This document shows positions 1-64,000 of a DNA stretch of 64,000 nt, piece after piece; within the stretch, counting starts at the first letter, position 1, and each line of letters opens with the position of its first letter. The notes below the pieces were generated by a model that saw nothing but the letters and a program-made list of their open reading frames with translations, was not told where the DNA came from and ran no database searches. The stretch lies in NCBI RefSeq assembly GCF_014696615.1, contig NZ_JACJQJ010000032.1, forward strand, positions 1 through 64,000, written 5' to 3'. Both the position numbers and the translations under genes were made by a program. The stretch comes from Nostoc linckia FACHB-104. GTDB lineage: Bacteria > Cyanobacteriota > Cyanobacteriia > Cyanobacteriales > Nostocaceae.

Positions 1-1504
<1,504 letters not shown>

Positions 1505-1542
1505 TTCTCAAGCTTTCTTTCATCACTGACAATCAATTTTTT

Positions 1543-1572
1543 AAGCTCTTGTGTAAAAACAAGAGCTTTTTT
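1543..1572 (+). terminator. Intrinsic terminator after psbC
   Basis: AGCTCTTGT (1544-1552) pairs with ACAAGAGCT (1559-1567) and is followed directly by a T run to 1572. It lies between convergent psbC and polA; an A run on the left side could make it work in both directions. Confidence 0.85.
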
Positions 1573-1634
1573 ATGACTATTTCTTTGAATTAACCCTTTC
1601 CCTTTTTCACCCTTAACAGAACTTAATTAAATCA

Positions 1635-4571
1635 TCACTTAGTTTCCATCCAATTTTCACCTGCACGTACATCTACCAGTAATGGAACACTCAACTTAAC
1701 TGCATCTTCCATTGCTGACTTAATTTGTGGTTGCAATTCTTCCCACTCTTGGCGTGGAACTTCAAACACTAATTCATCATGAACTTGTAATAACAATCGT
1801 GCCTGATATTTACTTAAAATCTCATGGAGTTTCACCATTGCAATTTTGATAATATCGGCACTAGAACCTTGAATTGGTGCATTAGCAGCAGAACGCAGTA
1901 AACCAGCATCATAAGCACCCAAATTCTTTAATTTACTCAAATCAATCTCTTCTGGATTGCTACCTTTTAATTTGCGTAAACTATTGCTGGTAAATTCAAC
2001 ATAACGACGACGACCTAAAATTGTTTCTACATAACCTTGGGCGATCGCTTCTTTTTTGACACGTTCTAAATATGTAAATACTTGTGCATAGCGTTCGTTA
2101 AATCGCTTAATAAATTCGTTGGCGTTGGCTTTATCTACTCCAGTTGAACGCGCAAATTTTAAAGAACCCATGCCATAAATTACGCCGAAGTTGATGGTTT
2201 TTGCTAACCTACGTTCGTCTGATGTGACATCTTCTTTTTCAAACACTAAGCGCGCCGTTACAGTATGAATATCTTCATTCTGTTGATAGGCTTGGACTAA
2301 AACTGGTTCTTGGCTTAAATGAGCCAAAATTCTTAACTCGATTTGTGAGTAATCAGCAGCTACCATTAACCAGCTTGATTCGGGCAAAAATGCTTTACGA
2401 ATTTGGCGACTAAAAGCTGTCCGAATAGGAATATTTTGTAAATTGGGGTTAGAGGAAGATAATCTCCCAGTAGATGTTGCTGCTTGGTTAAAATCTGTAT
2501 GCACTCTATGAGTTTTTTCGCTTACCAATGCTGGCAAAGCATCCACATAAGTAGACTTTAATTTAGATAAAGTACGATACTCAATAATGGCCTCAAGAAA
2601 ACCATTTTCCGGATAATTTTCTTGCAGTTTCTCTAAAGTTGCTGCATCTGTAGAGTAACCTGTTTGAATTTTGCGCGAATACTTAGTACTTAACCCTAAT
2701 TTTTCAAACAATATATAACTTAATTGTTTGGGAGAACCTAAGTTAAATTTTTCGCCAGCTATTTCTGTAGCCTGTTCTTCCCACTTTGCTAAATCAATTT
2801 CTAACTGCTGGGAAAGTTCTTTGAGATAGGCAGAATCAATGCGAATACCTGTGTATTCCATCTCTGCTAAAACTTCTTCTAGAGGCTGTTCTACTTCCAG
2901 AAATAACTTATGTAAAGCCGGAATTTGCTCTAGTTCCTCACGTAATTTCGGTACTAATCCAAATGTAGAATAGACATCCATCCCGCAGTAATCTGCAACA
3001 GTGGGAATATCTAAGTCAGCAATATTTTTGCCTTTAGGAACTAAATCTACATAACTTTTGGCAGTTAAACCTAAATATCTGTAAGCTAAATCACTCAAAT
3101 TGTGGCTACCATCTGGATTTAGCAAGTAACTGGCTAACATAGTATCAAAAACCACTCCTGCCAATTTTATGCCTTGACACCGTAGAACCAAGCGGTCAAA
3201 TTTGGCATTTTGCAAAGCTTTAGGATAATTAGCACTTTCCAGAATTGGACGTAGTGCTGCTAGTACTTTATCTAGCTCTAAATTATTCCCTGTTTTGTGA
3301 CCAACAGGAATATACGCCATATCATCCTGGTTGCTTCCCCAACAACAACCAATCCCTACTAAAGCAGCGTCTCGTGGTTCTAAATCAGTAGTTTCTGTAT
3401 CCCAAGCAACGGGTGTCTCTAGATTGGTAAATTGTTGTAAGAGATTTACTAACTCAATAAGTTTCGCTTCGCTATCAATAATACGTGGTTGAATTGCAGA
3501 ATCTGGCTTTTGTTGAACAGCTGCTGTATCAGCAGCACTGAAAAACCACAAATCACCATCATCGTCATTACTGTTAATTTGTGCTGTTGTTGCTGGTGCT
3601 GGAACTTCTGTAACTTCTGCAACTTGTCCGCCAAATTTTTGCTGCAGTTCGTTAATTTGTTTTAAGAAGCGATTGAATTCTAATTTTTCTAAAATTGGAA
3701 CGAGGACGTTTTGATCAAATCCTGTTAATTTACAATCTTCTAAATTAACTTCTAAAGGAACATCTATAACTATTTTTGCTAAATAGTGAGACTTTTGAGC
3801 ATCTTCTTGCCCTTCTACGAGTTTTTTATGAGTTGCGCCTTTAATTTCATCTAATGCAGCATAAATTTTTTCTAGGGAACCGTAGGTACTAAGTAGCTGT
3901 ACTGCTGTTTTTTCCCCAATTCCTTTAACGCCAGGAATATTATCTGATTTGTCACCACATAGAGCTTTAAAATCCACAACTTGCTCAGGTAAGACACCAA
4001 GCTTTTCTTTAACTTGTTCCGGGCCAAATTCTGTGATGCCATTTGTAGAGCGCTTCCAGGCATCTGGACTAAAATTTAAAACGGTGATTTGTTTTTCTAA
4101 ATCTATAAGTTGAAATAAATCGCGATCGCCTGTGAGAATTTTCACTTTATACCCAGCTGCAGTAGCTAGCTGTGCTAAAGTTCCCAGCACATCATCTGCT
4201 TCGTAACCAGGAGCCGTAAAAATCGGCAGATTGAAGCCTGCAAGCAACTCATGTAAATTTTTCAAATCCGGTACAAAATCTTCTGGTGTACCAGGGCGAT
4301 CGGCTTTATAGGTATCGTCTGCTTCATGACGGAAAGTCGGTAAGCCCAAATCAAACGCGATCGCCATAGCCAGTGGCTGTTGTGTTGTCATGACTTCCAG
4401 CAGGGACTTGATAAAGCCAAAACATACACTGGTAGGAATCCCCGTTTTTGTACGTAGTCCACCGTCTCGTCCCTTAGCAAAAGCAAAGTAAGAACGAAAG
4501 GCTAGCGAGTGTCCATCTACGAGGATGAATGTGGGGCGTGTTGCTGTTGTAGAAGAAGAAGTTTGAGACAT
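1635..4571 (-). CDS. polA: DNA polymerase I
   Basis: DNA polymerase I fills gaps and removes RNA primers during replication and repair. The 978-residue protein has all three domains. The 5' nuclease domain is at about 1-300. The 3'-5' exonuclease domain is at about 370-570 and keeps its acidic residues: DTE in motif I, NAKFD in motif II and the YCGMD motif. The polymerase domain is C-terminal, with motif A (DYSQIELR), motif B (RRLAKTINFGVIYG) and motif C (QVHDE near residue 930). Proofreading therefore looks intact, unlike in Taq-type enzymes. The ATG start gives MSQTSSS, a short tail ahead of the conserved ILVDGHSLAFRS. The gene converges on psbC and stands alone. Confidence 0.96.
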   Translation of the reverse strand: MSQTSSSTTATRPTFILVDGHSLAFRSYFAFAKGRDGGLRTKTGIPTSVCFGFIKSLLEVMTTQQPLAMAIAFDLGLPTFRHEADDTYKADRPGTPEDFVPDLKNLHELLAGFNLPIFTAPGYEADDVLGTLAQLATAAGYKVKILTGDRDLFQLIDLEKQITVLNFSPDAWKRSTNGITEFGPEQVKEKLGVLPEQVVDFKALCGDKSDNIPGVKGIGEKTAVQLLSTYGSLEKIYAALDEIKGATHKKLVEGQEDAQKSHYLAKIVIDVPLEVNLEDCKLTGFDQNVLVPILEKLEFNRFLKQINELQQKFGGQVAEVTEVPAPATTAQINSNDDDGDLWFFSAADTAAVQQKPDSAIQPRIIDSEAKLIELVNLLQQFTNLETPVAWDTETTDLEPRDAALVGIGCCWGSNQDDMAYIPVGHKTGNNLELDKVLAALRPILESANYPKALQNAKFDRLVLRCQGIKLAGVVFDTMLASYLLNPDGSHNLSDLAYRYLGLTAKSYVDLVPKGKNIADLDIPTVADYCGMDVYSTFGLVPKLREELEQIPALHKLFLEVEQPLEEVLAEMEYTGIRIDSAYLKELSQQLEIDLAKWEEQATEIAGEKFNLGSPKQLSYILFEKLGLSTKYSRKIQTGYSTDAATLEKLQENYPENGFLEAIIEYRTLSKLKSTYVDALPALVSEKTHRVHTDFNQAATSTGRLSSSNPNLQNIPIRTAFSRQIRKAFLPESSWLMVAADYSQIELRILAHLSQEPVLVQAYQQNEDIHTVTARLVFEKEDVTSDERRLAKTINFGVIYGMGSLKFARSTGVDKANANEFIKRFNERYAQVFTYLERVKKEAIAQGYVETILGRRRYVEFTSNSLRKLKGSNPEEIDLSKLKNLGAYDAGLLRSAANAPIQGSSADIIKIAMVKLHEILSKYQARLLLQVHDELVFEVPRQEWEELQPQIKSAMEDAVKLSVPLLVDVRAGENWMETK

Positions 4572-4940
4572 AGCCTTATTTTAGCTAGAAGCTTACATCC
4601 AAGTACCAACGACGCAGCTTCAGCATCAAAATGATTGCTTGTAGCACAAGTACAGTGCGGCGTAGACATGGCTCTTTTTGAGCAAGAGCAATCATTGTAT
4701 CAGCGCTTCTAGTAGAACAAAAACTGTAAAAACTGAAAATTTACGCTCATTTGACTAATTCAGAAATTTTACCGTTCTCATCATTAAGCTTTTAAATATT
4801 ACTTTTACAGTTACGTTATTTTTCATTACTTCATAAAGTATTTACATAAAATTAGGTATATTCATCAAACCAATAATTAGCATTTTAAAGTTAGAAATAA
4901 ATCAGGAATAGTGCAATCATAGTTTCAGAGAAAATCATCT
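4572..4940. other. Intergenic region, no gene seen
   Basis: AT-rich spacer upstream of polA. An inverted repeat, ATGATTGCT (4631-4639) with AGCAATCAT (4687-4695), could fold into a long hairpin. No coding frame or RNA gene was recognised. Confidence 0.5.
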
Positions 4941-5111
4941 ATGAATTCCAAATTTTTTCAAGCTTTAGCTACTGCTACAACCTTTGCAGGTATTATCGCT
5001 ACAAGTGGAGTAGCTAATGCAGCTTCACTTTCTTTCTCAGCTTCTACAGATTTTGAGCCTACAGATTTCAAGAAAACCTTAAAAAACCGAATCAAAACAT
5101 CAAGTTGTTAG
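4941..5111 (+). pseudogene. Truncated exported protein, choice-of-anchor E type N-terminus
   Basis: A 56-codon frame begins with a clear Sec signal peptide: MNSKFFQ, a hydrophobic stretch, then VANAAS as the likely cleavage site. The following SLSFSASTDFEPTDF resembles the start of the mature part of cyanobacterial secreted proteins of the choice-of-anchor E / PEP-CTERM group, which normally continue for more than 150 residues. Here the frame turns lysine-rich and stops at TAG, so most of the mature protein and its sorting signal are missing. An IS630-type transposase remnant lies about 270 bases downstream, so the truncation probably comes from insertion and later decay. Family assignment is from memory of the motif. 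Confidence 0.5.
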
Positions 5112-5379
5112 ACTTAAGTAAAGTTTTCTGATCACCAAGATTACTAGATCCTCAGATTTAGTAACTTACCAATATCTTGATGACTAGAGAACTATGGTAT
5201 CCAGTTAGAAAGTAAATCTGCAATTTAGATATCAAGTTTTTGATACTCAAATATCATCTTATATACCCGGATTTTAGCTAATCTGGGTCTTTGCATATTT
5301 ACCAGCATACTAATTTAAATTATATTTTCAAAATAGCTACTAGAGAAGAATTACTATCTTGCAGTTGTAATAGTGTGCA

Positions 5380-5622
5380 CATAAAGTCGAAGAGATTAAG
5401 CCTTTAATTGAATCTGTTGGAGCCAGTGTTCTTTATCTATCTCCTTATTCTCCCGAATTCAATCCCATCGAGCATTGGTGGTCACAATTAAAAGCTTTTC
5501 TGAAACAATTTTCTCCCAAGAATGCATCTGTAGTTGATGGTTTAATTAAAATTGCTCTGAAATTAGTTAATCCAAAGCATCTAAAAAATTGGTTTACTAA
5601 TTGTTGTTACTGTACCTCATAA
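5380..5622 (+). pseudogene. IS630-family transposase, C-terminal remnant
   Basis: An open stretch of 80 codons without its own start encodes the end of a DDE transposase. HKVEEIKPLIES is followed by LYLSPYSPEFNPIEHWW, the YSPEFNPIE signature containing the last catalytic Glu of IS630/Tc1-like enzymes, and ends at TAA. The N-terminal helix-turn-helix and the first two catalytic Asp residues are absent, so it cannot be active. It sits between the truncated exported-protein gene and the HAD gene, marking an old insertion. I could not define terminal inverted repeats. Confidence 0.8.
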
Positions 5623-5661
5623 ACCTCAAATACGCTGTAAGTTCAAATCTTGGGGATTTTT

Positions 5662-6537
5662 ATGTCTAAAGCATCTGCTCAGAATCTTGCATCTACTGAT
5701 AATCAGTCTGTAGCTCAAGCAGAGATTAAACTATTGGTTCTAGATATCGATGGTACGATTTCTGGCAAGTCTAACACCATTAGCAAACCCGTAAAGCGAG
5801 CGATCGCCGCCGCACAAGCAAGAGGAATTCAAGTGGCGATCGCAACTGGTAGAATGTATCGTTCAGCTTTACGCTTTCACGAAGCTATTGGTTCTGTCTT
5901 ACCCTTAGCAGCTTATCAGGGTGCTTGGATTCAAGACCCTGCTACCCAAAACATTCATCGTCATTTGACTGTTTCTCGGGAAATTGCTCACCAGCTACTA
6001 GATTATTTTGAGCAGCCAGAGTTGCGATCGCTGTTATCTGTGCATTTTTATATCAATGACCAGCTGTATGTGCGGGAATTAACCAGAGAAACCAAAATTT
6101 ACGCTCAACGTTCTGGGATTACCGCGACTCCTGTGGGCGATTTACGTCAAGTTTTAACAAATGAACCCACAAAAGTTTTGGCTTTGTGTGATGACACCGA
6201 TGTCATAGACAGGATATTAGGCAATTTACGCAGCCAATACACCCCCGCTGAACTTTACCTCACAACATCAGTTGCAACCTTCTTTGAGGCGACTCACGCC
6301 TCTGTAAATAAGGGAACCGCAGTGCGTTACCTAGCCGAAGAATTACTAGGATTACAAGCTGCTAACGTCATGACTATTGGAGATAACTTCAATGATGTAG
6401 AAATGTTAGAGTATGCTGGCATTGGTGTCGCTATGGGTAATGCTCCCGCAGGAGTGCAAGCGATCGCTAAGTGGGTAGCTCCTACTGTAGAGGAAGATGG
6501 AGCAGCTGTAGCAATTGAACAATTTTTACTATCTTAG
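5662..6537 (+). CDS. Cof-type HAD-family phosphatase
   Basis: A haloacid dehalogenase superfamily hydrolase of the Cof/YbiV type (class IIB cap), cytosolic Mg-dependent phosphatases acting on sugar phosphates or flavin precursors. Motif I is VLDIDGTI near residue 26, with the nucleophilic Asp. Motif II is the Thr of ATGRM, and motif IV is GDNFNDVEML with the metal-binding Asp residues. Between motifs II and III lies a cap of about 100 residues, as expected. The frame is open from a TTG at 5650, but I choose ATG 5662 (MSKASAQ), giving 291 residues. Substrate cannot be read from sequence. Confidence 0.88.
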   Translation: MSKASAQNLASTDNQSVAQAEIKLLVLDIDGTISGKSNTISKPVKRAIAAAQARGIQVAIATGRMYRSALRFHEAIGSVLPLAAYQGAWIQDPATQNIHRHLTVSREIAHQLLDYFEQPELRSLLSVHFYINDQLYVRELTRETKIYAQRSGITATPVGDLRQVLTNEPTKVLALCDDTDVIDRILGNLRSQYTPAELYLTTSVATFFEATHASVNKGTAVRYLAEELLGLQAANVMTIGDNFNDVEMLEYAGIGVAMGNAPAGVQAIAKWVAPTVEEDGAAVAIEQFLLS

Positions 6538-6563
6538 GAGCAAACTCTTAAAATTTAATTCTG

Positions 6564-6569
6564 TATAAA
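6564..6569 (+). promoter_or_regulatory. Candidate -10 box of a small RNA
   Basis: TATAAA preceded by TG (an extended -10 form) lies seven to ten bases before a GGACACC start. It fits a transcript beginning near 6577 and running into the hairpin described next. No convincing -35 was seen. Confidence 0.4.
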
Positions 6570-6576
6570 ATCAGAA

Positions 6577-6690
6577 AGGACACCGACGACTGGCCGTGTT
6601 TCGTCTCGGTGCCCCTGCTGGTTCGCTCCTCACACACCAGATAATATATCCGATGATATTGATTGAGTCAATATCTGCTTTGTAAATTTT
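6577..6690 (+). ncRNA. Candidate Yfr1-like small RNA
   Basis: The gap after the HAD gene holds a run of RNA-like structure. CACCGA (6581-6586), a bulged C, then GAC pair with GTC-TCGGTG (6603-6611) to form a 9-bp hairpin. Next comes CTCCTCACAC (6626-6635), which matches ten of the eleven bases of the ultraconserved ACUCCUCACAC core of the cyanobacterial RNA Yfr1. A short CTGGT/ACCAG pair could enclose this core. A second perfect hairpin, GATATTGA/TCAATATC (about 6655-6675), follows and may be the 3' end, though its U tract is weak. In known Yfr1 the core is single-stranded between two hairpins, so the order agrees but total length is on the long side. The exact 3' end is a guess. Confidence 0.45.
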
Positions 6691-6849
6691 TATTTATTTC
6701 TTTAGTGAGTTTACTGAGAAATCAACAAATTTTCTATTTCAGAATGTTGTCCTATTTTTAATAACTTTGTGTTTGAGAAAAAGCGAACAGCTTTCTATTG
6801 AACACTTTTTACCTTTCTTGTTGCCAATAAGTATATTAAGAAAACTTTC

Positions 6850-7809
6850 TCATAATTCTCTGGGAGCAAATAACCCCAGTTTTTCTTCTAGTAAAAACCT
6901 GAACACAGATTGAGTCACCATCAATAATCCCAATCTGGCTTGAGCTAGTTCTGGTGAGGTAGTTTTAACTTTGCCCCAAATGCGGCACTCGCGCCAGAAG
7001 TTTTCAAAGGCTTGACTTAAATTCAGCGCCGCTTTTGCCCAGTTAACGGTGCTGTTAATAGGATGACACTCTAAATCATCCACCACTTGCACCAACTCTC
7101 CAATCAGATGACCTTCAGCTAAGTGATGGAGGCGAAGTTTTTGCTCGCTATCTAGCCAAGGTATGGGAGTAGGACAGCTAACACTCAAATAAGCTGGTGC
7201 TAAATTGCTTAGTGATGTTTTTTGCTGGGCAATATTTTTGTCTGTATCTAAAAGCACTTCTTGCAGTTGAATTAATCCTTCTCGGTGCGCCTGTTGCAAC
7301 ATCGAGTAGCAGCGCGCATGGGCGTTTTGTACAGCAAATAAGCTATCTGAATTGTTTATGGGGAGATTTTTATCGCTGGCAATTTTCCGTTCCCTAAAAA
7401 TTCCCATAGGGAGATTTTGTAACCAAGCCGCTAAAGCAGAGTGAGTCAATTCCAAATGAATCCAGCCAGGGGGAACAATTTCGATACGAAAAACGTCCCC
7501 ATCCAACTCTGATAAATTAGCAGCGATCGACTGAGCTATATCTAAAGATTTTTGATTCTGAGATTTTTCTAACTTGAGAGCTACACCCGAAATATATAAA
7601 ATTCTTTTATCATCTCTACCTTTATATAGAGGAAATTTCGCATCTTTTATGCTGTCTAATTCTGTATTCCAGGTATAAACACTCAGTGATTTCCACAGAT
7701 GACTGTATATTAACCGTTTTATAGCTGTGTATTTGCTAACTAGTAAATTAAAATGCACGTAGTTATTAATGAAGACAGCTTTATCGCCAATGTATCGATT
7801 TTCTGTCAT
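6850..7809 (-). CDS. DALR anticodon-binding domain protein (ArgS-like C-terminus)
   Basis: A 319-residue protein whose C-terminal half resembles the DALR anticodon-binding domain of arginyl-tRNA synthetase: QNAHARCYSMLQQA matches the ArgS region that begins with AHAR, and the end LLEEKLGLFAPREL matches the ArgS tail. There is no HIGH or KMSKS motif and no catalytic Rossmann domain, so it is not a synthetase. Standalone DALR proteins are common in cyanobacteria, and their function is not established. The N-terminal 60 residues are divergent. The ATG at 7809 is the only good start. It is divergent from devH. Confidence 0.75.
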   Translation of the reverse strand: MTENRYIGDKAVFINNYVHFNLLVSKYTAIKRLIYSHLWKSLSVYTWNTELDSIKDAKFPLYKGRDDKRILYISGVALKLEKSQNQKSLDIAQSIAANLSELDGDVFRIEIVPPGWIHLELTHSALAAWLQNLPMGIFRERKIASDKNLPINNSDSLFAVQNAHARCYSMLQQAHREGLIQLQEVLLDTDKNIAQQKTSLSNLAPAYLSVSCPTPIPWLDSEQKLRLHHLAEGHLIGELVQVVDDLECHPINSTVNWAKAALNLSQAFENFWRECRIWGKVKTTSPELAQARLGLLMVTQSVFRFLLEEKLGLFAPREL

Positions 7810-7889
7810 CTATCAAAAGTTATAAGTTTCTTCTAGATAAAGAAAAATGAGAGTAGAATAAAATTTGATGAATATTCAATGAATAGAGG

Positions 7890-7903
7890 GTAAACTTTAC
7901 TAC
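7890..7903 (+). promoter_or_regulatory. NtcA-type site upstream of devH
   Basis: GTA-AACTTTAC-TAC fits the consensus GTA-N8-TAC of NtcA, the global nitrogen regulator. A -10-like TATAAC follows at 7924-7929, 20 bases after the site, close to the spacing of class II NtcA-activated promoters. The site is about 127 bases before the devH ATG. Confidence 0.6.
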
Positions 7904-8029
7904 CATCATTGTACAGTAAGAAGTATAACAAAAGAGTAGGGAGTAATTTCCTTTCTATTCTTTGAATGGCTGGCGCTGTTAGGCGTTAAGCCGAACTCGC
8001 CAACACAAAGACACTCCTTGCACCTTTTT

Positions 8030-8788
8030 ATGTCGTCTTTGTCTTCAGCCGAACGCTCTTTGTTACCTATGCAATCTCCATCCTCTTTTTCCGAGGCTTC
8101 ACGTCCGTTTTTGACTTGGCAACGAATTCTTGATTGGGCTCAAGAACACTACCGCTGCCGCACCTTCAGCAAAGATGAGCGCATTCCAGCTCGCCCTGGA
8201 TTGCTATATTTGGTGCAAAGGGGTGCGATCCGGATGGTAGGAACCGCTCAAGTCAGCGCTACTGCTAGTCAGTTAACATCTCGACGCATTAACAGAACCC
8301 CAGAAGAAGCTTTCTTGGGTTTTGTTGGAGCCGGACAACCGTTTGAAATTGTTGCTCAATCTCCATTCACACTCCAGGCTTACGCTCATGTAGACCAAAC
8401 AGCGGTGCTGTGGATGTACTGGCACGACTTAGATAACTGGCCCCACTTCCGTCGCGAAGTGATGGATGCCTTCCGCTATCAGCACCAACGTAAGTTGCTG
8501 TGGCTGAGTGCTTTGGGACAACGCCGCACAATTGACCGACTCTTAGGATTCCTCACCTTGTTAATTGAGGAATATGGCGAGCCGGCAATGAGCGAAACTG
8601 ACCCCGATGTAATTCGTGGCTATTGCCTGCCTTTCCCCCTGACCCATGCCCAAATTGGTAGTGCCATCGGTTCAACTCGTGTTACTGTTACCCGTTTGAT
8701 GGGCAAATTACGTCAGCGTGGCTTAATCCTGACCCAAGGGGATAATTTGATTTGCTTACCAGCAGAGTCCATTAATCGAGCTAGCTAA
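8030..8788 (+). CDS. devH: CRP/FNR-family regulator, DevH type
   Basis: A DNA-binding regulator of the CRP/FNR/NtcA family, 252 residues. The N-terminal half is a cupin-like effector domain (RPGLLYLVQRGAIRMVGTAQ), followed by a long dimerisation helix. The C-terminal winged helix-turn-helix is LTHAQIGSAIGSTRVTVTRLMGKL, with the recognition helix reading STRVTVTRL. It is not NtcA itself, whose sequence differs. In Anabaena DevH is needed for heterocyst function (formation of the glycolipid layer). The name rests on family and on gene order next to rbcR, NnrU and ndhF/ndhD, which I recall from Anabaena. The frame extends to a TTG at 8018; ATG 8030 is preferred. An NtcA-type site lies upstream. 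Confidence 0.72.
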   Translation: MSSLSSAERSLLPMQSPSSFSEASRPFLTWQRILDWAQEHYRCRTFSKDERIPARPGLLYLVQRGAIRMVGTAQVSATASQLTSRRINRTPEEAFLGFVGAGQPFEIVAQSPFTLQAYAHVDQTAVLWMYWHDLDNWPHFRREVMDAFRYQHQRKLLWLSALGQRRTIDRLLGFLTLLIEEYGEPAMSETDPDVIRGYCLPFPLTHAQIGSAIGSTRVTVTRLMGKLRQRGLILTQGDNLICLPAESINRAS

Positions 8789-8817
8789 AGCTCAGATCTG
8801 CTAATCAATAGCAGGTG

Positions 8818-9864
8818 TCAGCGAATTCTGACAAACCCAGCTTGGGTAATCAATTCCTGCCCCTGCTCAGTTAGAAGTAAGTTGGCATAAGCAACACCTG
8901 CTTGCTGCTCGGTTTGACCAGTCTGTTTGACCACCACAAACAGATTGCGTGTAATCGGGTATTTTCCGGATTGGAAAGCCTCAATGTTCAATTTGTTTCT
9001 TTTACCAGGACATTCAGTCGGGAGGACAAATGGTTCTTGGTAAGGAGCAACGTATGCCCCTTGCGTCCGCCCCAACGGCAAGGGTCTAATTGAGCATTGA
9101 GTAACCACCTCTGGGGCAGAAGCGTAATAGATACCGCCAGGACTACCAGCCAATTTTTGTAAGGCTTGGGTGGTTGTGGAAATAAATTCCACCTGCGATC
9201 CGAAAGATTGACCACCCAAGATGTCTTGGACAAAAAGCTCTACTGTACCGCCATCAGTAATGCGGCGAGAATAAGCTTTAATTGGAATATTTGGGCCACC
9301 AACTTGGCTCCAATTGTTAATTTTGCCAGTGTAAATAGACTTCAGTTGGTCTAAAGTCAGCCCTGGTATATTAAGGTTGGCATTAACTGCTACAGCTAAT
9401 CCATCGATTGCCACGGGAATTTGATTGAGGCTAAAACCACGTTGCTGGGCCCGGCTTAATTCTTGATCAAGAAGTGGTCTAGAGGATTGGGCAAATGCTA
9501 GTTGACCATCGATGAGTGACTGTATACCAGTACTAGAACCAGGCGTTGCATTGCTAGGCTCTACATAACGCAAGCGAAACTCAGGTCTGGTAGCTGTAAT
9601 TGCTGAGTCAACCGTCAGCCGAATTGGTGCCCAAGATGTGCTACCTCCATAGTTAAATAATCCTGTAGGGACATTTTGGACAGTAGCAAAACTTTTGCTG
9701 CTAGATTTTTCTGTTGTTGTCTGGGGCTGATTTGTATTGCGAGAAATACTTTGATTAAGATTAAAATTATTATTTCGGGTAAACCACCAAAAAGCACCAG
9801 CTACTAACCCAACGGTGATTAATAGAGACAAAACCAGAATAGGAGTTTCATTTTTTTGAGACAT
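8818..9864 (-). CDS. PstS-like substrate-binding protein (first copy)
   Basis: A 348-residue periplasmic-binding-protein-like protein (PBP_like_2 / PstS group) anchored by one N-terminal membrane segment (ILVLSLLITVGLVAGAFWWF) rather than a cleaved signal. The ligand region starts GLFNYGGSTSWAPI, where the GGST turn is typical of phosphate binders, and continues with STGIQSLIDGQLAFAQSSR. It is a close paralogue of the protein at 10178-11218. No permease or ATPase genes are adjacent, so it may deliver ligand to a transporter elsewhere or act as a sensor. No Pho box was seen upstream. It converges on devH, whose stop is 29 bases away. Phosphate as ligand is inferred. Confidence 0.82.
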   Translation of the reverse strand: MSQKNETPILVLSLLITVGLVAGAFWWFTRNNNFNLNQSISRNTNQPQTTTEKSSSKSFATVQNVPTGLFNYGGSTSWAPIRLTVDSAITATRPEFRLRYVEPSNATPGSSTGIQSLIDGQLAFAQSSRPLLDQELSRAQQRGFSLNQIPVAIDGLAVAVNANLNIPGLTLDQLKSIYTGKINNWSQVGGPNIPIKAYSRRITDGGTVELFVQDILGGQSFGSQVEFISTTTQALQKLAGSPGGIYYASAPEVVTQCSIRPLPLGRTQGAYVAPYQEPFVLPTECPGKRNKLNIEAFQSGKYPITRNLFVVVKQTGQTEQQAGVAYANLLLTEQGQELITQAGFVRIR

Positions 9865-10177
9865 AGCACATTCGCCTGTATGTCGATTAAATACAAGTAG
9901 TGAACGAATTTTTCGATTTTGGAGCCGCTGTGTTGCAGCGTTTCCCTATGCTGTAGCCAGTGGACTGATTTAGGGTTGAATAGTCTCTACTGCACTAGTT
10001 TCTTGCCATTGCCAGAGTGTATGACACTGAAAAGAGAACCGCTATAGTTTTAACTATGGAATAACCGAAATCTTCAATTACATTTTGGGCTGCAAACCTT
10101 TAAGAAGGCTGAGAGTAAATTTAATATCCAAAATTGATTGGCTGTTTGAGACTGTAGTTTAAATAACAAATATTTTA
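9865..10177. other. Spacer between the two PstS-like genes
   Basis: No gene seen. It must hold the promoter of the 8818-9864 gene if that gene is transcribed on its own. No terminator or Pho box was recognised. Confidence 0.4.
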
Positions 10178-11218
10178 TTAGCGAATTCTGACAAATCCGG
10201 CTTTAGCAATTAATTCTTGACCTTGAGGTGTCAGTAGCCAATTAGCATAAGCTTCTCCTGCTTGCTGATCGCCTTGTCCATTTTGTTTCACAATTACAAA
10301 TAATCGCCTAGTAATCGGGTATTCAGCTTTTTGAAAGGCGGCTGCATTGATTTGGTTACGCTGTTGCGGACACTGTTGTAGAGGAACAAAAGGTTCTTGA
10401 TAAGGGGGGATGAGTTGATCGGATGTCCGTCCCAGGGGTAAAGGTTGAACAGTACATTGTCCAACTACTTCCGGGGCAGAAGCATAATAAATTGCGCCAG
10501 GATTCTTGGAGACTTCCTTTAAAGCTTGAGTTGTCGTGGCGATAAACTTGATATTTGCAGCAAATTTTTCACCTGCCATAATATTTTGATCGAAAAATTC
10601 GATAGTCCCTCCCTCTTCTAAACGGCGAGAGTAAGCTGTAATTGGTAAATTGGGGCCATTCACCTGTTGCCAATTAGTTAGCTTACCCGTATATATATCT
10701 TTAAGCTGTGTCAGAGTTAAACCAGGAATTTTGAGGCTGGGGTGAACTGCGATCGCAATCCCATCAATTGCTACTGGAATTTCTTTGAGTTTAAATCCCC
10801 GTTGTTGCGCCTTTTGGTATTCCTCATCTTTTAATGAGCGAGATGATTGGGAAAAAGCCAGTTGGTTATCCAACAGCATTTTAATCCCAGTACCAGATCC
10901 AGGCGCACCAGTAGTGGGATCTGTATAACGTAATTGAAACTGGGGCCATAGCTTTTGCATTCTTGGTTCTACTTCTTTGCGAATGGGAGCCCAAGTAGTA
11001 CTTCCTCCATAGCTAAATAATCCTGAAGGAAGAGGATTTGTTTTTTGAGCAATGTCATCCTGTGGCTGAAAAACTTGGCGGGAAGAATTATTAGTAAAAC
11101 TCTCAATTACACCAGAGTTGTTAGCCAACCACCAAAATACAACACCCACTAACCCTAGTGTGATGGTCAAAGCTAAAACCAAAACACCAGTTTCATTCGT
11201 TCCGTTCCGTGGCGACAT
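10178..11218 (-). CDS. PstS-like substrate-binding protein (second copy)
   Basis: Paralogue of the preceding gene, 346 residues: one N-terminal membrane anchor (VLVLALTITLGLVGVVFWWL), then GLFSYGGSTTWAPI and the same PBP fold to the shared end TPQGQELIAKAGFVRIR. The frame continues upstream to 11251, but ATG 11218 gives MSPRNGTNETG, aligning with MSQKNETP of the sister protein, so it is preferred. A tandem Pho box lies about 57-75 bases upstream, so phosphate starvation probably induces this copy. The arrangement indicates tandem duplication followed by divergence, possibly in regulation as well as sequence. Confidence 0.84.
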   Translation of the reverse strand: MSPRNGTNETGVLVLALTITLGLVGVVFWWLANNSGVIESFTNNSSRQVFQPQDDIAQKTNPLPSGLFSYGGSTTWAPIRKEVEPRMQKLWPQFQLRYTDPTTGAPGSGTGIKMLLDNQLAFSQSSRSLKDEEYQKAQQRGFKLKEIPVAIDGIAIAVHPSLKIPGLTLTQLKDIYTGKLTNWQQVNGPNLPITAYSRRLEEGGTIEFFDQNIMAGEKFAANIKFIATTTQALKEVSKNPGAIYYASAPEVVGQCTVQPLPLGRTSDQLIPPYQEPFVPLQQCPQQRNQINAAAFQKAEYPITRRLFVIVKQNGQGDQQAGEAYANWLLTPQGQELIAKAGFVRIR

Positions 11219-11274
11219 AGTTGTAGTTTTGATTTGTGGATATACAGGCAATGTCCCATTTTGAAAATATTTAT

Positions 11275-11293
11275 AGGTTAACAGAAGGTTAAG
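11275..11293 (-). promoter_or_regulatory. Pho box upstream of the second PstS-like gene
   Basis: Read on the minus strand, CTTAACCT-TCT-GTTAACCT: two 8-base repeats separated by three bases, the arrangement bound by SphR/PhoB-type regulators in cyanobacteria. It directs transcription toward the gene ending at 10178. Confidence 0.7.
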
Positions 11294-11424
11294 CTTTGAT
11301 TGTTATTCGCTGCAGTAAATATTAAAAAATAAATAATCTGAAGCTTATTAAGCTGCTTTAATAAAGTGTAATCAATTGTAAAATATCTAACCTCTGAAAT
11401 GAATTTCATCAGACTGATAATGGT

Positions 11425-12825
11425 TCACAGAATTAAGGAAAGCAATTTGTAAATCAACCTAAATAGTGCAGTGAGTGCAATACTTACTAATGCCGCCGCC
11501 ACTGCCAAAACAACTACTTGCTGAATGCCGAGTTCACTGCGTAATAAAGGCAGAAAAAAGATAATCGCAAAAGTAATCGCTGGAATAATTAATAAATCTA
11601 ATTTTTCAATCCACCTTCTAGTTTGGGCGAAAATTAGCATCCCCAAAATCAAAGCGGAAATGCTAAAAGTTGTAATCAAGTTATGTAACAAACTAAAAAG
11701 AGCGATCGCAATTAATGCACCTTCAAACCCGCTAAAAGCTGCTCCCGCTAATAATTCCCAGGTCGAAAAAGCTGCTACTGGTGGTAGCGATGGTGAAACA
11801 GCAGCACGCGAATTTTTTACGGTTGGTGGTGATGTCCGCGATTTAGGAGAAATTTGTGTTGGTGGTGTTAACTGTGATGGGTTGATTTCAGCTAGTGCAT
11901 TTAAAACTTCTTGTGCTGACTGAAAGCGTTGATTAGCAGCAGGCAGTAACATCTTATCTAAAATATCAGCTAGACGTGGTTGCACATTTACTAGCGTGCG
12001 CCAGACCCATTGATTACTATAGCCATCAAATAACTTAGTTGCTTCCTGACCAGTCAGCAAGGTCAGGACAGTTACAGCTAAAGCATATAAATCTGTAGAG
12101 GGGAAAACCTGATTGCCAGCCATCTGCTCAGGTGGTGCAAATCCCATAGAATAAATTCCTGTGGAAGAAGCAGCTGGGGAATTAGTCACTTGCTTAACTG
12201 CACCAAAATCTAATAAAAAAAGTTTGCCATCACGACGGCGCATAATGTTAGATGGCTTAATATCTCTGTGGATAATGCCTCGCTCATGAACAAACTTTAG
12301 TACCTTGAGGATTTCTTGCAGTACCTCGAAAATTTCTGGTTCGGAAAATCTACCTTTTTTAATTAATTCTTCCTCAAGATTCTGCCCGTTAATATATTCT
12401 TGTACTAAATAGAAAAATTGGTCTTGCTGTCCTGGTTGCAAGCTTTGAACTGTAATGGGAAAAAAAGCAAATAAATCAGGTATTTGGTCGTGTTCGTTGC
12501 CTATATGGGCTAAAACTTCTGCTTCTCTTTCAAATAACTGTTGTGCTAGATGCAGTTGAGTAGATGTTAAATTGCCTGTAGGTTGAAACTGCTTCACTAC
12601 ACATTGGCGCATTCCCGGAATCCGGCGATCAAGTGCCAAAAATGCTGCTCCAAAACCGCCTCTACCTAACAACTTGATGGGTACATATCGACCATCTAGC
12701 ATCAATGGCATTCCACAGGCAGTGCAGTATTTTTGTTGTGCTGTTTTCAGGGTCGTGTTATCATCCAAATCCGCAAAATAGTTTTGTGGACGTGGACAGC
12801 GTGGACGAGTGCAGTAGACTTCCAT
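11425..12825 (-). CDS. Zinc-finger Ser/Thr protein kinase with membrane C-terminus
   Basis: A 466-residue Hanks-type kinase of the cyanobacterial 4-Cys class. The N-terminus has a paired-Cys motif (CTRPRC and CTAC) typical of these kinases. The kinase domain spans about 50-320: Gly loop LLGRGGFGAAF, ATP-binding Lys in VVKQF, catalytic loop HRDIKPSN and activation segment LDFGAVKQ. All catalytic residues are present. A Pro/Ser-rich linker leads to three or four hydrophobic segments at the C-terminus, so the kinase is probably anchored with its catalytic part in the cytoplasm. Substrate is unknown. It lies upstream of the PstS-like genes on the same strand, with 206 bases between. Confidence 0.88.
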   Translation of the reverse strand: MEVYCTRPRCPRPQNYFADLDDNTTLKTAQQKYCTACGMPLMLDGRYVPIKLLGRGGFGAAFLALDRRIPGMRQCVVKQFQPTGNLTSTQLHLAQQLFEREAEVLAHIGNEHDQIPDLFAFFPITVQSLQPGQQDQFFYLVQEYINGQNLEEELIKKGRFSEPEIFEVLQEILKVLKFVHERGIIHRDIKPSNIMRRRDGKLFLLDFGAVKQVTNSPAASSTGIYSMGFAPPEQMAGNQVFPSTDLYALAVTVLTLLTGQEATKLFDGYSNQWVWRTLVNVQPRLADILDKMLLPAANQRFQSAQEVLNALAEINPSQLTPPTQISPKSRTSPPTVKNSRAAVSPSLPPVAAFSTWELLAGAAFSGFEGALIAIALFSLLHNLITTFSISALILGMLIFAQTRRWIEKLDLLIIPAITFAIIFFLPLLRSELGIQQVVVLAVAAALVSIALTALFRLIYKLLSLIL

Positions 12826-13008
12826 TTTAGTTATTCGTCAATAGTCCATAGTCAGTAGTCCATAGTACAGCGTGCTTAAATCAAGTTATTTTTCAACACA
12901 GTGGTAGAGCCTAGAATCAAAGTTTTTTTGAGTGCCAGATGCTCTCAAATCCAGCGACCTAACGCACTGGCTCTTTTGACTTCTTAGGCAGCGGTAATAG
13001 TCTTTTTA

Positions 13009-13045
13009 ACTAATGACTAATGACTAATGACTAATAACTAATGAC
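13009..13045. repeat. Heptamer tandem repeat (TAATGAC units)
   Basis: About five copies of a 7-base unit read CTAATGA, the last ones slightly degenerate. Short tandem heptamers (STRR type) are typical of heterocystous cyanobacteria. It lies in the spacer downstream of rbcR. Confidence 0.7.
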
Positions 13046-13051
13046 CAGAGG

Positions 13052-14065
13052 TTAGTCTTCGTCAGAGGAGTTGGGTATTACTGCATCCAATGTATTGACC
13101 ATTAAATTTTTTTGTGTCAATTTTAACACATTGTGGTTCCATCCAGGGGTAGCAAACTGGGGCAAGATTTCCTGACTAAATGCCTCTGCCGCCTTAGAGC
13201 GATAACGATTGGGATTAAAAATCAGCCAAAGTGTGCGCTTCACAACAACCCCTTCAATTGGGGCGCAGTGTAATACACCCATTTGTAACTCTTTAGCAAT
13301 AGCGGATGTGGAAACAAACGCAGCCCCTAAACCTGATTGCACGGCATTCTTAATGGCTTCTATGGAATTTAATTCCATTTCGATTTTAAACCGCCTAGTA
13401 TCAATCTCACAGCGTGCTAGCACTTGGTCAATGACTTTGCGAATAGTGGATTGGGAATCTAGAGCAATGAATTGGAGTTTATAAAGGTCGTCTTTTTGAA
13501 TAGTTTCAAGTTTGGTTAAGGGATGAAACACAGGTAATATCAACACCAGTTCATCTTCAGCGTAGGGAAGAATTTCTAGAGATTCGGCTAATTCACCAGG
13601 AATCTCACCGCCAATAATGGCTAAATCTACCTGTCCGTTAGCTACACTCCAAGCAGTGCGCCGCGTTGAGTGGACGTGTAATTGCACCGCCACATCAGGA
13701 TATTTTTGCCTAAACATCCCAATCATTTTCGGCAGCAGATAGGTACCTGTGGTTTGAGAAGCACCGACAATTAAAGTGCCACCTTGGAGATTTTGTAAAT
13801 CTTCAATAGCACGGCATGTTTCTTGACACAGACTGAGGATTTTTTCCCCGTAACTCAGAAGTAAATGTCCAGCTTCAGTTAATTGGGCACGTCGTCCTCC
13901 ACGGTCAAATAAAGGTACATCTAGCTGCCGTTCTAAGTTTTGCACTTGCAAACTAACGGCAGGTTGGGAGACATAAAGACTATCAGCGGCGCGCTTGAAG
14001 CTCCCTTCTAGGGCGATCGCTTTGAGAATACGTAACTGATCTAAAGTGAAAGGAAGGTCAGACAT
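13052..14065 (-). CDS. rbcR: LysR-type regulator RbcR
   Basis: A 337-residue LysR-family regulator with the typical RbcR/Ycf30 sequence, an activator of RuBisCO and carbon-fixation genes in cyanobacteria and red-lineage plastids. The N-terminal helix-turn-helix is [16 protein letters not shown] with [20 protein letters not shown]. The effector domain runs from about residue 95 to 310 and includes [14 protein letters not shown]. The extension after residue 310 is weakly conserved. It is divergent from the NnrU gene, and ndhF and ndhD follow nearby, matching its role in carbon metabolism and cyclic electron flow. ATG at 14065 fits the conserved start [11 protein letters not shown]. Confidence 0.88.
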
Positions 14066-14282
14066 AAGGCTAAACCTGCAAACAAGAAAGGAGCGGCTTT
14101 AGCAAGAAATCAGCATTTCACACTGAGCTAGCTCAGTGTGATTAATTGCATCTTAAACTGGGAAGATTGACTCGAAAAAGACAGTAGCACAACATCTTGA
14201 CTAAAGTCCTCTTTTGAATACTTTGTGGTATTTGTGGTACTGATCTAAGTTTTCTTTAATTTACTTCACCTACGTATAAGTT

Positions 14283-14999
14283 ATGATGCCGATTTCTTGG
14301 TTAACCCCCAGTCATTTTGTCATATTGGGGTTACAGTTAGTTTTTGCGATCGCGCACAGTGGAGGTGCTGCTTTACGGCCTGTGGCAGAAAAATACCTTG
14401 GGACAAGGCTTTACCGGATTTTATTTGCCTTAGTTAGTCTGCCTTTGGCTGTAATATTAATTATTTACTTTTTTAATCACCGTTATGATGGTTTGCAACT
14501 TTGGCAGGTAAAAGATGTACCTGGTGTACAAATTTTAGTTTGGGTGCTGTCGGCGATTTCTTTTATATTTTTATATCCTGCTACCTTCAATTTACTAGAA
14601 ATTGCCGCTATCCAAAAGCCTGAGGTTCATCTTTACGAAACAGGAATCATTCGCATTTCCCGTCATCCCCAAATGGTAGGACAAATCATTTGGTGTGTTG
14701 CTCATACTCTCTGGCTAGGTACTACTTTTACCCTAGTTACCTCAATTGGTTTGGTGCTGCATCACTTGTTTGGTGTTTGGCACGGGGATCGCCGCCTCAC
14801 TCAACGTTATGGTGAAGCTTTTGAAGTTGTGAAACAGCGGACTTCAATTATTCCCTTTTTAGCAATTATTGACGGTCGTCAATCTCTTAAATTGCAAGAA
14901 TTTCTCCGTCCTGCCTATTTAGGAGTAGCTATTTTTGTAGCTTTGCTTTGGTGGTCGCACCCCCTGTTATTGGCAGCAACTAGTAAGTTAACATGGTAG
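14283..14999 (+). CDS. NnrU family membrane protein (Z-ISO-like)
   Basis: A 238-residue integral membrane protein with about six hydrophobic segments. It belongs to the NnrU family, which includes plant 15-cis-zeta-carotene isomerase (Z-ISO), a haem enzyme of carotenoid synthesis, and denitrification-linked NnrU. Conserved features visible are FAIAHSGGAALRP near the N-terminus, RISRHPQMVG in the middle and LHHLFGVWHGDRRL. His residues in these segments are candidates for haem ligands by analogy with Z-ISO. Position beside rbcR and ndhF suggests a photosynthetic role, but the reaction is not proven by sequence. Start is ATG 14283; ATG 14286 follows directly. Confidence 0.82.
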   Translation: MMPISWLTPSHFVILGLQLVFAIAHSGGAALRPVAEKYLGTRLYRILFALVSLPLAVILIIYFFNHRYDGLQLWQVKDVPGVQILVWVLSAISFIFLYPATFNLLEIAAIQKPEVHLYETGIIRISRHPQMVGQIIWCVAHTLWLGTTFTLVTSIGLVLHHLFGVWHGDRRLTQRYGEAFEVVKQRTSIIPFLAIIDGRQSLKLQEFLRPAYLGVAIFVALLWWSHPLLLAATSKLTW

Positions 15000-15409
15000 C
15001 TTTAGATGATCCCCGATATCAGAAGATACTACCCAAATAGATGAAAATATCAAATTATCCTTTGCTACCAAATCAATGTAGGATAAATTCAAATAGCTGC
15101 GAGTGGGGGTGTATGAAGTCGGTTTGAGATTTTAAGTTGGTAGTTGCTAGAAAATAAATTGTGCTAGGAAGTAAATAGCAAATTCAGTCTGAATTGCCAG
15201 ACAATGGTGGCTATCAAGACTTGAACATCCAAAAAAGCAACCGTGAATGTCGCGTTGGCTTTGATCTTAACGCCGCAATCAACGCGCTCGATTTTGTCTA
15301 AACAACTATCTTTGTGTCTAACAGAGCGTCTATCGGCAGTAACTTGCTTGCCAATACCACTACTGCTGATAATTAGTTTGATTAAAAACCCTATAATTCT
15401 AGAGGCATC
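15000..15409. other. Spacer before the thioredoxin-like gene
   Basis: Frames on both strands stay open for 70-93 codons, but none resembles a known protein and none has a clear ribosome site. They could be remnants of a decayed gene. The thioredoxin-like gene promoter should lie here. Confidence 0.35.
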
Positions 15410-15790
15410 ATGGTGTTGTCGGTTAGTGAGCGGACATTTACTCAAGAAGTTTTAGAATCTCCAATTCCGGTTTTAGTAAATTTTGAAGCACCCTGGTGTG
15501 GCTTGTGCCGCATTATCCACCCCTTATTATTGCAATTTCAAGACCAATGTAAGGAGCAAATAAAATTAGTTGGTGTTAACGCTGACCAAAATTTTAAACT
15601 CTCTACCACTTATCGCTTGAAATCACTACCAACTTTACTGTTGATTGAAAATGGCACTATCCAGCATCGTCTTGAGGGTTTCCGTGGCAGAGACGATTTA
15701 CGTCGAGCTCTAGAAGAAATTAAAGTGAGCTACAGCGATCGCTCTGGTAGTTACAATAGCCCCAAAACCGTAGACTTAGGCTGTCGCTAA
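15410..15790 (+). CDS. Thioredoxin-domain protein (WCGLC active site)
   Basis: A 126-residue thioredoxin-fold protein with the redox pair Cys30/Cys33 in PWCGLC and the cis-proline loop SLPTLLLIENG near residue 75. The active site is CGLC rather than the classic CGPC, which usually raises redox potential. It is likely a cytosolic or stromal-side disulfide reductase. A short C-terminal tail after about residue 105 is not part of the fold. It lies directly upstream of ndhF and is followed by its own terminator. Confidence 0.88.
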   Translation: MVLSVSERTFTQEVLESPIPVLVNFEAPWCGLCRIIHPLLLQFQDQCKEQIKLVGVNADQNFKLSTTYRLKSLPTLLLIENGTIQHRLEGFRGRDDLRRALEEIKVSYSDRSGSYNSPKTVDLGCR

Positions 15791-15954
15791 GTCTGATTAC
15801 CAAATTTTTGAAGCAAAATTTTTCAACTGTTGAGTATAAGCCCCTGGATTGATCCTTGGAATCAATCGAAAATTCCCAATACCAAATCCAAAATTGATTG
15901 ACTGTTGACTATTGATGATTAATTTGATAAAGCAAATCTAAAACCAAGCTTAAC

Positions 15955-15987
15955 ACCCCACCGCAATACCTGTCGGTGGGGTATTTT
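15955..15987 (+). terminator. Intrinsic terminator after the thioredoxin-like gene
   Basis: ACCCCACCG (15955-15963) pairs perfectly with CGGTGGGGT (15974-15982), followed by TATTTT. It separates this gene from the ndhF leader. Confidence 0.85.
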
Positions 15988-16009
15988 ATGCTAAAGGGTG
16001 TGTGTCACA

Positions 16010-16345
16010 ATTATTAACAGTTCGACCTGACAGTTGCCTGAGGACGGACAGTTGACCGTAATGGAGATTGCTTGAAAGTTAAGATACGTACCCTAACCGA
16101 CGGCAAGCCATTCGGGAAACTACGAGAAACCCAGCACTCACAGCAGTTGCCTGGGTTGGGAAAATGCAACTTGTTTGCTACTCTTTGGGAAGCCCCCTGG
16201 ATAATGTCTACAAGTCCCTGCGGTTCAGACCCATCCTGGGGGAAGCCACAGCAGTGTCTCTCAACTTCTTTCTCTGTTCTAGTCCTCTGAAGACCGTCAG
16301 CAGCACTGTTTTAACTTAGTCAAGAATCCTAAAAAGTACGCGTCA
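16010..16345 (+). other. Structured leader region upstream of ndhF
   Basis: After the terminator, about 330 bases precede ndhF with no convincing gene (the 72-codon frame at 16072 resembles nothing). The stretch is more GC-rich than other spacers and can fold. AACCCAG (16128-16134) pairs with CTGGGTT (16151-16157). CCCCCTGGAT (16193-16202) pairs with ATCCTGGGGG (16233-16242) with a single mismatch. This looks like a long structured 5' leader or a separate small RNA. It does not match any riboswitch class I can recall. Confidence 0.4.
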
Positions 16346-16348
16346 GTG

Positions 16349-18448
<2,100 letters not shown>

Positions 18449-18458
18449 GGAGATTTCT

Positions 18459-18502
18459 GAGTGCTGAGTTCTGATTAATAAGAGAATTCGGAATCAGCAC
18501 TC
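18459..18502. repeat. Inverted repeat after ndhF
   Basis: GAGTGCTGA (18459-18467) is complementary to TCAGCACTC (18494-18502). Relatives of this GAGTGCTGAGT sequence are frequent in Nostoc spacers. Without a T run it is more likely a repeat or RNA-stabilising hairpin than a terminator. Confidence 0.5.
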
Positions 18503-18717
18503 GTTAAGCAATTAATCACTTCTGATAGCTTCGTATCTAGTGAATAGTGAAATATTGTGTTTAATAGAGATGAAGGCGGGCTAAACCATTTACCTACCTT
18601 CATCTTTCTTCATTTTTGTTAAATCAACCTAACAAGGGAGACCAAATCTCAAAAAAGCTGCTACTTAATAGCTAGTGACTTTTTGCCAAACATGATTTTG
18701 ATTGCAGACGAATTGCG

Positions 18718-20292
18718 ATGAATACAGCTAATTTCCCGTGGCTGACGACGATTATTCTGTTGCCAATAGCCGCGTCGCTACTGATTCCTATCATCCCAGA
18801 TAAAGACGGCAAAACAGTGCGCTGGTACTCCCTCATCGTAGGGCTGATAGATTTCGCACTAATTGTTTACGCTTTTTATACTGGGTACGATTTCTCAAAT
18901 CCCGATTTGCAGTTGGTGGAGAGTTACCCCTGGTTACCACAGCTGGATTTGAATTGGTCAGTAGGGGCAGATGGCTTATCCATGCCCCTAATTATTTTGA
19001 CTGGATTCATTACCACGCTGGCGATTTTAGCAGCCTGGCCTGTAACCTTTAAGCCAAAGTTATTTTACTTCTTGATTTTGGCAATGTATGGCGGTCAGAT
19101 TGCCGTGTTCGCCGTCCAGGATATGCTGTTATTTTTCCTGGTATGGGAACTGGAACTAGTGCCAATCTACTTCCTGCTGTCAATTTGGGGAGGCAAAAAG
19201 CGGCAATATGCAGCGACAAAGTTTATTTTGTACACCGCTGGCGGATCGCTGTTTATTTTGCTGTCTGCCCTGACAATGGGATTTTACGGCGATACAGTAA
19301 CTTTTGATATGAGGGCGCTGGCTCTTAAGGACTTCGCTCTCAATTTCCAACTAGCACTATATGCTGGATTTTTGATTGCCTACGCCGTTAAGTTGCCAAT
19401 CATCCCTTTGCATACCTGGCTCCCAGATGCTCACGGTGAAGCTACAGCCCCGGTGCATATGTTATTGGCAGGTATTCTGCTGAAAATGGGTGGTTATGCC
19501 TTAATTCGGATGAACGCCCAAATGCTACCCGATGCCCACGCTTATTTTGCGCCCGTCTTAGTGGTATTGGGGGTGGTAAATATCATCTACGCCGCCCTGA
19601 CATCCTTTGCCCAGCGTAACTTGAAGCGGAAAATCGCCTACTCCTCAATTTCCCACATGGGCTTTGTCATGATTGGTATTGCCTCATTCACAGATTTGGG
19701 ATTAAGTGGGGCAGTATTACAAATGGTTTCCCACGGTTTGATTGGGGCAAGTTTATTCTTTCTTGTCGGTGCAACTTATGACCGGACACATACCCTGATG
19801 TTGGATGAAATGGGTGGTGTCGGCAAGAGAATGCCGAAAATTTTCGCTATGTTTACTACCTGTTCAATGGCTTCTTTAGCTTTGCCAGGAATGAGCGGTT
19901 TCGTAGCAGAATTAATGGTGTTTGTAGGCTTTGCTACCAGCGATGCATATAACTCCACATTTAAAGTCATCGTGGTATTCTTGATGGCAGTTGGAGTAAT
20001 TTTAACTCCAATTTATTTGCTCTCAATGTTACGTGAAATTTTCTACGGTCAAGAGAACGAAGAATTAGTTTCTCACCAAGCATTGATTGATGCTGAACCG
20101 CGCGAAGTCTTTATCATTGCTTGTTTGTTAGTGCCAATTATTGGTATTGGTTTCTATCCCAAGCTACTAACTCAGATGTATGACTCTACAACAGTGCAGT
20201 TAACAGCAAAATTGCGGGATTCAGTGCCAACCTTAGCACAACAAAAAGAATTACCAAAAGTTTCTTTAGTTGCGCCAGAAATTGGTAAATAA
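18718..20292 (+). CDS. ndhD: NDH-1 subunit 4 (NdhD1)
   Basis: NdhD is another antiporter-like proton-pumping subunit of NDH-1, working with NdhF in the distal membrane arm. The 524-residue protein has about 14 hydrophobic segments, [20 protein letters not shown] with the conserved Glu, and [18 protein letters not shown]. Pairing with the F1-type ndhF just upstream (269 bases) indicates the NDH-1L form. A hairpin in the spacer (GATGAAGG 18569-18576 with CCTTCATC 18597-18604) may attenuate transcription, so the pair may not be a simple operon. A strong terminator follows. Confidence 0.94.
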
Positions 20293-20325
20293 CAAAAGAT
20301 TGATAGTTGATATGACTATTAATTG

Positions 20326-20355
20326 AAGGGCGGGTATATAACCCGCCCTTTTTTA
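20326..20355 (+). terminator. Intrinsic terminator after ndhD
   Basis: AAGGGCGGGT (20326-20335) and ACCCGCCCTT (20341-20350) form a perfect stem with a 5-base loop, followed by a T run. Confidence 0.93.
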
Positions 20356-20704
20356 TTAATGAAAGGAAAAATATCTACCGCTTCTTGAATCGTAATGTCA
20401 TACCATTTTGGATTTTGGATTTTGGATTGAGAATTGCCCTCTGAATCATGTTTGTGTAAATCCATCTGCTACACTAACTTTTCAAATTGGTATCAAAGAT
20501 TGTTTCAATAGTTTATAAACAAAATTAGCTGTATTAAATTTAACAATATTTTTATAAAATTAGAGATTGCTGCTATCTAGCTTGATTTTCACTAAAACCT
20601 CAAGTTTGCTGAGAACATCAGCAAAAAAGCCACGGACTATTTACACACCTCACTGAAATTATTTGCCTACAATCTATCCAGAGTCAGCATTTGCCATACC
20701 GCTC
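20356..20704. other. Spacer before the Uma2 gene
   Basis: Holds a repeat of TTTTGGATT units near 20405-20430, common in Nostoc spacers, then AT-rich sequence. No gene seen. Confidence 0.4.
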
Positions 20705-21427
20705 ATGTTAAACTACAACCCGTTGCATTGCTTGCCATCTTCCGAAGAATTACCCAACTCTGACGATACCCCTGTGGATAATCAATTACAGCATCTCATA
20801 CCTGCCTTGCTTGAAAGTACTCTGGCTATTGTTTGGTCAGAACGTTGGGATTGGTTTTTTGGTGTCACTATGGGTATTTATTATGACCCTAACCAACCAG
20901 TCCTTGTCCCTGATGGATTTCTTTGCTTGGGAGTTAAGCGCTTTGTTGATGAATATTTACGCTTGAGTTATGTGCTGTGGGAAGAAAAAGAGTTACCAAT
21001 TTTGGCATTAGAAGTTGTTTCCCAAATACATCGGGGAGAATATAGTAGTAAAAAAGAGTTGTACGCCAAAAAATTAGGAATTTTATACTATGTTGTATAT
21101 AATCCTCTACGGCGGAAAAAATCCTCATTGGAAGTGTATCGTCTCGTGGATGGGGAATATGTGCTTATGTCAGGTAGTCCTGTGTGGTTCCCAGAAATTG
21201 GTTTAGGAATTGGGAAACATCGAGGAATTTATCAAGGAATTGTGCGGGAATGGTTGTATTGGTATGACGAGAAAGGGCAAAGGTTACTCTCACTCGAAGA
21301 ATGCATTCAAGAAGCGGAAGAACGAGCGAGTTTTGCAGAACAAAAGCTTGTAGCAGCAGAAACAAGAGCGCGAATACTAGAAGAAAGATTAAGGGCTTTG
21401 GGTGTAGAACCAGAAACTTTAGCTTAA
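20705..21427 (+). CDS. Uma2 family (PD-D/EXK-like) protein
   Basis: A 240-residue member of the Uma2 family (DUF820), abundant in cyanobacteria and related to restriction-endonuclease folds. The core contains VLVPDGFLC and PILALEVVSQ followed by the Lys-containing SSKKELYAKKLGILYYVVYNP, matching the D-ExV-K pattern of the nuclease-like site. The C-terminus is a short coiled coil rich in Glu, Ala and Arg, also typical. The frame begins at a TTG at 20663; ATG 20705 (MLNYNP) is preferred. Biological role of these proteins is unknown. Confidence 0.85.
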   Translation: MLNYNPLHCLPSSEELPNSDDTPVDNQLQHLIPALLESTLAIVWSERWDWFFGVTMGIYYDPNQPVLVPDGFLCLGVKRFVDEYLRLSYVLWEEKELPILALEVVSQIHRGEYSSKKELYAKKLGILYYVVYNPLRRKKSSLEVYRLVDGEYVLMSGSPVWFPEIGLGIGKHRGIYQGIVREWLYWYDEKGQRLLSLEECIQEAEERASFAEQKLVAAETRARILEERLRALGVEPETLA

Positions 21428-21500
21428 TTAAAAAAGGTAAAGGTAAACCATAACAACCTTTACTCTTTACATTTTTTCTCTACAACAAATCATACCAATT

Positions 21501-21582
21501 CAAAATTCAAAATGACGCTCGTTAGCGTAGCGTCTCCCTTTGGGAGATGACTCGCTAACGCTACGCTAACAAAATTCAAAAT
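21501..21582. repeat. Palindromic repeat element with flanking direct repeats
   Basis: GTTAGCGTAGCG (21521-21532) and CGCTACGCTAAC (21559-21570) are perfect inverted ends, with TCTCCC/GGGAGA forming the inner stem. CAAAATTCAAAAT occurs on both sides (21501-21513 and 21570-21582). Elements with this GCGTAGCG core are frequent in Nostoc-type genomes. Confidence 0.7.
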
Positions 21583-21681
21583 TAAGAAAACCATATGTAG
21601 CAAGGGGTTTCGAGTTTGGATCTGTTGCTGAATTTTGGAGAATTAGTATCAATTTTTAAATTGCTATTAGTTTAAAAATGC

Positions 21682-21720
21682 AAAAAAAGCGATCGCCCTC
21701 CCTTTAAAGATTGCGATCAC
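21682..21720 (-). terminator. glmS terminator built on a HIP1 octamer
   Basis: Read on the minus strand, GTGATCGC (21720-21713) pairs with GCGATCGC (21696-21689), with one G-U pair, and is followed by seven T. It lies about 90 bases past the glmS stop. Confidence 0.65.
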
Positions 21721-21807
21721 CTTTTGTTTAAACCCATTAGTGCGGTTATAGGTATTTATTTTCCAACTTTTTTATCGTTGTAATCCCTGAATAAATGGTA
21801 TAAAATA

Positions 21808-23685
21808 CTACTCAACAGTTACTGATTTTGCTAGGTTCCTGGGCTGATCGACATCTAAGCCGCGACGGGCAGCAATGTGATAAGCCAATAATTGCAGAGG
21901 TATCACCGATACAATTGGGGAAAGCAATTCATCTACAGTTGGTACTGGCAATAAATCATTAAAGATTTCGGCTGCTTCGCCGTCTTTGACGGGAGTTACA
22001 CCAATTAAACGAGAATCTCGGGCTTTGGCTTCTTGGGCGTTAGAAATTACTTTTTCGTAAACACTACCAGGAATGGCGATCGCAACTACTGGTACTTTCG
22101 CATCCAAAAGTGCTATCGGGCCGTGCTTCATCTCGCCTGCTGGATAACCTTCAGCGTGAATATAGCTAATTTCTTTTAATTTCAAAGCCCCTTCTAAAGC
22201 AATGGGGAAATTAATTCCTCTTCCTAAAAAGATGAAATCTTGGGTTTCAGCAAATTGGTGGGCTAGTTGTTCTGTTAAGCTTTCTTGAGTTTCTAAAGTT
22301 GCTTCAATCTCTTTGGGAATTTGTCGCAGTCCCTCAATAATCTCTGCAATCTTGTCGGGAGAAATTGATTGACGATGAGCAGCTAAATCTAAAGCTAAAG
22401 CATAAAATGCCATTAATTGAGCAATAAAGGTTTTAGTTGCTGCAACCCCTATTTCAATTCCTGCCAATGTATTAATAATATGTGGTACTAGATGACCCAG
22501 GCTGCTTTCTGGGCGATTGGTAATACCCAATAATCGCGCTTGATATTTAGCTTCTTTACCTTGGCGGCGTTCTTTTTCCATTGCTAAAGCTGCCAAAGTA
22601 TCAGCGGTTTCGCCTGATTGCGTGACACCAATAATTAATGTATTAGCCATCAAAGGTGATGGTGCATAGCGATATTCTGAAGCATAATGTACTTGTGTAG
22701 AAATACCAGCTAATTGTTCTAGCAAATATTTTCCTACTAAAGCTGCGTGCCAACTAGTACCACAAGCAACGATTTGAATTTGTTCTATATCTGCATAGAA
22801 TGATTCAGGTAATCCGAGATTAATTGGTGAATGGCTAGATCCAGCCGAATTACCATCATTAGTAAAGTAAGCTTCTAAACTAGCGCGTACTACTCCTGGT
22901 TGCTCATAAATTTCCTTGAGCATAAAATGTTTGAATCCCTGCTTTTCAACCATCGTGGGATTCAAGTTCAGCAACCTAGGTTGTTTTTTCAGCCTATCGC
23001 CAGCAAAGTTATAAACTTCAACTCCTAAGGGTGTTAAACGGGCAATTTCTCCATTATCCAATGGTAGTACTGCTCGGGTATATGCAACGATCGCTGGCGT
23101 ATCGGAAGCGCAAAAGAACTCACCTTGCCCAAAGCCAATTACCAAGGGTGCTTGTTGCCGAACTACAATCAATTCATCTGGGTAGTCAGCAGAAATCACA
23201 GCCAGTGCAAATGCTCCTTCCAGGCGGGTTACGGCTTGGCGTACTGCTTCTAATAAAGAAGAGGGGGATTTTTTGATAATTTCTGCAATGAGGTGGGGAA
23301 TGACTTCAGTATCTGTTTCCGAACGAAACTGATGACCTTTAGATTTCAATTCTTCCCGTAATTCGCGGTAGTTTTCGATAATGCCATTTTGCACTACCGC
23401 TACTCGCATTGCTGTGTCTAAGTGAGGATGAGCATTATATTCTTCTGGTTTACCATGCGTTGCCCAACGAGTGTGACCGATACCAATTTGAGCGGGGGTT
23501 TCTAAATGTTCTAGTTTAGAACGTAAGTTCTGCAGTTTACCCTTAGCGCGCACACATTGAACATCACCTTCCCAGATGGTAGCGATTCCAGCGGAATCAT
23601 ACCCACGATACTCGAGTTTTTCTAGTCCAGCTAATAGGATTTCTGTTGCTGCTTGAGTGCCGATATAGCCAACAATTCCGCACAT
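21808..23685 (-). CDS. glmS: Glutamine-fructose-6-phosphate aminotransferase
   Basis: GlmS makes glucosamine-6-phosphate from fructose-6-phosphate and glutamine, the entry step of peptidoglycan and lipopolysaccharide amino-sugar synthesis in the cytosol. The 625-residue protein starts MCGIVGY, Cys2 being the N-terminal nucleophile of the glutaminase domain (about 1-240; YRGYDSAG and GHTRWATHG are visible). Two SIS sugar-isomerase domains follow: CGTSWHAALVGK with SQSGETADT, then the second domain. It ends with the family tail NLAKSVTVE. The gene stands alone and no glmS ribozyme is visible in the leader. Confidence 0.96.
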   Translation of the reverse strand: MCGIVGYIGTQAATEILLAGLEKLEYRGYDSAGIATIWEGDVQCVRAKGKLQNLRSKLEHLETPAQIGIGHTRWATHGKPEEYNAHPHLDTAMRVAVVQNGIIENYRELREELKSKGHQFRSETDTEVIPHLIAEIIKKSPSSLLEAVRQAVTRLEGAFALAVISADYPDELIVVRQQAPLVIGFGQGEFFCASDTPAIVAYTRAVLPLDNGEIARLTPLGVEVYNFAGDRLKKQPRLLNLNPTMVEKQGFKHFMLKEIYEQPGVVRASLEAYFTNDGNSAGSSHSPINLGLPESFYADIEQIQIVACGTSWHAALVGKYLLEQLAGISTQVHYASEYRYAPSPLMANTLIIGVTQSGETADTLAALAMEKERRQGKEAKYQARLLGITNRPESSLGHLVPHIINTLAGIEIGVAATKTFIAQLMAFYALALDLAAHRQSISPDKIAEIIEGLRQIPKEIEATLETQESLTEQLAHQFAETQDFIFLGRGINFPIALEGALKLKEISYIHAEGYPAGEMKHGPIALLDAKVPVVAIAIPGSVYEKVISNAQEAKARDSRLIGVTPVKDGEAAEIFNDLLPVPTVDELLSPIVSVIPLQLLAYHIAARRGLDVDQPRNLAKSVTVE

Positions 23686-23913
23686 TTAGTTCACCATTCC
23701 CTGTTGAGGATGACTCCAACCTGTTTAAGTTGGTATCATAGATGTGACATTTTAGCAAAGAAAAAAGGAGCATATTACTCCTTTTAATAGTCACTATTTT
23801 TAAAGAACGATACTGTAGGGTGGCAAGTTCCCACCCTACGTTGCTAAAGGTGCTTGCTAATTAAGACACTGATTGCGAGCAAAATGAGAAATTAAAATGA
23901 ATTCCTCAAAAAC

Positions 23914-24790
<877 letters not shown>

Positions 24791-25165
24791 ATGGAGCCAG
24801 ACTCTTTACCAACCGAGGTAATATTGACGCATCCGCGTCAGTACCTCGGTAGAACTCAACTTGATTGGACACCGCAACCCGGAAACTATCTCGATTTTGA
24901 TGGTAAAACCTACGCAGTTTTAGAGCGCCGCCACAAATATCAATTAAAAGCAGGGCGCTACCGCTTGCATAATATAGCCCTTTACGTACAATCTGCTCAA
25001 AGACCATCTGAGAAAAGTTTGGTAGCCGGACGATGGGTAATCGGCGATGCTACCTGTAGTTTCAATGCCCATTCAGAAATTGTACGTTGTGCAGTCAATC
25101 CCAGTGGCCCTTGTAATTCTTGCCGTTTTTATGAAAAGAGCAAGGACGAACTTCCGACTACATAA
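24791..25165 (+). CDS. DUF6464 family protein
   Basis: A 124-residue cyanobacterial conserved protein of unknown function (DUF6464). Visible features are PQPGNYLDFDGKTYAVLERRHKYQLK near the N-terminus and a Cys-rich end, ATCSF, RCAVNP and GPCNSCRFYE. The four Cys could bind a metal or form a redox centre, which is inference only. There is no signal peptide or membrane segment. It converges on fmt, whose stop is 8 bases away. Confidence 0.75.
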   Translation: MEPDSLPTEVILTHPRQYLGRTQLDWTPQPGNYLDFDGKTYAVLERRHKYQLKAGRYRLHNIALYVQSAQRPSEKSLVAGRWVIGDATCSFNAHSEIVRCAVNPSGPCNSCRFYEKSKDELPTT

Positions 25166-25173
25166 TTTCTCCC

Positions 25174-26175
25174 TTAACCATTTACAAACACTTCTCCTAC
25201 AGTTAAGCGGGTACCATTAACAAAATCCCATCCCGACTGAGGACGTTTACCAGCTAACTGAACCTCTCGTAACAACAACATACCTTCGCCAGTTTGGACA
25301 ATAGCTCCAATTCCCTTGGTAATGCTTACCACTTCTCCCGGACTACCGGATAAAGTTGACAAATCAGGCAATTTATCAAGTATTTTTGCTAATTCTGGTG
25401 GTAGCTGATGGCTGTAGGCACAACCAAGGGGAACGGTAGCCGTAATTTTCACAACTTGGTTGCGAAAGCTGGCTGTGCAATTGGGATAAAGGCCTCTGAT
25501 TTGGTTATGTAATTGCATAGCGCTTTTAGACCAATCCAATCCATAATCTTGCTTTTGAATTAAAGGTGCATAAGTCGCTGCGGCATTATCTTGAGGAATA
25601 GCAACAAGTTCCTGCTGTTTAAGTTTGAATAAGGTTTCCACTAATAGATCGGCACCAATTGTCGCCAACCGCTCGGCTAAATTATAGGTATTATCTAGTA
25701 ATTCAATAGGTGTAGTGGCTTTAAGCAGCATGTCCCCTGTATCCATGCCTGCATCCATTAACATGGTTGTGATCCCCGTTTCTAGCTCGCCATTGTACAA
25801 GCACCACTGAATGGGAGCTGCACCTCGATACTGTGGCAAAATGGAGCCATGTACATTAATACAACCCAACTTAGGTATATCTAAGATTGCTTGGGACAAT
25901 ATTTGCCCATAAGCCACAACCACAAACGCATCTGCATCTAATTCTTTAAGTTTAGTTAAGGTTACAGTGTGCTTTTTCAGCCGCTGTGGTTGCCAGACTG
26001 GGATATTAAAAGAAGTAGCAAGAGTTTTGACTGGTGAAGGTGTTAGTTTATTCCCTCTTTCTCGGCGTTTATCTGGTTGGGTAACTACTGCCAAAACCTC
26101 AATTTCTGGGTGATGCAGCAATTTTTCTAAAGTAGGAACAGCAAATTGGGGAGTACCAAAAAATACGATTTTCAT
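25174..26175 (-). CDS. fmt: Methionyl-tRNA formyltransferase
   Basis: Fmt formylates initiator Met-tRNA using 10-formyltetrahydrofolate, needed for bacterial translation initiation. The 333-residue protein begins [19 protein letters not shown] and has the catalytic loop [18 protein letters not shown] with the Asn and His residues, plus DTGDML. The C-terminal domain (from about 215) matches the tRNA-binding OB-like part. Length is normal. No def gene is adjacent; the gene appears alone. Confidence 0.95.
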
Positions 26176-27143
26176 CTGGGTGAATAGTTAAGTGTCAAGG
26201 GTGGATAGTCAAGTGTCAAAGGCTGATGGAATTTAGACTTTAGATACTTGACTTTTAATATTTGTCTTTTACACCATAATCTTTTAACAAATTAAGTTTT
26301 TTGGTGCTAAAGTGTTTTGGTATTGGTGAAATTCAAGGTTCCTTGATAGACTTATAATTAAGTTTATGTTAGACAGCAAGTAAGCTAGTAGTAACAGCTT
26401 TTGCTGGAGTGAACCTAATTCTTTGGCGATGTCTGACGACAATGCCTTCGGATGCTCAATCACGGAGGTTGATTCGCTGCAGGTCTGCCACACCACTGTG
26501 CATCTACAAGATCAGTTTCGTTTCTTTGTGTTTCCTTTAAGTTAGGTGTAGGTGTATTTACATCGCTAAAATGTCACTGTCTTCTCACAATTAATGTAGA
26601 GCAGATGACAAAACTATGATCTTGAGTAGATACTAGTAGTGGTTTTTGAGTAGTCAATATGTTGCGCGTCAGCTTTGCTAGCTTTTCAACTAACGCCTCA
26701 AATTCCCTCAGATTCGGCTTCTGCGCTGTTGTCGCAGGTTATATAAGGAAGCAGCCTATCGGTTAGCTATCCTTAAAAAAAAGTCCTCACAGCCCAGTTA
26801 TTTGAATCTTGGCTGTATTTGTTATCTGCCTGAATTGGCGTTTATTACCTGTATGCTGATACCCCTAGGTACAGTATGGTTTTAAATGCTGAATACTGAA
26901 TAGTTTATTGTGTGTCTTATATTGCTTGGTTAATCTGCATTATTGCTGTGATCGCAGATAACACTATACTAGGAAAGCAAGGAGTTAAATATGATACTTA
27001 ATTTTTGTAAAGCAGTCATAAATTTGAACAAATTATCTCGTTAAAGTATTTAGTTTCTTGTTATACCTATATTCATAGCCTACTTCATTGCTGCAGAGGC
27101 TTGCTCCCCACACAGCAACTGCCACCCCCTAGAGAGTCAACCC
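26176..27143. other. Long intergenic region, no gene seen
   Basis: Nearly 1 kb between divergent fmt and the 27144 gene. It contains degenerate repeats of AGTGTCAAGG/AGTCAAGTGTC type at 26185-26260. A 70-codon frame at 26284-26496 (minus) has no recognisable features. No tRNA or known RNA was found. Confidence 0.4.
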
Positions 27144-28460
27144 ATGCTTAAACCTCTTTTGCTGTCAGGATGGTTCCGCGTGCAACCATTTGTTAAATAT
27201 GCTGTCGTTGCGATACTGATCGCACCTCTCGTGGCAGCATCAGGTCACTCCACCTCAGCTAAGCAATCAGAAGTAGCAAATAGCACTCCTGATCTAGAAA
27301 AATCAAGTTCATTACCAGTAGAAATGGCTACTGGTAATGAACCTAATGTAACTGAATTATTAAAAGCAGCTGCAAGTGACTCCTTGGCAGGAGAATCTGA
27401 CTCTCAGCCACAAGTAATGGCTACTGTTGGGGAACCACAATTATTACCACCAGAAGCAATTGATCCTTCGGCAGTAGCAACAAATTCTCATTCTCTACCT
27501 AGCAGCAATGTACCTGTAAGCGATCCATTATCAGTAGTGGAACTTGCACCATCGACAAAGCTGACTTCTAGTCAATTAAATTTATTAAAAAAATTAAAAG
27601 ACTCGAAAATCCAATCTTTGGTAGCAGGTAATTCTCAGGTAAAAGAGTTAAATATTGCTCAATCATTGACAGCAACTCAACCAATTCCCAGAGACTCACA
27701 ACCAAACTTTGCAACGGAAGTTCCGGTTTCTGAACAACCAGGGCCAGAACAAACAGCACCAGCTGATCCTATAGGTAGTCCTCACCCCATTCCTTGGAAA
27801 TGGATCACAGCTACTCAAGAAGCTCTTGGTTCTCAAGGCCGTTCGGGAGTCCGTTACTACCGCAGTGTGCCTGTAGTGTCTCCTGATGGTAAGTATGTCG
27901 TTTATAGTAGAGTGCGCCTAGAAGTACAACCCCAAATGTACAATAGCCGTGTTACTAGCGTTCTGTTTGTTGAAGATGTCCAAACCAAAAAGTTACGGGT
28001 AATTGCTTCAACTTCTGTACTTAGCGATCCACTGTTACAAACAAAAGCGCAGTCAGGAGAAGCAACCCAGCCAAACGGAACAATTGGTGTATTAGTTCCT
28101 GTGAGTTGGTCAGAAAAAGGCGATCGCTTCTTAGCTCGTCGGTTTGAAGGTATATTCAATACAGCAGACTCTACAGATCGTGCAGTGATTTGGGATCGGC
28201 AAAATAATCTTGCTAACACTGTTTCTCCTACACAAGCAGAAGATGAACATGAAAAGATAGCAGTGTTATTAGGTTGGAGTAAGAGCCAACCCGATCACGT
28301 GCTATTTAGAGCTGGTGAACTAGGTGAAGAAGACTGGCCTTTAGTAAAAGTGGCAAGTGATGGTAAAACTGTAACTACAAATACAGATACAGATGAGCCT
28401 ATTACTTTTGGTCAAAAGCTAACAGAAGTTTGGGCAGGCCCACAGGTTGCTTATCGATAG
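27144..28460 (+). CDS. Exported or membrane-anchored conserved protein, unknown
   Basis: I do not recognise a named family. The 438-residue protein has an N-terminal hydrophobic segment (YAVVAILIAPLVAASG), likely a signal or anchor. A low-complexity Ser/Pro/Glu/Val linker follows to about residue 210. The globular C-terminal part (about 215-438) starts IPWKWITATQEALG and includes VSPDGKYVVYSRV, reminiscent of a single TolB-like beta-propeller blade, and SWSEKGDRFLARRFEG. Similar proteins seem to occur across cyanobacteria. The protein probably acts outside the cytoplasmic membrane. It is monocistronic with a terminator. Confidence 0.7.
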   Translation: MLKPLLLSGWFRVQPFVKYAVVAILIAPLVAASGHSTSAKQSEVANSTPDLEKSSSLPVEMATGNEPNVTELLKAAASDSLAGESDSQPQVMATVGEPQLLPPEAIDPSAVATNSHSLPSSNVPVSDPLSVVELAPSTKLTSSQLNLLKKLKDSKIQSLVAGNSQVKELNIAQSLTATQPIPRDSQPNFATEVPVSEQPGPEQTAPADPIGSPHPIPWKWITATQEALGSQGRSGVRYYRSVPVVSPDGKYVVYSRVRLEVQPQMYNSRVTSVLFVEDVQTKKLRVIASTSVLSDPLLQTKAQSGEATQPNGTIGVLVPVSWSEKGDRFLARRFEGIFNTADSTDRAVIWDRQNNLANTVSPTQAEDEHEKIAVLLGWSKSQPDHVLFRAGELGEEDWPLVKVASDGKTVTTNTDTDEPITFGQKLTEVWAGPQVAYR

Positions 28461-28487
28461 TCTAATTTATATAAAATTCCATAGAAT

Positions 28488-28521
28488 CCCGTTGTTGCTA
28501 AGTTGACAACGGGAATTTTTT
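28488..28521 (+). terminator. Intrinsic terminator
   Basis: CCCGTTGT (28488-28495) pairs with ACAACGGG (28506-28513) and is followed by AATTTTTT, directly after the exported-protein gene. Confidence 0.88.
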
Positions 28522-29203
28522 ATCAATAAAACATATAAATTACAGCCGTAGGTTACAAGATACGCACACCTAGCTTGAAAAAGTAGGGGAGCAGGGAGCA
28601 AGGGGGATTAATGAATTTTTCATGTGTTCTGGTGTACGCAGTTCATGATGGCTACTTATGTAAATTAGATGTATTTTATCTGGCGCTTTACTAAAGTTTA
28701 CGAAATAGTGAATTATTACTCTAAGTTTGTATCTTTTGCCAATCTTCGTGAAGTGACTTTAATTGATAGATAAAATTGGCCTTAATAGGTTAGAACCATA
28801 GAGTTTTTGATGGTAATTAATTGGATATCTAAAAATTTCTGACCTTATAAGTAATCCTCACAAGTTCCTCAAATTTTATGTTTATAACAAGTCATTAAGA
28901 TGAGAATCAGAAGTTAAAAACTCTGGTAACTACTGATATTCATCATTCCAGATAATGCTAACTTGTCATCAAACCAATGCCCAAGTCTGATGCAACATTT
29001 CTCACTCTCTTGAAAATCAGACAATGGTAATGGTCTTAGACAATTCGGAATATAACACGGCTGAAGTGTTCTCTATCGAACTGCTGCGAATTGAATCAAT
29101 CTTAATTCATAATACCCTGCCTTACAGGAAAGCCTAATGGCGCACAGTAAGCGCAAAGTGCTACGTAATTTCTAATAAAGAAACTCAAGCCTCTATTATT
29201 GTT
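28522..29203. other. Intergenic region, no gene seen
   Basis: AT-rich spacer with a short G-rich repeat near 28585-28610 (GGGGAGCAGGGAGCAAGGGGG). No coding frame or RNA gene recognised. Confidence 0.4.
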
Positions 29204-29428
29204 ATGAACCACTACACATTTCACGACGAAGCTACCTTAGCAGAACAAGCAGAATCATGGGGGAGAAAAGCAGTTAATTTGAAGCTGATTCCTTCTTTTG
29301 TTGTTCGTCACTACGCCGATAGCCCAGTATTCTATATCCCTGATGAAGACACTTCAATAGGTCTGACCGCACCAGAAGCATACTTGAAATTTAAAAAATT
29401 AGTTGAGGCTTCTTTATCGAAGCTATAG
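29204..29428 (+). CDS. Small conserved hypothetical protein
   Basis: A 74-residue soluble protein that I cannot assign to a named family. It is mildly acidic and begins MNHYTFHDEATLAEQAESWG. An aromatic, proline-containing centre (VVRHYADSPVFYIPDED) and a C-terminal amphipathic helix (APEAYLKFKKLVEASLSKL) are visible. It is accepted as a gene because of normal composition, an ATG start and a strong hairpin terminator about 90 bases after the stop. Confidence 0.6.
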   Translation: MNHYTFHDEATLAEQAESWGRKAVNLKLIPSFVVRHYADSPVFYIPDEDTSIGLTAPEAYLKFKKLVEASLSKL

Positions 29429-29518
29429 CTCAAGTTGTCTTGACAGCAAAATTGCGATCGCCGGCAGGGATTAGTTAAAGTCCTAGAGTTCCAATATATT
29501 AGTGTTTCCTTAAGTTTT

Positions 29519-29560
29519 AATGATCGTTTCTAAGCTCCAGCTTAGGAACGATCATTTTAT
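29519..29560 (+). terminator. Long hairpin, probable terminator
   Basis: AATGATCGTT-T-CTAAGC (29519-29535) pairs with GCTTAG-G-AACGATCATT (29540-29556) along its whole length, counting one G-U pair, with a 4-base loop and then TTAT. The stem is unusually long for an ordinary terminator. Confidence 0.7.
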
Positions 29561-30239
29561 GGACTAAGGAAAAAGCGATCGCTTTTGTGAAGCGTACTCT
29601 TTATAAATCTTAATATATACTTCTTAATATATTTCTATTTTTGCTGACCTATTTACAGTAGGATTAGCAGCTTGTAGATGGACAGCGTTGATAACTAATT
29701 GTTGTTCTAAGTAAGTCGGCAGGAATAATAACTTCACTCTAAACCAACTGCCAATTAAATCACTCAGTAGAAATAAATCAACACAAGTTTGCTGTAGTTC
29801 TATCAACTAAACCTAAAGCAAGTAGCTTTGGCTTGAGAGTAGGTAGTCATAATTTAATATTGCGAGCGCACTTGACCTCAATTGACCAAAATCCACAGAA
29901 ACCTTAACAATACATCTTGGGAAAATTTGTGTCCTAGATTACAAATACATCCTTCAGCTAATAATCTTGTTTTATATATGGCTCTTATTTGATTTTTGCA
30001 AAAATTCAGTATACCTTGATTCCTTTCTCTTCCCTTCCTCCACAACTGATTTCAGCAATCACACCGGATTACTATATCTTAAGTCATATGCCAATTGGCA
30101 ATTTAATTAGTTGAGACTTCTGATTTTTCATCTATTAAGCATGAAGATTTTTTGTGAATTCAGTCGCCAGCAGGAGGAAAAATAATTTTATAATTTTTAG
30201 GCTAAAGCATAGATATTTGCAGCTACTTTGGAATAACCT
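29561..30239. other. Intergenic region, no gene seen
   Basis: Spacer before the first AvaK-type gene, with one HIP1 site at about 29576. A 60-codon minus-strand frame (29624-29806) lacks recognisable features. An isolated AGGAGG near 30172 is too far from the next start (30240) to serve it. Confidence 0.4.
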
Positions 30240-31079
30240 ATGCCTCTCTACAGACTTGAAGATTTTGAACCCGATTATAAAGAAATTTTTGGTGGTGAAG
30301 ACGTTAAAGTCTTGGATCTATACACTGAAAGCGGAGTAAGAGTTGGTTCAGTTGATGATGCTTTAGTTGACCAAGATGGTCGTTTCCGCTATTTAGTGAT
30401 TAATACACGTTTAGATTCTGTTGATAAAAAGATATTACTACCAATAGGGCTGTCTCGGATTAATTACGATCAAAAACGTGTTTATGTTGATGGATTGAGT
30501 AAAGAACAAGTAGCAAGATTACCTGAATATAAAGATAGCTTAGTCGTAGATCCCGACTATGAAGAGAATGTTCGCAGTGCTTATCGCTCATCCAATAGCC
30601 AATTCACTTACGACCGAGACAGCTATAATTACCAAGAACCTGATTTATACGATTTGAATGAGCGAGATCATCAAACTTTCAAACTGTATGAAGAAAGATT
30701 GATTGCTAACAAAAATCGGGTTAAAGCTGGAGAAGTAACAGTTGGAAAGCGCATTGAAACAGAAACTGCACAAGTTTCTGTACCTATTCAAAAAGAGCGT
30801 GTTGTCATTGAAAGAGTGACTCCCACAGCAGCAGACGCTGTAGTGGATGCAAGAGAATCACAGTTCCAAGAAGGAGAAGTAGCACGCATAGAAGTTTACG
30901 AAGAAACCCCTGATATTCGTAAAGAAACTTTTGTACGCGAAGAAGTTAGGGTGAAAAAAGTAGTTGATAACGATACCGTTGAAGCAGAAGGCACAATTCG
31001 TCGTGAAGAGTTAGATATTGATACTTCCGGTAATTTGAATGTGAATGAAACTGCTCCTACTAGAGATCAGTTAATTTAA
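30240..31079 (+). CDS. PRC-barrel and DUF2382 (YsnF/AvaK) protein, copy 1
   Basis: A 279-residue protein with an N-terminal PRC-barrel (about 1-95: VGSVDDALVDQDGRFRYLVI) and a C-terminal DUF2382 domain (about 145-270: QTFKLYEERLIANKNRVKAG, then VPIQKERVVIER). AvaK of Anabaena variabilis, the founding member, is a marker of akinetes (resting cells); other members are stress-induced in bacteria. No signal or membrane segment is seen, so it is likely cytosolic. It begins a cluster of three related genes on the same strand. Confidence 0.86.
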   Translation: MPLYRLEDFEPDYKEIFGGEDVKVLDLYTESGVRVGSVDDALVDQDGRFRYLVINTRLDSVDKKILLPIGLSRINYDQKRVYVDGLSKEQVARLPEYKDSLVVDPDYEENVRSAYRSSNSQFTYDRDSYNYQEPDLYDLNERDHQTFKLYEERLIANKNRVKAGEVTVGKRIETETAQVSVPIQKERVVIERVTPTAADAVVDARESQFQEGEVARIEVYEETPDIRKETFVREEVRVKKVVDNDTVEAEGTIRREELDIDTSGNLNVNETAPTRDQLI

Positions 31080-31838
31080 TCATAGTCAAGATTCCAGGAG
31101 AGCTACGGGGCTCAATTTACAAGAAAGCAATATGCTCAGGTAAATTGAGTTTTCCAATGAGAGCAAACTGACGTTAAAAACTCACAAATACCACTAGAAA
31201 ATGTAGATGTGTATGATAAACCCATCTATTTTCTTTTGTGATTTTATATGGGGATAAAGCTTTTACAGCAGATTATAGATCAATACGCTTGGGTTAAGCT
31301 CATTAGCGATTGATTTGTCACTTATATAAAGAAGCCAGCTCAATTGGGGGAGAATCCCCCAAACCCCCGATTGGGTGACGGTTGCGTCCCCCAAACCCCC
31401 TCCAAAATTATTATTCTGTTTTTTTGTTGAGTAACTAGTTTTTTGATTTTGTTATCAATTAATTTTATTACCTGAACTGTATTTGATTATAGATATGTGA
31501 TAGATAAAAATTAATCATATAACTATTGTGGACTGGGCAGATGAATAGTACCGCTATATGGAATTAAAAATTAATTTTATAAAAACCATAAATTAGTCTA
31601 TTTAGAATTAAAATATGTAATTAAAATTAATATATTAAAAATTTTAATTTAAGAATTTCATAAATTTAATTGATATTGGGTGAAATTAAGAAAAGTTAAT
31701 TACATAAAAACCAAATATATACCACTTCAGATAAGAGAATTTTCGATTTACTTCAGTCGTTAGTCAGATGGCAAAAGAAATATAAATTTATACCTTAGTT
31801 ATTAACGGATGAAAGAAAAAATTTGAGGTAAACATAGA
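31080..31838. other. Spacer between AvaK-type genes
   Basis: Holds a C-rich repeat (CCCCCAAACCCCC-type units, about 31343-31402), then a very AT-rich stretch at about 31480-31720. The AT-rich part has overlapping TTAAAATTAA inverted repeats and is probably promoter-bearing or curved DNA. No gene seen. Confidence 0.45.
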
Positions 31839-32765
31839 ATGGCTCTATATAAACTAGAAGATTTCGATCCCAACTACAGAGATACCTTTCAAGGTGATGA
31901 GATTAAAGGACTTGGTGTCTATGCAGAAGGTAGCGATGACAAGATTGGTAGTGTCAGCGATGTTTTAGTAGACGATGAAGGGCATTTCCGTTATTTAGTT
32001 GTTGATTTGGGTTTCTGGATTTTTGGTAAAAAAGTATTGTTACCCATTGGACGTGCGCGCATCGACTATAATATTGATCGCGTCTATGCTATCGGGATGA
32101 CCAGAAAGCAAGCAGAAGACTTACCTGAGTTTAATGAACGCTCAGGGGTTGATTACGACTATGAAGAGCGAGTACGTGGTGTATATCGTCGTCCTGGTGA
32201 CCTAGCATCAAACCGATCTGTAGAAAGCACGTCTACTTTAGAATCAGCAACACCTCTAGAAGCTTCTGCACCTGTAGATAGAAATTATCAACCAGCAGTT
32301 ACACCAACCCCAACTTACAACCGCGATACTTATCGTTACGAACACGAGCCTTCTTTGTTCGGAATTAACGAGGCGGATAATCAAACTCTGAGATTATATG
32401 AAGAACGCCTAATTGCTAATAAGAAACGCCAGAAAACTGGAGAAGTAGCGATTGGTAAGCACGTGGAAACTGACACTGCAAGAATAGCAGTTCCTGTAGA
32501 AAGAGAACGGGTGGTAATTGAGCGTGTTACACCAACAGATGCTGGGGCTACTGTTAATCCAGGTGAAGCTAACTTCCGTGAAGGTGAAGTTGCTCGCGTA
32601 GAAATTTATGAAGAAACTCCTGACATTCGCAAAGAAGCATTTGTACGTGAAGAAGTCAGAGTGACAAAAGTTGTTGAGCAAGAAACATCAGAAGCGCAAG
32701 CAACAGTACGTCGTGAAGAATTAGATGTAGACACCACCGGTGGTTTACCGATTGAAGAACGCTAA
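31839..32765 (+). CDS. PRC-barrel and DUF2382 (YsnF/AvaK) protein, copy 2
   Basis: A 308-residue paralogue of the preceding gene. The PRC-barrel starts MALYKLEDFDPNYRDTF and includes VGSVSDVLVDDEGHFRYLVVD-like sequence. A longer Ser/Thr/Pro linker (about 118-165) precedes DUF2382 (TLRLYEERLIANKKRQKTGE, then VPVERERVVIERV, ending RREELDVD). Start is ATG 31839, with a GAGG site about 11 bases upstream. The 759-base AT-rich spacer upstream suggests a separate promoter from copy 1. Role is inferred from family only. Confidence 0.86.
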   Translation: MALYKLEDFDPNYRDTFQGDEIKGLGVYAEGSDDKIGSVSDVLVDDEGHFRYLVVDLGFWIFGKKVLLPIGRARIDYNIDRVYAIGMTRKQAEDLPEFNERSGVDYDYEERVRGVYRRPGDLASNRSVESTSTLESATPLEASAPVDRNYQPAVTPTPTYNRDTYRYEHEPSLFGINEADNQTLRLYEERLIANKKRQKTGEVAIGKHVETDTARIAVPVERERVVIERVTPTDAGATVNPGEANFREGEVARVEIYEETPDIRKEAFVREEVRVTKVVEQETSEAQATVRREELDVDTTGGLPIEER

Positions 32766-32911
32766 TCGATTTAGTTATTAGCTCATCACTAATAACTAAT
32801 TAAACAAAGTGCAGGTAGAGTTAACTGATAGCTTTACCTGTACTTGTACTCCATTATTTAGCTCAAAATATCAGTTAGCTTCTCCAATAGCAGTTAAATA
32901 AAATTTGCCTT

Positions 32912-33826
32912 ATGAATAGCCAAACTTTGTTACAAAATAGCACACAAGCAAGTCCACCCATTAATAAACGCATTAGCAACTTGCTGGATAATTTGGGAAG
33001 CAAAGTGAGGAATTTTACTGTCATAGATAGGCAAGGACAATTTCTGGGTGTAGTCAAAGATTTAGTGTTAGATGCTCAAAATAGACTAAACTTAGTAATA
33101 TCTAAACATCTAAACCAAAATAGTGAAGAATCTGGTTCCCAGCAAGTTGCTGATCAGCCAAATTCATTTCTCTTACGGAGCCAGAGAATCAAGAAAATTG
33201 ATAATCCTACTAAATCAATTCTTATAGATTTAGAAAAATCAGAAATAGAAAATATGTCAGATAATTTAGGGATACAGCAACCAGCAGATCAAATAACATC
33301 TAATGGCTCAACTGGGGAAATAAGTAATAGTCAAACTAGAAATGGCACCATAGATAGCGAAAATTATTCCGCTGTCACTGAAGAGAAGACAATTAAATTA
33401 TTAGAAGAACGCTTGGTAATTAATAGTGACAAGCGTAAACTAGGAGATATCATTGTTCGCAAAGAAATTGAAACTCGGATGGTGCAAGTTCCGATCCGGC
33501 GTGAAAAGCTAATTGTGGAACAGGTTAGCCCAGAACATAAACAATTGGCAGAAATTGATTTAGGACAAGAGGAAGTTTCTGGGATGGGGTGGAATACCAC
33601 AGAGATACCAGAAGTTGCCAGTTTGGAAGATGGTTTAACTGTTAATGGCTTGTTTACCTCTCCTAAAATTGCTAGCCTACTGTTGAATGCGATCGCACTT
33701 GAAAAGCAACAAGGTTGTAAGCAGGTACGAGTGTCTATTGTTGTGGAAGATGAGCAATACCGTCAAAAATACCAAGAGTGGTTTGACCGTTGTTCTTTAG
33801 GTCAACCACCAAAGCCAGAATTATAA
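32912..33826 (+). CDS. DUF2382 protein with degenerate PRC-like N-terminus, copy 3
   Basis: A 304-residue member of the same cluster. Residues about 30-75 (VRNFTVIDRQGQFLGVVKDLVLDAQNRLNLVIS) keep the PRC-barrel pattern, but the rest of the barrel is poor. The DUF2382 part (TIKLLEERLVINSDKRKLGD, then VPIRREKLIVEQVSP) is shorter than in copies 1 and 2. A distinct C-terminal extension of about 80 residues follows. It lies 146 bases after copy 2 and could share its transcript. A perfect hairpin follows the stop. Confidence 0.8.
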   Translation: MNSQTLLQNSTQASPPINKRISNLLDNLGSKVRNFTVIDRQGQFLGVVKDLVLDAQNRLNLVISKHLNQNSEESGSQQVADQPNSFLLRSQRIKKIDNPTKSILIDLEKSEIENMSDNLGIQQPADQITSNGSTGEISNSQTRNGTIDSENYSAVTEEKTIKLLEERLVINSDKRKLGDIIVRKEIETRMVQVPIRREKLIVEQVSPEHKQLAEIDLGQEEVSGMGWNTTEIPEVASLEDGLTVNGLFTSPKIASLLLNAIALEKQQGCKQVRVSIVVEDEQYRQKYQEWFDRCSLGQPPKPEL

Positions 33827-33864
33827 GCTTTTAGTCAGAGAATTAATTTTAAACTCTGAATTCT

Positions 33865-33910
33865 AAACCTCAAAACTCTCACAGTTTTGAGGTTTGAACG
33901 TTTTTAAGGT
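33865..33910 (+). terminator. Intrinsic terminator after the AvaK cluster
   Basis: AAACCTCAAAACT (33865-33877) pairs perfectly with AGTTTTGAGGTTT (33883-33895) around a 5-base loop. GAACGTTTTTAA follows, giving a short T run after a gap. Confidence 0.7.
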
Positions 33911-34596
33911 GGGGATATTAAGTAGGGCGGTGCATTTAAAGATAACTAGTCAGGGCTGTCATTTGTCCCAATACTGCTCGGTTAAGGATTTTCAACTCGG
34001 AATTTGGTTTGGGGAAAAGGTGAAAGGGTAAAGGTTAAAGGTTTTTTCTTTCCCTTTTCCCATTCCCCCTTTCCCCTTCCCCTTTTTCTCCTTAACCGAA
34101 AAGTATTGGGGTAGGTTCTATTTACCAGACCTAAAGCCGTGAACACTTGTGTAATCTGTACTGCATGAAATTGCCATCCACGGTATGAGTTGTGTTCCAC
34201 TTATATCAGGTGTTGATGAAAACATCAAAAAGCATTCACCATCTTCCGCCTGTGTATTTACTTAATAGTCTAGTTTTATAAGCTACGTAAAATATCTAAG
34301 TCTCTTCTTTAGAGAAAGCCAAGAGTAGCGTAAAACACTTAAATCTACGAGATGCAAGTCTGAGGGATAGTAAAATCAGTTTGGTATTCAAAGTCTTACT
34401 ATAGGGCAAAGTTGTCTAATTTGATCAAAAATCTGCTTTAAAGAGATTGTAAATTGTCTAACTGGAGTCCGTGAACCTGCTTTACAGACCGAGACGGAGT
34501 CAATCACAATAAGACTTAACCGAAGTAAAATTTGCCTGACTGCATTCAGGTAATACCGTTATCAAACTAAGTAATGAGTATAGGAGAGATAAAGCG
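33911..34596. other. Intergenic region with a purine/pyrimidine mirror tract
   Basis: At about 34010-34092 a purine-rich run (GGGGAAAAGG-type) is followed by a pyrimidine-rich run (TTTCCCTTTTCCC-type), a repeat common in Nostoc spacers and able to form a large hairpin. No gene seen. Confidence 0.45.
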
Positions 34597-35661
34597 ATGA
34601 GGGATTCTTATCTGTTGGCAGCAAGCTTGTTAACAGGATTGGCAATACCAGCATCGGCTCTTCCCCAGATGTCGATTATCCTGCCGGAAAATTCTCAATT
34701 ACAGTGGGAATTAAATCAAAATTCGCAGCTAACAGTGGCTGAAAAAGCCATCCCTAGTTTTGACATCTCCCTATCGGACTTTACTAGTCAGGCTTTGCAA
34801 TTTTTAAATACGCAGCCAGCATTAGCAAAGAAAACCATCCCCAATGGTAATTTTTCCTTACCAGATTTGACCAACCAGGGTTTAGCAACGCCAGTACAAT
34901 CATCACTTAATCCTACTTCAGTTGGCACTCACCGCACACTGGCATCAGGTAGCCAACTTTATTATCAAAGACTGGCAGCCCTAAAAACAGGCCAAGTTTC
35001 TAAAGGCGTAGATGATGATAGTTTGCGATCGCTCTCGGAGTCAGCAAAGAAACCACAATTAACCTATGAAGATTGGAAACGTTTATTAGCTTTGGAAGCT
35101 AAAGCGATCGCCCAAGGTCAAGGGGGAAATCGTCTAGGGATTATGGTAGGCGATTCTTTAAGTATGTGGTTTCCAGAGGAAAAACTGCCATCTACTAAAT
35201 TGTGGCTTAATCAAGGAATATCTGGAGATACCTCTGGTGGTGTGTTAAAAAGATTGGGAGCATTTTCTCAAACACGACCAGATGTGATATATGTCATGGC
35301 TGGGATTAACGATTTACGCAAAGGTGTAAGTGATGAAGTAATTTTGCGTAATCATCGCCAGATTATGCGCCGCTTACGACAGAATCACCCAAAAGCTCAA
35401 ATTATTATTCAATCGATTTTACCTACTCGCCTACCAACAATTTCTAACCAACGTATTCGTAATCTCAATAATCAACTGGCACTGATGGCCAAACAAGAAA
35501 AAGTTAGTTATGTGAATATGTATAGGTGGTTTACAGACTTTGAAGGTAATTTGCGTCTAGAGTTGACTACTGATGGCTTACATCTTTCGCCTGATGGGTA
35601 TGAAGTTTGGCAAGCAGCATTAGACCAGATAGAATTAAGGCTCAGTCAGCGCGATAATTAA
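34597..35661 (+). CDS. Secreted SGNH/GDSL hydrolase
   Basis: A 354-residue lysophospholipase L1-like esterase of the SGNH superfamily. The N-terminus has a signal peptide (LLAASLLTGLAIPASA). Two imperfect copies of an IPxxxxSLxDxTxQ-type segment follow at about 45-100. The catalytic domain is C-terminal: Ser in VGDSLSMW, Gly in NQGISGDTSGG, Asn in GINDLRKG and the Asp/His pair in DGLHLSPDGYEVW. All four SGNH blocks are present. It probably acts in the periplasm or outside on esters or acetylated glycans. The downstream DUF4864 gene is 39 bases away. Confidence 0.87.
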   Translation: MRDSYLLAASLLTGLAIPASALPQMSIILPENSQLQWELNQNSQLTVAEKAIPSFDISLSDFTSQALQFLNTQPALAKKTIPNGNFSLPDLTNQGLATPVQSSLNPTSVGTHRTLASGSQLYYQRLAALKTGQVSKGVDDDSLRSLSESAKKPQLTYEDWKRLLALEAKAIAQGQGGNRLGIMVGDSLSMWFPEEKLPSTKLWLNQGISGDTSGGVLKRLGAFSQTRPDVIYVMAGINDLRKGVSDEVILRNHRQIMRRLRQNHPKAQIIIQSILPTRLPTISNQRIRNLNNQLALMAKQEKVSYVNMYRWFTDFEGNLRLELTTDGLHLSPDGYEVWQAALDQIELRLSQRDN

Positions 35662-35700
35662 GCGATGTCTACGACGGGCTATGCCTACGCAATTTAGATT

Positions 35701-36063
35701 ATGGAAATCACTAATAGCGATACTATCGCCATACGTTATGTTATTGAACGTCAATTAGAAGCTTTTCAAAAGGATGATACTGTAGGCGCTTTTGCCTTTG
35801 CTAGTCCGGGAATTAAAACCCAATTTCGCACTGCTGAAAACTTTATAGAAATGGTGCGGGTGAGTTATCCGGCTGTTTATCGTCCTCGCTCTGTATTATT
35901 TCAAAATATAATAACTATCCACGGAAAAATAACTCAACCTGTACTGTTACTTGGCCCGGATGGAGTGCCTGTTAAAGCATTATATTTAATGGAAAAGCAG
36001 CCTGATATTACATGGAAAATTAACGGATGTGTTGTATTACCCGTGGAGGCTGAATTTAATTAG
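35701..36063 (+). CDS. DUF4864 domain protein
   Basis: A 120-residue single-domain protein of the DUF4864 family, NTF2-like small proteins of unknown function. Typical features are IRYVIERQLEAFQKDD at the start, AFAFASPGIKTQF in the middle and ITWKINGCVVLP at the end. No signal peptide is visible, unlike many relatives. It follows the SGNH hydrolase on the same strand with only 39 bases between, so they may be cotranscribed; a short TCTACGACGGGC-type repeat sits in that gap. Confidence 0.78.
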   Translation: MEITNSDTIAIRYVIERQLEAFQKDDTVGAFAFASPGIKTQFRTAENFIEMVRVSYPAVYRPRSVLFQNIITIHGKITQPVLLLGPDGVPVKALYLMEKQPDITWKINGCVVLPVEAEFN

Positions 36064-36114
36064 TTGCAAAGACGCGATTAATCGCGTCTGTACAAAAGTA
36101 AAGAGTTAAAATTT

Positions 36115-37257
36115 TTACTTTAATAAGAGTTGGGGAATAATATCATCTTGTTTGCTGCTAGCAAAGTTAGCAAAGTGCTGTGCTAAAGGTGGTACTAAGA
36201 CTAAAGGATTACTAAAGCCAGAAAAAATATGTATACTTTCACATTCTGGAACAGCACCAATTATAGGTAAGCTATTGCTACTAAAAGCAACTAAACATTT
36301 GTGCAACGTACCAGGTAAATTTTCTAACAGTGGTAAAACTTTGCCAATACTTTTTCGCAGCCAATTTTCACTTTCTTGGAAGTTTACCTCAGCATGAGGG
36401 TTTGTGAGAACGCGGCTAATTTGTCCTAAGCGCAAACTACCATCTTGAAACTGAATTGCACCTGCATCTAAGATTGGTGGAAGTGGTTCGTTATCAGGTT
36501 GATTCCATAATTCATCAACTTGGGTAGATGTGGCTTCTAGTTGAAATCTTTGCATATTTGCTGGCATTACTAAAGTATTTAACCGCAGTTCAACAGGTGG
36601 AGTTTTAATCACTTCTGCGTGGGTAAAATATACTTTGATGGGAATTCCAGCAGATTTGAGTAACTGGCGGCTGAGTCCACCAGCGCAAATCGCAACATTA
36701 GCACTGCTGAAATTTGTAGTATTGGTTTTTACGCCGTTAGGTAATATCTGTAATACTTGCTCTATTTTGATTTCACCGCCAAGTCGGAGAAATGCTTGGA
36801 TGTAAGCTTCTGTAGTTTTTTCTGCATGAATATGACCATGTTTTACTGTTAAAGCACCTGAGATTGCATCTTTATTTAACAGTGGTTCTAGTTGACAAGC
36901 TTCGGTAACGGTAAGTAGTTGGGGCGGAACACGAACATTATTGTAGGATGTAGCTGTGATTTGTGGATTAATATCGGTTGGAATAGTTAGTAATAAATCT
37001 AGTTCGCGAAATTCAATATCAGCATCTAATTCTTGAGACAGGATTTGATAACGCGCGATCGCTTCTTCACAGAGTTGACGAGTTAGCGGTGTAGTTCCTG
37101 ACCAATAAGCTAATCCACCATAACTATAGCGGGTTGCGTTGTCTGGTGTTTGAAATTGTTCTAACAAGAGAACTGAAAAACCAACCTTTGCTAATTCGTA
37201 GGAAAGCGTCGCACCTGTAATTCCCGCACCAACAACAATCCAGTCGTAAGTCTTCAT
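36115..37257 (-). CDS. FAD-dependent oxidoreductase (DAO family)
   Basis: A 380-residue flavoprotein of the D-amino-acid oxidase / glycine oxidase family. The FAD-binding dinucleotide motif is at the N-terminus (DWIVVGAGITGATLSYEL), and the end (IHIFSGFSNPLVLVPPLA) matches the second FAD-contacting region. It would oxidise an amine or amino acid in the cytosol; the substrate cannot be told. The frame runs upstream to 37386, but the extra 43 residues are unlike the family and ATG 37257 (MKTYDWIV) sits right before the FAD motif. Confidence 0.86.
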   Translation of the reverse strand: MKTYDWIVVGAGITGATLSYELAKVGFSVLLLEQFQTPDNATRYSYGGLAYWSGTTPLTRQLCEEAIARYQILSQELDADIEFRELDLLLTIPTDINPQITATSYNNVRVPPQLLTVTEACQLEPLLNKDAISGALTVKHGHIHAEKTTEAYIQAFLRLGGEIKIEQVLQILPNGVKTNTTNFSSANVAICAGGLSRQLLKSAGIPIKVYFTHAEVIKTPPVELRLNTLVMPANMQRFQLEATSTQVDELWNQPDNEPLPPILDAGAIQFQDGSLRLGQISRVLTNPHAEVNFQESENWLRKSIGKVLPLLENLPGTLHKCLVAFSSNSLPIIGAVPECESIHIFSGFSNPLVLVPPLAQHFANFASSKQDDIIPQLLLK

Positions 37258-37491
37258 TATGCTCACCAGCACGTACCTGTCCAAGTTTAGCTTTGTTTGT
37301 AACGGTGAATAGTGGAGCGATCGCCTACTCAATGGATTATATAACCGACATTCGGCTGGCTCCATCGATTTCGGCGTTTGAGTCAAGATGATGAATTTTA
37401 AGCTTTTATTTACGAATCATCTCTTAGACTAGAATTAACTGGCTCAACAATAAAGCCTGTATTACATACTAAATATAAAGCTCAAGGAAAA

Positions 37492-38334
37492 ATGTCTGAA
37501 TATTTAGCTGGAAATAAGCCAACTAGAGAGCAACTTAATAAATGGATTGAGTATTTTCATACTAATGGCTTTCTGGTAATTGAGAATGTGTTAACGCCTG
37601 AAAAATGTGAACTTCTTAGAAATGATTTAGACACAGCACTCAAGCAGACTGAAGGTAACAATTATCATAAATCCAAAAAGATTATGAAGCGAATGTTTGA
37701 GCATTCTCAGCATAATCTGAACCTTTTTGCTTTGGAACCAATTGTGACATTTGCAGAACATTTAATTGGTGAAGCAAATGGAATAGGCTATGCAATCAAT
37801 GATGGGATTCCCAATGCAAATGTCATTCATGTAATTCACAACAACTCATTTAAAATTCCTTCACAAACTGACGGTTTAGCGAAAAATGCTTGGCATCAAG
37901 ACGATACTCCACACATACTTTCCCTTGATGGTCAACCTTTAACTAATGTTCGTTTAAATGTTCTAGCATTTACTGTGAATTATTACCTCACAGATGTACT
38001 ATCTGAAGAAAATGGGCCTACTCAGGTGATTCCCGGCTCTCATCTATTTGGTAAGTTCTGCAATGGTGATATTTCAGGATATGAAGACCAAATTTATAGC
38101 TGCTTGGGTGCAATGGGTTCTGCCGTTTGCTTTAACAATCAAGTATGGCACAGAGGCTCTAAAAACTCTTCTGATATCACTCGCTATATTACGCAGATTA
38201 CCTACGCTAAAAGGCTAGTTGGTCATAAATATGCACCATTTATGAATTATCAAATGCCTAGCCACTGCTATGAAGGGACAGACGAAAGATTAAAACAACT
38301 TTTAGGATTTCTCCCTAATGGGGCTTACGGTTAA
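37492..38334 (+). CDS. Phytanoyl-CoA dioxygenase family (PhyH) protein
   Basis: A 280-residue non-haem Fe(II)/2-oxoglutarate oxygenase. The iron ligands are visible: the HxD pair in WHQDDTPH and the distal His in QVWHRGSKN, followed by the Arg in SDITRYITQ that would bind 2-oxoglutarate. The N-terminal segment NGFLVIENVLTPEKC is typical. Bacterial members often hydroxylate small molecules or natural-product precursors; nothing nearby gives the substrate, apart from the divergent FAD oxidoreductase. ATG 37492 has a GGAAA site before it. Confidence 0.85.
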   Translation: MSEYLAGNKPTREQLNKWIEYFHTNGFLVIENVLTPEKCELLRNDLDTALKQTEGNNYHKSKKIMKRMFEHSQHNLNLFALEPIVTFAEHLIGEANGIGYAINDGIPNANVIHVIHNNSFKIPSQTDGLAKNAWHQDDTPHILSLDGQPLTNVRLNVLAFTVNYYLTDVLSEENGPTQVIPGSHLFGKFCNGDISGYEDQIYSCLGAMGSAVCFNNQVWHRGSKNSSDITRYITQITYAKRLVGHKYAPFMNYQMPSHCYEGTDERLKQLLGFLPNGAYG

Positions 38335-38397
38335 TTTAATGAATGTGAGAAGATATTCTAAATTTATACTTATCTATCATCAGTCTAAATATATGAG

Positions 38398-38424
38398 GAC
38401 TTACGCATCAAAAATATTTGAGGA
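38398..38424. repeat. Partial copy of the GACTTACGCA element
   Basis: GACTTACGCA followed by an AAATATTTGA-type tract resembles the left end of the MITE-like element at 42872-42980. No second end was found here. Confidence 0.4.
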
Positions 38425-38444
38425 ATTATGGGCAAAGTTTATGA

Positions 38445-38807
38445 TTAACGCCGCCAATCATACATTAGTCTGCCATGACGATCGCGCACAAGTTCCCATT
38501 GTCCATAACGATATGCTTGTCCGCGATAACGTATAGAACGATAACCTCGTCTATAATGATGTTTTCGATGCCGCCGGCGTTGATAATATTTTCCACTATT
38601 TCGCTGTCTATGGTAACGTCTTTGAGTGCGTCGGTGAGCTAACAAAAGCTCTTCACTTTGCTCTCCTAATAATGTTGTTTGTGTGTCAATACTCTGTTCA
38701 TTCAACACATGATTGAGGGTAGTATCCTTAGCTTCAGCCAAAGTAGGCGGATAGATGAAGGCTAATAGTAGGACAACCATTGAGGATAGCTTTTGGAAAC
38801 GGTTCAC
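38445..38807 (-). CDS. Small secreted Arg/His-rich protein
   Basis: A 120-residue protein with a clear signal peptide (LSSMVVLLLAFIYPPTLAEAK) and a strongly basic mature part: from about residue 58 nearly half of the residues are Arg, His or Tyr, for example RRHRKHHYRRGYRS. It ends GRLMYDWRR. I know no named family. Such composition could bind nucleic acid, polysaccharide or metal outside the cell, but that is inference. It is convergent with the PhyH gene and divergent from nothing close by. Confidence 0.6.
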   Translation of the reverse strand: MNRFQKLSSMVVLLLAFIYPPTLAEAKDTTLNHVLNEQSIDTQTTLLGEQSEELLLAHRRTQRRYHRQRNSGKYYQRRRHRKHHYRRGYRSIRYRGQAYRYGQWELVRDRHGRLMYDWRR

Positions 38808-39044
38808 GTTTTGCTTTTCCTAGTTTATTGGTAGTCATTTTATTTAATACTTAAGTTGAGTAAGTATATAGTTCAGAATTTACCAATTTGATTAATGCAA
38901 ACGTGATGAAAGTCACTAAATGAGGGTGTGTGCGTTACGGCTTAGGGACTTTCAACTAAAAAAATAGCAGAGGAAGCAGAAGAAGTAATTTGTATCAACA
39001 ATTTCGTGAATTAGATGTGCATTAGCTTCAGTAATAAAATCATC
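38808..39044. other. Spacer with a dispersed repeat
   Basis: Contains CTTAGGGACTTTCAACTAAA at about 38941-38960, a repeat found again in reverse at about 50022-50045, then AGAGGAAGCAGAAG. No gene seen. Confidence 0.45.
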
Positions 39045-39078
39045 TTAAAAATAAAAAGCCTCAGCTTGGTAGCTGAGG
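39045..39078 (-). terminator. Intrinsic terminator of psb34
   Basis: CCTCAGCT (39059-39066) pairs with AGCTGAGG (39071-39078); on the minus strand this is followed by CTTTTTATTTTT. Confidence 0.88.
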
Positions 39079-39131
39079 TAATTAGGAGAAGCCCCTTCCG
39101 ATGAGAAATAACTGTACCGAGGTAAAAAATC

Positions 39132-39302
39132 TTAGCTAACGCCCAAGGCAACTAAAAATAAAGTTGTAACTAATAAGGTACCAATTGCTGCTTGAAACTT
39201 GTAACGATTTTGCAACTCTTGGTTAGGATATTCAGCGTAATAAAGTTCGGGTTCTGTTGCGTAATTGTTAAGAATGCCGCTTTCGTTAATGGTAGTATAC
39301 AT
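39132..39302 (-). CDS. psb34: Psb34-type photosystem II assembly protein
   Basis: A 56-residue single-span membrane protein with the Psb34 pattern: N-terminal YTT then G.LNNYA.EP..Y (MYTTINESGILNNYATEPEL), a short polar stretch, and a C-terminal membrane helix (AAIGTLLVTTLFLVALGVS). Psb34 (Ssl1498 in Synechocystis) is related to high-light-inducible proteins and binds CP47-containing photosystem II assembly intermediates in the thylakoid. The gene is complete, and its own terminator lies 54 bases after the stop, which supports expression. Name is from remembered family pattern. Confidence 0.72.
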   Translation of the reverse strand: MYTTINESGILNNYATEPELYYAEYPNQELQNRYKFQAAIGTLLVTTLFLVALGVS

Positions 39303-39719
39303 AGTTTTTTCTCTGCTTTGTTACTTTATGTAAATTAATTTAACTAAATTATTACGATTGGTCAATAAAACTTGACAATAAATAATAAATAGTTTCTATA
39401 ACTTGAGCTTATCAGGCAGGCACAAGGCAATACATTTGAACTGCTTTGCAGACTTATATGGAAAGATGCCGTTAGTGCGATCGCATTCCTTAATGTAGGA
39501 TTCTACTGATAATTAAAAATTAATCGCGAACAATTATCACAATACAAACTTATTACCGAACCAAGATCAGAGACAAAATCGTTCACTTTATCTTTTACCG
39601 ATGTATCTCCCGCCACTGAGTAAAAAAAATATCATTAAACCCTCATGAAAACTATGATAAAAAATCGGCAGATGCATGATAAGTTTTAAATCCATCGTCC
39701 TCGCTTAGAGCCTCGCACT
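39303..39719. other. Upstream region of the CyRepA1 gene
   Basis: AT-rich spacer between divergent psb34 and the replication-protein gene, with one HIP1 octamer near 39479. I looked for iterons or DnaA-box clusters that would mark a replication origin and saw none. Confidence 0.4.
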
Positions 39720-42700
39720 ATGCATCTGCACTATTTACACCCCCAACACCTTGAGGAATTAGTCAAGAGCAGTGGCATAAATTTACACATTGCGAAGCTG
39801 AATTTTTTGTCTCTTCAAGGGATCAACGCCTATGAGTACCTGTTGATTTCTGAGTTACTTCCCCGCACCAACACCGGGATGGTGAAAAACGCCTGGTTGC
39901 AACGTTACGCCCATATCACCGAAGGCGGTTGGTGGTGTTCGGGACTCGATCCGGTGAATAATTGGCAAATGATGGAATGGGGATGCTTTAAGCCAAACCA
40001 ACCTCGGATAAATCAAAATGGTAAGGCTATCAAGTATGAACATCCCCCCAGTACGCCAACGCGGGTGTTTTGTCTGCGCGTGACACTTGATGTTTGGCAG
40101 CAAGTCGCCCAGCGTTACAATATCTCTCTACCCAACAATATTAGTATTGCTGCCAGTGGTGAAGCTGTGGGCTTTTGGCAATGGGTGATGGAACAGAACA
40201 TTCCCCTGATTATTTGCGAAGGGGCGAAGAAAGCAGCCACACTCTTAAGCCAAGGATACGCTGCGATCGCAATTCCGGGAATTACTAGCGGCTATCGGGT
40301 AGTCAAAGATGACTTTGGTAAAGTTACTCGTCGTCAGCTAATTCCTGACTTAGGAATTTTTACTCTCAAAAAACGTACCTTTTATATTTGCTTTGATTTT
40401 GAAACTAAACCCAAAACTATCGCCGCAGTTAATAACGCCATTTCTCAACTAGGTTTTTTATTTCAAGAAAAAAACTGCCCTGTAAAAGTTATTGAACTAC
40501 CAGGAGTAGAAAAAGGCGTTGATGAGTTTATTGTTGCTAAAGGTGCAAGTAGCTTTGATAAGGTTTATCGCCAAAGTGTTGATTTAGAAGTTTATCTAGC
40601 TTTAACTAAACCCCATACCGAGTTAACTATTCCGGCTGCAATTACTGTGAATTCCCCTTATTTAGGTGAAATTCCTTTTCCTACCTCTGGTTTAGTAGGG
40701 GTGAAATCAGCTAAGGGAACGGGTAAAACCACAGGCTTAAAAGCTGTTGTTCATCAAGCAAAAAATAGAAATCAACCTATTTTATTAATTACCCATCGAA
40801 TCCAACTGGGAAAATTTTTATGTGAAAAAATCGGCATTAACTGGGGCATTAATTACGGAGAATATAAAGAACAATTCCATCAATGCCCAATGACGGCAGT
40901 TGCTTCAAGCCGGGAAACCCGTCCAACGCACTGCCTCCCCAATCCCCCATGCCCCATGCCAAAATCCTTTGGATTGTGCGTTGATTCTATTTGGAAGCTG
41001 AACCCAGAAGATTGGCAAGGAGCAATAGTAATTTTAGATGAAGTAGAGCAGTCTTTATGGCATCTACTCAATAGTAATACTTGTAAACAAAAACGCGTCA
41101 AAATATTAAAGATATTCCAACAATTAATCGCTACGGTTTTAAGCACTGGTGGGTTAGTTATTGCCCAAGATGCAGATTTATCTGATGTTTCTCTAGAATA
41201 TTTACAGGGATTAGCAGGAACTAAATTAACGCCTTGGATAGTTTTAAATCAATGGCAACCCGAACGCGGGTGGGATGTCACTTTTTATGATTCTCCTAAC
41301 CCAACGCCGTTAATTCATCAATTGGAATTAGATTTAATTGCTGGACGGAAATGTTATGTAACTACCGATAGTAGAACTGGGCGTTACAGTTGTGAAACAA
41401 TTGAACGGTATTTAAAAGAACGCTTAGAAAAATTACGCCGTCAATTTCCTAAAACTTTAGTCGTTAGCAGCCAAACTACAAATACACCAGGCCATGCGGC
41501 AGTTGATTTTGTAGCAGCGATTAATGAAAAAATTTCTGAATATGAGACGGTATTTGTTACCCCTAGTATTGGCACAGGAATTAGTATTGATGTGCAACAT
41601 TTTGATAGAGTATATGGTATCTTTCAAGGCGTAATTCCTGATTCAGAGGCTCGACAAGCCTTAGCTAGAGTTAGAGATAATGTGCCGCGTGTGGTTTGGT
41701 GTGCCAAGCGGGGGATTGGTTTAATTGGTAGCGGTAGTACAAATTATCGTTTGCTTTCCTATTGGTATCAAGAGAACCAAAAAGATAATTTAGCTTTGCT
41801 CAGTCCTCTACATAAAATTGATGTTGATTTACCCTTAGTTTATGACCCCATTCATTTACGAACATGGGCGAAATTATCTGCTAGGGTAAATGCTTCCATT
41901 CGTCTTTATCGCCAATCTTTACAAGAAGGGTTAATTACAGATGGACACCAAATTTGGGCAAGAAGTAATGCCGTACACAATAATATTATTCGCGATTTAC
42001 GCTTAGCATTTTTAGCAACAGATCCACAAGATTTAACCAATCGCAAGCGGTTGATTTTAGAGATTGTCAAAGTTCAAAAAGAATGGACAGAAAAACGGCA
42101 AAAATCTAAAGAGATTAAACGTAAAATTCGCGATATTAAGCAGCAAAATCAATTGTTAGCAGCCACATCTGTGGCTAATGCTAGGGATATTGATTATGTT
42201 GAGTATGAGAATTTATTAGCTAAGCATTCCCTAACTCAAGATGAACGCAATGCCGTTGAGAAGTATGTTCTCAGGCAGAGGTATGGTATAGAAGTTACGC
42301 CAAATTTGAAGTTACAAGATGATAGAGGCTATTACGGACAACTGTTAACTCACTATTATTTAACCCACGAAAGCGAATATTTTCACATTCGCGATCGCCA
42401 GGAATGGCACCAACAATTATCATGGGGTGATGGGCAAGTTTTTCTACCAGATTTAAAGACTTATACGCTAAAAGTTGAGGCGATGAGAGCCTTAGGAATG
42501 GTAGATTTCCTGGCAGTAGGTAGAGAATTTACAGAAGATGAGCCAGATTTAATTCTGTTGAAAAATTTAGCCGTACAGAATAGTAAACATATTAAGAGAG
42601 TACTGGGTATTAATTTAGGAAGCATTCCCGAACATATTTCGGGAATTAAAATACTCAGTCGGTTGTTAAATTTGTTGGGGTTAAAATTAAAACGAGTGGA

Positions 42701-42866
42701 TGCAGGTTATCAAATTGACTCAGAAACCCTTGATGATGGTAGGCAAAAAATATTTGCGATTTGGCATCGAAGGGATGAGTTAATGTTGACTCATCTGCGA
42801 AATATTAGAGATGAGTCGGTTCATCCGCTATCGGAATGGCAACCAGTAGTAGCAATTCGGAATTAA
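39720..42866 (+). CDS. CyRepA1-family plasmid replication protein
   Basis: A 1048-residue protein of the CyRepA1 type, the large replication initiator of cyanobacterial plasmids. The start (MHLHYLHPQHLEELVKSSGI) and the nearby GGWWCSGLDP are typical. A DUF3854/Toprim-like region covers about 130-290 (IICEGAKKAATLL). A P-loop ATPase/helicase region follows, with Walker A SAKGTGKTT and Walker B IVILDEVEQ. Chromosomal neighbours (psb34, ABC-F, ppx) suggest it is an integrated plasmid or mobile element gene. A repeat of about 70 bases is inserted in frame at 40891-40960 (see findings), yet the frame stays open. Origin-like repeats are not visible. Confidence 0.85.
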   Translation: MHLHYLHPQHLEELVKSSGINLHIAKLNFLSLQGINAYEYLLISELLPRTNTGMVKNAWLQRYAHITEGGWWCSGLDPVNNWQMMEWGCFKPNQPRINQNGKAIKYEHPPSTPTRVFCLRVTLDVWQQVAQRYNISLPNNISIAASGEAVGFWQWVMEQNIPLIICEGAKKAATLLSQGYAAIAIPGITSGYRVVKDDFGKVTRRQLIPDLGIFTLKKRTFYICFDFETKPKTIAAVNNAISQLGFLFQEKNCPVKVIELPGVEKGVDEFIVAKGASSFDKVYRQSVDLEVYLALTKPHTELTIPAAITVNSPYLGEIPFPTSGLVGVKSAKGTGKTTGLKAVVHQAKNRNQPILLITHRIQLGKFLCEKIGINWGINYGEYKEQFHQCPMTAVASSRETRPTHCLPNPPCPMPKSFGLCVDSIWKLNPEDWQGAIVILDEVEQSLWHLLNSNTCKQKRVKILKIFQQLIATVLSTGGLVIAQDADLSDVSLEYLQGLAGTKLTPWIVLNQWQPERGWDVTFYDSPNPTPLIHQLELDLIAGRKCYVTTDSRTGRYSCETIERYLKERLEKLRRQFPKTLVVSSQTTNTPGHAAVDFVAAINEKISEYETVFVTPSIGTGISIDVQHFDRVYGIFQGVIPDSEARQALARVRDNVPRVVWCAKRGIGLIGSGSTNYRLLSYWYQENQKDNLALLSPLHKIDVDLPLVYDPIHLRTWAKLSARVNASIRLYRQSLQEGLITDGHQIWARSNAVHNNIIRDLRLAFLATDPQDLTNRKRLILEIVKVQKEWTEKRQKSKEIKRKIRDIKQQNQLLAATSVANARDIDYVEYENLLAKHSLTQDERNAVEKYVLRQRYGIEVTPNLKLQDDRGYYGQLLTHYYLTHESEYFHIRDRQEWHQQLSWGDGQVFLPDLKTYTLKVEAMRALGMVDFLAVGREFTEDEPDLILLKNLAVQNSKHIKRVLGINLGSIPEHISGIKILSRLLNLLGLKLKRVDAGYQIDSETLDDGRQKIFAIWHRRDELMLTHLRNIRDESVHPLSEWQPVVAIRN
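40891..40960 (+). repeat. Dispersed repeat inside the CyRepA1 gene
   Basis: This segment has the character of a Nostoc spacer repeat: GACGGCAGTTGCTTCAAGCC, then GGGAAACCCGTCCAACGCAC, then CCCCAATCCCCCATGCCCCA. It encodes ASSRETRPTHCLPNPPCPMP, out of keeping with the surrounding protein. Confidence 0.6.
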
Positions 42867-42871
42867 TCAAG

Positions 42872-42980
42872 ACTTACGCAACTGGCACAAATATTTTCGG
42901 GGTGTGGCAGTCAAAAATTGGACTTTGGACTTTTGACACTTGACAACCACTGCAAGAAAAATATGGCACTTGCGTAAGTC
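42872..42980. mobile_element. MITE-like element with 11-bp inverted ends
   Basis: GACTTACGCAA (42872-42882) and TTGCGTAAGTC (42970-42980) are perfect inverted ends; complementarity continues imperfectly for about 25 bases. The 109-base element has no coding capacity and ends 6 bases before the ABC-F stop codon. Confidence 0.65.
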
Positions 42981-42986
42981 CTAGTT

Positions 42987-44594
42987 TTAAGTTTGCAGTA
43001 ATTCTCGATAATATTCCTCTGGTGTACTGGGTAAATAGCTTGTCATTTGCCAGGTTTGGTTACTTAACTTGTAACTTTGAGTAATGTTAATGCGGTTGAG
43101 GAAATCTAAATCGTGGGAAATTACCCACAGCGCGCCTTGATACTCATTGATACCTACTATCATTTGCTCAACGGTTTCAATATCTAAGTTATTAGTCGGC
43201 TCATCGAGAATCAACAGGTCAATTTCCGAGATACTAATAATTGCGATCGCTAATCTGGCTAACTCTCCCCCACTCAATACTGATGCGCTCTTATGAACGT
43301 CATCGTATTTAAATAAAAAGTGTCCTAGTTGTTGACGCAGCAATTGATAGCTGAGGCTGGGGTTCGCAGCTTGCATATTTTCTAAAATTGTCTGCTGACG
43401 GTTTACCAGTTCATAGGTTTGGTCGAGATATACGGCTTTCATGGCTGGTGCAAGTAAAATTTCACCCTCACCTAAAACTGCTTTTGGCTGTTCCATTCCC
43501 AGAATTGCTTTGGCGAGAGTCGATTTACCGGAACCATTCGCGCCGACAATTGCCAGGCGATCGCCTGTGGTAATATGCAGTTGGATGTTTTGTATCAGTA
43601 AGCGCTCTGATACCCAAAGATTGGCATCTTGAATATCAATCAGGTTGCGTCGTTTTTGAGCTTTTTCAGCTAATTGAATACTGGTTGCTTTTGTGGTTTT
43701 TATTTTAGTATCTGCCACGTTTTGCGTAGCTTTTGATACGGTAATTTCATGCTTCTTTTTGGCATTCCCAGAAGCAGCCTCGGCTTTGGTTTTAATCAAT
43801 CCGGCTGAGGCGCGATCAACACTGCCATTGAGAAACTTAGCACGTCCTTGACGCTGAGATTGCGCGGCGCGTTGCTGTTCTTGCATTGCTGTAGTTTGCA
43901 CGCGTTTGAGTTCTTTTCTGGCGACTTCATGCGATCGCACTGCGGCTGCTAACTCAATTTCTTTTTGTTGGCGGTATTCAGAAAAATTACCTCCATATAC
44001 TTTTACCCCTTCAGGCGTTAGTTCCCAAGTAATTTCTGTCACCTGATCCAAAAATAAAGGCTTGTGGGAAACAATAATATATGCGCCAGAGAAATTTACT
44101 AAAAACTGCCTTAAATTTTCTAGTGCGAGTAGATCCATGTGATTCGTTGGTTCGTCTAGCAATAGTATGTTTGGTTGTTGAAATAAACCAATTGCTAGAA
44201 ATAGTTTTGTGAGTTCCCCACCACTCAAGTTATTCATTGATAAAGATAAGTCTATGGTGGTGTGGAATTGCGTTTGCAAGATTTCCTCAATCTGCCACCA
44301 TTCATCAGATTTGGAACTTAAGAAATCGAGTACTGTATCTGCGGTAATCTCTTGCCTGATGGTGCTAATTTGGGGCAAATAGTAGACATTACTCTTACAC
44401 CATACAGAACCAGCGCTAGGCATAATTTGTCCTGCAAGTATTTTCAACAGAGTGGATTTTCCCACACCATTACTGCCAACTAAAGCAATGCGATCGCCTG
44501 CAGCAATACTCACTTGAACTTTATTGAATAAAGTTCTGCTTGAGCCAAGTTGATAAGCTAAATTCTCAGCTAATAATATTGATTTTTTCTGCAT
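42987..44594 (-). CDS. ABC-F family ATPase
   Basis: A 535-residue protein with two ABC ATPase domains and no membrane segments, the ABC-F layout of ribosome-associated translation or antibiotic-protection factors. Both Walker A motifs are present (GSNGVGKSTLLK and GANGSGKSTLAK), both signature motifs (LSGGELTKL and LSGGELARL), and both Walker B motifs (LLLDEPTNHMD and LILDEPTNNLD). A basic linker of about 80 residues (about 210-310) separates the domains. Start ATG 44594 is preferred over the in-frame TTG at 44603. Which subfamily it belongs to is not clear. Confidence 0.88.
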   Translation of the reverse strand: MQKKSILLAENLAYQLGSSRTLFNKVQVSIAAGDRIALVGSNGVGKSTLLKILAGQIMPSAGSVWCKSNVYYLPQISTIRQEITADTVLDFLSSKSDEWWQIEEILQTQFHTTIDLSLSMNNLSGGELTKLFLAIGLFQQPNILLLDEPTNHMDLLALENLRQFLVNFSGAYIIVSHKPLFLDQVTEITWELTPEGVKVYGGNFSEYRQQKEIELAAAVRSHEVARKELKRVQTTAMQEQQRAAQSQRQGRAKFLNGSVDRASAGLIKTKAEAASGNAKKKHEITVSKATQNVADTKIKTTKATSIQLAEKAQKRRNLIDIQDANLWVSERLLIQNIQLHITTGDRLAIVGANGSGKSTLAKAILGMEQPKAVLGEGEILLAPAMKAVYLDQTYELVNRQQTILENMQAANPSLSYQLLRQQLGHFLFKYDDVHKSASVLSGGELARLAIAIISISEIDLLILDEPTNNLDIETVEQMIVGINEYQGALWVISHDLDFLNRINITQSYKLSNQTWQMTSYLPSTPEEYYRELLQT

Positions 44595-45166
44595 TCTTCT
44601 CAAACCTCAATTCCCAAAGTTCCACCCGTTGATTAACAACAATTCTGGGTAGATGATTGGCAAAACAAATCTAGCCGTAGCAATCTCACGGCTGAATATA
44701 TAGACGATAAATCAAAGTATTTTTAGAACATGATTATTCTGAAGTAACCTGTCAAACTGCTTGTGGTGATTATGTTTTGACATTTGTTGCGGGCTGGCAA
44801 CAAGAGGCTGTTACTACTTCATTTTGGCTATCTCGCTAGCGATTTGTAGAGGGTTGATATTGAATACAGTCTAGCACTAATCAATTCCAGAAGCCTAAGA
44901 GGTTGTTTTAACAGTATTTGGCTGTGATTTGAGACACTTATTAATCCCTACTACCCCATTGAAAAAGGGTGGAAATAGAATTAGATTCCAGCATTTTATC
45001 AGTGTGATGGCTTGACAAGCTTAATTTCTCAACTAAAATTTTGCCAAGATATGTAAATATACTGCTTTTTCCTGCAAGAATTTATTTAAGTGACATTGGG
45101 TAGGCGTTTCAAAAGTAAAAAAGCTAAGTTAGATATTAGTGCTTTTGAATACTTTATCTAGCAAGT
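44595..45166. other. Intergenic region, no gene seen
   Basis: AT-rich spacer between divergent ABC-F and SH3b genes. No terminator, RNA or small gene recognised. Confidence 0.4.
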
Positions 45167-45883
45167 ATGACTAACAGTAAAGCTTTATATATTTTATCAG
45201 ATAAGTCTAAACGCAATTTATTGGCTTTTAACTCACCTGTGAAAAAGTATAAATTATTAGCAAAAATAGCTTTTGCATTCTTGAGTTTAGGGTTAGTTAA
45301 TGTTACTCCTAGCCTGATTGCGAATGCAGCAACAGCAAACAAAGCACAAGTAAAAAAAGTGATTTGTCAATCAAAGAAACTGGGATATGAAGAAGCTTTA
45401 TTTTTTTACCTAGCAAAACCACAACAAGAATTTGAGAGTGCAGGAGTCATCAATTTATACGAAGATGCAAGATTGGAAGTACTGGCAAAAGGTATTGAAA
45501 ATTGGCTATATGTAAAAGTGATTGATTCTGAATCTCCGAAAGATAAATTTTTGGAAGGTTGGGTAAGTTCAGCAGCCCTTAAATGTAACGCTAAAATATC
45601 TGAAGTCAAACCAGCAATGTGCGAAGTAACTGGACTTGTGAAAGGACAGTTAAGTTTACGACGTACACCAGGTGGAAAAGTCGAAGCTGGTTTAGATAAT
45701 GGTAACAACGTCACATTATTAATGCGTGATATATCAACCTTGAGTGCTACTACAACACCCTGGATTAAAGTACGCGTTATACCAGAATCGAACCCTAAAT
45801 TAGCAAATAAAGAAGGGTGGATTAATTCTGATTACGTTATGTGCTACAGCAATCAAAGCAATGACGCGATCAATTTTCCTTAA
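45167..45883 (+). CDS. Exported protein with two SH3b-like domains
   Basis: A 238-residue protein with a long N-terminal region (about 35 residues, basic) before a hydrophobic segment (IAFAFLSLGLVNVTPSLIANAA), which looks like a signal peptide with an extended n-region. The mature part has two SH3b-type modules (about 65-145 and 150-228), each ending in a GW motif: FLEGWVSS with LKC and KEGWINSDYVMC. Four Cys could form disulfides outside the membrane. Bacterial SH3b domains commonly bind cell wall; no enzyme domain is present. Confidence 0.7.
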   Translation: MTNSKALYILSDKSKRNLLAFNSPVKKYKLLAKIAFAFLSLGLVNVTPSLIANAATANKAQVKKVICQSKKLGYEEALFFYLAKPQQEFESAGVINLYEDARLEVLAKGIENWLYVKVIDSESPKDKFLEGWVSSAALKCNAKISEVKPAMCEVTGLVKGQLSLRRTPGGKVEAGLDNGNNVTLLMRDISTLSATTTPWIKVRVIPESNPKLANKEGWINSDYVMCYSNQSNDAINFP

Positions 45884-46053
45884 AGTTTATAGCTTGACTT
45901 TTTCTTAACGCGCCGTTTGTGATGTCATTGATAGTGCGTGATGCTTAAAGCAATCACGCACCAGACTGGCTGTATACTTTTAATTGTTATTAGGAATGGC
46001 TAGCAGGCTGTGACAATATTCTCAGATTTTCCTGCCAATCTCAACGGCGTAAA

Positions 46054-47706
46054 CTATGAACTAATAGACATCGTATAAGGTTCTAAAGTTGTAATTAATT
46101 GGACGTTAAACTCAGCCTCAAATACTGATTTTTTGTAATCTAAACTCCATAGTTCTAAGGTACAGTCGTCATCAGGATGGGAGGGGAAAATTCGCAGATA
46201 CAATTTTATGGTGTGTGGATGATATTCACACTGTACTCTTTCAATAGCACCAAGTTGTCGCCTATCTAAAGCCACTGCCAATCTTAACAGCGTACTTAAT
46301 TGGCTGACTATTTGACGATGTTGTTTAGTTAGCAGATTGCGGAAATTTTCGTGCTTTTTCTTAGGAGCAGATTTGCGATGATAGCGCGCTATATTTGCAA
46401 TAATTTCTATTTCGCTTTCGGTGTAACCGAGTAATTCACTATTGCGAATCAGATAGTAAGAATGTTTGTGATGAGAGGAATGGCTAATATGATGGCCGCA
46501 ATTATGTAATATTGCAGCCGCCCATAGTAGTTGTCGTTCTTCCTCACCCCAAAAGTGTAATTTGTTTTGAGTTTGGTCAAATATACTGAGGGCAAATCCG
46601 GCGACGCGATCGCTATGCTCTAAGTTAATTTGGTATTTATTAGCTTGTTTGAGTACGCTACGCTGCCGAATTGAGCTTTGGAAACGCAGTTTATCTTCAA
46701 TTAAACCGTGGGCTAGCATCCAGTCCACGATTACGCCTTCGCGCAAAGAACGCTCACAAGTTGTTATTGATTCAACGCCCAAAAGGGTCATAGCTTCCTG
46801 TAATATTACTGCGCCTGCCAGTATAACTTCAGACCGCTTATCTGGCATACCGGGTATCGCAGTGCGTTCAACGTTACTCAGTTTCCGCAGGCGATTTACC
46901 CAATCTCTTAAATCTTTCAGGCTTAATTGATAGCCATTGAGTGTAGAAGGTTCATAACCCAATTTTTCCCTAGCATTGATTAGTGCTAAGGTTTCAATAG
47001 TGCCAGCCGTGCCTACTAAACGTGGCGATTCTCCAAATTTGAGGTTTGCTAAAACCTCTTCTACAGAACGTTCTAACATCCCCCGTGCATAGGCTTGGAG
47101 ATATTGAAACTCGGCGTTGCTGATAGGATCTGTGGTGATTAACTCACCAGTCAGTCGGACTGCACCAATTTTGGTACTTGTGAGCGTGCGCGGTTCGTTA
47201 CTATCCCCCAAAATTAATTCTGTAGAACCACCGCCAATATCAATAATCATGTGCGGTTGGTTATTGAATTCCATCCCCGAAAGCACACCTAGGTAGATAC
47301 GCCGCGCTTCCTCTTGTCCAGAAATTAAGTCAACGCTTAAACCTAAATCAACTAAAACTCTGTGTAAAAAATCTTTACCATTGGGTGCTTCGCGCACCGC
47401 ACTAGTTGCGACAGCCACAATAGTTTCCGCGTTGAAAGTTTCGGCAACTTTTTGAAAGCGTCCTAAAGCTGCGATCGCCCTGTCCATCACTTCTGGTTTA
47501 AGATTACCTGTAGCCAGATCGCGATCGCCTAGCCTCACAGTTTCTTTTTCTCTGGCAATAATACTAAAAGCTGGCAGGGTAGCGTCAATTTTTACCACTA
47601 CCATATGCAGAGAATTGGTACCTAGGTCAATGGCAGCAATAATCCGATTTTGCTTAAAGGTCGGAGTGGGAATGCTCACGTGGTTAGTCGAAACTAAACT
47701 TAGCAT
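46054..47706 (-). CDS. ppx: Exopolyphosphatase (Ppx/GppA family)
   Basis: A 550-residue Ppx/GppA phosphatase that hydrolyses polyphosphate chains (or pppGpp) to phosphate in the cytosol. The N-terminal ASKHA fold shows AIDLGTNSLHMVV, the loop with EKETVRLG and IDIGGGSTEL. The C-terminal half (from about 330) is HD-like, with ILHNCGHHISHSSHHKHSYYL. This length and domain order match cyanobacterial Ppx. ATG 47706 leaves about 20 residues before the fold. Only a single Pho-box half (CTTAACCT, minus strand) lies upstream, so phosphate control is uncertain. Confidence 0.9.
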   Translation of the reverse strand: MLSLVSTNHVSIPTPTFKQNRIIAAIDLGTNSLHMVVVKIDATLPAFSIIAREKETVRLGDRDLATGNLKPEVMDRAIAALGRFQKVAETFNAETIVAVATSAVREAPNGKDFLHRVLVDLGLSVDLISGQEEARRIYLGVLSGMEFNNQPHMIIDIGGGSTELILGDSNEPRTLTSTKIGAVRLTGELITTDPISNAEFQYLQAYARGMLERSVEEVLANLKFGESPRLVGTAGTIETLALINAREKLGYEPSTLNGYQLSLKDLRDWVNRLRKLSNVERTAIPGMPDKRSEVILAGAVILQEAMTLLGVESITTCERSLREGVIVDWMLAHGLIEDKLRFQSSIRQRSVLKQANKYQINLEHSDRVAGFALSIFDQTQNKLHFWGEEERQLLWAAAILHNCGHHISHSSHHKHSYYLIRNSELLGYTESEIEIIANIARYHRKSAPKKKHENFRNLLTKQHRQIVSQLSTLLRLAVALDRRQLGAIERVQCEYHPHTIKLYLRIFPSHPDDDCTLELWSLDYKKSVFEAEFNVQLITTLEPYTMSISS

Positions 47707-47956
47707 CTAGTTTTCTCTCTGTTAGTAAGGATAGTAAAAACTGGTGTGTCGGGGTCATAAAGGTTAAGTGAAGACTAACTCAACCTTGATCAAGAATATT
47801 CACTCTGCTGCTCACAACTAAATTGACCGTTTAGATGTATCTAAGGATGCAAGTTTAGGTTGTGTTTTTACAAATAGCAAATAAAGATATTCTATAGATG
47901 TAAAGATGTGTTAATTCATCTAGCTAAAGTAATTACTTGATTTTTTGTTTACTTCT

Positions 47957-48838
47957 ATGTTAAGAACGCCAGAAAGCAACCAAGAACCGATGTGGCTGAT
48001 AATTATTCGGCTTTTGCGTTGGCATAAACCAGAAGGGCGATTAATCTTAATGATTCCTGCCCTTTGGGCTGTGTTTTTAGCAGCCGCAGGTAAACCACCT
48101 TTGCCTTTAGTAGGCGTGATTATTTTAGGTACTCTTGCTACCAGTGCGGCTGGGTGTGTTGTGAATGATTTGTGGGATCGGGATATCGATCCGGAAGTAG
48201 AAAGAACTCGCGATCGCCCCCTAGCTGCCCGTACACTTTCAATTAAAGTCGGGATTGTTGTCGGCTTAGTAGCGCTGGCTTGTGCCGCAGTTTTGGCGTT
48301 TTATCTTAATCCTCTAACTTTTTGGTTATCAGCAGCAGCAGTTCCCGTAATTTTGCTGTATCCAGGCGCAAAGCGAATTTTTCCCGTACCGCAATTAGTA
48401 CTGTCAATTGCTTGGGGTTTTGCTGTCTTAATTAGCTGGAGTGCAGTTACACAAAACATTTCCCAACCGACTTGGTTACTTTGGGGCGCAACAGTACTAT
48501 GGACATTGGGATTTGATACTGTATATGCGATGAGCGACAAGGAAGACGATCGCCGGATTGGTGTTAATTCTAGCGCTCTATTTTTTGGTAATTATGCACC
48601 TTTAGCCATTGCTATTTTCTTTGCTGGAACAATCGCGTTACTGGCTGACTTAGGAATTGTGATTCACCTTCATCTAGCTTTTTGGATTAGCTTAGTGATT
48701 GCCACAATTGGCTGGGTTTGGCAATCAATCAAGCTAAGTAAACCAAATTTACCCAACCCTATTTATGGACAGATGTTCCGTCAAAATGTCTGGATTGGTT
48801 TTATCTTATTGGGTGGAATGATTGCTGGCTGTTTTTAA
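47957..48838 (+). CDS. 4-hydroxybenzoate polyprenyltransferase (UbiA family)
   Basis: A 293-residue membrane prenyltransferase that attaches a solanesyl chain to 4-hydroxybenzoate, an early step of plastoquinone synthesis in cyanobacteria (slr0926 type). Both metal-binding motifs are visible: NDLWDRDIDPEVERTRDRPL and, further on, YAMSDKEDDRRIG. Eight or nine hydrophobic segments fit the family. The frame starts upstream at 47945 (TTG), but ATG 47957 gives MLRTPESN and is preferred. It is divergent from ppx with about 250 bases between. Confidence 0.88.
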   Translation: MLRTPESNQEPMWLIIIRLLRWHKPEGRLILMIPALWAVFLAAAGKPPLPLVGVIILGTLATSAAGCVVNDLWDRDIDPEVERTRDRPLAARTLSIKVGIVVGLVALACAAVLAFYLNPLTFWLSAAAVPVILLYPGAKRIFPVPQLVLSIAWGFAVLISWSAVTQNISQPTWLLWGATVLWTLGFDTVYAMSDKEDDRRIGVNSSALFFGNYAPLAIAIFFAGTIALLADLGIVIHLHLAFWISLVIATIGWVWQSIKLSKPNLPNPIYGQMFRQNVWIGFILLGGMIAGCF

Positions 48839-48938
48839 GTTTTGATTTTTTGATATTTAGCTAGGGGGTGAAAGGGCTATATTCATTAGCCTCTTCACCC
48901 CCTAAATAATGATGATTTTGCTCAAATCTATGCCAGGT

Positions 48939-49616
48939 TTAATTGTTATCTTCCTCCACCACAACTAACCTTCCTTCCTTATATGCCTGTCGCAGTGCGA
49001 TCGCTTCTGCTACTATTTGTTGAGCGCTCAAACCTTCAGCGTCAATCATGTTTTGCAGAGTCACCCCTGTATGCTCATCATCTTCATGAATGGCTGGGAT
49101 TTGGCAATATCTGCTACCATTCTTTGTTCGCCGCCAAATACTGGGTTTTTCTGGTTTTGGTTCTTTGGGGGTACGTTTTTCTTTAACTAAAGAACGCACA
49201 GCTTCTTGAGTAATTGCCCTCAAGTCTAAAAGTGCATCTATTACTGGCTTATACTTATTACTGTTATTTGCTAGCTGATATACAGTCAAGGGTTCAACTT
49301 GTGCCAAATCCTGGGGCGAAAATTCACCAAATACATCTGCAATCTTGAGATATTTCTTTTCTTCACCCTTCCAGCCTTGTTCAACCAATAACTGTTTGTA
49401 CTGTCTCAATGAAAGCTTCTGTTTTTGTTCAGCTAACCAAAAGGCATGATGTAAAATTGCTTTAGTAACATCAGCTAGTGTAAGCAGCGAAAATCTTTCT
49501 CCACCAACGCTTTTCAATGCATTGGCTTTTTCCTCAGCATATTGCTCAAACTCAGATTTTTTAACTACTTTAGAGTCAACTGGGGCTGGAATTACAGTCT
49601 GTACTTGTGTGATCAT
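48939..49616 (-). CDS. Conserved hypothetical protein
   Basis: A 225-residue soluble protein with no domain I recognise. Helix-rich segments (LSLRQYKQLLVEQGWKGEEK and LKIADVFGEFSPQDLAQVEP) are followed by a basic Lys/Pro linker (KEKRTPKEPKPEKP). A C-terminal helix-turn region (GLSAQQIVAEAIALRQAYKEG) ends the protein. A strong AGGAGGT Shine-Dalgarno (49624-49630) precedes ATG 49616. Similar proteins seem to recur in Nostoc genomes, perhaps with mobile or plasmid genes, but this is only an impression. Confidence 0.65.
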   Translation of the reverse strand: MITQVQTVIPAPVDSKVVKKSEFEQYAEEKANALKSVGGERFSLLTLADVTKAILHHAFWLAEQKQKLSLRQYKQLLVEQGWKGEEKKYLKIADVFGEFSPQDLAQVEPLTVYQLANNSNKYKPVIDALLDLRAITQEAVRSLVKEKRTPKEPKPEKPSIWRRTKNGSRYCQIPAIHEDDEHTGVTLQNMIDAEGLSAQQIVAEAIALRQAYKEGRLVVVEEDNN

Positions 49617-50052
49617 AATGCTGACCTCCTAAAAACTCCCCAATATGCACAACAAATCAACCGCCTTGGGTGATTCCTAGAAGGCGATGTCTAACGTCAA
49701 GCTGCTGTGCAGCTAGCACTCAAGTTGCTGAAGTTGGGAATTAAAGTTTCTTACTAGAACAATTGTACTATTTATAGACAAATAAGAATCCCCAAACATA
49801 CCCAATTTTTCGGAAAGGTGATGAAAGGTTTATACATGGGGTTGGGGACTGGGGACTGGGGACTGGGGACTGGGGACTGGGGATGAGGGGGATGAGGAAG
49901 AGTAAATTTTGACTTTTGAGTACAGACGCTATTAATCGCGTGTCTTTGACTCGGCAGATTCTTTCTCCTCTGCTTCCTCTGCTGACAATGCGTTCGCGTA
50001 GCGTCCCGCAGGGATGGAATATTTTTTTAGTTGGAAGTCCCTAAGTCCTCAA
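49617..50052. other. Spacer with heptamer repeat and dispersed repeats
   Basis: Holds about five tandem GGGGACT units (49843-49882), then a GCAGAGGAAG-type repeat read in reverse, a GCGTAGCGTCCCGCAGGG repeat (about 49992-50012) and the reverse of the 38941 repeat (about 50022-50045). No gene seen. Confidence 0.65.
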
Positions 50053-50400
50053 TCAGATTCGCTGGCGGCGTATTTGAGAAGAATGTTTAACAGCCCATTC
50101 ATGCATAGCGTTAAGAATTGGTTGCAAGCTTTCGCCTAAGGCTGTTAATGAATATTCTACTTTCGGGGGAATTTGGGGATAAACTTCACGATGGATAATA
50201 CCATCCTCTTCCATTTCCCTCAGCTGTTGGGTAAGCATTTTTTGTGTAATACCATGTAATGCTCTTTGTAATTCACCAAAGCGTTTTACGCCTGACATTA
50301 GTTCTCTAATAATTAAAACTTTCCAACGTCCACCAATCACCTCTAATGTAAGTTCTACTTCACAAGTTAGTCTGGTAGAGTTTTCTGCTTGAGTTTCCAT
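50053..50400 (-). CDS. HxlR-family transcriptional regulator
   Basis: A 115-residue winged-helix regulator of the HxlR type (MarR-like). The characteristic [26 protein letters not shown] is followed by [28 protein letters not shown] and [20 protein letters not shown], with PPKVEYSLT typical of the wing. HxlR proteins usually regulate a nearby redox or detoxification gene in response to thiol or aldehyde stress; here no such partner is adjacent. Only Cys13 could be a sensing residue. Upstream sequence is full of GTCATTT/GGTAATT repeats. Confidence 0.88.
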
Positions 50401-50514
50401 AATTTGTCATTTTTCATTTGTCGTTTGTCATTTGTCATTTGGTAATCGGTAAATTGGTAATTGGTAATTGCGATTTCTCCTCCCTCATCTTCCTCATCTC
50501 CCAATCCCCAATCC
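50401..50514. repeat. Tandem GTCATTT and GGTAATT-type repeats
   Basis: Short reiterated units (TTGTCATTT, then TTGGTAA) followed by CCCCAATC-type repeats, abutting the TPR-CHAT stop codon. Confidence 0.55.
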
Positions 50515-53500
50515 CTAATCCCCAATCCCCCGATATGTGATTGTAAACGCTGCCCAATAATAGGGATGATTGTACAATTTTTGTTCTGGGGAAAGTTTAC
50601 TGCTTCTGTACATTTGTGTAGCTACATGAGTCCGGATTCTTAAATCTTCAGGATGGAGATTATTTAGTAAATCCTCATACCATTTTGTCAGGTCTCTGGC
50701 AGTTAGTTCCCTCAGCCAAGCTGTAACTTCAGCTAATGTATTGATTGCTGATTTATCTGGTTGTAGTCGTCGGTAAAATTCTAAAACTACTAGGTCATTA
50801 GCAACTGATTCTACAGTCCATAAAGTACTGACAACTTGCGATACGCCTACATTTAGAAAAGCATTGATTAAACTGACATATTCGCTAGTAATAGGATGAC
50901 TGTTATTAGTTGTAATTTCGCAAGCTGATAAGTTAACTAGGTTGTAGCTCACTAAAGATGGCTGACTAATTTCTGCTAAAGTGAGCTTATCTTCACCTGC
51001 TAGAACTAATTCTGATTTTTGCGGTTCACTTAAGTTGTTAATGATATGACCTGTAAAGTGAAAAATATGATAATTATCAATTAGCGCATTTTTGACGATG
51101 TGTTTGTCAGCTTGTATGCCTTGGATGCGGTAGGAATTGGGGAACAGGTGGTTAACAACTTCTGATTGCAGTTTGGCAAATTTTAAAGGGGGATAATCTG
51201 TACTTTGAGGATGTTCAACGCTGAGCAGTACTTGATTGTGTTTATTACCAATTGTTTCTGGTTTTATGGATACTCCGATTTGGACACTAGGCAAGTAGCT
51301 AATTGTGAAATTTGACTCTAAATTTGATAAATACTCTGATTGAGTAGGGATAGAAAATAGTGCATGAAGAGGCAATCTTTGTAAATCACGGTGGGGAATT
51401 AAAATTAGATGAGTAATTCCTTCTAGTTCCTGGATAATACTAGAAATATTCAGGATATCTTTTAGCTCTGATAGCCTTTGTTCCATATCCATTCGCCAGG
51501 AATGGTTGATTTGATTTTGTTTATCATCCGAAAGGCTACTATATTCTTGATATTGTTGATTCCAATCTTCTAGCCAATCTTCAAAGGCAATTAAACGTCT
51601 AACTCCTTCCGGTAGAGGTAATTCTTGTAAACGTGATGGTGTTTTTCCTAAGTTAAATACACCCGTATCTTGCATAGGTGTAAATATGAGGATGGGTGAA
51701 GGAGCTTGATCCTTAAGCACAAAGGTGTGCAGAGAAGCTGGGCTAATATGCCAGTAAATAATTGCTGTTTGAGGATTTAATAGCAGTTGAACTTCCGAAT
51801 AACTGATTGATGCAATTTCTTCTTGCCAACCATCAAGCTGCCAAGTTAAACAAGCATTTTTAGCTTGTTCGGCAATTTCCCAAGCTTCTACTAAATCACC
51901 ATACTCTACTGCTAAATCAACAATTAATTGCCGCAAGCCAGCAAATCTTAAAGCTAGCTGCTTTTTACTGTCATCGGTACGGGTGGAATCAGTGAGTAAT
52001 TCTTTTAATAAATCGGTACTGTATTGCAGTAAGTCTTGAGCTTGTGCTGTTTGTCCCAAACCGACAAGGGTTTTGATGAGGGATTGCAACACTTCCAAAT
52101 GCAACTGCGGAAAATCTTCGCTAGTCAGAGTTAATAGTGCTTGATTATACTCCGCTACAGCTTTTTGCCAAGGAGTGCGGCTAGCTGAATTTTTCTTACC
52201 GTAATCGTAATGAGTATTGGCGATCGCTAAATGCAATCTACCCCAACCTTCGGGGTGAGTGTCTGGGCGGACATATTTTAAGCCGGCTTCGTAGCTAGCT
52301 ACTTTACCCTCATAGCCAGTTTGCTTCAAGGCGGAATTGGTATCTGTAATTTTCGTGAATAAACCGGAAAGTGCATCAACATCCACTAAATTACCAGCAG
52401 CTGTTCCCCTCCCAATCCAAGCTTCCCAGTAATCTTGTTTAATTTGTAAAGCATTATCATAGGACGCGATCGCATCGGCATAGCGTCCTAAATAAAACAA
52501 GGCGACTGCTTGGTTATACCAGGCTAAATGGAATTCGGGGTTGATGGCGATCGCTTTATTGTAGGAGTCGATAGCTTCTTCGCTTCTACCCAAATTATCT
52601 AAAGCGACACCTCGGTTATACCAAGCTAAGTAGAAGTCGTTGTGAATGGAGAGGGCTTTATCCCAAGAGGCGATCGCTTCTGACCATTGCCTTAAATTAA
52701 ACAGGACTACGCCACGATCAATCCAGACTTCATAATAATCGGGGTCAATTTCTAAAGCTTTATCGTAAGAAGCGATCGCTTCTTCATGTTGCTCGTTGAT
52801 ACCTAGTGCTATGCCTCGGTAATACCAGTTTTCTGGGTCTTGTGGTTCCAAAGCTAAGGCTTGATCGTAACTTTCTATAGCTTCCCATAACAGCCCTAAC
52901 TTCATCAACGCTAAACCCCGACTAGCCCAAGCTTCCGAGAAATCGGGCTTAATGGCAATTACTCGCTCAAAGGAGATAATCGCATCATCAAATTGCCCTA
53001 ATTCTCCGAGAATTCCCCCCCGGTTATACCAAGCTTTGTAGTAATCGGGACGTAGTTCTATGGCTCTATCGTAGGATGCGATCGCTTCATTAAAATGTTC
53101 TAAATGAAACAATGTCAAACCCCGGTTGAACCAGTATTCATCCACATGGGGTTTCAGTTCTATGGCTGCATCATAAGAAGCGATCGCACCTAATAAATCG
53201 CCCGTTCTCGCTTGTTGCAACCCTTGATAAAACCATGCTTGCGCCCGATCAATTTGGGGCTGGGGTACAATTTGCGAACTTTGGCGTTGAATGGCTAGTT
53301 CCGAAGCCAGTTCTTGGACTAAAGAAGTACTTTGATCCAATCTGACTAACAACTCATCCAAAGCTTGAGCGACGTTAGGCTCTAAGTTTGCTAGGGATTT
53401 ATCCCATGTTGGTGCTTCGGAGATTTGGGCGGGTTGCTCCTCATCTGGGGGAACAAGGCTAGTATCTTCCTGTGGTGGCGTGGGGGTAGTTGCTTCTGGT

Positions 53501-54303
53501 TCTGGGGTTGCAATCTGTGGAGGTTCTTCCGGAAGCGGATTTAAGTCAGTAACTGGCGTTAAGATTTCCGGTTCTTCATCATCAGGCGGTTCTAAGAACA
53601 GATCGAATAAATTGGCGATCGCGTCATCTTCTGAAGGATTGAGGATAGCGGCTTTTGTAGCAGCATCTTCGCCGTCATATTCCCATAAAACTTCGCCAAT
53701 ATTGCCTGTCCATGCTTCTTCCACAGACATCATCTCTGGTATGGGAATTGTGGATTCGGTATCTTCCTCCTCATAATCCCATAATCGTTCGCCCAAGTTG
53801 CGGATCAATTCCTGTCCTGGAGTATTGTGAAAATTATCTTCAGGGGTAGTGCTTTCCATGCCCAGATGATGATCAAAATCATCAATTGCTTCATAACTAC
53901 TCGCGGAGTTACGCTTTAACAAAGTCAAACCAATGTCATAAGCAAGTTCTCCGATTCTGCCAACACCAAGTTCACCCAGTTGGATCATTCGCCCTGCTAT
54001 TTGCTGGTTTGGTGCCGGGGAATTTAACAATCTTTCACCAAAATTCAGCAACCAATCTATCCAGCGTTCATCAGAAATCCGATGTTCCATCCGTTGCAGG
54101 TACTTCAGCGCCCACTGACGGCCTCTGGCTTGATGCACACCTTCCAGCAGCTGGGTAAATAACAGTTCTAGATCCGCATTGGTAAGTTCCGGCGGTGACT
54201 TTGTCACCCCGTATCCCCTTGCGGTATTTCGAGAACCAGCTTTTTGATTACTAAAAGGAAGCTGGAACAAGTTTTTTAGCCATTCAATTAGACGCCTGAG
54301 CAT
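50515..54303 (-). CDS. TPR-CHAT protease-like protein
   Basis: A 1262-residue protein in three parts. Residues 1-135 form a basic, helical module shared with the upstream gene (MLRRLIEWLKNLF, LLEGVHQARGRQW, LGELGVGRIGELAYDIG). An acidic, Pro-rich linker follows to about 350. About ten 34-residue TPRs follow to about 650 (repeats such as AWYNRGVALDNLGRSEEAIDSYNKA), then a helical region. The C-terminus is a CHAT (caspase-like) domain with the catalytic His in HFTGHI and Cys in NLSACEITT; both are present. CHAT proteins are peptidases of the caspase fold, often in bacterial defence or cell-death modules. Substrate and trigger are unknown. It follows its short paralogue by 140 bases on the same strand. 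Confidence 0.87.
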   Translation of the reverse strand: MLRRLIEWLKNLFQLPFSNQKAGSRNTARGYGVTKSPPELTNADLELLFTQLLEGVHQARGRQWALKYLQRMEHRISDERWIDWLLNFGERLLNSPAPNQQIAGRMIQLGELGVGRIGELAYDIGLTLLKRNSASSYEAIDDFDHHLGMESTTPEDNFHNTPGQELIRNLGERLWDYEEEDTESTIPIPEMMSVEEAWTGNIGEVLWEYDGEDAATKAAILNPSEDDAIANLFDLFLEPPDDEEPEILTPVTDLNPLPEEPPQIATPEPEATTPTPPQEDTSLVPPDEEQPAQISEAPTWDKSLANLEPNVAQALDELLVRLDQSTSLVQELASELAIQRQSSQIVPQPQIDRAQAWFYQGLQQARTGDLLGAIASYDAAIELKPHVDEYWFNRGLTLFHLEHFNEAIASYDRAIELRPDYYKAWYNRGGILGELGQFDDAIISFERVIAIKPDFSEAWASRGLALMKLGLLWEAIESYDQALALEPQDPENWYYRGIALGINEQHEEAIASYDKALEIDPDYYEVWIDRGVVLFNLRQWSEAIASWDKALSIHNDFYLAWYNRGVALDNLGRSEEAIDSYNKAIAINPEFHLAWYNQAVALFYLGRYADAIASYDNALQIKQDYWEAWIGRGTAAGNLVDVDALSGLFTKITDTNSALKQTGYEGKVASYEAGLKYVRPDTHPEGWGRLHLAIANTHYDYGKKNSASRTPWQKAVAEYNQALLTLTSEDFPQLHLEVLQSLIKTLVGLGQTAQAQDLLQYSTDLLKELLTDSTRTDDSKKQLALRFAGLRQLIVDLAVEYGDLVEAWEIAEQAKNACLTWQLDGWQEEIASISYSEVQLLLNPQTAIIYWHISPASLHTFVLKDQAPSPILIFTPMQDTGVFNLGKTPSRLQELPLPEGVRRLIAFEDWLEDWNQQYQEYSSLSDDKQNQINHSWRMDMEQRLSELKDILNISSIIQELEGITHLILIPHRDLQRLPLHALFSIPTQSEYLSNLESNFTISYLPSVQIGVSIKPETIGNKHNQVLLSVEHPQSTDYPPLKFAKLQSEVVNHLFPNSYRIQGIQADKHIVKNALIDNYHIFHFTGHIINNLSEPQKSELVLAGEDKLTLAEISQPSLVSYNLVNLSACEITTNNSHPITSEYVSLINAFLNVGVSQVVSTLWTVESVANDLVVLEFYRRLQPDKSAINTLAEVTAWLRELTARDLTKWYEDLLNNLHPEDLRIRTHVATQMYRSSKLSPEQKLYNHPYYWAAFTITYRGIGD

Positions 54304-54443
54304 CTGTCACACTCTTGGATTTTTGTTTAACCTAGATTGTAGCCATCGTTGTGTTAAAAAGATCATGAATTACGTAAAAACTCATGAGTACAATTACAAA
54401 AACTTTATGATCCTCGGCGGTAACAATATTTTCATCTGAGTAT

Positions 54444-55151
54444 TCATGATTCTGTTGGTTCTGTAGCCCCTTGTTCTGTAGCTGCTTGATTAGCAGCATG
54501 GTATTGATTAATTAATTCTTGAATGATGACTTGTGGATCGGTCGTCTCCAGCCCCAGTTGTTGGGCAACTTGCTGGCATAAATTTTCATCTTGCTGCATC
54601 ATTACAAACAACTGTTCTAAAGTAACAGTTTCGTAGGCTTCTGTTGAATTATTTTCGGCTGTGGCTGTTGCAGTTGCTACAGAGTCGATTTCTGGGGGTG
54701 GTGAGGGGTTGGTAGCATCTGGCCCATCATATTCCCAAATTGGTTCACCTTGATTGCGTGTCAACAATTGCATTCCGATATCATAGGCAACTTCTCCTAC
54801 TTCACCAACGCCTAAATCACCCAACTGCACTAACCGCGCTGCTAATTCATTATTGGGTGTAGGTGCTGCTAGTAATCTTTCCCCCAAGCGTCGCAACCAC
54901 TCTACCCAACGTTCAGTAGGGATGCGATTTTCAATATTATGTAGCCACTTTTGTGCCCATGCTTGACCACGTGCTTGGTGTACTCCTTCCAACAATTCGT
55001 TGAACAGAAATTCTAAATCGGTATCGCTGAGTGTTGGTGGTGGTTGTTTGGGTACATCTGCACTCACTTGAAAGCGAGTTTTTTTACGCCCAAACAAGCC
55101 TTGAAACAAGTTTTTCAGCCATTGAATTAACCTCCTGAGCATTTGCTGCAT
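54444..55151 (-). CDS. Paralogue of the TPR-CHAT N-terminal module
   Basis: A 235-residue protein whose first 135 residues are clearly homologous to the N-terminus of the downstream TPR-CHAT protein: MLRRLIQWLKNLFQGLF, FLFNELLEGVHQARGQAW, RWVEWLRRLGERLL and LGDLGVGEVGEVAYDIGMQ. It then carries an acidic linker (PIWEYDGPDA, also seen in the long protein) and a C-terminal helical segment (LEQLFVMMQQDENLCQQVAQQLGLE) with no CHAT or TPR. It may be a partner or regulator binding through the shared module. No known domain name comes to mind. Confidence 0.75.
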   Translation of the reverse strand: MQQMLRRLIQWLKNLFQGLFGRKKTRFQVSADVPKQPPPTLSDTDLEFLFNELLEGVHQARGQAWAQKWLHNIENRIPTERWVEWLRRLGERLLAAPTPNNELAARLVQLGDLGVGEVGEVAYDIGMQLLTRNQGEPIWEYDGPDATNPSPPPEIDSVATATATAENNSTEAYETVTLEQLFVMMQQDENLCQQVAQQLGLETTDPQVIIQELINQYHAANQAATEQGATEPTES

Positions 55152-55674
55152 GATTGTATCTCCTCCCCTTGGTGCCGCAAAGTCCTAGATGACGGAATTA
55201 ATCGCCTCTTGATTCTGGACTTTTTTGAGTTTGATTACCCTAAGAATTGTAGCGATCGGTGTTTATTTAGTAACTGATTGACTGGGCAAAATGGAGCTAT
55301 GGGAAATAACTATAACCATCCACTTTGTAAATTAATTTGCAGTACTGATGGCGGACTAGGCTTACCTGGCCTGAATCCGTCATCATTTCAAACACCTACT
55401 AACGCACAGAGCTAAAAGCTATAAAGTACTTTTAGGTGTGATGACTTTTTTAAAGTAGCCCTATTTAGGCTAAACCTGGGTATCTATCGACTAAATTAAT
55501 ATTTTGTTCAGATTTCTTTAGCGTTTAGTTGATCGCACTGTACTATAGCGTTAATCTGCAAAACTTTCTATAACTCATCGTGAAACGCCAAAGTTCCATC
55601 CCAGAGCAAACTATGGTTCGGTTCTGGTAGTCTACAATAGTAAAATCTTCAACTCTACTGGGTGCTATCATCTT
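55152..55674. other. Intergenic region, no gene seen
   Basis: Spacer between the divergent 55151 gene and dnaX; promoters for both must lie here. No repeats or RNA recognised. Confidence 0.4.
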
Positions 55675-58600
55675 ATGTCTTACGAACCCCTGCACCATAA
55701 GTATCGCCCAAAGAGTTTTGCGGAATTAGTCGGACAAGAGGCGATCGCTACTACCCTCACAAATGCGATCAACTCAGCTAAAATCGCCCCCGCCTATTTG
55801 TTCACTGGCCCTAGAGGTACAGGCAAAACTTCCAGCGCGCGCATTCTTGCCAAATCCCTCAATTGTCTAGCAAGTGGTAAGCCTACCGCTCAACCTTGCG
55901 GTAAGTGTGATGTCTGTCAGGGAATTACTCAAGGCTACTCTTTGGATGTGATTGAAATCGACGCAGCCAGCAATACTGGTGTCGATAATATCCGAGAAAT
56001 TATTGAAAAAGCGCAGTTTGCTCCTGTGCAATGTCGCTACAAGGTGTACGTCATCGACGAATGTCTAACTGGGGATTCTTTAGTCTTAACTGATGAAGGA
56101 CTCTTCAGAATTGACGACCCTACTATTCAAGGCAAAAAAGTTTTAAGTTACAACGAATTATCAGGTAATTGGGAATTTAAGCCTGTTGTACGGTGGTTAG
56201 ACCAAGGAAAACGTCAAACTTTGGTTATTAAGACAACTCATGGAGAAATTAGATGTACTGGCAATCATTTGATTAGGACAGATCGAGGATGGATACCAGC
56301 AAGGGACGTAAAAGAAGGAGTGAAGATACTATCGCCTGTGAATGTGGATGTGGTAGCCTCATTTACAAATTTGGCACGGATGGACGCATCCGTCGATTTG
56401 CCTCAGGACACCAATTTAAAGGTAATACCTACGGGCAAAAATCCTATAACTTGCAATCTATTCTGGAACAAGCTAAGTTACTCCGTCCCTTCTGTCGGTG
56501 CGGTTGTGGAGAAAAACTCGATGTCCCCAACTTTTTACAAACAAAAGGTAGAGGAATTAAGAGCATACAATCTAACTGGGAAAGACATCCATTTAAAAAA
56601 GGACACGGAATTTGGGAAAAGCGCACAGAAAATTTCGTTTCCAGTGCAGAAGTTCTGCCAACAGAAAAACTTGGACTTATCTACGGAACATTACTTGGGG
56701 ATTGTTCCATCACTTATCCCAACAAATATAGTAGATTCCCGCGATTGGCTTGGACACACGCGGAAAATCAACAAGAATGGTCTAATTACAAAGCGTCTCG
56801 CCTTCCAGAACTGCGTCCAAAGCAGAGACTTACATCGAACAAAGGATACGGAAGCAGCTCAATTACCTGCAATACAGCTTGCCATCCCCAACTCCAAGAA
56901 ATTTTTGAGATCGTTAAACCAAATGGAGATGAAAAAATCGTCTCTATGTCGTGGCTTAATAGAATTTCTCCAGAAGGACTTGCTTGGTGGTACATGGATG
57001 ATGGCTCACTCAGCCTTAGCCCTCAAGGAAGCCCACAAATCCAGTTACATACAGAAGGATTTTCCGCCCAAGAAAATCAAATCATTGCCAGTTGGCTTAC
57101 AGCAATGGGATACCCAGCAGCAACAAAGTTTTACACCAGAAGTAGTACAGGTAAACAATATCACTACATCTGGATGGGTGCCGACACCAGTAGAAAATGG
57201 CTGGCCGCTATCCAGCAGTATTCCATCCCGACAATGGAATACAAGTTTGGCAACGGTAGAATCTGTCCACCTCGCTGGGGTTGAGCCAGTTTATGACATT
57301 GAAGTCGAAGATAATCACAACTTTGTGGCTAATGGGCTTTTAGTGCATAATTGCCATATGCTCAGTACCCAGGCATTCAATGCGTTATTAAAGACTCTCG
57401 AAGAGCCACCTAAACACGTGGTATTCGTCTTGGCAACAACCGACCCCCAGCGAGTATTGCCGACAATTATCTCTCGCTGTCAAAGGTTTGATTTTAGACG
57501 TATTAACTTAGAGGCGATGGTCAAGCATTTAAGTGCGATCGCCCAGAAAGAAAATATTAATATTTCTCTAGATGCTGTAACTTTAGTTGCCCAAATTGCT
57601 CAGGGGGGATTGCGAGATGCCGAAAGCCTCCTCGACCAATTAGCGCTCTTATCAGGTGAAGTTACGCCGGATAGAGTGTGGGATTTAGTTGGTTCAGTCA
57701 GCGAACGGGACTTAGTAATATTATTAAGTGCGATCGCTCAGGATAATGCCGAAGCAGTTTTAGATTGCACTCGTAAAATTTTGGATCGTGGTCGAGAACC
57801 ATTAACTATTCTGCAAAATCTCGCGGCTTCTTACCGTGATTTACTCATTGCCAAAACTGCACCCAAGCGTCAAGATTTAGTTGCTTGTACTCAGCAAACC
57901 TGGCAAGCATTAATTGCATTGGCTCAGGAGCTAAACACCAGTACAATTTTGGCGGGACAGAAAAATTTACGCGAAGCAGAAGTACAAATCAAAAACACTA
58001 CCCAACCGCGTTTGTGGTTAGAGGTGACATTGCTGGGATTGTTACCTAGTGCCAACATTCCAGTGCAAGTTGCTAGCGTAGCACCCAGTAGAGTCAGCAC
58101 AGCACTACCCAGTTATTCTCCCACATATCCCCCACCTTCATCTCCCCCCATTTCCCCAACACCACAGCCAGCAAATAACACCTCTGCTGCTCAAGCAGTT
58201 TCATTACCTCAACGAGAAAATATTCCTGTTCCTCAACAATCTAGTCAGGTATCATCACCACCAACAGCAAATATTTCTGTTCCTCAACCGAATATTCAGG
58301 AACCGCCATTAAGCGTACCTGTACAACCAGCATCTTCCGGTGCAGATGTTGCAGAAGTGATAGAAACAACACAGTCTGACTTAACTCAAATTTGGCAGCA
58401 AGTACTTGGTTGTTTATTAAATCCTGGTAGTCAGGCTTTATTCAAGCAACATGGGCAATTGTTAAGTATCAATGATGGTTTAGCTCAAGTAGGAATGCCA
58501 CCAGCGCTAGTAAAGTTTGCTCAACCAAAAACGGTGGAAGTTGAAGCGGCATTTGAGCGAGTTTACCAACAGAAGGTAAAAGTTACTTGGGTTTCCAACC

Positions 58601-59010
58601 AATCTAAGAATGGGGCGATGAATGGGGGTAGTATAGCTTCACCCAAAGATTCTACTCGTGTTCAGCAGCCACCTGCGCCCAGATACAGTAATCAAAACAC
58701 ACCAGTAGCGCCGATACCGCAACCAGAAACCCCGAAAGCGCCACCAGTGCCAGCATCACCACCAATACCAACACCAGCAAGAAACGAGCCAGCTACAACA
58801 GCTAGAGGTGGTGTCCAAACTTTGCCCCCACCAACCCCTACACCTGCACCACCCCCTAGCGAATGGGAAACGGATGAAGTGGCGATCGCAGCTCAGCGAT
58901 TAGCAGAATTCTTTCAAGGACAAATTATTCGCTTGTCAGACGATGCTTTAGATTTTGGCGGTGCTATGGCTGATTCTGGCTTAATGGATGAAGCGGATCT
59001 TGATGATTGA
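55675..59010 (+). CDS. dnaX: DNA polymerase III gamma/tau subunit with an intein
   Basis: DnaX is the clamp-loader ATPase of the replicative polymerase. The precursor is 1111 residues; removing a 430-residue intein leaves about 681. Before the intein: GPRGTGKT (Walker A, 45-52) and zinc ligands Cys64, Cys75, Cys78, Cys81. The intein interrupts the Walker B/DExH motif after YVIDE (129), and the mature protein resumes with CHMLSTQAFNALLKTLEEPP, then the sensor sequence ISRCQRFDF. The C-terminal third is a long Pro/Ser/Thr-rich tail, as in tau. ATG 55675 is followed directly by MSYEPLHHKYRPK. Without splicing the ATPase would be broken, so splicing is essential. Confidence 0.95.
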   Translation: MSYEPLHHKYRPKSFAELVGQEAIATTLTNAINSAKIAPAYLFTGPRGTGKTSSARILAKSLNCLASGKPTAQPCGKCDVCQGITQGYSLDVIEIDAASNTGVDNIREIIEKAQFAPVQCRYKVYVIDECLTGDSLVLTDEGLFRIDDPTIQGKKVLSYNELSGNWEFKPVVRWLDQGKRQTLVIKTTHGEIRCTGNHLIRTDRGWIPARDVKEGVKILSPVNVDVVASFTNLARMDASVDLPQDTNLKVIPTGKNPITCNLFWNKLSYSVPSVGAVVEKNSMSPTFYKQKVEELRAYNLTGKDIHLKKDTEFGKSAQKISFPVQKFCQQKNLDLSTEHYLGIVPSLIPTNIVDSRDWLGHTRKINKNGLITKRLAFQNCVQSRDLHRTKDTEAAQLPAIQLAIPNSKKFLRSLNQMEMKKSSLCRGLIEFLQKDLLGGTWMMAHSALALKEAHKSSYIQKDFPPKKIKSLPVGLQQWDTQQQQSFTPEVVQVNNITTSGWVPTPVENGWPLSSSIPSRQWNTSLATVESVHLAGVEPVYDIEVEDNHNFVANGLLVHNCHMLSTQAFNALLKTLEEPPKHVVFVLATTDPQRVLPTIISRCQRFDFRRINLEAMVKHLSAIAQKENINISLDAVTLVAQIAQGGLRDAESLLDQLALLSGEVTPDRVWDLVGSVSERDLVILLSAIAQDNAEAVLDCTRKILDRGREPLTILQNLAASYRDLLIAKTAPKRQDLVACTQQTWQALIALAQELNTSTILAGQKNLREAEVQIKNTTQPRLWLEVTLLGLLPSANIPVQVASVAPSRVSTALPSYSPTYPPPSSPPISPTPQPANNTSAAQAVSLPQRENIPVPQQSSQVSSPPTANISVPQPNIQEPPLSVPVQPASSGADVAEVIETTQSDLTQIWQQVLGCLLNPGSQALFKQHGQLLSINDGLAQVGMPPALVKFAQPKTVEVEAAFERVYQQKVKVTWVSNQSKNGAMNGGSIASPKDSTRVQQPPAPRYSNQNTPVAPIPQPETPKAPPVPASPPIPTPARNEPATTARGGVQTLPPPTPTPAPPPSEWETDEVAIAAQRLAEFFQGQIIRLSDDALDFGGAMADSGLMDEADLDD
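56062..57351 (+). other. DnaX intein (in the dnaX frame)
   Basis: 430 codons in the dnaX frame. Block A starts with Cys1 (CLTGDSLVLTDEG). Block B is GEIRCTGNHLIRT with the conserved Thr and His. Block F/G is VEPVYDIEVEDNHNFVANGLLVHN, ending in His-Asn before extein Cys+1 (57352-57354). All splicing residues are present, so it should be self-splicing. Between about 56345 and 57250 the dnaX frame stays open, but the protein it reads is not an endonuclease; the endonuclease lies in another frame. The insertion point matches the site known from the Synechocystis DnaX intein, as far as I recall. Confidence 0.93.
56289..57284 (+). CDS. LAGLIDADG homing endonuclease nested in the intein, other frame
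   Basis: A 331-codon frame from ATG to TGA lies wholly inside the intein, shifted by two (equal to minus one) relative to dnaX. Its product is a LAGLIDADG endonuclease: motif 1 EKLGLIYGTLLGDCSI (Asp138), motif 2 EGLAWWYMDDGSL (Asp237/238), plus the in-between pattern of these enzymes. Ahead of it are two similar Cys-rich units: CECGCG (17-22) with SGH (39-41), and CRCGCG (69-74) with KGH (104-106), like the metal-binding units seen before many phage and intron nucleases. A weak AGGA site lies about 10 bases before ATG 56289. Such enzymes cut intein-less alleles so that the intein is copied. Confidence 0.88.
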   Translation: MDTSKGRKRRSEDTIACECGCGSLIYKFGTDGRIRRFASGHQFKGNTYGQKSYNLQSILEQAKLLRPFCRCGCGEKLDVPNFLQTKGRGIKSIQSNWERHPFKKGHGIWEKRTENFVSSAEVLPTEKLGLIYGTLLGDCSITYPNKYSRFPRLAWTHAENQQEWSNYKASRLPELRPKQRLTSNKGYGSSSITCNTACHPQLQEIFEIVKPNGDEKIVSMSWLNRISPEGLAWWYMDDGSLSLSPQGSPQIQLHTEGFSAQENQIIASWLTAMGYPAATKFYTRSSTGKQYHYIWMGADTSRKWLAAIQQYSIPTMEYKFGNGRICPPRWG

Positions 59011-59100
59011 GGAAGAAAGAGCGCAGAGGAAGCAGAGGGAGCAGAGGGAGAGGAGAGAAATTACACATAACCAATGCCCCATGCTCCATGCCCCATTTTC

Positions 59101-60504
59101 TTATTCCACCCCTGTATGCACAGTTTTCACCCATTTCAGGCGTTTGGGACGGAATGACATCCGGGCGGTGGTACTGCTCATGACAACAAACCAGTGGAAC
59201 ATATATAAGGTGCCACGTAGGGTTTGCAGCAGTAACACTAGATATGTAGAAAGCTGGAATTTTTGCCCTTGATGTATACGCTTCAAACCAGTGAACATGC
59301 CGATGACTGAGAGAGTTACAGACAAACCAGTAATCGGGCCGAAGATGGGGGGACGATGACGGGCGATCGCCATGAATAAATCTGGTATCGCTGCTGTCGG
59401 TAAAATATACATAATGAGCATGAAGCTCAATAAATCCCAGGTTTTGCGGGTTCCTAGGCGATTTTTGAGCAGCAAATCCCAGTAATCTAAATAGCGCTGA
59501 TATCCACCTTCTGCCCAACGGTTGCGCTGATGCCAAAGTGCGATCGCACTGGTCACACCTTCTTCTTCTACGGCTGGCGAGAAGACACAATCAATATCCC
59601 AATTGTCCAAATGTAGGCGCAGCGTCAAGTCCAAATCATCGGTGATGGTTTCTTCATTCCAACCACCACAACTTTCTAAGGCTGCACGCCGGACAAATTG
59701 ACCATTCCCGCGCAGTTCGCCAATCCCACCCAACGCCGTCCGCTGTTGCTGAAAATAGGTATCAACGGCCATTTCTGCCATTTGACCTTTAGTCCAAAAA
59801 TTCTCTTTGGCATTGGCGATCGCTTTTCGCACCTGTACCGCCCCTACCTGTTCTCTTTGAAATAAAGGTAGTACTTGGTGCAACAACTCTGGTGAAACTT
59901 GGGCATCAGCATCAAACACGGCGATAATTTCGCCTTTAGTTAGTGGTAGCACTTGATTTAATGCCCCGGACTTACCACCAGTTGCTTGTGCTGAACGTCT
60001 GAAAGTTTTCAGTTGTTTATATTCTTTTGCCAGTTCTGTTAATAACTGGGGCGTGCGGTCACTGCTGTTATCATCAATGACCCATAGTTCGTACTTGCCA
60101 TCTGGATAGTCCAGACTGCAAAGACTCTTGACTAATCTGCTAATTACTGCTTCCTCATTTTTTGCTGCCACCATTACAGATACAGAAGGTAATTCTCCCT
60201 CTATTTTTTTCGGGTGACGGCGGGGTCTGGTAAATACCACCTCCAGAGCGTGAATACCTAGAATAGTGGTCAGTCCCAGTACGAACAAAGAACCCCAGGA
60301 AACTAAATGCAGCGCGATCGTGCTACTCCAAACTATAGTCAAAACTAGAGCTGCTTTGCGTCTGCGTCCTTGAAACCGGAATGGTAGAAACAAAGGGTCT
60401 GTCTCTACAATTGACTCCTCGGTTGCTGAGAGGTCAGACAACAGAGAGTTGAGCGGAGCCAGCTCGTTGCTAGAATCGTCTTCGGGCCAGAAATTCGCTG
60501 GCAT
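59101..60504 (-). CDS. mgdA: Monoglucosyldiacylglycerol synthase-type glycosyltransferase
   Basis: A 467-residue membrane-bound family-2 glycosyltransferase. It resembles Sll1377 of Synechocystis, which makes monoglucosyldiacylglycerol from UDP-glucose and diacylglycerol, the first step in cyanobacterial galactolipid synthesis for thylakoids. The catalytic domain (about 105-335) shows VIDDNSSDRT, the DxD-type FDADAQ, ETITDDLDLTLRLH and the acceptor motif QRNRW. Two N-terminal and about three C-terminal membrane segments flank it. The length matches the family (about 480). The start is ATG 60504. It converges on dnaX. The name is by family resemblance. Confidence 0.78.
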   Translation of the reverse strand: MPANFWPEDDSSNELAPLNSLLSDLSATEESIVETDPLFLPFRFQGRRRKAALVLTIVWSSTIALHLVSWGSLFVLGLTTILGIHALEVVFTRPRRHPKKIEGELPSVSVMVAAKNEEAVISRLVKSLCSLDYPDGKYELWVIDDNSSDRTPQLLTELAKEYKQLKTFRRSAQATGGKSGALNQVLPLTKGEIIAVFDADAQVSPELLHQVLPLFQREQVGAVQVRKAIANAKENFWTKGQMAEMAVDTYFQQQRTALGGIGELRGNGQFVRRAALESCGGWNEETITDDLDLTLRLHLDNWDIDCVFSPAVEEEGVTSAIALWHQRNRWAEGGYQRYLDYWDLLLKNRLGTRKTWDLLSFMLIMYILPTAAIPDLFMAIARHRPPIFGPITGLSVTLSVIGMFTGLKRIHQGQKFQLSTYLVLLLQTLRGTLYMFHWFVVMSSTTARMSFRPKRLKWVKTVHTGVE

Positions 60505-61295
60505 AGGTTACTTGATTCCAAAACCACTATTTGTCTAAGCCAATAAAGAAGCTGAGAATCAGGTAACACCAAACTGTACAACCTTGAGCAACGTTGAGCT
60601 AGCCTGAGATTGGCAGTGTTTTCCGCCTTTTCCCACTCAAAATTGAGCCAGGAGAATTGCCTGAGGATGGCAAATCTGGTTTAGTCACAGCGATCGCCAA
60701 GTAGCAACAGCTAGTGGTTGAGATCAATCGCAATCACAGCATCTACCCTTAGATAGAGGAGATTTTTGGCTGTTATTGCTCTCAGCTTCTATAAAAGCCA
60801 ATGCAGCCCTATTGTACCTGACATTCATACATTTCTTAACAGTAACTTTGCGCCTAATTAAGTATTTAGGCAAGATTCCAGTGACGACTGAAGGACAGGG
60901 AACTATTAACAGCCTGCAAGGTACTTATTAAGTTTTTTAAGTATTTATAAATTTATATAATGCCATCTCTACTATTCACCTAGTCCAACATTTCTATATA
61001 GAGGCTGGTAAGGTCAACATCCAGCATATTTAAAACAAAAAGACCCCAATGCTGTGTACACAGCAAATAGAGGTTCGGTGATCGCGAAAATTTTTTGGGA
61101 ATACTGAGTATTGAAACCAACTGATATCCTTAGCTAACAACAGTTGTAACGTTAGCAAATCCACCAAGGTCGGAGTTTCCCGCCCTATCAGACACTCTAT
61201 AACTAGGGACTGGGGTGCAGGAATCTGGGTACTCAGCTTCTTTTCCCAATTTCTTATCCCTAGTTACTTGTACATAACTTGAGGAGCATTTAACG
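60505..61295. other. Intergenic region, no gene seen
   Basis: Spacer between divergent mgdA and the EbsA-like gene; one HIP1-like site near 60692. No terminator, RNA or small gene recognised. Confidence 0.4.
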
Positions 61296-61670
61296 ATGTC
61301 TATTGAGCAACTCCAGCCAGCCAGCCAGCAACAAGCAAGTGTTTATCTGCCATACATTCAAGGTAACAAACGCAATTTCTTACCCTATGCCATCAGTCTT
61401 TATCAAAAAGGCGTTTTGGAAGGACACCGGAGAATAGAGGCTAGTGAAGCGATTCCTTTTGTTGCTACCTGGAATGTTGTTACCCTACCTTCAGACTTAA
61501 CGCGTTGCCGAATGCAGTTTCAAGGTGATGCCGATCTGAGTTATGAAGTAATGATGGTGAATTCTGAGTTTATAACTTATTTAATCGAACTGATGGATAA
61601 CTATAAACGCAATCGCAGCACCGATTTTTCGCAAGCATTTTATCGCAAGCTGCTGCGTATCGATGAATAA
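61296..61670 (+). CDS. ebsA: EbsA-like type IV pilus biogenesis protein
   Basis: A 124-residue soluble protein resembling cyanobacterial EbsA (essential for biofilm self-suppression), reported in Synechococcus to form a complex with the pilus ATPase PilB and Hfq and to be needed for pilus assembly. Visible features are YLPYIQGNKRNFLPYAISLYQKGVLEGHR, VPFVATWNV-like IPFVATWNVVTLP and the end FYRKLLRIDE. A GAGGAG ribosome site lies 9 bases before ATG 61296. Name is by remembered family resemblance. Confidence 0.65.
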   Translation: MSIEQLQPASQQQASVYLPYIQGNKRNFLPYAISLYQKGVLEGHRRIEASEAIPFVATWNVVTLPSDLTRCRMQFQGDADLSYEVMMVNSEFITYLIELMDNYKRNRSTDFSQAFYRKLLRIDE

Positions 61671-61878
61671 ATCAGGAGTAACCTAAAAATTATCTAATAA
61701 ATAGATATTGCTAGTAATATCACTGGGAAAAGATTTTCTGTGAATCATTCATTGCTTTTAATATGTAGACATTCACTTCTGTAACTAAGGTTTGTAACAA
61801 CAGCGATGGCTAAGTTCGACCTAAAATTAGGAAACACCAAGCTGGGTTCTACTTCCTTTTGAAAATAGGAGTGCATGT

Positions 61879-62973
61879 GTGCCAAAATCCGCGAAATATT
61901 TGCTGATTGGATCAACTGAGACTTATAGTGGTAAATCTGCTACAGTTCTGGGTTTGTCTTATCAGCTACAGCAAGCAGGACTGGATATTTCCTACGGCAA
62001 ACCATTAGGTACTTGTTGGAATGTATCTGTTGGTAATGTATTTGAGGAAGATGTCCAGTTCATTGCTCATAGCCTTAACTTGGCAGAAAATCGTATTGCA
62101 CCACCAATACTGGCTTTAGATGAAGCCAGCGTGCAAAGACGCTTAGGTGGCGAAGACAAAACCAATTATCAGCAGTCTCTATTACAGCAATATTTGCAAA
62201 TGTCCAAAGGAGATTTGGTGTTGCTAGAGGGGCCTGGTGATTTGGAAGAAGGAAAGTTATTTGACTTATCTTTGCTGCAAGTAGCGGAAGTTTTAGATGC
62301 TGGTGTGTTATTGGTAGCACGCTACAAATCGCTGCTTTCAGTTGAGCCACTTTTATCTGCAAAACAGCGAATAGGCGATCGCTTAATTGGCGTTGTACTC
62401 AATGATATCCCTAGCGACCAAATAGAATCGGTCACTACTCTGGCGCGACCGTTTTTAGAACAGCAGGGAATTCCTGTATTGGCTATGCTACCAAAACATG
62501 ATGTGCTACGCAGTGTGAGCGTTGGCGAACTGGTCAAGCAGTTAAAAGCCGACATTCTCTGTGGTAGCGATCGCCTCGACTTAATGGTGGAAAGCTTAGC
62601 AATTGGCGCGATGAATGTGAATGCTGCTGTGAAATATTTCCGCAAACGTCGAAATATGGCAGTAGTTACAGGTGGCGATCGTGTGGAAATTCAGCAAGCA
62701 GCATTGGAAACTTCTACTCAATGCCTCATCCTGACTGGACAACTACCTCCTCCCCCGTTCATTCTCAGTCGTGCTGAAGAACTAGAGATCCCCATTTTAT
62801 CTGTTGATTTAGATACACTCACCACTGTAGAAATCGTTGACCGCACTTTTGGACAAGTACGCGTTCACGAACCACTCAAAGTTCACTGCATTCGCCAACT
62901 GATGAGCGAGCATTTTGACTTAGAACGCTTATTATCCAAACTTGGGTTAAGCCCAGCAGCCGCTTTACCTTAG
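61879..62973 (+). CDS. BioD-like P-loop and DRTGG domain protein
   Basis: A 364-residue protein with an N-terminal dethiobiotin-synthetase-like P-loop domain (LLIGSTETYSGKSATVLGLSYQL, with the ATP-binding loop at GKSATV) and a C-terminal DRTGG-type domain (MAVVTGGDRVEIQQAALE region). Proteins like this are often annotated as phosphotransacetylase family, but the acetyltransferase catalytic domain is absent. It may sense or regulate acetyl phosphate or nucleotides. Start is GTG 61879 with GGAG 7 bases upstream. It follows the EbsA-like gene with about 208 bases between. Confidence 0.72.
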   Translation: MPKSAKYLLIGSTETYSGKSATVLGLSYQLQQAGLDISYGKPLGTCWNVSVGNVFEEDVQFIAHSLNLAENRIAPPILALDEASVQRRLGGEDKTNYQQSLLQQYLQMSKGDLVLLEGPGDLEEGKLFDLSLLQVAEVLDAGVLLVARYKSLLSVEPLLSAKQRIGDRLIGVVLNDIPSDQIESVTTLARPFLEQQGIPVLAMLPKHDVLRSVSVGELVKQLKADILCGSDRLDLMVESLAIGAMNVNAAVKYFRKRRNMAVVTGGDRVEIQQAALETSTQCLILTGQLPPPPFILSRAEELEIPILSVDLDTLTTVEIVDRTFGQVRVHEPLKVHCIRQLMSEHFDLERLLSKLGLSPAAALP

Positions 62974-63016
62974 GGGTTGGGGACTGGGGACTGGGGAGAT
63001 GAGGGAGAAGTACTGA

Positions 63017-63084
63017 TTACCCATTACCCATTACCCATTACCCATTACCCATTACCCATTACCCATTACCCATTACCCATTACC
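63017..63084. repeat. Tandem TTACCCA heptamer array
   Basis: Nine complete copies of TTACCCA and part of a tenth, directly after a GGGGACT repeat (about 62978-62996). It is a typical short tandemly repeated repetitive sequence of heterocystous cyanobacteria, not a CRISPR array. Confidence 0.9.
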
Positions 63085-63195
63085 AAATGACCTTAAATTA
63101 TCCAGAAATTGTAGCAAAATCTAACTTAAGTTGGCTTCGCACTTACCCTCTGTTTGGTAAAATAGCTGGGTCGTTTAATCTCATTTAGTCCATCT

Positions 63196-63699
63196 TTGAG
63201 CCAGTCAATAGACCTCATCAACCTCGATACATTAGCGCAAGAACTGGCGACAATCCAGCAAACAGGTTCTAAACGAATTGCTTTGCTGGGTTCCCGTCAT
63301 GTGCCCATTACGCATCAAACTCTAATTGAAATGATGACTTACGCCTTGGTCTTATCAGGCAATCGAGTCATCACTTCTGGGGCTACAGGTACCAATTCCG
63401 CTGCCATTAAAGGCGCAATGCGGGCTGACCCCAATTTGTTAACGGTGATTCTACCTCAAAGCTTGGATCGCCAGCCCAACGAATCGCGCCAGCAATTAGA
63501 ACAGGTAATGCACCTGGTAGAAAATCCCAGTAACGATAATCTGTCTCTTGCCGAAGCGAGTTACATTTGCAATAAGGAGATCATTTCCCGCTGTCAGCAA
63601 CTCATTTGCTTTGCATTTCACGACAGTCGCACTCTGCTACAAACTTGTAAAGATGCAGAAGAACAGAGAAAAGTGGTAACACTTTTCTACTTTGACTAA
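63196..63699 (+). CDS. DprA-like Rossmann-fold protein
   Basis: A 167-residue protein related to the Rossmann core of DprA, the DNA recombination mediator of transformation. It shows IALLGSRHVPITHQTLIEMM, the signature VITSGATGTNSAAIKGAM and a C-terminal segment KDAEEQRKVVTLFYFD. It lacks the N-terminal SAM and C-terminal winged-helix domains of full DprA. Cyanobacterial databases often label such proteins DNA recombination-mediator protein A. The only available start in the frame is TTG 63196, which lowers confidence in the exact N-terminus. Confidence 0.72.
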   Translation: MSQSIDLINLDTLAQELATIQQTGSKRIALLGSRHVPITHQTLIEMMTYALVLSGNRVITSGATGTNSAAIKGAMRADPNLLTVILPQSLDRQPNESRQQLEQVMHLVENPSNDNLSLAEASYICNKEIISRCQQLICFAFHDSRTLLQTCKDAEEQRKVVTLFYFD

Positions 63700-63954
63700 T
63701 GTGAGGCAGAGTTTCAGTGGGTGTAATTATTAATAAAAGAAACTACTCATGGTTAATGGGTAATAGGTTCTATTGCCCATAACCTTAAATTAGTGCTACT
63801 TATTGATTGGGTTGATGACACTATGACAACCGCCTATTTCTGCTGTCGTTTAGGTTGCGATCGCAGAGGAGCGGGAAAGAGAGGGGTAGCAATTCCCCAT
63901 TAACTCATCCCGAATATCTATCCCAAATTCAACATCTAAAACCCAACATTTTTT

Positions 63955-64000
63955 ATGGCTTCTACTTTTTCTTTTGACATTGTGAGTGACTTTGACCGCC
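63955..64000 (+). CDS. YajQ-family nucleotide-binding protein (start only)
   Basis: The window ends after 15 codons. MASTFSFDIVSDFDR matches the conserved beginning of YajQ-family proteins, which in some bacteria bind cyclic di-GMP. Nothing more can be said from this fragment. Confidence 0.8.
   Translation, partial: MASTFSFDIVSDFDR

Follow-up and report, generated by a model that had tools for sequence, protein, structure and literature searches.

A predicted homing endonuclease gene nested out of frame within a cyanobacterial dnaX intein: one stretch of DNA, two frames, different selection

Can the same 1 kb or so of an essential bacterial gene be read as two proteins from one strand, and if so, what does selection maintain in each of the two frames? 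The dnaX gene of Nostoc linckia FACHB-104 raises this question. In the window, by which we mean the whole stretch of 64,000 nucleotides that was analysed, dnaX (DNA polymerase III gamma/tau) occupies positions 55675-59010 of the plus strand, as do all features described below unless stated otherwise. It is a single open frame of 1111 codons, and its product matches the Pfam families DNA_pol3_delta2, DNA_pol3_gamma3, DNAX_ATPase_lid and Intein_splicing. With all 1111 codons open, the host gene is not divided over two ORFs in the way of a fractured gene or a split intein. Elsewhere in the window, two neighbouring genes on the minus strand (50515-54303 and 54444-55151) encode proteins with a similar N-terminus, suggesting a duplication; judged by eye, the product of the longer one resembles a repeat protein that ends in a protease-like domain.

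The insert in dnaX covers positions 56062-57351 and was delimited by its open frame, its end residues and Pfam. It interrupts DnaX after VYVIDE and before CHML, in a motif (VIDE followed by CH) that we take to be Walker B. As originally predicted, the dnaX frame runs through all 430 codons of the insert with no stop, and the splicing residues are intact: Cys1, TGNH (presumably block B), the C-terminal HN and Cys+1 are present, which are the residues of a class 1 intein. The Intein_splicing profile (PF14890) matches the insert with an E-value of 5e-14 and 52.9 bits, the Pfam cut-off being 35.8, and C1, T66, N68, H69, H429 and N430 are invariant in 23 of 23 inteins of a chosen set. AlphaFold models strands with a pLDDT of about 90 at both intein ends, as a Hint fold demands. 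The N-terminal half of the predicted Hint splicing domain (codons 1-95, 56062-56346), which holds the first four of these invariant residues, has a pLDDT of 86-95 in successive ten-codon blocks up to codon 90. The C-terminal half (codons 390-430, 57229-57351, ending in HN) reaches 80-93 from codon 391 and matches TIGR01443 (intein_Cterm) with an E-value of 5e-10. Codons 96-389 (56347-57228) lie between them, for the most part with a pLDDT of about 30; in the model of the splicing frame, the two Hint halves thus fold around some 290 disordered residues. This open, apparently unstructured filler overlaps the second gene.

That second gene corresponds to the frame of 331 codons for which LAGLIDADG motifs and Cys-rich units had been claimed, and both features are borne out. 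It extends over positions 56289-57284 (331 codons and a stop, with an ATG start) and begins at intein offset 227, which is 2 mod 3 and hence the -1 frame; codon position 3 of this homing endonuclease gene (HEG) is position 2 of the splicing frame. LAGLIDADG_2 (PF03161) matches the nested protein with an E-value of 2e-21 and 77.1 bits (cut-off 25), and it also matches 30 of 30 members scanned, all of them chosen as intact. In an alignment of 30 nested proteins (A1, likewise chosen as intact copies) the first motif, residues 128-138 (56670-56702), has an invariant D138, and the second, residues 231-239 (56979-57005), has invariant D237 and D238, so that the profile match is accompanied by two motifs with their acidic residues. 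We assume that the LAGLIDADG name, and the role usually given to the Asp residues, apply to these two motifs. The two Cys-rich units both read CxCxC; the first (C17, C19 and C21, 56337-56351) is at least 90% conserved in A1 and the second (C69, C71 and C73, 56493-56507) is invariant. The AlphaFold model of the nested protein has a mean pLDDT of 84.7, and its best Foldseek matches are I-SceI and I-WcaI, with E-values of about 1e-11 and TM-scores by target of 0.73-0.75. A search of NCBIfam with the nested protein gave no match, and its own genome has one matching place.

Is this arrangement a peculiarity, or even an error, of one genome? The original prediction had named two findings that would speak against it, namely a sequencing frameshift whose correction would put the endonuclease in frame with dnaX, and stop codons in the splicing frame of relatives. 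Neither materialised. When genome contigs were scanned for relatives of the nested protein, 55 loci emerged, of which 45 (L002-L046) are cyanobacterial and every one of these is a dnaX intein; the other ten (L047-L056) are Bacillota genes, free-standing as judged from ORFs. Together with our own copy, all 46 dnaX inteins (two of which, L021 and L033, end at contig ends) have the HEG at the same offset of 2 mod 3 and no stop in the splicing frame, while the third frame of the same inserts contains 12-36 stops. A sequencing frameshift as the source of the second frame is therefore untenable, because the identical phase recurs in 45 other loci, and in none of the 46 is the endonuclease in frame with its intein as in a canonical bifunctional intein. 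The HEG itself is less well preserved: it is broken by one to three stops in six of the 46 (L009, L011, L013, L014, L019 and L032), partly deleted in L042, L044, L045 and L046, and lacks the first Cys-rich unit in L039 and L040, and in all of these the splicing frame remains open.

Since a scan with the HEG as a query is biased towards copies that retain it, the intein was also sought independently of the HEG in 386 evenly drawn cyanobacterial genomes. It was found in 32 of them, with no stop in any match, and all of these except that of our own genome, 31 inteins, were fetched; two are identical to earlier loci (L080 is L008 and L085 is L024). Nine are full inteins of 1290 bp each, with a stop-free HEG stretch nested in the same phase. 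The other 22 are shortened, and in 22 of 22 the length is divisible by three and the splicing frame contains no stop, so that the splicing frame is open in 31 of 31. Out-of-frame matches to the HEG at E<1e-3 persist in 16 of the 22, mostly as short end pieces to which conservation of the Hint code contributes. No in-frame match to the nested endonuclease occurs in the 31 survey inteins, and Pfam reports only Hint-type domains above cut-off, with no in-frame endonuclease domain, in the seven shortened inteins submitted to it. Another decayed copy, L113 (genome G439, contig C6), shows the end stage of HEG decay: its intein of 384 codons has no stop in the splicing frame, 20 stops in the HEG stretch and 36 in the HEG frame over the whole insert.

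How surprising is an open splicing frame, given the protein that is encoded across it? For our own copy, the chance of a stop-free splicing frame given the HEG protein is 6.3e-7 with uniform synonymous codons, which agrees with the earlier estimate of one in a million; it is 1.3e-8 with the codon usage of dnaX and 1.1e-3 with that of the HEG itself. We scored this expectation in 39 inteins, 33 of them with a HEG of at least 323 codons. For these 33, the host dnaX codon usage predicts 8.3-15.0 splicing-frame stops and none is observed, with a chance of 1e-5 to 2e-11 per sequence; the HEG's own usage lowers the expectation to 4.3-8.7 stops and gives a chance of none of 6e-3 to 2e-5 per copy. Six broken HEGs, scored up to the first stop, gave mostly weaker values. 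Hence selection does seem to keep stops out of the splicing frame, with 8-15 stops expected for each full-length HEG from host codon usage and none observed, and relatives in phages whose splicing frame is split, described below, agree with it.

The pattern of substitutions shows what each frame is kept for. Over 32 inteins of equal length, diversity in codons 1-75 is highest at position 3 of the splicing frame (0.45-0.59). It is low at all three positions in codons 76-90, a stretch in which both proteins are under constraint. In codons of about 91-405 the fastest position is position 3 of the HEG, and from codon 406 or so it is again position 3 of the splicing frame (0.48-0.53). The phase of substitution therefore switches at both edges of the HEG, at the first edge within codons 76-105. 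A four-class analysis of the overlap in 31 intact copies (181 pairs at 72%-97% identity; the pair counts are non-independent, because the loci are related) gives a median dN/dS of 0.16 for the HEG, below 1 in 181 of 181 pairs. For the splicing frame in the core of the overlap it gives 0.74 (NN/NS), below 1 in 83% of pairs, and 0.78 (SN/SS, from 75 pairs with about six sites per pair). Given 0.16 against 0.74-0.78, the conserved product of the overlap is the nested protein, and the splicing frame is mainly kept open. Of the two measures proposed originally, dN/dS is about 0.16 for the HEG against about 0.75 for the splicing frame, and stop depletion shows as a splicing frame free of stops in 46 of 46. 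The ratio below 1 in 83% of pairs may point to a weak further constraint on the filler protein. Distances of the exteins and of the HEGs, compared for signs of recent homing, are correlated (r 0.49).

The nested frame in the dnaX intein, then, stands as it was described, except that it had been presented as a single case, and the same arrangement is found in other host genes too. Searches of viral contigs with the HEG alignment, and of phage records with the HEG itself, led to helicases. Nesting in the -1 frame is also present in inteins of ResIII/SF2-type helicases: L057 and L067 from IMG/VR (416 and 402 codons) and Xanthomonas phage FoX3 (314 codons). Each is inserted between DE and C, and each has no stop in the splicing frame where 5.1-7.0 are expected from host codon usage (chance 1e-4 to 9e-4) and 3.5-5.2 from the HEG's own usage (chance 3e-3 to 2e-2). 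Of 16 phage records matched, eight were taken in (FoX3, AN_ECEAS, ES, Ymer, Amona, KLEP7, LR756508 and LR756511), and a second FoX3 record, three of Pectobacterium and four of Salmonella were left out. Viral scans with the FoX3 endonuclease returned FoX3 itself only, those with the AN_ECEAS endonuclease nothing, and those with the L067 endonuclease two contigs already in the set and nothing further. L068 and L069 were considered as relatives and set aside; their match is confined to the Cys-rich part. As to annotation, the intein-bearing helicase of FoX3 (NC_055837.1, near 27420-28067) is called "head morphogenesis" in RefSeq and putative DNA helicase in the GenBank copy.

Four phages, AN_ECEAS and ES of Escherichia and Ymer and Amona of Pectobacterium (L071, L072, L075 and L077), have a helicase that is split at the intein. 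The host gene is divided over two ORFs as in a fractured gene, with the HEG overlapping each half in the -1 phase. AN_ECEAS and ES are identical at this locus; the split Intein_splicing matches of AN_ECEAS score 21.1 and 23.1 bits, under the Pfam cut-off of 35.8. Scoring of AN_ECEAS, Ymer and Amona (the latter two near-copies) gave 10, 13 and 13 splicing-frame stops within the HEG, against 12.2, 13.5 and 12.8 expected from HEG codon usage. Where the splicing frame no longer has to be translated in full, stop depletion is thus absent. The split helicases can be regarded as a natural control for stop avoidance, an imperfect one because their endonucleases are distant (24-26% identity) and lack a resolved place in the tree. 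In that tree of 34 endonucleases, 14 nested ones (dnaX together with L057 and L067) group at 92/93, just below the threshold of 95 that the program sets; FoX3 and the endonucleases of the split helicases have no resolved position, and many branches are long. Other inteins contain in-frame relatives (L073, L074, L058 and L076). Annotations at the four split loci range over hypothetical protein, minor tail protein, homing endonuclease, single-stranded DNA binding protein and DNA helicase.

A further case lies in a UvrD-like helicase (L118; genome G520, contig C61), where an intein of 407 codons carries a LAGLIDADG_2 gene (E 2.7e-26) in the +1 frame (1 mod 3). Cys1, HN and Cys+1 are present, and Intein_splicing scores 33.3 bits, slightly under the Pfam cut-off. 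No splicing-frame stop is observed where 20.5 (host usage) or 14.5 (own usage) are expected, with chances of 2e-13 and 1e-8. A homologue in genome G167 has an uninterrupted LIDECQDLNP at the intein site, which supports the ends assigned to this intein. The +1 phase suggests a second, independent origin of the nested design, as far as one locus can. In the same UvrD-like gene of G167, a different in-frame insert is found elsewhere (L137, contig C5); it ends in HN before C and looks GIY-YIG-like by eye. Out-of-frame nesting is not general for the LAGLIDADG_2 family: across 292 cyanobacterial genomes there are 15 such places in 14 genomes, of which five are dnaX elements, nine are free-standing as judged from ORFs and one is an in-frame intein. 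Three free-standing genes (L127, L129 and L133 in genomes G251, G211 and G080) adjoin, by eye, dnd-like (DNA phosphorothioation) genes.

Where would translation of the nested gene begin? The putative start consists of AGGA (56275-56278), a gap of 10 nt and the ATG (56289-56291), which lies within GGA TGG, the splicing-frame codons for Gly and Trp. All 49 long inteins have an ATG at this position, and in 48 of them it falls inside a GGA codon of the splicing frame. The codon of Gly76 is GGA in 46 of 46, as compared with 30 of 49 at Gly4, 29 of 49 at Gly13 and 3 of 32 at Gly67; the start-site GGA is also retained in 18 of 22 shortened inteins. Of the 49 long inteins, 27 have a Shine-Dalgarno-like motif ahead of the ATG; the AGG codon that gives rise to it occurs in 14 of 22 shortened and 25 of 49 long inteins. 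Because shortened inteins have AGG at least as often as long ones, the data do not support selection for a ribosome-binding site, and we do not count AGGA as a conserved Shine-Dalgarno. A promoter of its own for the nested gene was likewise set aside, as promoter-like sites (four, with a mean of 3.6 in shuffles) do not exceed shuffles. In our opinion, independent initiation at the internal ATG is the simplest route to the endonuclease, and we infer it from the sequence.

We consider it very probable that the dnaX insert is a mobile intein in which the splicing and the endonuclease functions are written over each other in two frames. The computations establish the architecture and its conservation, frame-specific selection, stop avoidance, predicted folds and loss by deletions that keep the frame. 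Protein splicing of this copy, and DNA cleavage and homing by its endonuclease, are what these features would imply. Translation of the dnaX frame would give the Hint halves joined by an unstructured filler of about 290 residues, and the insert would splice out of DnaX. The internal ATG in the -1 frame would give a separate I-SceI-like LAGLIDADG endonuclease of 331 residues with two Cys-rich units. The most likely target of this enzyme is an intein-free dnaX allele, cut close to the codons of Walker B, whereupon the element would be copied in by homing; the presence of the intein in 32 of 386 genomes is at most consistent with that. In the overlap, selection preserves the protein encoded by the HEG frame; its main effect in the splicing frame is to remove stops and frameshifts. 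A dual-coded stretch would be affordable in an essential gene because splicing would remove the translated filler.

Several other readings deserve consideration. In place of internal initiation, programmed -1 ribosomal frameshifting could fuse the endonuclease to the N-terminal Hint half. The HEG does lie in the -1 frame, other dnaX genes are known for -1 frameshifting, and a slippery-like AAATTTG is found at intein base 305 in 22 of 49 long inteins. However, no heptamer is common to all 49, and AAATTTG lies about 26 codons into the HEG, where it encodes conserved HEG residues and where a shift would drop the first Cys-rich unit. Further, the ATG is kept in every long intein, the HEG frame opens just one codon upstream of it in L010 and L045, and the UvrD-like case is in the +1 frame. 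We therefore find frameshifting unlikely. As for the suspicion that the second frame is a dead or chance ORF beside an intein that alone matters, HEG stops in six of 46 copies, and partial or nearly complete loss of the HEG in 22 of 31 survey inteins, could be cited for it. Against this, LAGLIDADG_2 is recognised in all 30 members chosen as intact, the motif Asp residues are invariant, the fold is predicted with confidence, and the HEG-frame substitution pattern, with its dN/dS of 0.16, is the opposite of neutral; we find this reading hardly credible.

Conversely, the open splicing frame might be only a by-product of the composition and codon use of the HEG protein, with no selection on the splicing frame. 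The model with the HEG's own codon usage does cut the expectation, to 4.3-8.7 stops, but there are still none in 46 of 46, and the endonuclease genes of the split helicases have 10-13. Moreover, all 22 shortened inteins have lengths divisible by three, and L113, with 20 stops in its HEG stretch, has a splicing frame free of them, which leaves the by-product explanation very improbable. Least probable of all, to the point of being negligible, is that the insert acts at the RNA level, as a group I intron with a HEG, and is an intein in appearance only. The structural matches to I-SceI and I-WcaI, and the fact that I-SceI-like enzymes are mostly intron-encoded, would suit such an element. On the contrary, positions 55500-57700 give no Rfam match at gathering score, the Hint residues are invariant in 23 of 23 chosen inteins, and a Hint fold is predicted.

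Returning to the overwritten mobile intein, we also entertain, tentatively and at slightly less than even chances, a broader reading. According to it, inteins with an overprinted HEG are a recurrent and hitherto undescribed architecture, which would have arisen at least twice (in the -1 frame of dnaX and SF2 helicases and in the +1 frame of the UvrD-like gene) and would offer a route to natural split inteins. On this route, stops in the splicing frame, together with a start of its own for the C-terminal half, would turn a nested intein into a fractured gene, as the phage helicases may illustrate. The existence of nested and split relatives in phages makes this one origin of split inteins testable. 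Irrespective of that reading, the dnaX inteins amount to about 1 kb of bacterial DNA in which two frames of one strand are coding, and the evidence for this comprises phase-specific selection, natural copies that have decayed, and split relatives freed from the constraint. Nesting would give the endonuclease a polypeptide, a start site and possibly a dose of its own, while the intein would still be hidden in an essential gene. The original suggestion that endonuclease dose is thereby separated from DnaX dose is a reasonable, if putative, idea.

How does the element compare with known systems? It resembles canonical bifunctional inteins such as PI-SceI in having a Hint domain with a LAGLIDADG endonuclease between its halves, and mini-inteins as decay products. 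Canonical bifunctional inteins encode the endonuclease as one domain of a single polypeptide, in frame with the splicing domain. The dnaX intein, unlike the PI-SceI type, has a distinct endonuclease gene in a different frame, and a disordered filler takes the place of the endonuclease in the splicing frame. Fractured genes, which Dassa et al. are said to have described in 2009 as split inteins with a HEG between the halves, share the position of the HEG, which in the four phages with a split helicase (AN_ECEAS, ES, Ymer and Amona) overlaps the two halves in the same -1 phase; the dnaX splicing frame differs in being unbroken, so that splicing would be in cis. The predicted fold of the nested protein is like that of I-SceI and I-WcaI, which are intron-borne, and its Cys-rich N-terminus lies outside the sequence match.

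The intein of Synechocystis PCC 6803 (Ssp DnaX) is in the same host gene (PMC3620165, PMC3443213), and protein splicing has been published for an Ssp DnaX mini-intein (PMC3620165). The same source mentions putative complete or partial endonuclease domains, and the parts of these two papers available to us contain no mention of a second frame. The portions seen of PMC3229294, PMC6801210, PMC10448857 and PMC7765530 likewise contain no mention of a nested HEG. More generally, we recognised no intein with an out-of-frame endonuclease gene in the open-access literature, a coverage that leaves aside most subscription papers and bioRxiv, so that an earlier notice is possible. Inteins annotated with an "endonuclease domain" may hold the endonuclease out of frame. 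The closest parallel is ShiLan, in which a phage methylase contains an HNH gene out of frame and no splicing domain is present (Arsenault, Gosselin and Gogarten 2025, PMC11855218). To judge from the part of that report available to us, ShiLan and the dnaX element share a homing-type endonuclease out of frame in an uninterrupted host gene, with an in-frame reading that is poorly structured. ShiLan encodes an HNH enzyme and occurs in phages among the cases covered, whereas the dnaX insert has LAGLIDADG_2 together with a Hint domain and hence is not of the ShiLan type; the ShiLan filler is thought to be retained in the host protein because there is no splicing domain (PMC11855218). Out-of-frame HNH genes in phage methylases, outside any intein, are therefore known already from that work, and it is the nesting of an endonuclease gene within an intein that may, as it appears, be new.
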